Origin: Herbiconiux sp.
Lineage (GTDB): Bacteria; Actinomycetota; Actinomycetes; Actinomycetales; Microbacteriaceae
Direction of reading: 5' to 3'
Assembly: GCF_023264855.1 (NCBI RefSeq)
Contig: NZ_JAHFUW010000052.1
Location: forward strand, 1 to 35,471
DNA: 35,471 bases
Positions 1 through 35,471 of this stretch are shown one piece after another. The notes below the pieces were generated by a model, which was given only the letters and a program-made list of their open reading frames with translations, made no database searches and was not told the origin of the DNA. Position 1 is the first letter of the stretch, and every line of letters begins with the position of its first letter. A program made the position numbers and the translations under genes.

Positions 1-8
1 GCCGCGCG

Positions 9-830
9 TCAGCGGGTGACGGCCAGCGCCTGGCGGCCCGAGGTGCGTGCGCCGACCGCGGCGGCGAGCAGCACGGTGTGCCGGCGCGTGAACAGGCGGG
101 GGAGTGCGGTGGCCGCGGCGTTGAGCCGCCCCGACTGCACGCTCGGCCGCCGGCCGCCGCGGTCGAGAACGCGCATCGCCGTCTGCACGACCTGCTCCGG
201 GCTCTGGTGCGGCCCGTTGTACGAGCCGCCGGCGAGGTCGTCGAAGAATTCGGTGCGGGTGAGCCCCGGAGCGAGCGAGAGCACCCGGAGGCCGGTGCCG
301 CGCGACTCGGCCCAGAGGGCCTCCGTGAAGCTCAGCACGAACGCCTTGCAGGCCGCGTACACCGCCATGCCGGGGTTCGGCGTGTAGGCGGCGAGGCTGG
401 CCACGTTCACCAGGATGCCCGATCCGGCGGCCCGCAGCGGTTCGATGAACGCGCGGCTGAGGTCGACCAGGTTGGCCACGTCGACCATGATCTCCTCGGC
501 CAGGCGTTCGGGATCCTCCTCGTGGAACGGCCCGTCGGTGCCGAAGCCGGCGTTGTTCACGAGCCCGGTGACGGCGATGCCGCGGTGCTCCAGCTCGGCG
601 GCGAGCGTGCGGCCCGCAGCGGAAACGCTCAGATCGAGCGCGATCGGGGTGGCGCGGATGCCGTGTGCCCTCTCGAGCTCGTCGGCCAGCGACTCGAGAC
701 GGTCGAGTCGGCGCGCCACGAGCACGAGGTGGGAGCCGCGCCGGGCGAGCTCACGGGCGAAGGCCGCCCCGATGCCCGAGCTGGCTCCGGTGACGATGGT
801 GGTCTGCTGGCTGAAGTCGATTCGCGTCAT
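9..830 (-). CDS. Short-chain dehydrogenase/reductase (SDR)
   Basis: 273-residue classical SDR, probably a cytoplasmic NAD(P)(H)-dependent oxidoreductase of unknown substrate. The Rossmann cofactor loop TGASSGIG lies at residues 14-21, followed by the NNAG strand and the catalytic Tyr-x3-Lys in YAACK, after the Ser of NVASLAAY. The reading frame extends 13 codons further upstream, but the ATG at 830 is preferred: a -10 box TATAGT ends six bases before it, which gives a leaderless mRNA. It diverges from a TetR regulator, and a perfect palindrome lies over its -35 region, so TetR control is likely. The family call is firm; the substrate cannot be read from sequence. Confidence 0.93.
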   Translation of the reverse strand: MTRIDFSQQTTIVTGASSGIGAAFARELARRGSHLVLVARRLDRLESLADELERAHGIRATPIALDLSVSAAGRTLAAELEHRGIAVTGLVNNAGFGTDGPFHEEDPERLAEEIMVDVANLVDLSRAFIEPLRAAGSGILVNVASLAAYTPNPGMAVYAACKAFVLSFTEALWAESRGTGLRVLSLAPGLTRTEFFDDLAGGSYNGPHQSPEQVVQTAMRVLDRGGRRPSVQSGRLNAAATALPRLFTRRHTVLLAAAVGARTSGRQALAVTR

Positions 831-836
831 GACTGC

Positions 837-866
837 ACTATACGCACGCGCTTGCACCAAGTGCAA
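837..866 (-). promoter_or_regulatory. Promoter of the SDR gene (leaderless)
   Basis: On the minus strand, TTGCAC (866-861), an 18-base spacer and TATAGT (842-837) make a good -35/-10 pair. Six bases separate the -10 from the ATG at 830, so transcription should start at or next to the start codon. Confidence 0.65.
852..866. promoter_or_regulatory. Likely TetR operator palindrome
   Basis: TTGCAC-CAA-GTGCAA is a perfect 6-3-6 inverted repeat in the 75-base region between the divergent SDR and TetR genes. It covers the -35 box of the SDR promoter, where a bound repressor would block transcription. Assignment to the adjacent TetR protein is inference from position. Confidence 0.6.
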
Positions 867-893
867 CAAACTTCGTCGAGTGCGAATTCACGA

Positions 894-899
894 TACGCT
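894..899 (+). promoter_or_regulatory. -10 element of the tetR gene (leaderless)
   Basis: TACGCT stands six bases before the GTG at 906. No Shine-Dalgarno sequence is present. The -35 is weak (TTCGTC at 872-877, 16-base spacer). Confidence 0.5.
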
Positions 900-905
900 T
901 GCGGG

Positions 906-1493
906 GTGAGCAGTCTCCCCAGCCTCCGCGAGCGCACGAGGCGTGCGGTGCACGCCGAGATCACCCGCACCGCCATGGCGCTGTTCGTCGCGAACGGATT
1001 CGACGCCACGACGGTCGATCAGATCGCCGCCGCGGCGGGCATCTCCCGCCGGTCGTTCTTCCACTACTTCGGCAGCAAAGAGGACGTCGTGCTGGGCGAC
1101 ACGGATGCGCTCGGCGAGACCGTGCGGGCGGCCCTGGAGGCGCGGCCCGCCGATGAATCGGCGTGGCAGGCGATCCGCGCGGCCTTCCTCGTGCTGGCCG
1201 AGTCGCAGGGCGATCTCACCGAGCAACTCGCCGTCGCGCACCTGTACCACGACGCCCCGTCGCTACGCGCCCGGCACCTGGAGAAGAACCTGCGCTGGCA
1301 GGAACTGCTCGCCCCCGACATCCAGCGGCGGCTCGGCGCGCCCGCCGGTGCGGCGCCCGATCCGCGCGCCAGGGCCTTCGTGGCCGCCGCGCTGGCCTGC
1401 CTCGACGCCGCGGTCGACGCCTGGCAGGAGTCGGGAGGCGCGGCCGATCCGGCCGAGCTGTTCGATCAGGCGGTGGCCGCGCTCCGTGCCTGA
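906..1493 (+). CDS. TetR/AcrR family transcriptional regulator
   Basis: 195 residues, a normal TetR length. The N-terminal helix-turn-helix (about residues 15-62) includes the segments TRTAMALFVANGF, TVDQIAAAAGIS and RRSFFHYFGSKED, typical of the family. The C-terminal ligand-binding half is Ala-rich and gives no ligand clue. The frame stays open far upstream through antisense of the SDR gene, but that extension is not TetR-like. GTG 906 is chosen because TACGCT lies six bases upstream. The gene probably represses itself and the divergent SDR through the palindrome at 852-866. It converges with the NYN gene across a 30-base gap. Confidence 0.92.
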   Translation: MSSLPSLRERTRRAVHAEITRTAMALFVANGFDATTVDQIAAAAGISRRSFFHYFGSKEDVVLGDTDALGETVRAALEARPADESAWQAIRAAFLVLAESQGDLTEQLAVAHLYHDAPSLRARHLEKNLRWQELLAPDIQRRLGAPAGAAPDPRARAFVAAALACLDAAVDAWQESGGAADPAELFDQAVAALRA

Positions 1494-1523
1494 CGGCTCG
1501 GGCGGTTCAGGGCTGAGGGCGAC

Positions 1524-2663
1524 TCAGCGGCGCGGAGCCGAGCCGGCCTTCGTGCGCAGCCGGATCAGCCGCGAGGGGCCGTTCTCGTCGAGCTCGGCGA
1601 TGTCGTCGCGCGAGCTCAGGAAGTCGGTGAACGAGCGGTAACCGAGCGGCTTCTCGTTGAACGACGGATCCATCCGGCGCATCTGGTTCTTCACCGTGCC
1701 GGTGTTCAGCCACTCGTCGGCGTCGCCCTTGGCGTGGCCGATCTGCAGCGCCCGCTTGAGCAGTTCGGTGGCGACCGTCTGCGGGTCGATGTCCTCGGCG
1801 GGCTCGGGCTCGTCGAACGCGATGTCGTCGGTGTGCGAGAACGTGGGAATGGTGACCCGGCGCGAGCGGGTGGTCTTGGGTGCGGCGGCGGGCGCCTCGT
1901 CGGCGGCCGACTCGGCGGGAGCGGTCGCGGGGGCCTCGGGTGCGGCGGCGGCTGCGGCATCCGTCGACTCGGTGGAGGCGGCTCCGGAGCCCGCACTGCT
2001 CTTGCGGCGCGATCCCGTCTTCTTCGCGGGCGCGGCGGAGGATGCGGCCGCAGGCGCGGCGGCGACCGGGGCGATCTTCTCGATGCCCGGCAGCGAGTCG
2101 TAGTCCTCGAACTCGTCGCAGGCCGCGGCGAGCGAGGTGCTGGTGGAGCCGGCCACGCCGATCCCCACCACGAAGCGGCCGAGGCGCTTGGCCTTCTGGG
2201 CCAGCGCGATGTAGTCGGAGTCGCCCGCCACGATGATGACGTGCGTGAGGTCGGGCAGCCGGAACAGGTCTTCCACCACGTCGACGGCCAGGCGGATGTC
2301 GGCGCCGTTCTTGGTGCCGCGGGTGGTGGTGGTGAACAGCTGCGTGAGGTCGACGGCGCGCGACATCAGCTGGCGCTGGTAGCTAGCGTTCACGGGCACC
2401 GACCAGTCGGCGTAGGCGCGGTTCACCACGATGGTGCCGAACGAGGCGGCGAAGTCGATCACGGCGTTGAAGTCGACCGTGGCGGCCGCGAGCCGGGCGG
2501 CGATCTCGGGGTCGGCATCCGGAGCGTTCTTCTCGAAGTCACGGATGCCGTCGCGCTGGAAGGCGTTGCGGCCGTGCAGCTGCTGGTAGCGCGAGATGAC
2601 GATGTTGTCGAAGTCGATGTAGAGCCCGACGCGGGAATCGGTGGGTTCGTTCGGTTCGGTCAT
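1524..2663 (-). CDS. NYN domain protein with C-terminal LOTUS/OST-HTH domain
   Basis: 379 residues in three parts. Residues 11-165 form a NYN (PIN-like, LabA/DUF88) domain, with acidic residues at the metal-binding positions: D17 and D19 in YIDFDN, D122 and D128, and GDSDY at 147-151. Residues about 200-290 are a low-complexity Ala/Pro/Thr linker. Residues about 300-370 look like a LOTUS/OST-HTH RNA-binding domain. NYN proteins are putative metal-dependent RNases, so an RNA-processing role is inferred. ATG 2663 is chosen because GAGGAG precedes it by six bases; the longer frame upstream is unsupported. A candidate promoter lies at 2716-2744. Confidence 0.88.
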   Translation of the reverse strand: MTEPNEPTDSRVGLYIDFDNIVISRYQQLHGRNAFQRDGIRDFEKNAPDADPEIAARLAAATVDFNAVIDFAASFGTIVVNRAYADWSVPVNASYQRQLMSRAVDLTQLFTTTTRGTKNGADIRLAVDVVEDLFRLPDLTHVIIVAGDSDYIALAQKAKRLGRFVVGIGVAGSTSTSLAAACDEFEDYDSLPGIEKIAPVAAAPAAASSAAPAKKTGSRRKSSAGSGAASTESTDAAAAAAPEAPATAPAESAADEAPAAAPKTTRSRRVTIPTFSHTDDIAFDEPEPAEDIDPQTVATELLKRALQIGHAKGDADEWLNTGTVKNQMRRMDPSFNEKPLGYRSFTDFLSSRDDIAELDENGPSRLIRLRTKAGSAPRR

Positions 2664-2715
2664 GGAGAGCTCCTCAGCTGTCGGCGGAAGACTCGGGGGT
2701 GCGATCCGTGCTCCC

Positions 2716-2744
2716 AGTCTCCCGTGACGCCCGCATCGGAGCAA
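2716..2744 (-). promoter_or_regulatory. Candidate promoter of the NYN-LOTUS gene
   Basis: On the minus strand, TTGCTC (2744-2739), exactly 17 bases, then GAGACT (2721-2716). The -10 is weak, but the spacing is ideal and no better candidate lies in the 93-base gap. Confidence 0.35.
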
Positions 2745-2756
2745 CTCGGGGCGGCG

Positions 2757-3149
2757 TCAGCCGATCAGGGACTGGGTTCCGAGCACGATCGCCAGGGCGA
2801 GGCGGTCGGCGTCGGCGGTGCCGGGTTCGGCGGTGTAGACCATCAGGCGCAGGTCGTCGGCGGCCACCACGAGGGTGTCGCAGTCCAGCGCGATGTCGCC
2901 GACCAGCGGATGGGCGATCACCTTGTGCCGGGCGGGGTCGGGAGCCGGATCCGCCGCGGCGGTCTCCCACAGCCGGGTGAAGAGCGGGCTCTGCGCGGCG
3001 AGCTCGGCCACGAGGCGGGCGACTCCGCGATCGGCCGGATAGCGGGCGGCCGTCATCCGCAGTCCGCCCACGAGGCGGGCCTGCAGCTCGGTGCGCCACG
3101 TAGGCTGGAGTGTCGGCCCGACGGCCGGCGACCCGCGACCCGAGGACAT
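2757..3149 (-). pseudogene. C-terminal fragment of an XRE/MmyB-type regulator
   Basis: The 130-residue frame matches only the second half of the MmyB-like ligand-binding domain. Its core (ARYPADRG, LVAELAAQSPLFTRLW, HPLVGDIALDCDTL, VYTAEPG) aligns with residues from about 215 to the end of the intact regulator at 5752-6705 in this window. The helix-turn-helix and first half of the sensor, about 214 residues, are missing. Upstream, the frame runs directly into the divergent ABC-F start, and its own ATG (3149) nearly abuts the ABC-F GTG (3152). No ribosome site is visible. A decayed gene, truncated when the ABC-F gene came to sit here, is most likely. A stand-alone sensor domain is possible, since the frame is intact and codon use looks normal. 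Confidence 0.6.
3101..3106 (+). promoter_or_regulatory. Candidate -10 of the ABC-F gene
   Basis: TAGGCT lies 46 bases before the GTG at 3152, inside the 5' part of the MmyB fragment on the other strand. It would give a leader of about 40 bases that includes the GAGGA ribosome site at 3142-3146. No strong -35 is seen. Confidence 0.35.
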
Positions 3150-3151
3150 CC

Positions 3152-4747
3152 GTGAGCCTGATCCGCCTGAACGACGTGAGCATCGAATTCGACGGGCGGC
3201 CGGTGCTGCGCGAGGCGTTCCTCAAGCTGCGGGCGGGTGACCGGATCGGGCTGATCGGCAAGAACGGCACCGGCAAGTCGACCTTCCTCGAGCTGGTGCT
3301 CGGGCGGCAGGAGCCCACCAGTGGCACCGTCGACGTCACGCTCGGCACCACGATCGGCTACTTCTCGCAGTTCTCCGAGCTCGACGGCGACCTCAGCATC
3401 CGGGCCATCCTGAGCGGTCACTTCGCCGCGGTGCACGAGACGCAGGCGCGGCTGGACGCGATCGGCGAGCTGCTGGCCACGCCGATGGACGACGACACCA
3501 TGACAGCGCTGCTCACCGAACAGGGCGAGCTCTTCGAGAAGATGGACGCGATCGACGGCTGGTCATTCGAGAACACGATCGACACCGTTCTCACCAGCCT
3601 CGGCTTCGATGAGGCCCGGCGCGAGCTGCCCGTCGACCGGCTGTCGGGCGGCTGGCGCAACAGGGCGGCGCTCGCCCGCATCCTGGTGCAATCGCCCGAC
3701 GTGCTGCTGCTGGACGAGCCCACGAACTTCCTCGACCTGGACGGCGTGCGCTGGATCGAGAACTGGCTCGGCCGCTACCAGGGAGCGGTGCTGGTGGTGT
3801 CGCACGACCGGCAGTTCCTCGACGGTGTGGTGACGCGCATCGTGGAGATCGAGAACTACCGCCTGCAGGAGTACGAGGGCGACTACTCGGCCTACGTGCA
3901 CGCGAAGCAGTCGCGCCTGAAGATGCTCGAGCGGCAGTTCGCGCACGAGGAGGAGCTGCTGGCCTACGAGCAGGCCGCCGCCACCGCCCGCCGCGAGGCC
4001 GCCCGCAACCCCGCCAACGCGGTGGCCCGCCGGCTCGCCGACATCAAGAAGCGGCAGGCGCCGCGCCCGATCGACCAGATCATCACCGACATCTACGGCG
4101 GCCTGCGGGTGAGCAACGACCTGCTCGAGGTCGTCAAGCTCACCAAGTCGTTCGACGGCGGCGAGCCCCTGTTCGAAGACCTCACCTTCAGCCTGCACCG
4201 CGGTGACCGGGTGGCGGTGCTCGGCTCGAACGGCTCCGGCAAGTCGACGCTGCTCGACGTGCTCACCGGCGAGACCGAGGCGGATGCCGGCCAGGTGCGC
4301 TGGGCGAAGGGCGTGCGCTTCGTGTCGTACAACCGGGTCTATGCCGAACTCGACCTCACCGACTCCGTGGGGCACGCCGTGAACGCCTACCCTGATTCGC
4401 TCGCGTTCAGCGCCACCAAGAAGAGCGTCGGCCGCTTCCTCTCGATGCTGCAGTTCTCGGATGCCGACCTGCAGCAGAAGATCGGCACCCTCTCCGGCGG
4501 CCAGCGGGCGCGCGTCGCCATCGCGCAGTGCCTGCTCTCGGGTGCGGGCGTGATCGTGCTCGACGAGCCAACCAACCACCTCGACATCACGAGCACGCAG
4601 GTGATGGAGCGCGCCCTCGTGCACTTCCCGGGTGCGGTGCTCGTGGTCTCGCACGACCGCTTCTTCGTCGACAAGCTCGCCGACCGCCTCCTCGTCTTCG
4701 GCGACACCCCGCAGGTGCAGGAGCGCGCCGCCTCCGGCGCCCTCTAG
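3152..4747 (+). CDS. ABC-F family ATPase (ribosome-associated)
   Basis: 531 residues with two ATP-binding cassettes and no membrane segments, the ABC-F layout. Cassette 1 has Walker A GKNGTGKST (36-44), signature LSGGWRNR and Walker B ending D188-E189 in LDEPTN. Cassette 2 has Walker A GSNGSGKST (358-366), signature LSGGQRAR and D471-E472 in LDEPTNHLD. A charged linker rich in Arg, Lys and Ala joins them, as in family members that act at the ribosomal E site. All catalytic residues are present. The GTG at 3152 is chosen because GAGGA stands five bases upstream. Whether it is a housekeeping translation factor (Uup/EttA-like) or an antibiotic-protection protein cannot be decided here. Confidence 0.93.
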   Translation: MSLIRLNDVSIEFDGRPVLREAFLKLRAGDRIGLIGKNGTGKSTFLELVLGRQEPTSGTVDVTLGTTIGYFSQFSELDGDLSIRAILSGHFAAVHETQARLDAIGELLATPMDDDTMTALLTEQGELFEKMDAIDGWSFENTIDTVLTSLGFDEARRELPVDRLSGGWRNRAALARILVQSPDVLLLDEPTNFLDLDGVRWIENWLGRYQGAVLVVSHDRQFLDGVVTRIVEIENYRLQEYEGDYSAYVHAKQSRLKMLERQFAHEEELLAYEQAAATARREAARNPANAVARRLADIKKRQAPRPIDQIITDIYGGLRVSNDLLEVVKLTKSFDGGEPLFEDLTFSLHRGDRVAVLGSNGSGKSTLLDVLTGETEADAGQVRWAKGVRFVSYNRVYAELDLTDSVGHAVNAYPDSLAFSATKKSVGRFLSMLQFSDADLQQKIGTLSGGQRARVAIAQCLLSGAGVIVLDEPTNHLDITSTQVMERALVHFPGAVLVVSHDRFFVDKLADRLLVFGDTPQVQERAASGAL

Positions 4748-4760
4748 CGGGCGGGTGACC

Positions 4761-4862
4761 TCAGCCGCGAGAGCGCGCTTGCGCTGCCTGGCGGGTGGTG
4801 CCCAGCGTGAGACCGATCATGGCCTCCCCGATGCGCCGCAGCTCGCGCGGATCGACCGCCAT
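4761..4862 (-). CDS. Possible 33-residue small protein
   Basis: A short frame starting at ATG 4862 (M-A-V-D-P-R-E-L-R-R...) in the 171-base gap between the ABC-F stop and the SDR stop. Its third codon positions are almost all G or C, like the real genes here, and it could form one amphipathic helix. No ribosome-binding site and no TANNNT box are present. Alternatively it is non-coding 3' sequence of the SDR transcript. I do not recognise it. Confidence 0.22.
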   Translation of the reverse strand: MAVDPRELRRIGEAMIGLTLGTTRQAAQARSRG

Positions 4863-4918
4863 GCTCACGATGCCGCGGCCGCGGTGTCGTGGGACGGATC
4901 GGGAGGGACACGGTGGCG

Positions 4919-5650
4919 TCAGAAGGGGGCGACGCCGGATCGGTCGATGAAGGTGCCGGTGGGGCCCTCGCCGCCACGGGTGGCCAACTCGACCACGGCA
5001 TCCGTGCCCTCGGTGACCGTCTGCGGGCCGCTGTTGCCGTTGAACTCGGTGGCCGTGTAGCCGGGGTCGGCCGCATTGACGCGGAACTCCGGGAAGGCCT
5101 TCGCGTACTGCACCGTGAGCATCGTCACCGCCGCCTTCGAGGACTGGTAGAGCGGGGCCACGATCGTGGATTCCACGCGCGAGGGGTCGAGCACGGCGGC
5201 GAACGAGCCCATGCCGCTGGTGACGTTCACGATCGTGGGCGCGCTCGAGGCGCGCAGCAGGGGTGCGAACGCGGTGGTCATGCGCACGATGCTGACGACG
5301 TTCGTGTCGTAGACCGCGAGGGCGTCGGATGCGGTGAGCTCGCCGGCGGGGGAGTGCGAACCAGGGATGCCGGCGTTGTTGACCAGCACGTCGAGGCCGC
5401 CCGCGGCGGCGATCGTGGCGGCGGCCGCGGCGACGGAGGCGTCGTCGGTCACGTCGAGCGGGACGAAGCGGGCGCCGAGGGCCTCGGCGGCCTCGCGTCC
5501 GCGGGTCTCGTCGCGGGCGCCGATCCACACGGTGTGGCCGGCCTCGATCAGGCGGCGGGCGGTCTCGCGGCCGAGGCCGCGGTTGCCGCCGGAGATCAGG
5601 GTGACGGTGGGGGCGGAGGAGGATTCGGTGGGGGTGTCGATGCTTGTCAT
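4919..5650 (-). CDS. Short-chain dehydrogenase/reductase (SDR)
   Basis: 243 residues. The cofactor loop SGGNRGLG is at 20-27, followed by LDVLVNNAGIPG, the catalytic Ser region VTSGMGS and Tyr-x3-Lys in YQSSK. It is a cytoplasmic NAD(P)-dependent oxidoreductase; the substrate is unknown. ATG 5650 is chosen over the longer frame because the preceding 50 codons read through the shared control region. It diverges from an XRE/MmyB regulator, a common arrangement in actinobacteria in which the regulator is thought to control the reductase. CAGACT stands six bases before the start and may be a weak leaderless -10. Confidence 0.93.
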   Translation of the reverse strand: MTSIDTPTESSSAPTVTLISGGNRGLGRETARRLIEAGHTVWIGARDETRGREAAEALGARFVPLDVTDDASVAAAAATIAAAGGLDVLVNNAGIPGSHSPAGELTASDALAVYDTNVVSIVRMTTAFAPLLRASSAPTIVNVTSGMGSFAAVLDPSRVESTIVAPLYQSSKAAVTMLTVQYAKAFPEFRVNAADPGYTATEFNGNSGPQTVTEGTDAVVELATRGGEGPTGTFIDRSGVAPF

Positions 5651-5656
5651 GCTCCG

Positions 5657-5745
5657 AGTCTGCGGCGGCGGCATCCGTTCGCCCTGGCCCGGCTCGGCAT
5701 ACGGACTGCCAGTACCACCCCGGATGCCGCCCACGCTGGCAGACT
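5657..5745. promoter_or_regulatory. Divergent control region between SDR and XRE genes
   Basis: Both genes have CAGACT exactly six bases before ATG (5657-5662 on minus for the SDR, 5740-5745 on plus for the regulator), perhaps degenerate leaderless -10 boxes. CTGCCAG (5706-5712) and CTGGCAG (5736-5742) form an inverted repeat of 7-base arms, and a further CTGGC follows at 5744-5748. The CTGGC motifs are candidate binding sites for the XRE protein. All of this is inference from position. Confidence 0.35.
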
Positions 5746-5751
5746 GGCGGC

Positions 5752-6705
5752 ATGACGGGCAGGCCGACGGATGCGCACAGCGCCCAGCGGGCGAGCGCAC
5801 AGGGCACGCCGAGTGAGCAGGCCACGCCGAGCGCGCCGGCCACGCCGAGCGCCCCGGGCGACCTCGGCGCCTCGCTCCGGGCCTGGCGCGACCGCCTCTC
5901 GCCGCACGACGTGGGCTACCCGGCCGGAGACGCGCGCCGGGCCGCCGGGCTCCGCCGCGAAGAGCTCGCGGCGCTCGCAGGCCTCAGCGTCGACTACATC
6001 GTGCGACTCGAGCAGGGCCGAGCCCGTCACCCCTCGGCGCAGGTGGCCGCCTCGCTCGCCCGGGCGCTGCAGCTCAGCGACACCGAGCGCGACCACCTCT
6101 TCGTGGTCGCCGGCCTCCTGCCGCCGTCCTCCGGCGAGGTGCCCGCGCACATCCCGCCCGGCGTGCAGCGCCTGGTGACCCGGCTGGGCGAGATCCCGGT
6201 GGCGGTGTTCACCGCATCCTGGGACCTGCTCAGCTGGAGCCCGCTCTGGGCGGCACTGCTCGGCGAACCCCGCCGGCCGGCTTCGGGTCGCCCCAACCTC
6301 ATCCGCTCTCTCTTCACCGGAACCTCGCTCGGCGAAGGCTCCGGAGAGCGGATCGTGCGCCGCTCGGGCAGCGTCGACGCGTTCGGTGCCTCGCTCGTGG
6401 CCGATCTGCGGCGCGTGCACGGCCGGTACCCCGACGATCGCGGCGTGAACGCCCTCGTCGCCGAGCTCGTGCAGAGCAGCGCCGACTTCCGGGAGCTCTG
6501 GAACAGCGGTGCGGTCGGCGAGCACCAGTCCGAGCGCAAGGTCGTGCACAACGACGTGGTCGGCGAGCTCGAACTCGACTGCGACGTGTTCACCGCGGCC
6601 GGCAGCGAACTGCGCATCGTGGCCTACACGGCGCCCGCCGGCTCCGAGGCCGCGAGCAAGCTCGACTTCCTGCGTGTGTCCGCCGTCGCTACAGTGAGGC
6701 CATGA
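5752..6705 (+). CDS. XRE/MmyB-like transcriptional regulator
   Basis: 317 residues. Residues 1-36 are low-complexity and carry a three-fold TPS repeat. Residues 40-118 are an XRE helix-turn-helix (LRREELAALAGLSVDYIVRLEQGR). Residues 120-312 form the MmyB-like ligand-binding domain (WNPLW-type segment SWSPLWAALLG, then RYPDDRG, VVGELELDCDVF, VAYTAPAG). The ligand is unknown. ATG 5752 starts in the short control region shared with the divergent SDR, its probable target. Its last bases overlap the start of the bicupin gene (ATGA), so the two could be co-transcribed. Homologous to the fragment at 2757-3149. Confidence 0.92.
   Translation: MTGRPTDAHSAQRASAQGTPSEQATPSAPATPSAPGDLGASLRAWRDRLSPHDVGYPAGDARRAAGLRREELAALAGLSVDYIVRLEQGRARHPSAQVAASLARALQLSDTERDHLFVVAGLLPPSSGEVPAHIPPGVQRLVTRLGEIPVAVFTASWDLLSWSPLWAALLGEPRRPASGRPNLIRSLFTGTSLGEGSGERIVRRSGSVDAFGASLVADLRRVHGRYPDDRGVNALVAELVQSSADFRELWNSGAVGEHQSERKVVHNDVVGELELDCDVFTAAGSELRIVAYTAPAGSEAASKLDFLRVSAVATVRP
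5805..5858 (+). repeat. Three-copy 18-bp tandem repeat in the XRE gene
   Basis: Three 18-base units begin with CACGCCGAG at 5805, 5823 and 5841. They encode the N-terminal TPSEQA-TPSAPA-TPSAPG stretch ahead of the DNA-binding domain. Copy number may vary between strains without breaking the frame. Confidence 0.75.
6690..6695 (+). promoter_or_regulatory. -10 element for the bicupin gene (leaderless, internal)
   Basis: TACAGT lies inside the last codons of the XRE gene and stands six bases before the bicupin ATG at 6702. The bicupin may therefore have its own leaderless transcript besides read-through from the regulator gene. Confidence 0.5.
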
Positions 6706-7781
6706 GCATCGGATCCCGTCACGTCCGCTCCCTGCGCGACGCGCCCGCCCAGCATTCCAGTGAACTCGGCAGCATCCAGCGCCTCACCAAAGAGTTCTTT
6801 CCGCTCCTGAACCGCATCTCCATCAAGCGCCTCGTGCTCGAGCCCGGTACCATCCGCGAGCCGCACTGGCACGCCAACGCCGACGAGCTGACGTACTGCC
6901 TGTCGGGGTCGGTGATCGTCTCGACCCTCGACGACGCCGATGTCTTCGCCACCTTCACGGTCTCGGCCGGCGAGATGTTCCACGTGCTGAGCGGCGCCGT
7001 GCACCACATCGAGAACGTCGGCGACTCGACCGCGGAGCTGATCGTGGTGTTCTCGCACGAGAGTCCCGAAGACTTCTCGCTGCACGCCGCCTTCGGTGCG
7101 ATGAGCGACGCGGTGCTCGGCAACACCTACGACCTGCCCGCATCGGCGTTCGCCGCCGTGCCGCGCGACACGAGCCCGGCCGACCTCGTGCGGGGCGCCG
7201 GCGACGCCGAGATCCCGCTCGCCGCCCGGTACCCCGATCCGCACCGCTTCGACGTCGAGGGTCAGAATCCGCCGCTCTCCTATGAATACGGATCGGCGCG
7301 GCTGGCCCGGCAGCAGTTCTGGCCCGCCCTCCGCCACCTCTCGATGTACTCGCTGCGGATCGCCGACGACGGCATGCGCGAGCCGCACTGGCACCCCGAG
7401 ACCGCCGAACTCGGCTACGTGCACCAGGGCGCGGCGCGAATGTCCGTTCTCGACCCCGACGGATCGGTCGACACCTACGTGCTCGGCCCGGGCGACGTGT
7501 ACTTCATCCCGCGCGCGTATCCGCATCAGATCGAGGTCGTGGGCGACGAGGACATCCACTTCCTGGTGTTCTTCGACCAGCCGACGCCCGGCGACATCGG
7601 TTACCGCGCCACGGCCTCGGCGTTCTCCCGCCGTGTGCTCGCGGCCACCTTCGGGGTCGACGACGCGACGCTGCCGGTGTTCCCGGTCACGCCCGTCGAT
7701 CCGCTCATGGTGCGCCGGAGCAACCCCGTCGACCCGGTCGACCCCGCCGTTCCGCCCGGTGCGGTCGATTCTTCCGCCTGA
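6702..7781 (+). CDS. Bicupin protein, oxalate decarboxylase-like
   Basis: 359 residues with two cupin barrels. Barrel 1 has H55, H57 and E62 in PHWHANADE, plus H101; barrel 2 has H229, H231 and E236 in PHWHPETAE, plus the His of AYPHQIE. Both sets match the His-His-Glu-His metal site of OxdC-type bicupins, so two metal ions (often Mn in the family) are likely. The segment after barrel 1, where OxdC carries its SENST catalytic lid, reads SHESPEDFSL and does not clearly match, so oxalate decarboxylase activity is uncertain. No signal peptide, hence cytoplasmic. The ATG overlaps the XRE stop, with an internal TACAGT box six bases upstream. Confidence 0.88.
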   Translation: MSIGSRHVRSLRDAPAQHSSELGSIQRLTKEFFPLLNRISIKRLVLEPGTIREPHWHANADELTYCLSGSVIVSTLDDADVFATFTVSAGEMFHVLSGAVHHIENVGDSTAELIVVFSHESPEDFSLHAAFGAMSDAVLGNTYDLPASAFAAVPRDTSPADLVRGAGDAEIPLAARYPDPHRFDVEGQNPPLSYEYGSARLARQQFWPALRHLSMYSLRIADDGMREPHWHPETAELGYVHQGAARMSVLDPDGSVDTYVLGPGDVYFIPRAYPHQIEVVGDEDIHFLVFFDQPTPGDIGYRATASAFSRRVLAATFGVDDATLPVFPVTPVDPLMVRRSNPVDPVDPAVPPGAVDSSA

Positions 7782-7792
7782 GGCATCCCGTT

Positions 7793-7798
7793 TAGGGT
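7793..7798 (+). promoter_or_regulatory. -10 element of the BCCT gene (leaderless)
   Basis: TAGGGT is followed by six bases and the ATG at 7805, in a 23-base gap with no convincing Shine-Dalgarno sequence. The -35 region overlaps the end of the bicupin gene and is weak. Confidence 0.5.
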
Positions 7799-7804
7799 GG
7801 TCTG

Positions 7805-9571
7805 ATGCCCGAAATCAGGACAGACCACCGTACCGACGAGCAGAGCACCACCGAAGACATCGAAGACCGCATGGCTGACGGCATCCGCGACCCGGAATCC
7901 GGCACGGCCGCGCATCCGGAACCCGCGAATTCCGCACCCGCGCATCCGAGACCCGGCAGCCGCGTGGCGCCGTGGGTGTTCTGGCCGGCGGTGTCGATCG
8001 TTCTGCTGGTGAGCGGTTTCGCGGTGCTCTTCCCCGAGGCCGCCGAGGTGTTCTTCGGAGCCATCCAGTCGGGCATCATCAGCACCTTCAACTGGTACTA
8101 CGTGCTGATCGCGGCGTTCTTCGTGGCGTTCGCGCTGTTCCTCGGTTTCAGCCGTTTCGGCGACATCAAGCTCGGCAGAGACGACGACGAGCCCGAATTC
8201 TCGATCGGTGCCTGGTTCTCGCTGCTGTTCGCGGCCGGGATGGGCATCGGCCTGGTGTTCTACGGCGTGAGCGAGCCGCTCAGTCACTACGTCAGCCCGC
8301 GTCCCGGCGTCACGGGAACGGATGCTCAACTCGCCCAATCGGCACTCACCCAGACCTACCTGCACTGGGGAGTGCACGCCTGGGCGATCTACGTGGTGGT
8401 GGGGCTCGCGCTCGCCTACGCCATCCACCGCCGGCGCCGGCCGATCTCCATCCGCTGGGCGCTCGAGCCGCTGCTCGGCAAGCGCGTGCACGGCGCCTGG
8501 GGCAACACGATCGACACGATCGCGCTCGCCGGCACCATCTTCGGCGTGGCCACCTCGCTCGGTCTCGGGGTGCTGCAGATCGGTGCCGGACTTCAGGCCA
8601 CCGGGCTGCCCGAGCCGACCACGCTGGTGAACATCGCGATCATCGGCGTGATCGTGGTGTTCGTTCTGTTCTCGGTGCTCTCCGGCGTCGCGCGAGGCAT
8701 GAAGTGGCTCTCCACATTCAACCTGCTGCTGGCCGCCGCGCTGCTGGTGTTCGTGCTGGTCGTGGGGCAGAGCGAGTATCTGCTGCGCGAGTGGGTGCAG
8801 TCGATCGGCGCCTACATCCAGAACTTCGTGGGGCTGAGCTTCACGGTCAGCGCCTTCCAGGGGGCCGAGGGCGAGGCCTGGCAGGCATCCTGGACCTCGT
8901 TCTACTGGGGCTGGTGGATCTCGTGGGCCCCCTTCGTCGGCGTCTTCATCGCGCGGGTGAGCAAGGGGCGCACGGTGCGCCAGTTCGTGATGGGCGTGCT
9001 GATCGTGCCGACCCTGGTGGGCATCCTGTGGTTCGCCGTGCTCGGCGGATCGGCGCTGTTCACCGAGCTGCAGACCCCGGGGAGCATGCTGCGGCCCGAC
9101 GGCACCGTCGATCAGCAAGGGGCGTTGTTCACCCTGTTCGCGAACCTGCCGGCCACGCCGGTGCTGACGGTGGGGGCGATCGTGCTGATCGCAATCTTCT
9201 TCATCACCTCGGCCGATTCGGGCGCGCTCGTGATGGGCATGATCGCAACCGGCGGTTCGCCCGAACCCGCCCGCTGGGTACGCGTCTTCTTCACGCTCGC
9301 CACGGCCGTGCTCGCGATCGCGCTGCTGGTGGCCGGCGGTCTCACGGCGCTGCAGACGGCGGCGACCATCATCGCGTTCCCCTTCAGCATCGTGATGCTG
9401 CTGATGTGCTGGTCGACGGTGATCGCGTTCCAACGCGAGCGCCGGCTCTACGACCGCGCCCGGCGAGCGCAGTTCGTCGCCGAGGTGGGGGAGCGGTACG
9501 GCCTGGAGGTGGAAGAGCCGAACGAGAGCGGACTGCGGCCCTCGGGCTGGTTCCGCCGGCGCCGGCGGTAG
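7805..9571 (+). CDS. BCCT family transporter (betaine/carnitine/choline type)
   Basis: 588-residue inner-membrane protein with about 12 membrane helices after a hydrophilic, Pro/Ala/Glu-rich N-terminus of about 50 residues. The glycine motif GMGIGLVFYG is at 145-154, and the Trp-rich BCCT signature WTSFYWGWWISWAPFVGVF is at 363-381. The family imports quaternary ammonium osmolytes with Na+ or H+; glycine betaine uptake under osmotic stress is the likely role. The C-terminal tail is short and ends in five Arg codons. The gene converges on RNase HI, 22 bases from its stop. Confidence 0.93.
   Translation: MPEIRTDHRTDEQSTTEDIEDRMADGIRDPESGTAAHPEPANSAPAHPRPGSRVAPWVFWPAVSIVLLVSGFAVLFPEAAEVFFGAIQSGIISTFNWYYVLIAAFFVAFALFLGFSRFGDIKLGRDDDEPEFSIGAWFSLLFAAGMGIGLVFYGVSEPLSHYVSPRPGVTGTDAQLAQSALTQTYLHWGVHAWAIYVVVGLALAYAIHRRRRPISIRWALEPLLGKRVHGAWGNTIDTIALAGTIFGVATSLGLGVLQIGAGLQATGLPEPTTLVNIAIIGVIVVFVLFSVLSGVARGMKWLSTFNLLLAAALLVFVLVVGQSEYLLREWVQSIGAYIQNFVGLSFTVSAFQGAEGEAWQASWTSFYWGWWISWAPFVGVFIARVSKGRTVRQFVMGVLIVPTLVGILWFAVLGGSALFTELQTPGSMLRPDGTVDQQGALFTLFANLPATPVLTVGAIVLIAIFFITSADSGALVMGMIATGGSPEPARWVRVFFTLATAVLAIALLVAGGLTALQTAATIIAFPFSIVMLLMCWSTVIAFQRERRLYDRARRAQFVAEVGERYGLEVEEPNESGLRPSGWFRRRRR
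9553..9568. terminator. Palindrome at the 3' end of the BCCT gene
   Basis: CCGCCGGCGCCGGCGG is a perfect 16-base palindrome covering the last Arg codons directly before the stop. The RNA can form a 6-bp all-GC stem with a GCGC loop. It might end transcription or stabilise 3' ends between the convergent genes. There is no U-run, and an Arg-codon run gives such words easily. Confidence 0.25.
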
Positions 9572-9593
9572 GCGGACCCGGCGGGCTTCCCGA

Positions 9594-10142
9594 TCAGAAG
9601 AGAGTGGTCTCGGTGGAGGCGTGGGCGGTGGACTGCGTCTCGGACGGGCCGGTCTTCGGCGCGTCGACGGATGCCGCGGCTCCCGGGTATCCCGGACCCG
9701 CGTCGGGCGCGCGCCCCTTCTGGTAGGCCTCGGCGGCGCCCCGGGCACGGGCATCCGCGGCCTCGTTGAGCTCGTGGCCGACGTGCCCCTTCACCCACTC
9801 GAAGGTGTAGCGGCGGCCCTTGATCGCCTCGTCGATCTCCTTGATGAGGTCGAGGTTCATCACCGGTTTGCCGTCGCCCTTGCGCCAGCCCTTGCGCTTC
9901 CAACCCGGCATCCACTTGGTCACCGTGTTGATCACGTACTGGCTGTCGCAGAGGATGTGCAGGTCGTCGTCGACGTGCGCGGTGGCCCGGAACAGCTCGA
10001 GCACCGCCTTCAGCTCGCCCATGTTGTTGGTGCCATGCGGCCACCCCCCGGCGCCCCAGGTGCGGTCGTCGATGTACCAGGCCCAGCCTGCCGGTCCGGG
10101 GTTGCCGAGTGCGGAGCCGTCGGCGGAAGCGGTGATGGTCAC
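9594..10142 (-). CDS. rnhA: Ribonuclease HI
   Basis: 182 residues. The RNase H fold carries the full catalytic set: D8 in ADGS, E43 in NNMGELKA, D66 in LCDSQYV, H123 in KGHVGH and D130 in NEAAD. It should cleave the RNA strand of RNA-DNA hybrids (R-loops, primers). The basic region KWMPGWKRKGWRKG matches the substrate-binding handle of bacterial type 1 enzymes. A Pro/Ala/Thr-rich tail of about 35 residues follows the domain. The frame opens 49 codons earlier, but GTG 10142 is favoured: the protein then begins just before the first beta strand, and TACTGT lies six bases upstream. Confidence 0.93.
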   Translation of the reverse strand: MTITASADGSALGNPGPAGWAWYIDDRTWGAGGWPHGTNNMGELKAVLELFRATAHVDDDLHILCDSQYVINTVTKWMPGWKRKGWRKGDGKPVMNLDLIKEIDEAIKGRRYTFEWVKGHVGHELNEAADARARGAAEAYQKGRAPDAGPGYPGAAASVDAPKTGPSETQSTAHASTETTLF

Positions 10143-10148
10143 CGTTCC

Positions 10149-10154
10149 ACAGTA
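10149..10154 (-). promoter_or_regulatory. -10 element of rnhA (leaderless)
   Basis: On the minus strand TACTGT is followed by six bases and the GTG at 10142. It supports the shorter start for RNase HI. The -35 is weak. Confidence 0.5.
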
Positions 10155-10184
10155 GCCGCCCGCAGGTTCCCTCGATACTGAGAA

Positions 10185-10207
10185 TATGTCATCATAAGAT
10201 AGACATA
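10185..10207. promoter_or_regulatory. AT-rich promoter with inverted repeat before the CWB2 gene
   Basis: TATGTC (10185-10190) and GACATA (10202-10207) form an inverted repeat spaced by 11 bases. Between them lies TAAGAT (10195-10200), a plausible -10 for the gene starting at 10229. The segment is much more AT-rich than its surroundings, as expected of a promoter, and the repeat may be an operator. No candidate regulator is adjacent. Confidence 0.4.
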
Positions 10208-10228
10208 CCCTCACCTTTGGAGCCCACC

Positions 10229-11515
10229 ATGCATTCGATGCCGCCTCGTCTTCGCCTAGCCGCTGTCGCTGCGGCGCTGGCCGCCACACTGTCCGCTCTG
10301 CTCGTGCCGACAGCCGCCTCGGCAGCGCCGATGGTGCAGGCCGACAGCTACTCCCTCGGGGCGGCGGAGCCGTTCACGCCTGCGGCGGGGGCGGGCATCC
10401 TCGCCAACGACGTCGAGGTCGACATTCCCGGGCGGTTCATCTCCATTTCGACACGGCCGATGCATGGCAAGCTCACGCTTCCCGACAATTCGGGGGCATT
10501 CACCTACACGCCGGATCTCGGCTTCGTGGGTGCCGACAGGTTCGTCTATTGCGTAAGTCTCGGTGCCGCCTGTGTCACCAACGAGGCGACGGTCACGCTC
10601 GATGTCGTTGCGCACGTCGTACGAATCGGAGCGGCGGATCGCTTCGCCGAGTCGGCCGCCATCTCGGCCTCACGATTCGCAGCCGGAGTCGCGGTGGCTT
10701 ATGTCGCATCTGGTCAGGTCTTTCCCGACGCGCTCTCCGCTGGGCCGGCAGCCGGGGCGATCGGCAGCCCCGTGCTCCTCGTGACGAAGGACGCGATCCC
10801 GGACTCGATCCAGCAAGAACTCGCCCGCCTGGCTCCCAAGAAGATCATTGTTCTCGGCGGGGTCAACACGATCAGCGTGAGTGTGCAGAATGAACTGCGG
10901 GCTCTTACGGGCGCGGTGACGCGTTACGACGGCGCGGACCGGTACGAGGTCTCTGCAAAGATTTCGGCCAACACCTTCCGGCCAGGCCTCCCCGCGGTCT
11001 ACATCGCGTCGGGCGAGGTATTCCCCGATGCGCTGTCGGCTTCCGCGGCCGCTGGCCTGAACCGCGGACCGGTCCTTCTGGTGAGCAAAGACGCCGTTCC
11101 CCAGGTGATCGCCGACGAGGTGGGGCGTCTGAAGCCCGTAAGGATTGTCGTGCTCGGCGGTGTCAACACGGTTTCCGACGCGGTGGTTGCACGGTTGGAT
11201 GTGATCGCTCCCGCAACGCGCACCACAGGCGCTGACCGATACGAGGTGTCGGCCAACACCGCCGCCGGCGCGTTCATCTTCCCGAAGGGTGTGGTGTTCA
11301 TCGCATCCGGAGAGGTATTCCCGGACGCGCTGTCGGGTTCGCCCGCCGCCATCACCCGGGCGGCACCTGTGCTGCTGGTCTCGAAGAACTCGATTCCGGC
11401 GTCGGTCGAGGCGCAGCTCGCCCGGTTGACTCCCGGCCGCATCGTGGTGCTCGGCGGGCCGAACTCGATCTCGACGCAGGTCGAGGCGCAATTGGCCACG
11501 TACCTAGCGAAGTAG
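10229..11515 (+). CDS. Secreted protein with three CWB2 repeats
   Basis: 428 residues. A signal peptide covers about residues 1-32 (basic start, Ala/Leu core, cut near ASA-AP). Residues about 36-125 look like an Ig/cadherin-type surface domain (GILANDVEVD, HGKLTL, FTYTPDLGFVGADRF). Three cell-wall-binding repeats (CWB2, PF04122 type) start at R132, R232 and R331, each with ADR(Y/F), VFPDALS, PVLLV and VLGG(V/P)N motifs. Such repeats anchor proteins to the envelope in Gram-positives. ATG 10229 has TTTGGAG six bases upstream. A strong hairpin follows the stop. Codon use is slightly less GC-biased than its neighbours. Confidence 0.92.
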   Translation: MHSMPPRLRLAAVAAALAATLSALLVPTAASAAPMVQADSYSLGAAEPFTPAAGAGILANDVEVDIPGRFISISTRPMHGKLTLPDNSGAFTYTPDLGFVGADRFVYCVSLGAACVTNEATVTLDVVAHVVRIGAADRFAESAAISASRFAAGVAVAYVASGQVFPDALSAGPAAGAIGSPVLLVTKDAIPDSIQQELARLAPKKIIVLGGVNTISVSVQNELRALTGAVTRYDGADRYEVSAKISANTFRPGLPAVYIASGEVFPDALSASAAAGLNRGPVLLVSKDAVPQVIADEVGRLKPVRIVVLGGVNTVSDAVVARLDVIAPATRTTGADRYEVSANTAAGAFIFPKGVVFIASGEVFPDALSGSPAAITRAAPVLLVSKNSIPASVEAQLARLTPGRIVVLGGPNSISTQVEAQLATYLAK

Positions 11516-11530
11516 CGAGGTAAGACGATG

Positions 11531-11570
11531 CGTGATCCGCCCCGCCTGTCCCGCGGCGGGGCCGATCACG
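11531..11570 (+). terminator. Strong hairpin after the CWB2 gene
   Basis: CGTGATC (11531-11537) pairs with GATCACG (11564-11570), and GCCCCGCC (11539-11546) with GGCGGGGC (11555-11562). One C-C mismatch separates the two stems, and the loop has eight bases. It begins 15 bases after the stop at 11515 and is the clearest terminator-like structure in the window, although no U-run follows. Confidence 0.65.
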
Positions 11571-11617
11571 ATCTCGACAGGAGCCCGCGGTCGAGGCGGT
11601 CGTGGGAGCATGGAGGC

Positions 11618-12202
11618 ATGAGCGAGACACGGGCACTGCACATCACCGGCGACGCCGAGGCCGACGAACTGCTCTCGAGCGATCCGCTCGCGCTGCTGAT
11701 CGGGATGCTGCTCGACCAGCAGGTGGCGATGGAGACCGCGTTCGAAGGGCCGAAGAAGATCCGCGACCGGATCACCGGCGACTTCGACGCGAAGACGCTC
11801 GCGGCCTACGACCCCGACGCGCTGGTGGAGGTGTTCCGGCAGACGCCCGCCGTGCACCGGTACCCCGGCTCGATGGCCGGCCGGGTGCAGACGCTCTGCG
11901 CCGCCTTGGTCGACGACTGGGCCGGCAAGGCCGATACCATCTGGACGGAGGGCGACCCTGACGCACTCACCCTCCGCAAGCGCCTCGAAGCGCTGCCGGG
12001 CTTCGGCAAGCAGAAGGCCGCCATCTTCCTGGCCCTGCTCGGCAAGCAGTACGGCGTGACGCCCGAAGGATGGCGGGCCGCCGCCGGTCACTACGGAGAC
12101 GAGGGCTCGTACCGCTCCGTGGCCGACATCGTCGACCCGGCCTCGCTCGACCGCGTGCGGGAGACCAAGCGCGCCGCCAAAGCCGCCGCCAAAGCGGGCT
12201 GA
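11618..12202 (+). CDS. HhH-GPD-type base-excision repair-like protein
   Basis: 194 residues resembling an actinobacterial HhH-GPD family (uncharacterised, TIGR03252-like). The N-terminal half has LLIGMLLDQQVAMETAF, typical of the glycosylase fold; the helix-hairpin-helix LPGFGKQKAAIFLALLG lies at about 126-142. I see no clear catalytic Lys or Asp at the usual places after the hairpin and no Fe-S Cys cluster, so glycosylase activity is not assured. ATG 11618 is chosen because the conserved part starts soon after it. GAGCAT stands six bases upstream as a weak leaderless -10, and GGAGG is too close to be a good ribosome site. The 3' end overlaps the convergent YczE gene by 112 bases. Confidence 0.85.
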   Translation: MSETRALHITGDAEADELLSSDPLALLIGMLLDQQVAMETAFEGPKKIRDRITGDFDAKTLAAYDPDALVEVFRQTPAVHRYPGSMAGRVQTLCAALVDDWAGKADTIWTEGDPDALTLRKRLEALPGFGKQKAAIFLALLGKQYGVTPEGWRAAAGHYGDEGSYRSVADIVDPASLDRVRETKRAAKAAAKAG

Positions 12203-12786
12203 AGCCGCGCGAAGAGCGGCAGCGTGAGACCGCACAGCGGCCCGATCGCCAGCGCGAACACCACGGTGCCCACGCCCACGTTCCCACCGAGCAGCCAGCC
12301 CACCAGCAGCACGCTGCCCTCGACGCTCATCCGCGCGATCCAGATCGGCCAGCCGAGCCGGGAATGGATGCCCGTCATCAGTCCGTCGCGCGGTCCGGGT
12401 CCCAGCCGCGCACCGATGTAGAGCCCGCTCGCCAGCGCGAGGAGCAGCAGTCCGGCGGCGAAGTACGCGATCTGCAGCCAGAGCACCGTGGGAGAGGGCA
12501 GCAGCCACAGCCCCAGTTCGATCGAGCTGCCCACCAGCAGCACGTTCAGCAGGGTACCGGCGCCCGGCCGCTGCCGGAGCGGGATCCAGAGCAGCAGCAC
12601 CGCGAGCCCGATCAGGTTCGTCAGCCAGCCGATCCCCATGCCGGTCACGCCGGCGAGGCCCTGCGCGAACACCGTCCAGGGATCGACGCCGACCGCCGCG
12701 CGGATCATCAGCGCATCCGCGACCCCGTAGAGCACAAGGCCGACCACGAGTTGTAGGAGCCGGGTGGCAAGAAGGAGGCGGCGCAT
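12091..12786 (-). CDS. YczE/YyaS/YitT-like membrane protein
   Basis: 231 residues with five or six predicted membrane helices, starting within LLQLVVGLVLYGVADALMIRAAVGVDPW. The Gly/Pro pattern (GVDPWTVFAQGL, GARLGPGPRDGLMTG) matches YczE-type integral membrane proteins of unknown function. The soluble tail after the last helix lies in the 112 bases that overlap the HhH-GPD gene on the other strand. It is divergent from a MocR regulator. The yczE-yczR pairing of this membrane protein with a MocR regulator is known from other bacteria, which supports both calls. Start ATG 12786. Confidence 0.85.
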   Translation of the reverse strand: MRRLLLATRLLQLVVGLVLYGVADALMIRAAVGVDPWTVFAQGLAGVTGMGIGWLTNLIGLAVLLLWIPLRQRPGAGTLLNVLLVGSSIELGLWLLPSPTVLWLQIAYFAAGLLLLALASGLYIGARLGPGPRDGLMTGIHSRLGWPIWIARMSVEGSVLLVGWLLGGNVGVGTVVFALAIGPLCGLTLPLFARLQPALAAALAARLVSRTRSSEAGSTMSATERYEPSSP

Positions 12787-12805
12787 GACTCAATCCAATT
12801 CTCAA

Positions 12806-12868
12806 AGTGGCCATACCTCAAGTAGCCAATATTGAGACTGTGGCTCCGGATGCCGCTACAGTGGCTCC
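12806..12868. promoter_or_regulatory. Direct-repeat operator between yczE-like and mocR genes
   Basis: Four copies of a GTGGC-like motif run in one orientation: AGTGGCCA (12806-12813), AGTAGCCA (12821-12828), TGTGGCTCC (12839-12847) and AGTGGCTCC (12860-12868). The last two are 21 bases apart, two helical turns. CTCAA (12817-12821) and TTGAG (12832-12836) form an inverted repeat around CAATATTG. MocR-type regulators usually bind direct repeats, so this is a strong candidate site for the adjacent regulator. Confidence 0.55.
12857..12862 (+). promoter_or_regulatory. -10 element of the mocR gene (leaderless)
   Basis: TACAGT is followed by six bases and the ATG at 12869; a possible -35 TTGAGA lies at 12832-12837 (19-base spacer). 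The -10 overlaps the last direct repeat, which would give autorepression. Confidence 0.55.
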
Positions 12869-14368
12869 ATGGTCGACGCACGTATCGGTACCCGCGCTCT
12901 GCTCTCCCTGCTCGGCGACTGGCGGCAGACCGCCTCCGGTCCCTCCTACCTGGCGCTCTTCGACCGCATCCGGCTGCTCGTGCTCGACGGGCGCATCCCC
13001 ACCGACACGCGCCTGCCGGCCGAGCGCGACCTCGCGCAGGCCCTCGGTGTGAGCCGCACGATGGTGTCGGCCGCGTACCGCGAACTGCGCGACGCCGGCT
13101 ACACGCACAGCGTGCGCGGCAGCGGCAGTGTCACCCGGTTGCCCGGCCGCGCGCCAGTCAGTGGTCAAGACCCGGCGGGCGAGTTCATCGACTTCAGCAA
13201 GGCCACCTCGCCGGCCTACCCGGGCCTCTACGCCGCCACGCAGCGCGTGATGGACGACTACGCCGTTGAACTCGGCGGCTCGGGCATCGACCCGTTCGGA
13301 TCGATGACCCTGCGCGAGGCGGTGGCCGCCCGCTACACCGAGCGGGGTCTGCCCACCTCGGTGGAGCAGGTCATGATCACCATCGGCGCGCAGCACGCCA
13401 TCTCGCTGCTGGCGCGCACCCTGCTGGCCCGCGGCGACCGCGCCGTGGTGGAGCTGCCGAGCTACCCCCACGCCTACGAAGCCCTGCGGTCGGCGGGCGC
13501 TCGGCTGGTGCCGGTCGCCGTCACGGCGCGCGGCGACGGTCAGAGCGACGGCGGCAGCGGCGATGGCGGCGGCGGCAGCGGGGCTCACGGCTGGGACGCC
13601 ACCGGCCTCGAGCAGGCCTTCGCCCGCACCAGCCCCACGCTGGCGTATCTCATGCCGGACTTCCACAACCCCACCGGCGAGTCCATGCCGGCGGCCCTGC
13701 GCGAACGAGCGCTCGCGGCAGCCGCGCGACAGGGCTCGCTCGTGCTCGCCGACGAGACCACAAGCGAGCTGAACATCGACCGCCCCGAGAGCTTTCTGCC
13801 GCTCGCCGCCTACGGTGACGCCGCCACGGCCGATTCGGCGGTGCTGATCGGCTCCGTGGGCAAGACCGTCTGGGCCGGCATGCGGGTGGGCTGGATCCGG
13901 GCGACCCCGGCGATCATCCGCAAGCTCGCCGGCGCACGGTTCTCGGGTGACCTGGGCACTCCGGTGCTCGAGCAGCTGATCGTGGCCGAGCTGCTGCGCG
14001 ATTTCGAGCCGGTGCTCGCACTGCGTTCCGAGCAGCTGCGGGCGAGCCGCGAGATCCTCGTGCGCACCCTCCGCGACACGATTCCCGAGTGGCACGTGCC
14101 GGTGCCCGACGGGGGGCTGGCCAGCTGGGTGAACCTCGGCGCGGCAGTGAGCTCGCAGCTCGCGCTCGCGGCGCGCAGCCAGGGCCTGCTGCTGACCGCG
14201 GGACCGCGCTTCGGCATCGACGGAGCGTTCGAGCGCTTCATCCGCATTCCCATCAACCTGCCGCAGGGCGAACTCGAACGCGGCGTGGTCGCTCTGCGCG
14301 CCGCCTGGAACACGGTCTCGCGCGGTCCGATGGTCGCGCCATCCGACCTCTACGCCGACATGGTCTGA
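12869..14368 (+). CDS. MocR-like regulator (GntR HTH fused to aminotransferase-like domain)
   Basis: 499 residues. A GntR winged helix is at about 26-92 (LPAERDLAQALGVSRTMVSAAYRELRDAGY). A short linker leads to a fold-type I aminotransferase-like domain (about 110-490). The PLP-binding Lys is K332 in SVGKTVWAG; PDFHNPTGE supplies the conserved Asn-Pro segment. The domain is expected to sense PLP or an amino-PLP adduct rather than catalyse. A Gly/Ser/Asp-rich insertion lies near residues 223-237. The gene is divergent from the YczE-like gene, its probable target, and matches YczR-type regulators in context. Confidence 0.92.
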   Translation: MVDARIGTRALLSLLGDWRQTASGPSYLALFDRIRLLVLDGRIPTDTRLPAERDLAQALGVSRTMVSAAYRELRDAGYTHSVRGSGSVTRLPGRAPVSGQDPAGEFIDFSKATSPAYPGLYAATQRVMDDYAVELGGSGIDPFGSMTLREAVAARYTERGLPTSVEQVMITIGAQHAISLLARTLLARGDRAVVELPSYPHAYEALRSAGARLVPVAVTARGDGQSDGGSGDGGGGSGAHGWDATGLEQAFARTSPTLAYLMPDFHNPTGESMPAALRERALAAAARQGSLVLADETTSELNIDRPESFLPLAAYGDAATADSAVLIGSVGKTVWAGMRVGWIRATPAIIRKLAGARFSGDLGTPVLEQLIVAELLRDFEPVLALRSEQLRASREILVRTLRDTIPEWHVPVPDGGLASWVNLGAAVSSQLALAARSQGLLLTAGPRFGIDGAFERFIRIPINLPQGELERGVVALRAAWNTVSRGPMVAPSDLYADMV

Positions 14369-14423
14369 CCGACCGGCCAGACCGGCCAGCCGACCACCGA
14401 CCAGCCGACCGGCCCAGCAGGGT
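14369..14423. repeat. Short GACCGGCCA-type repeats between convergent genes
   Basis: The 55-base gap holds imperfect direct repeats built on GACCGGCCA and CCGACC. They may form GC-rich hairpins that separate the convergent transcripts, but no single stem stands out. Confidence 0.3.
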
Positions 14424-15869
14424 CTAACCGACGGGCGCGTCCTCCAGCACGTACAGCGTCACGTCGTCGATCACGATCTCGTCGAGCTCGCCCGCGTTCG
14501 AATCCAGGAACGCCTCCACCTCCGGCGTCTCGGGAAAACGCAGCGAATCCTTCACCGCCACGGCGACGATGTCGGGATCAGCCGCATCCACGGTCTGCCG
14601 CCCGTCGAGGTAGGGCAGGTACTCCCAGTCGGCCATCCCCGACACCAGAACCTCGCCCGAGTCGACATCCACCCCGAGCTCGTCCAGCGCGGGGAGTACG
14701 AGCGCCATACCCTCGGCGCGCTCGTTCGCGATGGCGACCGAGGTCCACACCGCGCAGACGACCCCGAGCGCGATGAGCAGCCCCGCCAGCACGCGCGTGA
14801 GCACGGTGGCGACGGATGAGCGCCGTCGCCCGAGCAGCACCGAGACCCCGATCCCGGCCAGCACGCACAGCAGCCACACCCACGCGTAGTAGTAGTGCGT
14901 GAGCGCGACGGTCGAGACGAACAGGTAGAACACCAGCAGCAGAGCGAGGGCCGCGCCGACGTACAGGGGCAGGGCGAGCCCGGGAGGCCGGCGGAAGAAG
15001 GCCGCCACGGTTCCGGTCACCAGCACCACGCTGGCCGCGATCCCCATGCCCTCCACCGAGAACAGCAGGTTGGCCCACCACGGCGGGAACGAGGTGGCCA
15101 CGCCCGCCACCACCACGAGGTGCCCGGCCGCATTGTGCTCCGACTGCATCTGCAGCATGTACGAGATGGCCGAGCGGATGCCCATCGGCAGGTACGCGAC
15201 AACGAACACCACCCCGAACACGGCCACGAAGACGACGGCGCCGAGGATGGTGTCCCGGATCCGATTCGCCAGCAGCGGGAGCAGCAGGATCGCCGGGATC
15301 ATCACCGCCGTCGACACCTTCGAGGTGACCGAGAGCGCCATGGCGACGGCCGAGAGCACAAGCCACCACCACGAGCGTGTGCGGAACCACCGCCAGGCCG
15401 CCGCGAAGGCCGCGATCGCGAAGAACACCATGAACGGTTCGAGCAGCCCGAACCGGTCCAGCCGCACGCCGCTGCTCATCCCGTGCGGCAGCAGCATCCA
15501 GGCCCCGGCGGTGAACAGCGCACCCGGCCAGCCGATCTCGCGTCGCAGCCAGAAGTACAGGATGGCTCCGCCCAGGATCACGGTGCTCGCCGCCGCGATC
15601 CGCGGGCCGAGTTCCCCCTGGCCGAACACCAGCTGCGACAGGCCGATGACGTACTTCGCGACCGGCGGATGCTCGCGGTTCAGCGCGAAGTCGCCGTGCA
15701 CGTAGGCCCAACCGGCGTCGCGGTAGATCGGCTCGTCGGCGTTGAGGTTGGCGGCGGCGAGGTTCCAGAACGACTGGTACAGACCCCACACCAGCACGGC
15801 CAGCCCGAGCCCGATCTCCAGTCCGCGCCGAGGAGTCGGAGCGGTGGGAGCGGAAGTCACGAGGGCCAT
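14424..15869 (-). CDS. GT-C fold glycosyltransferase (PMT/ArnT-like)
   Basis: 481-residue polytopic membrane protein with about 10-11 helices. After the first helix comes ADEPIYRDAGW with D45-E46, the acidic pair of GT-C transferases. EHPPVAKY follows (E66, H67, P68, P69, K72), the signature of the dolichyl-phosphate mannosyltransferase/ArnT group. Such enzymes move a sugar from a polyprenyl-phosphate donor to protein or lipid outside the membrane. A soluble C-terminal part of about 100 residues would face outward. ATG 15869 has a weak GGTGA site. Alternatively GTG 15860 follows TACCAT by seven bases and may be a leaderless start. Donor and acceptor are unknown. Confidence 0.85.
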   Translation of the reverse strand: MALVTSAPTAPTPRRGLEIGLGLAVLVWGLYQSFWNLAAANLNADEPIYRDAGWAYVHGDFALNREHPPVAKYVIGLSQLVFGQGELGPRIAAASTVILGGAILYFWLRREIGWPGALFTAGAWMLLPHGMSSGVRLDRFGLLEPFMVFFAIAAFAAAWRWFRTRSWWWLVLSAVAMALSVTSKVSTAVMIPAILLLPLLANRIRDTILGAVVFVAVFGVVFVVAYLPMGIRSAISYMLQMQSEHNAAGHLVVVAGVATSFPPWWANLLFSVEGMGIAASVVLVTGTVAAFFRRPPGLALPLYVGAALALLLVFYLFVSTVALTHYYYAWVWLLCVLAGIGVSVLLGRRRSSVATVLTRVLAGLLIALGVVCAVWTSVAIANERAEGMALVLPALDELGVDVDSGEVLVSGMADWEYLPYLDGRQTVDAADPDIVAVAVKDSLRFPETPEVEAFLDSNAGELDEIVIDDVTLYVLEDAPVG

Positions 15870-15901
15870 GGTAATTCACCGGCCCGATCCGGATGCTGTC
15901 G

Positions 15902-15907
15902 TAGCCT
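15902..15907 (+). promoter_or_regulatory. -10 element of the thioesterase gene (leaderless)
   Basis: TAGCCT is followed by six bases and the ATG at 15914, in a 44-base divergent region. The -35 is weak. Confidence 0.5.
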
Positions 15908-15913
15908 TGCAGC

Positions 15914-16414
15914 ATGGAATCCGAACCCGTGCGCCGCCGCATCATCGAGTGGGAAGACCCGCGCGACACCGCGAGGGTCTCGCCCGATGCCACCGGCCTC
16001 GAGCACCTGCAGGCCATGATCGACGGCGAGGTTCCGCCGCCGCCGATGGCCTCGCTGATGGGTATGAACCTCATCGCGGTCACCGAGGGCTCGGCCACCT
16101 TCACCTGCACGCCCGACGAGTTCCACTACAACACCGTCGGCACCGTGCACGGCGGCCTGGTGTGCACGCTGCTCGACTCGGCGGCCGGATGCGCGGCGCA
16201 GTCGGTGATGCCGGCCGGCCACCTGTACACCTCGATCGAGCTGAAGGTGAGCTACCTGCGCCCGCTCCGCCACGACTCCGGTGAGGTCACCTGCGTGGGC
16301 ACGGTGCTGAAGTCGGGGCGCCGGGTGGTCTTCACCGAGGCCACGGTGACGGATGCCTCGGGGGCGCTGATCGCGACGGCCACGAGCTCCCTGCTGGTCA
16401 TCCCGACCAGCTAG
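15914..16414 (+). CDS. PaaI-type hotdog-fold thioesterase
   Basis: 166 residues, single hotdog domain. The core helix region TVHGGLVCTLLDSA has H79-G80-G81 and D88, the pattern of the PaaI/4HBT group. The strands TSIELKVSYLRPL and VVFTEATVTD complete the fold. It probably hydrolyses an acyl-CoA thioester in the cytoplasm; the substrate is unknown. About 40 polar residues precede the fold. Start ATG 15914 is supported by TAGCCT six bases upstream. It converges on the AI-2E family permease gene with only nine bases between stops. Confidence 0.88.
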   Translation: MESEPVRRRIIEWEDPRDTARVSPDATGLEHLQAMIDGEVPPPPMASLMGMNLIAVTEGSATFTCTPDEFHYNTVGTVHGGLVCTLLDSAAGCAAQSVMPAGHLYTSIELKVSYLRPLRHDSGEVTCVGTVLKSGRRVVFTEATVTDASGALIATATSSLLVIPTS

Positions 16415-16423
16415 CGCCCGGAG

Positions 16424-17557
16424 TCAGACCTTCGCATCCTGCTTGGGGAACACGACCTTCTGCACGATGATGATCGCCGAGGCGGCGATCGGGATGGCCA
16501 CCAGCGCGCCCAGCACGGAGCCGAGCGTTCCGCCGGCCACGGCCGCGATCACCACGATGGCGCCGGGCACGGCCACCGCGCGGTTCATGATGCGCGGGCT
16601 CAAGAAATACGCCTCGAGCTGCATGTACACGACGTAGTAGATGGCCGCGACGAGCGCGGTGATCGGCGAGGCGAACAGGCACACCAGGATGATGACGATC
16701 GACCCCGACAGCGTTCCGACCAGGGGGATCAGCGAGGCCAGGAACGCGATGAACGCGAGCAGCACGGGTGCCGGGGCCCCGATGATCGACAGGAAGATCA
16801 CGCTGAGGATGCCGTTGATGGCCGCGAGTCCGATCTGCCCGACCACATACCGCCCGACGGCGCCCGTCACATCCTCGGTGAGCGAGGCGAAGGCGGGGCG
16901 CTTGTTGGCCGGCACGAAGCGGTAGGTGATCTTCTTCATGCTGCGCAGCGACGCGAGGAAGTACAGGGTCAGGATGAGCACGATCACGCCGCCCGTGGCC
17001 CCGCTGGCGATCCCGGTTCCGACGGCGAGCAGGCCGCCGCCGAGGGCGAGCAGGTTGTTCGGGTCCTGGAAGAACTTCGCGGCGTCCTGCACGGCGCTGT
17101 CGATGTCGACGAAGTTGCCGACGAGCCCCTGCAGGCCGGTCACGAAGTCGCTGTGGGTGACGTCGTCGACGATGTCGCTGAAGTTGTTGATGAAGTAGGA
17201 AGCCTGGTTCACCACGAGCGGGATGACGGCGAAGGCCAGCCCCACGAAGATCCCGATGACCGCGGCGAAGACGATCACGATGGCCAGCGGTCGCGGCATC
17301 CGCCGTTCCAGCCAGGAGACCAGCGGATCCAGGCCCAGCGCGAGGAAGAGGGCCACCCCGATGTAGATGAGCACGGTGCTCAGCTGGGTGACGATGCCAC
17401 CGATCAGGATGGCGAGCAGCACGCCCAGACCGCCCACGAGGCCGATCCGGAAGGCGTTCACCCGTACGGATGGAGTGCTGTCGCTGCCGGCGACCTCGAG
17501 GTCTGATCCCGGCTGCAGTGCGGCCGATTGCGGCGAGGCCGACTTCTTCTTGAACAC
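16424..17557 (-). CDS. AI-2E family (TqsA/PerM-like) membrane protein
   Basis: 377 residues with about eight membrane helices after a basic, Ser-rich N-terminus of about 35 residues. Features of the family are the paired N-terminal helices, the long hydrophilic central stretch (QASYFINNFSDIVDDVTH and on), and the late helices LIPLVGTLSGSIVIILV and YVVYMQLEAYFLSPRIMNR. Members include exporters and ion-coupled permeases, so autoinducer transport should not be assumed. GTG 17557 is preferred over the upstream start because AAGGAG stands seven bases before it. A short dotted stretch of Gly/Ala-rich helices gives no further clue. Confidence 0.88.
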   Translation of the reverse strand: MFKKKSASPQSAALQPGSDLEVAGSDSTPSVRVNAFRIGLVGGLGVLLAILIGGIVTQLSTVLIYIGVALFLALGLDPLVSWLERRMPRPLAIVIVFAAVIGIFVGLAFAVIPLVVNQASYFINNFSDIVDDVTHSDFVTGLQGLVGNFVDIDSAVQDAAKFFQDPNNLLALGGGLLAVGTGIASGATGGVIVLILTLYFLASLRSMKKITYRFVPANKRPAFASLTEDVTGAVGRYVVGQIGLAAINGILSVIFLSIIGAPAPVLLAFIAFLASLIPLVGTLSGSIVIILVCLFASPITALVAAIYYVVYMQLEAYFLSPRIMNRAVAVPGAIVVIAAVAGGTLGSVLGALVAIPIAASAIIIVQKVVFPKQDAKV

Positions 17558-17676
17558 GAGCACACTCCTTGCTTTCCCGTGCGCGGTGCGCCACTGTGCT
17601 GGCAACCCTAGCCCGCTGCGCGAGAAGTCGCGCGGCATGCGTTAATGGACTCAATACACCTGCTGGAGGAAAACGC

Positions 17677-18051
17677 ATGGGAAAGCTCTTGTACGGGGCC
17701 TCGAACATCGAGATCGAGTTCGACGACCGCACGCTCACGCACCTTCAGATCGTGATCGCGGCCAAACTGCGCCGTAAGGAGAGCTTCTTCTTCTCCTGGA
17801 AGGACGACCCGGCGATCGGCGACGGCCGCTCGAGCATCTGGCTCGATGCGTCCATCCCGCTGTACTTCAAGTTCGCCGGCGGGCGCGTGCCCGCGATCAA
17901 CCGTGAGTGGCTGGACATCCTGACGGCGTCGTCCAACGGCAGCGGCGGGCTGCAGTTCACCGAAGAGCCCGGCAACGCGCACAACGGCAACGGCAACGGG
18001 AACGGCGGCAACGGTCACGGCGGAGCCTCCGGTCCCGCGACCGTGCGCTAG
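17677..18051 (+). CDS. Small DUF7882-like protein of Microbacteriaceae type
   Basis: 124 residues starting MGKLLYGASNIEIEFDDRTL, a pattern I associate with a family common in Microbacteriaceae; relatives have, as I recall, been labelled DNA ligase, but no ligase motif is present here. It has an alpha/beta-looking core (HLQIVIAAKLRRKESFFFSW, SSIWLDASIPLYFKF) and a C-terminal low-complexity Asn/Gly tail of about 20 residues. No signal peptide or membrane segment. GGAGGA six bases before ATG 17677 fixes the start. Function unknown. It is divergent from the AI-2E family gene over 119 bases, in which I find no clear promoter. Confidence 0.75.
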   Translation: MGKLLYGASNIEIEFDDRTLTHLQIVIAAKLRRKESFFFSWKDDPAIGDGRSSIWLDASIPLYFKFAGGRVPAINREWLDILTASSNGSGGLQFTEEPGNAHNGNGNGNGGNGHGGASGPATVR

Positions 18052-18086
18052 GAGCCGAGTTCGCCGCGCGAGCGGCATCCGCTCCT

Positions 18087-18293
18087 CTAGAGCGTGTTCT
18101 CCAGAGCGCGCTCGGCACTGTCGAGGTCGGTGAACGTGCCGAGATTGCGCCCGTTGCGGTTCGTGACCACGAAGCCGTGGGTTCGTTTCTGCGTGACGAT
18201 TCCCAGCGGACGGGCCTCGTCGGAGGTGGCGACCCAGAGGCCGGGTTGGGCCTTCCGCCAGGCGATGGCGGGGGCCAGTGGTGCTTTCGTCAT
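18087..18293 (-). CDS. Small conserved-looking protein, 68 residues
   Basis: Starts at ATG 18293 with GGGAG five bases upstream. The sequence reads like one compact soluble domain (WVATSDEARPLGIVTQ, HGFVVTNRNGRNLGTFTDLDSAERAL), beta-rich with a final helix. I do not recognise a family. It converges with the DUF7882-like gene (35-base gap) and diverges from the RND transporter. Ribosome site and codon use support a real gene. Confidence 0.65.
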   Translation of the reverse strand: MTKAPLAPAIAWRKAQPGLWVATSDEARPLGIVTQKRTHGFVVTNRNGRNLGTFTDLDSAERALENTL

Positions 18294-18326
18294 GGTTCTC
18301 CCTTGAACGCGACTCGAAAATCCTAG

Positions 18327-18356
18327 TTGCTCCCCCGGGGATGCGATAGTTAAGGT
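18327..18356 (+). promoter_or_regulatory. Candidate promoter of the RND gene
   Basis: TTGCTC (18327-18332), 18 bases and TAAGGT (18351-18356) give a leader of about 30 bases before GTG 18394, with an AGGGGA ribosome site at 18382-18387. The same -35 word appears before the NYN-LOTUS gene. Confidence 0.45.
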
Positions 18357-18393
18357 GCTGAGCGATCGTGCTCCGGCTGACAGGGGATTTCTC

Positions 18394-21300
18394 GTGCACT
18401 TTCTCGCCGTCCTGAGCATGAAGAACCGGGCGCTGATCGCCCTGGTCACCATCGTGGTGGCCGTGTTCGGCGGGCTCGCGCTCACGAACCTCAAGCAGGA
18501 GCTCATCCCCTCGATCGAGTTCCCGCAGCTCGCGGTGCTCACCACTTACCCGGGCGCTTCGCCCGAGGTGGTGAACGACGAGGTCTCGACGCCGATCGAG
18601 ACCGCCATCCAGGGCGTCGAGGGGCTGGAGATCAGCTCGGCCACCTCGAGCACGAACCTCTCGATCATCTCGGCCACCTTCACCTACGGCACCGATCTGG
18701 CCACGGCCGAGCAGAAGATGGCCCAGGCCATCAACCGCATCAAGTTGACCTTGCCGGCGGATCTGGATCCGCAGGTCATCTCCGGCAGCATCAACGACCT
18801 GCCGATCATTTCGATCGCGGTCTCAGGCGAAGACGCCAAGACCCTCGCGCAGCAGCTCGACGTGGCCGCGGTGCCCGACCTCGAGGCGATCGACGGCGTG
18901 CGCGCCGCCTCGGTGCTCGGCCAGATCGGCCAGCGCGTCACCATCACACCCTCGCTCGAGAGCCTCGCGGCAACCGCGGTGAGCACCTCGCAGATCACGG
19001 ATGCGGTCAAGAACAACGGGGTGCTGATCCCGGCCGGCACCCTCACCGAGGGCGGCCAGAGCTACGCGGTGCAGGCGGGCTCGAAGCTCACCTCCACCGA
19101 CGACATCGCGGCCCTCCCTCTGCCCGCCGTGAACGCCGACGGTACGCCGGTGACGGTCGGTCAGGTGTCGACGGTCGCCATCGCCGACGATCCGGTGACC
19201 TCCATCTCGCGGGTGAACGGCCAGGACGCGCTGACGATCTCGGTCACCAAGGTGCCCTCGGCCAACACCGTCGAGGTGTCGAAAGACGTGCGCGCGCTGC
19301 TGCCGCAGCTCGAGAACGACCTGCCCGGCGCCACCTTCACGATCGTGTTCGACCAGGCCCCGTTCATTCAGGAGTCGATCGAGTCGCTGGCCACCGAGGG
19401 CCTGCTCGGGCTGTTCTTCGCGGTGCTCGTGGTGTTCGTCTTCCTGCTGTCGATCCGCTCGACGTTGGTGACGGCGATCTCGATCCCGACGTCGGTGCTG
19501 ATCACCTTCATCGCCATGCAGGCCACGGGGTACACGCTCAACATCATCACGCTGGGCGCGCTCACGATCGCGATCGGGCGCGTGGTCGACGACTCCATCG
19601 TGGTGATCGAGAACATCAAGCGGCACCTCGCGGTGCTGGCGGGGTCGACCCTCGGGCCGAAGGAGGCGGGTGCGGCGCGGGCTTCGTTGATCGTGGATGC
19701 GGTGCGCGAGGTGGGTGGCGCCATCACGGCCTCGACCATCACCACCGTGGCGGTCTTCCTGCCGCTGGCGTTCGTGGGCGACACCACGGGCGAGCTGTTC
19801 CGGCCGTTCGCGCTCACCGTCACGATCGCGCTGCTCGCCTCGCTGCTGGTGGCCCTGACGATCGTGCCGGTGCTGGCCTACTGGTTCGTGCGCCCGCCGA
19901 AGGTGAAGGCGGGCGCGGCCGAGACCGGGACGGCCGTCGAGGAGTCCGCCGAGCATCCGCATGGATCGCATGCAGCACCCGTCGTCGACGACGTCGCCGC
20001 CGCCGCCGAGGCCGCGCCCACCCGCCGGGCGCGCACGCACCGCGTCGAGATCGAGGACGAGCCGACCACCGCGCTGCAGCGGCGCTACCTGCCGATCATC
20101 ACCTGGACGCTCAAACACTCGGTCGTCACCATCCTGATCGCCGTGTTCGTGCTGCTCGGCACCCTCCCGCTCACGCTGCTGATGAAGACGAACTTCCTCG
20201 GCTCCAGCGGCCAGAACACCTTCACCGTCACGCAGACGGTGCCTGTCGGTTCCAGTCTCGACGCCCAGTCGGCGGCCGCCATGCAGGTCGAGACGGCGCT
20301 CGAGGGCGTCGACGGGATCCAGACGGTGCAGCTGACCATCGGATCGTCCGGCAGCTCGCTCCGGGACGCGTTCTCGGGCGGCGGCGACAGTGCCATCACC
20401 TACAACATCACCACCGACGAGGGCGTCGACCAGGATGCGCTGCAAGACGCCGTGCGCAAGACCGTCGAGGCGGTCCCGGATGTCGGCGAGGTGTCGGTGT
20501 CGGCGTCCTCCGGCTTCGGCGGCTCGTCCGACATCGCGATCGACGTCACCGCGACCTCGCAGAGCGACCTCGCGACGGCCGCGCAGTCGGTGCTCACGAG
20601 CATGCAGGGACTGGATGCCGTCAAGCAGGCCTCGAGCAACCTGAGCGATTCGCGCCCGTACGTGCAGGTGGCGGTCGACCGCACCAAGGCCGCGCAGGCC
20701 GGCCTCAGCGAAGTCGCCGTCGGCGGGATCGTCTCGCAGGCGATGCAACCCACCACCGTGAGCACGATCGTGATCGACGACAAGAACTACACGATCTACC
20801 TCGACGCGGCCGATCCGCCCACCTCGCAGGAGGCGCTCGCCGCGCTGCAGATCCCGACCATCGCCGGTCCCGCGCGGCTCGACTCGCTGGCCACGGTCGC
20901 CGTGGTCGACGGCCCCGCCACGATCACCACCGTGAAGGGCGTGCGCACGGCGACCGTGTCGGTCACGCCCAACAGCGAAGACCTCGGCACGGCGAGCTCC
21001 GAGGTGTCGACTGCGCTCGCCGACGTCGAGCTGCCGGCCGGCGCGACCGCCTCGGTGGGCGGCGTCGTGACCGACCAGTCGGACGCCTTTTCCCAGCTCG
21101 GCATCGCCCTGCTGGTGGCCATCCTGATCGTGTACGTGGTGATGGTGGCGACGTTCAAGAGCCTGCTGCAGCCGATCCTGCTGCTCGTGTCGATCCCCTT
21201 CGCCGCGACCGGAGCCATCGCGCTGCAGGTCATCTCGGGCATTCCGCTCGGCGTGCCCTCGATCATCGGCGTGCTGATGCTGATCGGCATCGTGGTGACG

Positions 21301-21633
21301 AACGCGATCGTGCTCGTCGACCTGGTGAACCAATACCGGGCAAGGGGTCTGCCGGTGCGGGAGGCGTTGGTCGAGGGCGCCTCGCGGCGACTCCGGCCGA
21401 TCCTCATGACGGCACTGGCGACGATCTTCGCGCTGCTGCCGATGGCGATCGGGCTCACCGGGCAGGGCGGGTTCATCTCGCAGCCGCTGGCGATCATCGT
21501 GATCGGCGGGCTGGTGTCGTCGACACTGCTGACACTGATCGTGCTGCCGGTGCTCTACAACCTCGTCGAGGGCACGCGGGAGCGCCGTCGGGCGCGGCGG
21601 GAAGAGCGGGCTGTGGCGGCACTGGCCGGGTAG
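18394..21633 (+). CDS. RND superfamily efflux transporter (AcrB/HAE1-like)
   Basis: 1079 residues with two homologous halves, each one helix, a large outer loop and a bundle of helices. The N-terminus reads VLSMKNRALIALVTIVV; TM4 carries the proton-relay pair D399-D400 in GRVVDDSIVVIENI. A charged insert of about 65 residues (505-570, rich in Ala, Glu and His) sits in the cytoplasmic loop between the halves. No membrane-fusion or outer-membrane partner gene is adjacent, as is usual for actinobacterial RND pumps. GTG 18394 is used because AGGGGA lies six bases upstream; ATG 18418 is a weaker choice. Substrates are unknown; drug or lipid export is plausible. Confidence 0.93.
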   Translation: MHFLAVLSMKNRALIALVTIVVAVFGGLALTNLKQELIPSIEFPQLAVLTTYPGASPEVVNDEVSTPIETAIQGVEGLEISSATSSTNLSIISATFTYGTDLATAEQKMAQAINRIKLTLPADLDPQVISGSINDLPIISIAVSGEDAKTLAQQLDVAAVPDLEAIDGVRAASVLGQIGQRVTITPSLESLAATAVSTSQITDAVKNNGVLIPAGTLTEGGQSYAVQAGSKLTSTDDIAALPLPAVNADGTPVTVGQVSTVAIADDPVTSISRVNGQDALTISVTKVPSANTVEVSKDVRALLPQLENDLPGATFTIVFDQAPFIQESIESLATEGLLGLFFAVLVVFVFLLSIRSTLVTAISIPTSVLITFIAMQATGYTLNIITLGALTIAIGRVVDDSIVVIENIKRHLAVLAGSTLGPKEAGAARASLIVDAVREVGGAITASTITTVAVFLPLAFVGDTTGELFRPFALTVTIALLASLLVALTIVPVLAYWFVRPPKVKAGAAETGTAVEESAEHPHGSHAAPVVDDVAAAAEAAPTRRARTHRVEIEDEPTTALQRRYLPIITWTLKHSVVTILIAVFVLLGTLPLTLLMKTNFLGSSGQNTFTVTQTVPVGSSLDAQSAAAMQVETALEGVDGIQTVQLTIGSSGSSLRDAFSGGGDSAITYNITTDEGVDQDALQDAVRKTVEAVPDVGEVSVSASSGFGGSSDIAIDVTATSQSDLATAAQSVLTSMQGLDAVKQASSNLSDSRPYVQVAVDRTKAAQAGLSEVAVGGIVSQAMQPTTVSTIVIDDKNYTIYLDAADPPTSQEALAALQIPTIAGPARLDSLATVAVVDGPATITTVKGVRTATVSVTPNSEDLGTASSEVSTALADVELPAGATASVGGVVTDQSDAFSQLGIALLVAILIVYVVMVATFKSLLQPILLLVSIPFAATGAIALQVISGIPLGVPSIIGVLMLIGIVVTNAIVLVDLVNQYRARGLPVREALVEGASRRLRPILMTALATIFALLPMAIGLTGQGGFISQPLAIIVIGGLVSSTLLTLIVLPVLYNLVEGTRERRRARREERAVAALAG

Positions 21634-21729
21634 GGCCGGTGGGGGCTGCCGCGCGCTTCGCGCTTGCCTTCGAAGGGATGGGCTGGGTTCTCGAGGCCAA
21701 TGTCGGTGGGTGCTGATTGAATTATTCTC

Positions 21730-23205
21730 ATGAAGCAGTCGAGGGTGGTGTTCACCGAAACCCGGGACACGCCAGCAGTCACGAAGCCCTTGCGGGCACC
21801 ACGGTCTGGCGCGCCTGGCTCCAGGGCGTCGGGATTCGGATCGGTCTTCGCCCACCCATCGCTGCGACAGCGGCTTGACGAGGTTCTCCGGATGCTCGTC
21901 CACGACGAGCGGGACATCGCCGCGGGAGAGGCGCGTCGGGCCCGGCACCTCGCGATAGCTGCGGCGATCGCGGATCAGATCGCATTGGCCGAACCCGGCG
22001 ACGACTTCGACGGAGCACCCCCACCGCCGACCCGTTCCAGTCTCGGCCGGGATTCGTCTCTGGTGGAGTGGGGTCGCCGGTCGTTGGCGGCGGAGATCGG
22101 CTGCGCACTCCGCCGCCCCGAATCCACCATCACCCGTCTCATCGGTGACGCCGAGCACCTCGCCGACCAGCTGCCCGGCACCCTCGCCGCGCTGGAGACC
22201 GGGGAGATCTCCTACCAGCACGCCCGCAAGATGGTCGCCCACGCCCAAACCCTCCCCCGCGAGGCTCAGGGCGCTTTCGAACGCGACGTGTTGCCGGTCG
22301 CCCTGGTGGAGACCGCGGCCCGGTTCGACGACCATGCCCGCCGTGTCCGGGAGAGCTCGCACCCGGAGTCGATCATCGACCGCGCCACCCGCGCCAAAAA
22401 CCTCCGCGGAGTCTGGCTGGAACCCGGCCTGGACGGGATGGCCACCCTCCACCACCACCTCCCCGCCGTGGATGCGGTCGCAATCGATGACCTCATCGAC
22501 CGGATGGCCCGGAACCTTCGCACCCCGGAGGACACCCGCACCCTGCCGCAACGCCGATCCGACGTCCTCACCGACATCATCCTCGGCCGCGACGGCACCG
22601 GTCCCCGCCTCACCCCGACCGTCATCGTGACCGTTCCGGCCCGCACCATCGCCGGCGACGACACCCAGCCCGGCGACCTTCACGGGTACGGGCCGATCGA
22701 TCCGGACACCGCCCGCGAGCTTTCCGCGACCGCACCGACGTTCCTGCGCGCTCTGACTGCCCCCGATACCGGGCAGATCTGCCAGGTCACCCGCCGCCGC
22801 TACCGGCCCACCGCAGAACTCCGCACCGTCCTCACCATCGATGACCAGACCTGCCGCTTCCCGGGCTGCCGGCGCCGGGCGACCGCCTGCGAACTCGATC
22901 ACACCGTGGACTGGGCTGATGGCGGCCCCAGCACCCCCGAGAACCTCGCCCATTTGTGCCCGAAACATCACCATCTGAAACACTCCACCGCCTGGAGAGT
23001 CGAACCCGATCCCACCGGCAACCGCACCCTCCACTGGACAAGCCCCGGCGGCGCCACCTACACCACCACCCCAACCGGACGACCACCCACCCCGCCTGCT
23101 ACACCGCCGCCGTCCGCGAAGCTACCGCGACCACCGGTCGACGTCTTCAGCACGCACCACAGTCCGCCAGCGAGCGACCCCGACTACGAACCGCCACCCT
23201 TTTGA
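21730..23205 (+). CDS. DUF222 / HNH endonuclease-like protein (13E12 type)
   Basis: 491 residues. The first 400 are the helical DUF222 region, found in many copies in actinobacterial genomes. The C-terminal HNH motif starts with C375 and a second Cys (FPGC), then ELDHTVDWADGG (D390-H391), PENLAHLC and the His-rich CPKHHHLKH. These fit a zinc-stabilised HNH nuclease. A Pro-rich tail of about 70 residues follows. The true start is uncertain: ATG 21730 has TATTCT only one base upstream and no ribosome site, and the conserved part begins near residue 36. Such proteins are often linked to genome rearrangement; a long inverted repeat lies just downstream. Confidence 0.88.
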   Translation: MKQSRVVFTETRDTPAVTKPLRAPRSGAPGSRASGFGSVFAHPSLRQRLDEVLRMLVHDERDIAAGEARRARHLAIAAAIADQIALAEPGDDFDGAPPPPTRSSLGRDSSLVEWGRRSLAAEIGCALRRPESTITRLIGDAEHLADQLPGTLAALETGEISYQHARKMVAHAQTLPREAQGAFERDVLPVALVETAARFDDHARRVRESSHPESIIDRATRAKNLRGVWLEPGLDGMATLHHHLPAVDAVAIDDLIDRMARNLRTPEDTRTLPQRRSDVLTDIILGRDGTGPRLTPTVIVTVPARTIAGDDTQPGDLHGYGPIDPDTARELSATAPTFLRALTAPDTGQICQVTRRRYRPTAELRTVLTIDDQTCRFPGCRRRATACELDHTVDWADGGPSTPENLAHLCPKHHHLKHSTAWRVEPDPTGNRTLHWTSPGGATYTTTPTGRPPTPPATPPPSAKLPRPPVDVFSTHHSPPASDPDYEPPPF

Positions 23206-23254
23206 TGAGGGAGCGGACTGGGCGACCACGTCTCCGGAAGGGCTCACCGTTTGA

Positions 23255-23318
23255 CGGATGCAGAATCGGCGGGGAGCGACCCCATAGACGGCTTCGGTCG
23301 GCGCCAATTCTGCATCCG
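23255..23318. repeat. Long inverted repeat after the DUF222/HNH gene
   Basis: CGGATGCAGAATCGGCG (23255-23271) and CGCCAATTCTGCATCCG (23302-23318) are 17-base arms with one mismatch. Inside the 30-base loop, CGACC (23277-23281) and GGTCG (23296-23300) also pair. It lies in the 190-base gap before the DUF1304 stop, the only structured part of that gap. It could be a bidirectional terminator, a small mobile or REP-like element, or a structured RNA. Confidence 0.7.
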
Positions 23319-23395
23319 CTGACAGAATGCCCGCCAGCTCAGGCGAGTGGGGCCAGGTCAGCCGAATGGGCCTGCTCAGCCGCCGGGCTGCGAGG

Positions 23396-23788
23396 TCAGC
23401 GAGTGACGAGGGTGATCAGCAGGAAGATCACGCCGAGGAGGGGGAAGGTGCCCTGGATGGAGGCGGAGCGGAGGCGGCTGCGGCCGGTGCTGAGCAGCAC
23501 GAGCGCCGCCGCGAGCATGGAGCCGGTGCTGAAGAGGGCCAGGGCGAAGCCCGCGGCGTAAGCCGGCGTGAACACCAGCACGATGCCGATCGCGGCGCCG
23601 ATCGCGAGGAACAGGTTGTAGAAGCCCTGGTTGTACGCGAGCGGCGCTGTGGTGTCGGCATCCTGCTGCGAAGACAGGCCGAAGACCTTCCAGGTGGCGG
23701 GGTGCCGCCAGCGCAGGCTCTCCAGCACGAAGATGTAGACGTGCACGAGGGCTGCGAGCCCTACGAAGACCGCTGCGAGGATGCCCAT
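23396..23788 (-). CDS. DUF1304 membrane protein
   Basis: 130 residues with four membrane helices. Family traits: the first helix ending VHVYIFVLESLRW, then LAYNQGFYNLFLAIGA, the hallmark NQG-x-YN segment of DUF1304. Function unknown. ATG 23788 is supported by TAGGCT six bases upstream on the minus strand. It diverges from the epimerase gene over 66 bases. Confidence 0.9.
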   Translation of the reverse strand: MGILAAVFVGLAALVHVYIFVLESLRWRHPATWKVFGLSSQQDADTTAPLAYNQGFYNLFLAIGAAIGIVLVFTPAYAAGFALALFSTGSMLAAALVLLSTGRSRLRSASIQGTFPLLGVIFLLITLVTR

Positions 23789-23794
23789 GCGGCC

Positions 23795-23800
23795 AGCCTA
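23795..23800 (-). promoter_or_regulatory. -10 element of the DUF1304 gene (leaderless)
   Basis: On the minus strand TAGGCT, then six bases, then the ATG at 23788. No Shine-Dalgarno sequence is present. Confidence 0.5.
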
Positions 23801-23854
23801 GTGGCGGGTCATACTGAGACGGCCCGCTGATGGGCCGCTGACCGAAGGAGCCCC

Positions 23855-24718
23855 ATGACCCACGTCGTCGTCACCGGAGGAAGCGGCAAGCTCGGCGCCG
23901 CCGTCGTGACCGAGCTGCTCGAGCACGGCTACGAGGTGACCGTGCTCGACCGGGTGCGTCCGGCCGCCCTCGATCCGCGTGCCCAGTTCGTGCAGCTCGA
24001 CCTCACCGACTACGGTCAGGTGCTCGAGGCGCTGACCGCCGTCGATGACCGCTACGACCACGTCGACGCCGTCGCCCACCTCGCCGCCGTGCCGGCGCCG
24101 GGGCTGCTCACGAACTCCGCCACCTTCGCCAACAACGTGCCGAGCACGTACAACGTGTTCGCGGCCGCCCAGGCCGCCGGCATCCTGAACGTCGTCTGGG
24201 CCTCGAGCGAGACCGTGCTCGGGCTGCCGTTCGGGTCGTCACCGCCCCCGTCGTTCCCGGTCGACGAGAGCTACGCGGTGCGGCCGCAGAGCACGTACTC
24301 GCTCGGCAAGGCGGTCGAGGAGGAGATGGCCCGGCACTTCACGCGCTGGAATCCCGACCTCAAGCTCATCGGCCTGCGCTTCTCGAACGTGATGGTCGAG
24401 AGCGACTACGCCGCATTCCCCGCGTTCGAGGACGACCCCGAGTCCCGATCCTGGAACGCCTGGGGCTACATCGACGCCCGCGACGGCGCCCAGGCCGTGC
24501 GCCTGGCGCTGGAGAGCACCCTCACCGGCTTCGAGGCCTTCATCATCGCCGCGGCCGACACCGTTCTGAGCACGGGCTCCTCGGAGCTCGCCGCCCGCTA
24601 CTTCCCCGACGTGCCCTTCACGCGCGAGGTCGTGCCGGCCGAGACGCTCCTCAGCATCGAGAAGGCGCGACGGATGCTCTGGTACCGCCCCGAGCACAGC
24701 TGGCGCGACCACGTCTAG
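23855..24718 (+). CDS. NAD-dependent epimerase/dehydratase (extended SDR)
   Basis: 287 residues. The nucleotide-binding loop VTGGSGKLG is at 6-14, D64-type acidic strand residues follow, and the catalytic pair Y148/K152 lies in YSLGK after the Ser-rich ASSET. The C-terminal substrate half includes GLRFSNVM and [11 protein letters not shown]. It probably acts on a nucleotide sugar or a related carbonyl substrate in the cytoplasm; no sugar-pathway neighbour helps. GGAG ahead of ATG 23855 fixes the start. Its TAG overlaps the stop of the convergent permease in a shared CTAG. Confidence 0.9.
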
Positions 24719-26331
24719 CCCTTCGACGCGGGCGGCCCCTTCGGCTTGTCCGAGCCGGCGGTGCGCTTCGGCCGCCCGCCCAGCGGCGTCGGGTTCGCCA
24801 CCGTCGGATACGCGCCGGTGAAGCCCGAGCGGGCGGCGGCGATGGCCAGGATGCGGTCGCGGTACACGAACCAGCCCACGATCAGCAGCGGGATGATGAT
24901 CACCAGCGACGCGATCGTGAACGTGCCCGCCGGGTAGTCGAACGCCATCAGCACGAGCACCGCCACCAGGAACGCCAGCGTGAGGTACGAGGTGAACGGC
25001 GCCGCGAACAGCCGGAACTTCGGCCGCACGTAGAGGCCTTGATCGGCCAGCTTCTTGAACTTCATCTGGCAGAGCACGATCGTGCCCCAGCTCGCGATGA
25101 TGCCGAGCGCCGACACGTTCAGCACGATCTCGAAGGCCTGGGCCGGCACCACGAAGTTGAGGCCCACGCCGAGCAGCGCCACCGCCGAGGTGAGCAGGAT
25201 CCCGCCGTACGGCACGCCGCGCTTGTTCATCTTGCCGGTGAACTTGGGCGCCGCCCCGCTCGTCGACATCGAGTGCAGGATGCGACCGGTCGAATACAGC
25301 CCGGCATTGAGGCTCGACAGGGCCGCGGTCAGTACCACGAAGTTCATCGCCGACCCCGCGATCGCCGCCACCGTAGGGTTGCCGATGTTCGAGAAGAAGG
25401 TGACGAAGGGGCTCTCGGTGGCCGAGTAGGTCGAGGCCGGCAGCAGCAGGGCCAGCAGCAGCACCGAGCCGCAGTAGAAGATCGCGATCCGGAACACAAC
25501 GCTGTTGATGGCGCGCGGCATGATCTTCTCGGGGTTCGGCGTCTCGCCGGCGGCCGTGCCGACCAGCTCCACACCCGCGTAGGCGAACACCACACCCTGG
25601 ATCATGATGATCGCCACGACCAGGGTGTTGATGCCGTCGGGGAACAGCCCGCCCTCGGCCGCGATCATCGGGATGCCGGTGACCCCCTGATCCGTCGGGA
25701 ACGCGAAGGCCAGGAAGACCACGCCGATGATGAGGAACGCGACCAGCGCCACCACCTTGATCAGCGCGAACCAGAACTCCATCTCGCCGAACACCTTCAC
25801 CGAGATCATGTTGGCGCCGAGCACGACGGCCAGTGCGATCAGCGCCAGCAGCCACTGCGGCACGTCGGTGAACAGGCTCCAGTACTGCACGTACACGGCC
25901 ACCGCCGTGGAGTCGACGATGGCGGTCATCGCCCAGTTCAAGAAGTAGAGCCAGCCCGAGACGTAGGCGGCCTTCTCGCCGTAGAACTCACGAGCGTAGG
26001 AGACGAACGATCCGGATGACGGCCGGTGCAGCACCAGCTCGCCGAGCGCCCGCAGGATGAGGAAGGCGAAGAAGCCGCAGACCGCGTAGTCGACCACCAG
26101 CAGCGGGCCTGCCTCGTGCAGCCGGCCTCCGGCGCCGAGGAAGAGGCCGGTGCCGATGGCGCCGCCGATCGCGATCATCTGCAGCTGCCGCGGCTTCAGC
26201 GACTTGTGATAGCCGGCCTGCTCGTCGGAGAAGTCCTCCACCGAGGTCATCCGGTCGCCGAACACCTCGCGGGGCGACTCGTCGGCGTCGGCGATGTCCT
26301 CGCGTGCCGCGTCATTGTTCTCGCCGGCCAT
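24715..26331 (-). CDS. Amino-acid permease (APC superfamily, AAT family)
   Basis: 538 residues with 12 membrane helices between a charged N-terminus of about 45 residues and a basic, Pro-rich tail. The first helix has the signature [21 protein letters not shown], with the glycine motif that unwinds TM1 to bind substrate. Later segments ([41 protein letters not shown]) are typical of AAT amino-acid/H+ symporters such as AnsP, CycA and GabP. Which amino acid is carried cannot be told. ATG 26331 has GAGGAGG four bases upstream. A possible -10 TAGCGT lies on the minus strand at 26368-26373. It overlaps the epimerase gene by four bases at the stops. Confidence 0.92.
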
Positions 26332-26423
26332 GCCGCCTCCTCAGATCGACCCGCAGTGACGGAGACGACGCTACTCCTGGATGCGTTTCGCGCGGGTTAC
26401 CGCTGCCGACCGCGTGGCGCCGG

Positions 26424-26654
26424 TCAGCCGCGCCGTTCGCGCAGCCTCAGGATGCGCGCACGCCAGGCCGCACCGCCGCCGAGGGCGAGCAGCACGATCG
26501 CCGCGCCGACCGCCACCTGCCAGGCGGCATTGCCGCTCAGCAGGTTGGCGAACAGGGCGAGCAGCGCCGCCCCGTTCAGGGCGAGCGCCGCGAGGGAGAA
26601 GTGCGCCGAGGTCCAGCGCGGTCGCGACTTGTCGCGTGGGGGGAGGGCGGGCAT
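26424..26654 (-). CDS. Small two-helix membrane protein, 76 residues
   Basis: ATG 26654 has GGAG six bases upstream. After about 18 polar residues, two hydrophobic helices follow (LAALALNGAALLALFANLL and WQVAVGAAIVLLALGGGAAW) and a basic tail RARILRLRERRG. The frame continues upstream into Pro-rich, low-complexity codons that I do not count as coding. It follows the 27292-26759 gene on the same strand by 104 bases of GGGTCGG-type repeats, so co-transcription is plausible. No family recognised. Confidence 0.6.
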   Translation of the reverse strand: MPALPPRDKSRPRWTSAHFSLAALALNGAALLALFANLLSGNAAWQVAVGAAIVLLALGGGAAWRARILRLRERRG

Positions 26655-26758
26655 CGGGGCTCCGGTCGGTGAGTCGGGCAATACGGGGTGGGGCGGTTCG
26701 CGCGGGGCAGGCGGGTCGGGTCGGCCCGGGCTGTCGGGTCGGTCCGGGTGGTCGGGGT

Positions 26759-27292
26759 TCAGGATGCCGGGGCCGGCACCCGGAACACCCGGATGCCGAG
26801 CGCCCGCAGCACGGCCTGCCCCGACCGCAGCCGCAGCGTGCGCCACGGCCGGGAGTGCTCGTCGGAGTACAGCCCCGATTCCACCTGATACAGGATCTCA
26901 GGCGCCAGCGCATCGCGCACCCGGCGGGGGAGTACCCGCGAGGCGCCGGCGAGGATGACGACGATCCGCACCGTGTCAGGGCGCAGGCGGTCTTCTTCGC
27001 GATCGAGCATCCGCAGGCCTCGGCGCAGCGACGACTGGCCGTCGCCGACCTGGGCGACCACCACGGCGATCGTGGGAGGCGGATCGTCGCCGTCGTCTTC
27101 TGCCGGCTCGGCCGGCGTTGCTCCGGGGTCACCCACCGCCGGGTGCGGGTCGACGACCGGGATGCCGTACTTCGCGGCATCCTCGCGCAGGGCCTCGAGC
27201 ACCTCGCCGGGGTCGCCGGCGAGCAGCAGCACCGGGGCCGCCATCCGGGCCGCGATGCGCCGTTCGCGGCGGCGGGATTCTCGAGAGCGCAC
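26759..27292 (-). CDS. Hypothetical protein, 177 residues
   Basis: GTG 27292 is chosen because a GAGGG element lies about nine bases upstream; ATG 27244 is an alternative with no ribosome site. After a very basic N-terminus (SRESRRRERRIAAR) the protein alternates strands and helices (PVLLLAGDPGEVLEALREDAA, TIAVVVAQVGDGQSSLRRGL, VRIVVILAGASRVLPRRVRDAL) around an acidic, Pro-rich stretch. This suggests an alpha/beta domain. I do not recognise it. A leaderless 11-codon ORF and a hairpin precede it. Confidence 0.6.
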   Translation of the reverse strand: MRSRESRRRERRIAARMAAPVLLLAGDPGEVLEALREDAAKYGIPVVDPHPAVGDPGATPAEPAEDDGDDPPPTIAVVVAQVGDGQSSLRRGLRMLDREEDRLRPDTVRIVVILAGASRVLPRRVRDALAPEILYQVESGLYSDEHSRPWRTLRLRSGQAVLRALGIRVFRVPAPAS

Positions 27293-27309
27293 AGGAGCCG
27301 TCCCTCAGG

Positions 27310-27333
27310 CCCGGGGCATCAGAGCTTGCCGGG
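27310..27333 (-). promoter_or_regulatory. Hairpin between leader ORF and the 177-residue gene
   Basis: In the minus-strand RNA, CCC-GGCA pairs with TGCC-(CC)-GGG around an 8-base loop. Alternatively CCCGG and CCGGG pair directly. It begins immediately after the stop of the 11-codon ORF, where a stalled ribosome could change its folding. Confidence 0.35.
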
Positions 27334-27369
27334 TCAGCAGCACGCGGTCGGGGGAGTCGTGGCGGTCAT
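27334..27369 (-). CDS. Possible leaderless leader peptide ending in Cys-Cys
   Basis: ATG 27369 is six bases after TAGGGT. The frame encodes 11 residues, M-T-A-T-T-P-P-T-A-C-C, and stops directly before a hairpin and 41 bases before the GTG of the 177-residue gene. Leaderless upstream ORFs with terminal Cys codons are known in mycobacteria as cysteine-responsive attenuators. The same logic is inferred here. The frame is short enough to arise by chance. Confidence 0.35.
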   Translation of the reverse strand: MTATTPPTACC

Positions 27370-27375
27370 GGCACA

Positions 27376-27381
27376 ACCCTA
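27376..27381 (-). promoter_or_regulatory. -10 element upstream of the leader ORF
   Basis: On the minus strand TAGGGT is followed by six bases and ATG 27369, the spacing seen at the other leaderless genes here. It would drive the leader ORF and the two downstream unknown genes. Confidence 0.45.
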
Positions 27382-27472
27382 GAGAACGGATGCCCCGCGC
27401 GCGGTGGGTGGGTGACGGACACGTCCCGAAACGGCTGTCTCCCTGCGTCGTAGCTGGGGGATCTCTTCGAAT

Positions 27473-27507
27473 CTGACCGATCGGGCAGACGCTGACCGAT
27501 CGGTCAG
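27473..27507. promoter_or_regulatory. Tandem TetR operator sites
   Basis: CTGACCGATCGGTCAG (27492-27507) is a perfect 16-base palindrome. CTGACCGATCGGGCAG (27473-27488) is a second copy with one change, 19 bases upstream. Both lie directly before the -10 of the tetR gene at 27523 and resemble TetR-family operators. Autorepression is very likely, perhaps by two cooperating dimers. Confidence 0.8.
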
Positions 27508-27509
27508 AC

Positions 27510-27515
27510 TACGGT
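27510..27515 (+). promoter_or_regulatory. -10 element of the second tetR gene (leaderless)
   Basis: TACGGT lies two bases after the operator and seven bases before the GTG at 27523. It argues against the GTG at 27514, which overlaps it. Confidence 0.55.
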
Positions 27516-27522
27516 GGATGTC

Positions 27523-28107
27523 GTGCCCAGCAACCAGCCGATCGCCCGACCGCAGACCGACGTCGCGGCCGAGCTGCGCGCCATCGCGCTCGAGATGTTC
27601 GCCGAGAACGGGTACTCGGGCACGAGCCTGCAACAGATCGCGGAGGCGGCCGGCTACTCGAAGTCGAGCGTGCTCTACCACTTCCGGTCGAAGGAAGCGC
27701 TGTTCGAAGAGGCCCTCGCCCCCTCGGTGGCCGAGCTCGACGAGTTCCTCGGATCCATCGTCGCGAAGGTCACCTCCGACGGCCAGCGGGCGCAGTTCAC
27801 CGCCGACTTCGTCGACCTCCTGCTCGAGCACCGGCTGGCCGCCCACATCATCATCAATCAGGGCCAGACCCTCTCCGACATCCCGATGGTCGATCGTGCC
27901 ACGGGCCTCATCCAGCGCATCGGCGAGTCGTTCATGTCCGACCTGCCCACCACCAAGCAGCGCATCCGCCTCGGCGTCGCCCTCGCCGGAGCCGCCTACA
28001 TCCTGGTGGCCTCGCGCCCCAGTCTCACCGAGATCGACGACATCGACGAGGTCAGGGAAGCCCTCATCGACGTGGTCGGCGAACTGATCACTCCTTTGTC
28101 CTCCTAG
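27523..28107 (+). CDS. TetR/AcrR regulator of the MMPL-YhgE cassette
   Basis: 194 residues. The N-terminal helix-turn-helix is clear (ALEMFAENGYSGTSLQQIAEAAGYSKSSVLYHFRSKEALFEEAL). The C-terminal ligand domain is typical in size, but its ligand is unknown. GTG 27523 is used because TACGGT and a 7-base gap precede it; the GTG three codons earlier overlaps the -10 box. Two palindromic operators sit immediately upstream. The MMPL gene begins 72 bases after the stop in the same direction, so the regulator probably controls the whole TetR-MMPL-YhgE unit and is relieved by a pump substrate. Confidence 0.93.
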   Translation: MPSNQPIARPQTDVAAELRAIALEMFAENGYSGTSLQQIAEAAGYSKSSVLYHFRSKEALFEEALAPSVAELDEFLGSIVAKVTSDGQRAQFTADFVDLLLEHRLAAHIIINQGQTLSDIPMVDRATGLIQRIGESFMSDLPTTKQRIRLGVALAGAAYILVASRPSLTEIDDIDEVREALIDVVGELITPLSS

Positions 28108-28137
28108 GGCCTTGTCTTCCTAGGGCACTGTCCTCCT
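28096..28137 (+). repeat. 16-bp tandem repeat across the tetR stop codon
   Basis: About 2.6 units with a 16-base period begin at 28096, 28112 and 28128, built on TTGTCCTCCTAGGGCC. The first unit contains the tetR stop codon. Next to it is a short GAAACCC repeat. Replication slippage is the simplest origin. Confidence 0.6.
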
Positions 28138-28179
28138 GACGTCCGAAACCCGAAACCCGAACACCCGAGGAGCTTCCCC

Positions 28180-31100
28180 ATGGCCACCCTGCTCTACCGC
28201 ATCGGCCGCTTCGCCTACCGCAAGGCCTGGTACGTGGTGCTGGCCTGGGTTCTCGCGCTCGGCGCCCTCCTCGGCGGAGGCCTCGCCCTCGGCGGGCAGT
28301 TCCAGGAGAGCTTCACGATCCCGGGCACCGAGTCGCAGCAGACCATCGACACGCTCGACAAACTGTTCCCCTCGGCGGCAGGCGCTGCGGCCACGGTCGT
28401 GGTGGTGGCCCCTGACGGCGCATCCGTCAACGACGACACCGTCAAGCAGGAGATCTCCGACGTCTCCGACGACCTCGGCAAGCTCGACCAGGTGGCCTCG
28501 GTCATCTCGCCGTACTCCGAGTACGCCACGAACGCGATCTCCGAGGACGGCACGACCGCGCTGATCAAGGTGCAGTTCGACGGGCCGGCGACGGATGTGA
28601 CGGACAGCACCATCGAGCAGGTGCAGACCGCCGGGAACTCGCTGCAGAGCGACGGCATGCAGATCTCCTACGGCGGCGAGGTGTTCACCACCACCACCTT
28701 CGGTCTGACGCCCACCGAGGGCATCGGCGTTCTGTTCGCCGGCGTCGTGCTGTTCATCACCTTCGGCTCGCTGCTCGCGGCCGGCCTGCCGCTGCTCACC
28801 GCGCTGCTCGGCGTGGGCATCTCCACCGGCGGCATCATGGCGGTCGCCAGCTTCACCACGGTCTCCAGCACCGCTCCCATGCTCGCCGTGATGATCGGTC
28901 TCGCCGTCGGGATCGACTACGCGCTGTTCATCCTGTCGCGCCACCGAAGCCAGTTGGCGCAGGGGATGGATCCGGAGGAGTCGGCGGCGCAATCGGTCGC
29001 GACCGCCGGCGGTGCCGTGGTGTTCGCGGGCCTGACCGTCATCATCGCGCTACTCGGACTGCTCGTGGTGGGCATCCCGTTCCTCTCGGTGATGGGCGTC
29101 GGCGCCGCCTTCGCGGTGTTCGCGGCCGTGTCGATCGCCATCACCCTGCTGCCCGCCATCCTGGGCCTGGCGAAGGGGCGGCTGATCCCGAAGCCCGGCT
29201 CGCGCGCGGCGCGGCGCGCGCTCGCCGCTGCCGAGCACGACGCGGAGGGGACGACGGCTGCGGCTCCGGCCGGCGACACCGAGACAACCACAGGGCCCAC
29301 AGTGGCCGCCAAACCGGCCAAGCCCCTCAAGCCGAGCCTCGGGGGCCGCTGGGTGGCGCTCGTGATGAAGGCGCCGATCGTGTTCATCGTGGCCGTGATC
29401 GGCCTGCTCGGCACGGTCGCCCTACCGGCCTTCAGCCTCGACCTCAACCTGCCCACCGCGGCCAGCCAGGCGGAGGGCAGCTCGGCCCGCATCGCCTACG
29501 ACACCATCGCCGAGAAGTTCGGGCCCGGCTACAACGGCACCATCGTGGTGGTGGCCGACATCACGCAGACCACCGCCATCCAGGACGACCTGGCGGGCAT
29601 CCGGAGCGAGCTCGAGGCCGTGCCCGGCGTCGCCACCGTGGGCCCCGGCATCCCCGACCAGACGCTCGACACCGCGATCTTCCAGGTGATCCCCACGACG
29701 GCTCCGGATGACCCGGCCACCAAGACCCTGGTGGAGAACCTGCGCGAGATGAAGGGCCAGGTCGAGGCCGACTACGGCGTGCCGTTCACGGTGAGCGGCC
29801 AGACCGCCGTCGCCATCGACGTGTCGAACCAGCTCACCGGAGCTCTGCTGCCGTTCGGCGTGCTCGTGATCGGGCTGTCGATCATCCTGCTGGCGATGGT
29901 GTTCCGCTCGATCGCGGTGCCCGTCAAGGCGGCGCTCGGCTTCGTGCTCACCGTCGGCGCCTCGTTCGGTGTGACGGTCGCCGTGTTCCAGGACGGCTGG
30001 TTCAACGACCTGCTGAACGTGCACGCGACCGGGCCGATCATCAGCTTCCTGCCGATCCTGCTGATGGCCATCCTGTTCGGGCTCGCCATGGACTACGAGG
30101 TGTTCCTCGTGTCGGGCATGCGCGAGGAATACGTCAAGACCCGGGATGCGAGACGGGCGGTGCGGATCGGGTTCCAGCACGGCGCCCGCGTGGTCACCGC
30201 CGCCGCCCTGATCATGTTCTTCGTGTTCTTCGCCTTCGTGCCGGAGGGTGACGGGCCCATCAAGGCCATCGCGCTGGCGCTCGCCGTGGGCGTGTTCGTC
30301 GACGCCTTCCTGGTGCGGATGACGCTGGTGCCCGCCGTGATGACCCTGCTCGGCGACAAGGCCTGGTACCTGCCCAAGTGGCTCGACCGCATCCTGCCGA
30401 ACGTCGACGTGGAGGGCGAGAGCCTGCGCGGTCACATCGAGGAGACGGAGTGGGCGTCGGTGCACACCGGTGACGCGGTCACGGCCGACGACCTGGTGGT
30501 GCCGGGAGCCGGTGTGTCGGCGAGCTTCTCGCTGCCGCGCGGCTCTGTCGGCGTGCTGACCGGCCCGACCGCGGCCCGCCGGCTGCTGGGTGCGGCCGTC
30601 GCCGGGCGGATCTCGCCGGAGAGTGGGCACCTGCAGGTTCTCGGCGCCTCACTGCCCTCGGAGGCCGGCTCGGTCGTGAAGCGCGTGACGCTGGTCGACC
30701 TCGACTCGCGGCGTCCGGACGTGTCGACGGCCGTGGGCGACGCGATCGGCGAGCGGCTCAGGCTGGCGAGGCCCTGGTTCAGGCGGGTGCCCCGCGGATC
30801 GGCGGAGCTGCTGGTCTCCCGCATCAACGCCTCGCTCGCCACCGTCGAGGGGGAGTCGCCGATCGACATCCACCGCACCCTCGGCGAGCTCTCGCCGCTC
30901 GCGCTCTCGCTGCTGTTCGTGGCGCTCGGCGTGGCCGACGGAGCCGAGCTTCTGGTGGTGGATGCGGGCGACGGCGACTTCGCGCATCCGGCCAGCCCGG
31001 CCTTCGCCGGCGCGGTGGCGGGGATCGCCGATCCCGGAACCGCCGTGCTGCTCGGCCTCGAGGAGGAACCCGCGCTGCACGCGGCCACGGTCGGCGACCG

Positions 31101-31230
31101 GCCGCTCGTGCGCATCGATCTGACCGCCTCGGCGGGCTCGTCCGCCTCCCCGGATTCGCCCACCCCGGGCGACTCGCCCGTCCCGACCGGCTCGTCCGTC
31201 TCGTCCGACTCGAAAGGAACCGTGCGATGA
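28180..31230 (+). CDS. MMPL (RND-type) transporter with degenerate ABC-ATPase-like C-terminus
   Basis: 1016 residues. Residues 1-750 form an MMPL transporter: two halves of one plus five helices, with key Asp residues D246 (GLAVGIDYALF) and D638 (FGLAMDYEVF), and a charged cytoplasmic loop between them. Residues about 785-960 read like an ABC ATPase that has lost its catalytic residues. GPTAARRLL (795-803) stands at Walker A but lacks the Gly and Lys. LSPLALS (904-910) stands at the signature. ELLVVD928 stands at Walker B with Ala in place of the catalytic Glu. A Ser/Pro-rich tail follows. GGAG seven bases upstream supports ATG 28180. The gene overlaps the YhgE start by four bases (ATGA), so the two are translationally coupled. 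Confidence 0.9.
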   Translation: MATLLYRIGRFAYRKAWYVVLAWVLALGALLGGGLALGGQFQESFTIPGTESQQTIDTLDKLFPSAAGAAATVVVVAPDGASVNDDTVKQEISDVSDDLGKLDQVASVISPYSEYATNAISEDGTTALIKVQFDGPATDVTDSTIEQVQTAGNSLQSDGMQISYGGEVFTTTTFGLTPTEGIGVLFAGVVLFITFGSLLAAGLPLLTALLGVGISTGGIMAVASFTTVSSTAPMLAVMIGLAVGIDYALFILSRHRSQLAQGMDPEESAAQSVATAGGAVVFAGLTVIIALLGLLVVGIPFLSVMGVGAAFAVFAAVSIAITLLPAILGLAKGRLIPKPGSRAARRALAAAEHDAEGTTAAAPAGDTETTTGPTVAAKPAKPLKPSLGGRWVALVMKAPIVFIVAVIGLLGTVALPAFSLDLNLPTAASQAEGSSARIAYDTIAEKFGPGYNGTIVVVADITQTTAIQDDLAGIRSELEAVPGVATVGPGIPDQTLDTAIFQVIPTTAPDDPATKTLVENLREMKGQVEADYGVPFTVSGQTAVAIDVSNQLTGALLPFGVLVIGLSIILLAMVFRSIAVPVKAALGFVLTVGASFGVTVAVFQDGWFNDLLNVHATGPIISFLPILLMAILFGLAMDYEVFLVSGMREEYVKTRDARRAVRIGFQHGARVVTAAALIMFFVFFAFVPEGDGPIKAIALALAVGVFVDAFLVRMTLVPAVMTLLGDKAWYLPKWLDRILPNVDVEGESLRGHIEETEWASVHTGDAVTADDLVVPGAGVSASFSLPRGSVGVLTGPTAARRLLGAAVAGRISPESGHLQVLGASLPSEAGSVVKRVTLVDLDSRRPDVSTAVGDAIGERLRLARPWFRRVPRGSAELLVSRINASLATVEGESPIDIHRTLGELSPLALSLLFVALGVADGAELLVVDAGDGDFAHPASPAFAGAVAGIADPGTAVLLGLEEEPALHAATVGDRPLVRIDLTASAGSSASPDSPTPGDSPVPTGSSVSSDSKGTVR

Positions 31231-33212
31231 GCACCGCGGAATCGACCGTGCAGACCACTCCGACGCCCCGGATGCGCCGCCGCACCAAGCTGGTGCTGGC
31301 CGTGCTGGCGACCCTCGCGGTGATCTTCACGCCGCTGGCCGTCAACGGCCTGTTCGCCGGCGCGCTGGCGAACGCCGACACCAACCTCAACACGGTGCCC
31401 GCGGCGATCGTGAACGAAGACGAGATGACCACGACGACCGCGGCCGACGGCACCCAGACGGTGAACTTCGCCGGGCGCGGGCTCGTCACCGAACTCACCG
31501 GCTCGTCCAGCGGCTTCGACTGGCAGCTCACCAATGCGGATGACGCAGCGGCGGGCCTGGCCGACGGCACCTACTACGCCGTGCTCACCATCCCGAAGGA
31601 CTTCTCGGCGACTCTCAACACCCTCGCGACCTCGAACCCGCAACAGGGTCTGATCGACATCCGCACGAATGCCTCGCACGGCTACCTCTCGGGCGTCGTG
31701 GCCTCCACGGTGGCCTCGGCCGTCCAGGCCGGCTTCGGCCAGACCGTCACCGCGCAGGTCGTCAACGGCATCTACACGAGCTTCGGCACGGTGGGCACGA
31801 GCCTCACGGATGCCGCGAACGGCGCGACGCAGCTGGCCACCGGGGCCGACGGTCTGGCCTCCGGATCGGCGCAGCTGGCCGACGGCCTGAACCAGCTCGG
31901 CGCCGGAGCCGCGACCGCCGCATCCGGGGCCTCACAGCTCTCGGACGGCGTGGCCGCCTACACGGGCGGGGTCTCGGACCTGTCGACGGGACTGAACACG
32001 ATCGCGGCTGAGACGGGGTCGCTCGGGCAGCTCTCGACGGGTGTCACCGACTACACGAAGGGCGTCACCGCCCTGTCCCAGGGCTACGACCAGATGATCG
32101 CGGCGCTGGCACCCGCGCTCGCCCCCGAGGTGAAGGCGCAGCTCGACGCGTACGGCACGCAGCTCAGCGGTGCGGCCGCGGCCGGTCCGCAACTCGCGGC
32201 CGGAGCATCCGGTCTCCCCGCCCTCTCCGACGGCATCGCTCAGGCGGCCGCCGGCGCCGACCAGCTCGCGGCCAACGGTCCCGACCTCGCCTCCGGGGCC
32301 TCCGGTCTCGCCGACGGCGTGAGTCAGCTCGCCACCGGCGTGCAGCAGACCGTGCCCGGTGCGCAGCAGCTCGGTAGCGGCGCCACGCAGCTCGGCGACG
32401 GTGCGCGCACGCTCGCCTCGGGCCTGCAGACCGGCGCCGACCAGCTCGGCGGCAACGCCTCGGGCGACACCCAGGCCGCGGCCGACGTGATCGCGCAGCC
32501 CGTGAAGGTCGACGTGAGCACGGCGAACCAGGTCACCGCCGTGGGCCAGATCGTCTCCACCATCCTGCTGCCGACCGCGCTCTGGATCGGTGCCCTCGCG
32601 CTGTTCCTGTGGCTGCGGCCGTTCTCGAAGGCGGTGCTGGCCAGCTCGGTCAGTACGGCGCGCCTCACCGTGCGCACCTTCGGACGAGCGGCGCTGTTCG
32701 CCGCGGCGCAGGCGGCGCTGCTGGTGGCGTTCCTGCACCTGTTCCTCGGGGTGGCGTGGAGCTCGCTCCCGGCGACGCTCGGCTTCTCGCTGATCGTGGC
32801 GTTGGCGTTCACCGCGTTTCACCAACTGCTCACGACGGCGTTCGGCCGGGTCGGCGCCGTGATCTCACTGGTGCTGCTCGCGCTGCAGCTGGCGGCGACG
32901 GGTGGTCTGTACCCCGTCGAGATCCTGTCGGGTCCGTTCCAGGCGATCAGCGCGATCAGTCCGCTCGCGTATGCGGTGTCCGGCATCCAGACCATCCTGA
33001 CCGGCGGTGATGCCGGAGTGGTGGTGACGGCGGCGCTCGTGATGGCCGCGATCCTGCTGGTGAGCATCCTGCTCTCCGGGGTGGCGCTGGCCCGCCGGCG
33101 GCGACCCGTGGAGCTCGGCTGGCTCGTGCCCCGGCGCGAGCCGCTGGCCGCCCCGCGAAGCCGCGCGCAGTCCGCGCTTCTCCCGGCGCCGCGTCCCGCG
33201 CCCTCGAGCTGA
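31227..33212 (+). CDS. YhgE/Pip domain membrane protein
   Basis: 661 residues. One N-terminal helix (LVLAVLATLAVIFTPLAV) is followed by a large extracytoplasmic part. Residues about 195-425 consist of repeated Gly-x3-Leu-x2-Gly units (GATQLATGADGLASG, GSAQLADGLNQLGAG and so on), an elongated helical or coiled form. Then come about five C-terminal helices (about 440-640), as in ABC-2-type permeases. The family resembles phage-infection protein Pip and EsaA/YueB. ATG 31227 overlaps the MMPL stop, with AAGGA about eight bases upstream. It probably works with the MMPL protein in exporting an envelope component or toxic compound. Confidence 0.9.
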   Translation: MSTAESTVQTTPTPRMRRRTKLVLAVLATLAVIFTPLAVNGLFAGALANADTNLNTVPAAIVNEDEMTTTTAADGTQTVNFAGRGLVTELTGSSSGFDWQLTNADDAAAGLADGTYYAVLTIPKDFSATLNTLATSNPQQGLIDIRTNASHGYLSGVVASTVASAVQAGFGQTVTAQVVNGIYTSFGTVGTSLTDAANGATQLATGADGLASGSAQLADGLNQLGAGAATAASGASQLSDGVAAYTGGVSDLSTGLNTIAAETGSLGQLSTGVTDYTKGVTALSQGYDQMIAALAPALAPEVKAQLDAYGTQLSGAAAAGPQLAAGASGLPALSDGIAQAAAGADQLAANGPDLASGASGLADGVSQLATGVQQTVPGAQQLGSGATQLGDGARTLASGLQTGADQLGGNASGDTQAAADVIAQPVKVDVSTANQVTAVGQIVSTILLPTALWIGALALFLWLRPFSKAVLASSVSTARLTVRTFGRAALFAAAQAALLVAFLHLFLGVAWSSLPATLGFSLIVALAFTAFHQLLTTAFGRVGAVISLVLLALQLAATGGLYPVEILSGPFQAISAISPLAYAVSGIQTILTGGDAGVVVTAALVMAAILLVSILLSGVALARRRRPVELGWLVPRREPLAAPRSRAQSALLPAPRPAPSS

Positions 33213-33233
33213 CGCCCGGCGGGCCGGATTCGC

Positions 33234-33239
33234 TAAGAT
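33234..33239 (+). promoter_or_regulatory. Candidate -10 of the subtilase gene
   Basis: TAAGAT, with TGACGC at 33210-33215 as a possible -35 (18-base spacer), gives a leader of about 42 bases before GTG 33288. GGGGG ahead of the start can serve as ribosome site. Confidence 0.45.
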
Positions 33240-33287
33240 GATCGCGGTCCGCACCGGAGGGGTCGTGCGGAGAGTTGGGGGAAATCC

Positions 33288-35471
33288 GTGCTGCGCGACG
33301 TCTCGAATCGTCCGATCCGTGTCATCCGGAACCGTCAGGAGCGAGCCGGGCGGACGGCCGCTGCGGTCGCCGCGGCCGTCGTGCTGGGCGCCCTGGTGGC
33401 CGTGCCGACGGCAGCCCACGCCGATCCGCTTCCCGGCGGTGGATCCGTCGTGAGCTCCGACGGCGTGCTGGCCTCCGCGCTGGAGCGACTCGCTGCATCC
33501 GGAGCCTCGCCGAGTTCCGATGAGGGTGCCGGGGCGGCCGGGCTCCCGGCGGAGGGATCCGGCAGCCTCGTCGTCGACGAGGCCGACCGCGTGGTCGTCG
33601 ACATCCGCTTCGCCGGTGAGGCCGAGCAGGCGGCTGCGGTCGATGCCGTGGCCGGTCTCGCGGAGGTGCGCTCGGTCACCGAGAGCGCGCCCACGATCGT
33701 GGCGTACGCGACGCCCGGGAGCTTCTCCGCCCTCGCCGCGCTGCCTGGTGCCGTGGCCGTGAACCCGGCGCTCACGCCGGCCGTGACGGGCGCCGCCACG
33801 CTCACGACGCCCGACGACGTGACCGCGGCCGCCGAGGCGGGCGCGTCCAGCGGATCCGCCGCAGGCGCCGCTCCGGACGCCGCGACCTGCCGCAGCATCC
33901 CGGTCAACTCCGCGGCACCGCTGAAGGCCGACCTCGCGCGAGCCGACTTCGGCGTCGACGGCACCGGCGTGCACGTGGGCATCATCTCGAACTCCTTCGA
34001 CCTCGCCGGCCCGTCCGAGCCGGACGTGCTGGTCGGCAGCCTCCCCGGACCCGGCAACCCCTGCGGCTACTCCACGCCCGTTAAGGTGCTGGCGCAGGAG
34101 GACCCCACGCTACTGAAGGCCACTGACGAGGGCCGGGCGATGGCCCAGGTGGTGCACGGCATCGCCCCCGGCGCCACGCTGAGCTTCTCGACGATGGGCG
34201 TGACCGACGCCGAGTTCGCCGACAGCATCCTCAAGCTGCAGCGCGCCGGCGCCGACGTGATCGTCGACGACGCCGTGCAGTACGACGAGCCGTGGTACCA
34301 GCAGGGGCTGATCGCGCAGACCATCCAGACGGTCACCGAGCAGGGCGTGCTCTACATCGCCGCCGCGCAGAACGAGGGCAGCGTCGGCACGGTCGGTGAC
34401 GGCACCGAGTACCAGAGCATCGGATCGTGGGAGGCCGAGTCCTACCGCCCCATGGAGTGCATGCCGGCCGTGGTCGAGTACGCGAAGAAGCACTTCCCGG
34501 ATGACATCTTCGACTGCAACGACTTCGCCCCGGACGGTGCGGAGGCCGACCCGCTGCTGGTCGCCAGCTTCGACGTGGGCGACCCCGTGAACCCCATCAC
34601 CATCGTCGCGCAGTGGACCGAGCCGGTCGACGGGCTGCAGACCACGGTGATTCCGTTCGTCGTGTTCCAGGCGTCGGCGGATGCCGCTCCGGAGGTGCTC
34701 GGCACCTCGGGCACTCTGGGTGCCGATGTGCCCGCCAGCATGGCGCAGGTGAAGACGCCGCCCGGCCCGAGTGCCACCTACGGCATATCGCTCGCTCGCG
34801 TGACCAACCACGGAACTCCGCATCTGCCGGGCGTGAAGATGATCTTCGCGCTCGACGACGCCGGCGTGGCGAATCTCAAATACTCGGGGGACTGGCCGGC
34901 CGGAGTCACCGTGGGCCCCACGGTGTTCGCGCATCCGGCCGACCCGAGCACCTTCACGATCGGGGCGGCCGTGTCCTTCGTGCCGACCGAGATGGAGCTG
35001 TTCTCCGGCACCGGTCCGGCGCGGTACCTCTTCGCCCCCGTCGAGGTGAAGCAGCGCATCGCGGCCGAGAGACTGGCCGAGCCGACGGTTCTGGTGAAAC
35101 CCGATGTCGTCGGTGTCGACCAGGTGCGGAACACCTTCTTCGGCACACATGTGACGTCCGGGCCCCTGGAGGGGTACTACTTCATCGGCACGTCGGCGGC
35201 GGCGCCGAACATCGCCGGCGTGGCGGCGCTCGCGCTGCAGTACTCGCCGGAGGCGACCGTGGCTGATCTCCGGGCCGCGTTCGAGGCGACCGCCGTGCCG
35301 CTGCCGGCCCAGCGCTGGAGCTCCGGCGTGAGCGACGAGAACGTGTGGGGCAGCGGGCTCGTGGATGCCGACGCCCTGCTCGGCGCACTGCCGCCGGCGC
35401 CCGCACCGGTGCCGGCCGCGGAGGGTCCTCACCTCGCCGCCACGGGTGAGGCGGCCGAGCCGCTCGGCGCC
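33288..35471 (+). CDS. Secreted S8 (subtilase) family protein, atypical active site; partial
   Basis: 728 codons are seen; the 3' end is outside the window. A signal peptide covers residues 1-45 (RTAAAVAAAVVLGALVAV, cut after AHA). A propeptide-like region leads to a subtilase domain at about 220-690. The Asp motif reads IISNSFD (N235 where Asp is expected). The His motif reads DEGRAMAQVVHG, with E281 at the His position, as in a divergent S8 group and in sedolisins. S636 in GTSAAAP and the oxyanion Asn in AAAQNEG are present. LAATG at 716-720 fits a LAXTG sortase signal. GTG 33288 follows GGGGG by six bases. Protease activity is uncertain. Confidence 0.85.
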   Translation, partial: MLRDVSNRPIRVIRNRQERAGRTAAAVAAAVVLGALVAVPTAAHADPLPGGGSVVSSDGVLASALERLAASGASPSSDEGAGAAGLPAEGSGSLVVDEADRVVVDIRFAGEAEQAAAVDAVAGLAEVRSVTESAPTIVAYATPGSFSALAALPGAVAVNPALTPAVTGAATLTTPDDVTAAAEAGASSGSAAGAAPDAATCRSIPVNSAAPLKADLARADFGVDGTGVHVGIISNSFDLAGPSEPDVLVGSLPGPGNPCGYSTPVKVLAQEDPTLLKATDEGRAMAQVVHGIAPGATLSFSTMGVTDAEFADSILKLQRAGADVIVDDAVQYDEPWYQQGLIAQTIQTVTEQGVLYIAAAQNEGSVGTVGDGTEYQSIGSWEAESYRPMECMPAVVEYAKKHFPDDIFDCNDFAPDGAEADPLLVASFDVGDPVNPITIVAQWTEPVDGLQTTVIPFVVFQASADAAPEVLGTSGTLGADVPASMAQVKTPPGPSATYGISLARVTNHGTPHLPGVKMIFALDDAGVANLKYSGDWPAGVTVGPTVFAHPADPSTFTIGAAVSFVPTEMELFSGTGPARYLFAPVEVKQRIAAERLAEPTVLVKPDVVGVDQVRNTFFGTHVTSGPLEGYYFIGTSAAAPNIAGVAALALQYSPEATVADLRAAFEATAVPLPAQRWSSGVSDENVWGSGLVDADALLGALPPAPAPVPAAEGPHLAATGEAAEPLGA

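Follow-up and report, generated by a model that had tools for sequence, protein, structure and literature searches.

A predicted degenerate ABC nucleotide-binding domain at the end of an MMPL transporter linked to YhgE permeases in Herbiconiux and related actinobacteria

ABC exporters and pumps of the RND/MMPL type are regarded as two distinct means of powering export, and a locus in the soil bacterium Herbiconiux sp. (contig NZ_JAHFUW010000052.1; the whole 35,471-nucleotide stretch that was analyzed is called the window here) raises the question of whether the two can be joined in one protein. An open reading frame on the forward strand (positions 28180 to 31230; 1,016 amino acids), whose sole Pfam match is MMPL, runs on past its transporter core into a long C-terminal tail, and lies directly upstream of a YhgE gene. 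A preliminary description, made by eye, proposed that the tail is an ABC-ATPase-like domain with dead motifs that serves the adjacent permease. We examined computationally what this tail is, how regularly it accompanies YhgE, and what it might do there. The features of the locus are collected in Table 1.

Table 1. Features of the MMPL-YhgE locus in the window, including the positions of former ABC motifs in the tail.
Feature	Coordinates	Strand	Residues	Basis or remark
TetR-family regulator upstream of MMPL gene	27514..28107	+		Pfam TetR_N, E 1.3e-16
MMPL (RND-type) transporter core	28180..30423	+	1-748	Pfam MMPL, NCBIfam MmpL3, hydropathy, DY pairs
Predicted degenerate ABC nucleotide-binding domain (NBD)	30424..31119	+	749-980	AF2, Foldseek, own-genome profile match
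Former Walker A, GPTAARRL	30562..30585	+	795-802	without GK[ST]
Strand after P-loop helix, ISPESGHLQVLG	30610..30645	+	811-822	
ABC signature position, LSPLALS	30889..30909	+	904-910	not LSGGQ
Walker B position, ELLVVDA	30946..30966	+	923-929	Asp928 retained; Ala replaces catalytic Glu
Ser/Pro-rich low-complexity C terminus	31120..31227	+	981-1016	sequence
YhgE/Pip permease, 661 aa	31227..33212	+		TIGR03062, TIGR03061, ABC2_membrane_3; C-terminal membrane part ABC-2-like

The transporter core is of the MmpL3 type. Pfam MMPL matches the complete protein in two stretches (271.6 bits; E value, 1.1e-80), a simple hydropathy scan finds 12 hydrophobic segments in the core, and DY pairs, which form the proton relay of MmpL3, occur at residues 246 and 638; the alignment to the NCBIfam MmpL3 model spans residues 9 to 740, with a score far under the cut-off. 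According to the accessible part of one study (PMC6656915), about 200 residues at the C terminus of MmpL3 likewise form a cytoplasmic region. The pump described here differs in that its C-terminal domain has a predicted NBD fold and its gene is tied to YhgE.

The next gene overlaps the MMPL stop codon by ATGA, as initially described, and its product passes the cut-offs of both YhgE models (TIGR03062, 156.8 bits against 102.2; TIGR03061, 130.1 bits against 96.15), matches ABC2_membrane_3 of Pfam (E value, 7.4e-18), and carries LxxG heptad repeats; its C-terminal part is matched by the DrrB model and weakly by the NodJ model. YhgE/Pip permeases are usually annotated as stand-alone proteins, and the window copy differs in that it overlaps an MMPL gene bearing a pseudo-NBD. 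The AF2 model of YhgE is poor (pTM, 0.35): Foldseek returned no match for it at an E value of ≤0.001, and the list consisted mostly of coiled coils and unrelated proteins, with a domain of a putative ABC-2 transporter (PDB accession number 3cni) at 8.8e-3. Judging from its position, the TetR-family gene upstream probably controls the MMPL-YhgE operon.

It took profiles and structure to settle the fold of the tail; direct sequence searches of Pfam and, by phmmer, of the PDB returned no match to the tail by itself. The lone direct hint is an NCBIfam match to the NodI ABC ATPase (E value, 0.011; tail residues 33 to 92). A profile built from 21 tails weakly matched NBDs of the MsbA/TmrAB type in the PDB (best E value, 0.037), some of its 16 matches being unrelated proteins. 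The AF2 model of positions 30370 to 31119, computed with 20 relatives, is confident (pLDDT, 86.8; pTM, 0.84), and its strands and helices follow what we take to be the order of an NBD. Foldseek matched this model to 1,033 PDB entries at an E value of ≤0.001 (best, 5.8e-11); among the 50 matches listed, nearly all are titled ABC ATPase or ABC transporter (CbiO, FtsE, MlaF, and the Mce1 complex, among others), a few, such as 7ekl_A and 9a6w_B, name no ABC protein, and TM-scores are mostly about 0.5 to 0.6. Because the model is confident and the matches are of this kind, the likeness to an NBD is beyond chance. The C-terminal ~230 residues of the MMPL protein are thus confirmed, at the level of a predicted structure, as a degenerate ABC NBD that has kept its fold, in agreement with the fusion initially proposed.

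The nucleotide site has fared differently from the fold. The tail fails the Walker A pattern GxxGxGK[ST], LSGGQ, and the Walker B Asp-Glu pair, and has no Pfam ABC_tran match; the preliminary description was accurate in calling these motifs dead and in placing them, with GPTAARRLL at residues 795 to 803 and the others in the order given. A 13th hydrophobic segment picked up by the hydropathy scan (residues 909 to 927) falls within the signature helix of the tail. Related domains fall into a long type, to which the window belongs, and a short type without the helical and signature part. Among the aligned long-type domains (n = 35), Gly795 is kept in 32, Arg800 in 34, and Arg801 in 31, such that the old P-loop is now a conserved GxxxxRR, and the best-conserved part of the domain is the ISPESGHLQVLG strand together with the preceding helix. 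The Walker B Asp is present in 31 of the 35, with Glu in 3. In a wider alignment of 132 related domains, among which the window is not counted, Asp occupies this position in 102, the Asp-Glu pair occurs in none, and Glu is found at the catalytic position only in L167 and L168, where it follows Ser. The free-standing members of the family therefore also look catalytically unusual.

Scored as GxxxxG[KR][ST], the P-loop is absent from all 34 long-type fused domains, as it is from the domain in the window, and present in 3 of 42 short-type domains and in all 6 domains of a group from another order (genome G805; see below); of the 76 fused tails from the window's order, 73 lack it. Free-standing NBDs have it in 20 of 20 cases when chosen through the tail, in 4 of 19 when found mainly through YhgE within the order, and in 8 of 11 elsewhere in the class. 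A regular-expression match to the P-loop in L182 was dropped, as the alignment shows none there. Compared by eye with the free-standing homolog L149, the window loop is one residue shorter and has lost the Gly-rich turn. A narrow LSGGQ pattern matched just two of five control ABC proteins, which had been chosen by their own motifs, and its zero count was therefore set aside as evidence. That the tail is non-hydrolyzing is well supported by the missing motifs; since a few fused domains keep the P-loop, nucleotide binding may still matter in some of them.

The tail is under purifying selection. In 15 pairwise comparisons, dN/dS is 0.07 to 0.36 for the tail and 0 to 0.22 for the core, with the core the slower-evolving part in 13 of the 15. 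Among the row sets used in the analysis, A1 is without L019 and L020 (shorter tails), A2 is without L027, and A3 is without L027 and L026, the open reading frame of the latter not having been located. Given the low dN/dS and the loss of the motifs, it is the fold that selection has retained and not the ATP site.

The fusion of MMPL and tail is widespread. Neither of the outcomes named in the preliminary description as refuting, a fold unlike an NBD and a tail missing from other genomes, was observed. The tail is present in all 15 other Herbiconiux genomes searched and, in the same search, in one genome of another genus at 45% identity. The tail profile, whose matches include some free-standing homologs, is found in 171 of 299 genomes of the family, representing 59 of its 85 genera, and those listed are mostly in open reading frames of roughly 930 to 1,250 amino acids, with some in short ones. 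Within the order, 232 of 297 genomes match the profile, many of the matches being confined to the last part of the MMPL core. Among the matches listed for 198 genomes drawn from across the phylum, no fused tail appeared beyond the window's genome.

Linkage to YhgE was surveyed from both directions. From the tail, 60 fused genes (from 59 other genomes plus a second copy in the window's own genome) and 20 free-standing homologs were fetched as a selection from the family and order profile matches, and in all 80 YhgE follows on the same strand; the distance from the stop codon to the first aligned YhgE residue is −36 to 318 bases for the fused genes and 9 to 58 bases for the free-standing ones. 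Of 20 control MMPL genes that match the profile at the core end only, and are thus tail-less, none has YhgE within roughly 5 kb downstream. The contrast of 60/60 against 0/20 gives a Fisher P value of 2.8e-19, which ignores kinship and takes the 60 fused genes found through the tail, leaving out the 16 of the 76 that were found through YhgE.

The reverse search, over 59 genomes of the order, recovered 56 YhgE genes from 37 of them. The upstream gene is a fused MMPL in 22 cases and a free-standing NBD-like gene in 20 (some of these being weak profile matches, e.g., L161 and L169); 10 YhgE genes stand in tandem pairs without an NBD, 3 others have none, and 1 is at a contig end. A tail-less MMPL gene directly precedes none of the 56. 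At L188, a partial MMPL-like frame is present some 4 kb upstream. In the rest of the class, where 20 of 22 YhgE genes were read and two weak ones left out, a free-standing NBD precedes 12 of the 13 full-length YhgE genes and a fused MMPL precedes 1, and no such NBD lies upstream of the 7 short YhgE-like genes. The tandem pairs, the three others, and the seven short genes indicate that YhgE does not always need an NBD. These surveys bear out the statement in the preliminary description that YhgE genes often adjoin an ABC-ATPase gene, and return both fused and separate NBDs, with the P-loop intact in some only.

Several free-standing homologs beside YhgE are recognized by Pfam ABC_tran (cut-off, 25 bits): L149 scores 40.4, L144 and L136 score 32.2, and L223 scores 41.1 bits; the degenerate L158 and L163 have no match. 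By its sequence relationships, the tail belongs to this family of NBDs that adjoin YhgE permeases. The named models that best match the free-standing partners include NodI and DrrA. These two proteins, of the ABC-2 type exporters NodIJ and DrrAB, are separate, active ATPases; unlike them, the NBD in the window forms part of a proton-driven pump and is without a P-loop, LSGGQ, and catalytic Glu.

An intermediate form of the fusion exists in one genus of another order. In the genome G805, the protein L232 combines, in a single chain, MMPL (Pfam, 294.5 bits) and a full NBD (ABC_tran, 56.9 bits) with an intact GPSGSGKT, and YhgE is the next gene. Matches of this kind (E value, ≤2.6e-52) occur in 21 of 149 genomes of that family, all in one genus, and the P-loop is intact in each of the six that were read. 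Eight fused proteins, the window's included, were scanned with ABC_tran: L108 and L198, from the window's order, pass both models (27.8 and 28.0 bits for ABC_tran), L107 reaches 20.6 bits, and four, among them the window's, have no match. As L232, L108, and L198 pass both, the fusion is established by curated models independently of the degenerate copy in the window.

In the MMPL phylogeny, the tailed proteins form one clade (support, 100) together with L220, a single nested tail-less MMPL for which no YhgE was found in the downstream stretch examined. L232 lies inside this clade beside L198 (support, 97), and the P-loop-bearing L107, L108, and L198 are scattered within the short-type clade. 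Read on the well-supported forks of this tree, the scatter implies at least two losses of the P-loop after fusion, unless it can be regained. The NBD phylogeny is weak and covers 98 of the 132 domains (including 8 of the 42 short-type fused ones); it requires three changes between fused and free states and sets the fused form with the intact P-loop next to free-standing NBDs (support, 90). Because the two trees place L232 differently, the number of fusion events is put at one to three, the NBD tree being too weak to choose. By these sequence-based reconstructions, the loss of the ATP site appears to have followed fusion in some lineages at least.

We class the tail as a degenerate member of the YhgE-partner NBD family, fused to an MMPL pump, and not as a working ABC ATPase. 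To our knowledge, no degenerate NBD has been known on an RND/MMPL pump. The linkage of tailed pumps with YhgE suggests that both types of transporter work as one machine, and it is probable, in our moderately confident view, that a pseudo-NBD carried on the end of MMPL docks YhgE into a single bipartite exporter. Sitting at the cytoplasmic end of the proton-driven pump, its nucleotide site decayed and its fold kept, the pseudo-NBD would dock on the cytoplasmic face of YhgE, where an NBD would sit, and would tie the two proteins together; it may serve YhgE as the scaffold or sensor that was initially suggested. No ATP hydrolysis by the normal mechanism is expected of the tail, and the energy would for that reason be the proton gradient through MMPL. 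Coupling could be mechanical, from MMPL to YhgE, or could consist of a lipid-like substrate passed from MMPL to YhgE and its long extracytoplasmic helical domain. The wider proposal of a hybrid class of exporter, in which an RND/MMPL pump captured the NBD of an ABC-2 system and now drives or gates an orphaned YhgE, protons having replaced ATP as the source of power in many actinobacterial lineages, is tentative, and we rate it as possible but short of probable. If true, the fusion with its lost ATP site would amount to a natural experiment in which a transporter has exchanged its energy source. For YhgE, a family of permeases with little functional work in the literature surveyed, docking would also supply a working hypothesis.

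Operon linkage can also reflect regulation or a shared substrate, and the tail might instead be a regulatory or localization domain whose Arg-Arg loop binds a ligand (a nucleotide, a phospholipid head, or a protein) and sets the activity or position of the pump, YhgE being merely cotranscribed. The near invariance of Arg800 and Arg801 in the long-type domains, which plain decay would not preserve, speaks for such a role, as does the finding, in the accessible part of the MmpL3 study, that the last ~200 cytoplasmic residues of that protein are needed for polar localization and not for viability (PMC6656915). We nevertheless consider it unlikely, since it accounts neither for the occurrence of this NBD family next to YhgE in the form of a free gene, with no MMPL, nor for the complete difference between tailed and tail-less pumps in their linkage to YhgE.

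A further alternative is a heterodimeric ABC motor in which the tail is the degenerate half and an intact NBD comes from another gene, leaving YhgE ATP driven. Degenerate NBDs of the TmrAB and CFTR type resemble the tail in having kept the NBD fold with an impaired nucleotide site; their partner is a second, active NBD, and as a rule they still bind ATP. The window's own genome does hold many ordinary ABC ATPases: a profile of the free-standing NBDs, for which 150 of 257 first-look candidates were scored, gives 93 matches. The best of them, though, is the tail itself (E value, 4.7e-20; next, 1.4e-16), the second YhgE locus of this genome (C43) lies behind a fused copy without a P-loop (L132), and the third (C5) lies behind a free NBD-like gene without one (L158), so that among the matches read no intact family member is seen as a partner. 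In the heterodimers known to us, moreover, both halves are encoded in one operon. On these grounds we hold a heterodimer distinctly unlikely, even though exporters of the ABC type in which one site is degenerate form a known class, as the accessible part of one source describes (PMC7756269).

It is very unlikely, in our judgment, that the domain binds ATP in a noncanonical way and acts as an energy-charge switch and not as a motor: the retained Walker B Asp, the Arg at or beside the Lys position of the old P-loop, and the P-loop kept by some fused relatives fit such a switch, but the lost Gly-rich turn, the shortened loop, and the complete absence of GxxxxG[KR][ST] from long-type domains weigh against it. 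That the tail is a functionless evolutionary relic is scarcely credible, because, for all the loss of catalytic motifs and, in the short type, of the helical and signature part, it is held by purifying selection and keeps its fold and several nearly invariant residues across genera.

In the literature surveyed, which leaves most subscription papers and all of bioRxiv uncovered, neither a fusion of MMPL and NBD nor an MMPL-YhgE pair as a system was found described. A hint at most comes from the accessible part of a study of Saccharopolyspora hirsuta, in which cholesterol raises a YhgE gene 3.82-fold and an MMPL gene with a neighboring tag, with or without the tail, 3.33-fold (PMC9782250).

None of the free-standing YhgE-partner NBDs that we read (loci L133-L166, L169, L170, L172, L174, L201 and L222-L233), members with an intact P-loop included, carries the Walker B Asp-Glu pair, and these proteins may represent a separate, little-studied ABC subfamily.

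Two further YhgE loci are present in the window's own genome, on contigs C43 and C5 (see the table). In Saccharopolyspora hirsuta, according to Table 2 of PMC9782250, cholesterol raises the expression of both a YhgE gene and an MMPL gene, whose locus tags are neighbors.

In four genomes of the window's order, YhgE genes occur as tandem pairs with no NBD-like gene upstream, and none of the short YhgE-like proteins at L234-L240 (about 450 to 590 amino acids, scoring under the family threshold) has an NBD gene directly upstream.

The GTSAAAP motif of the ORF that follows YhgE in the window is, we presume, subtilisin-like.

YhgE loci and the neighboring ORF
Feature	Location	Description
YhgE locus, G000:C43	L132 1772-7026	Preceded by second MMPL, tail degenerate in a different manner
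YhgE locus, G000:C5	L158 3443-6645	Preceded by free-standing NBD-like gene without P-loop
Tandem-pair YhgE genes	L173, L175, L176, L178-L181, L187, L192, L197	
ORF	Window 33288-35471	Immediately after YhgE; secretion-like start and GTSAAAP motif
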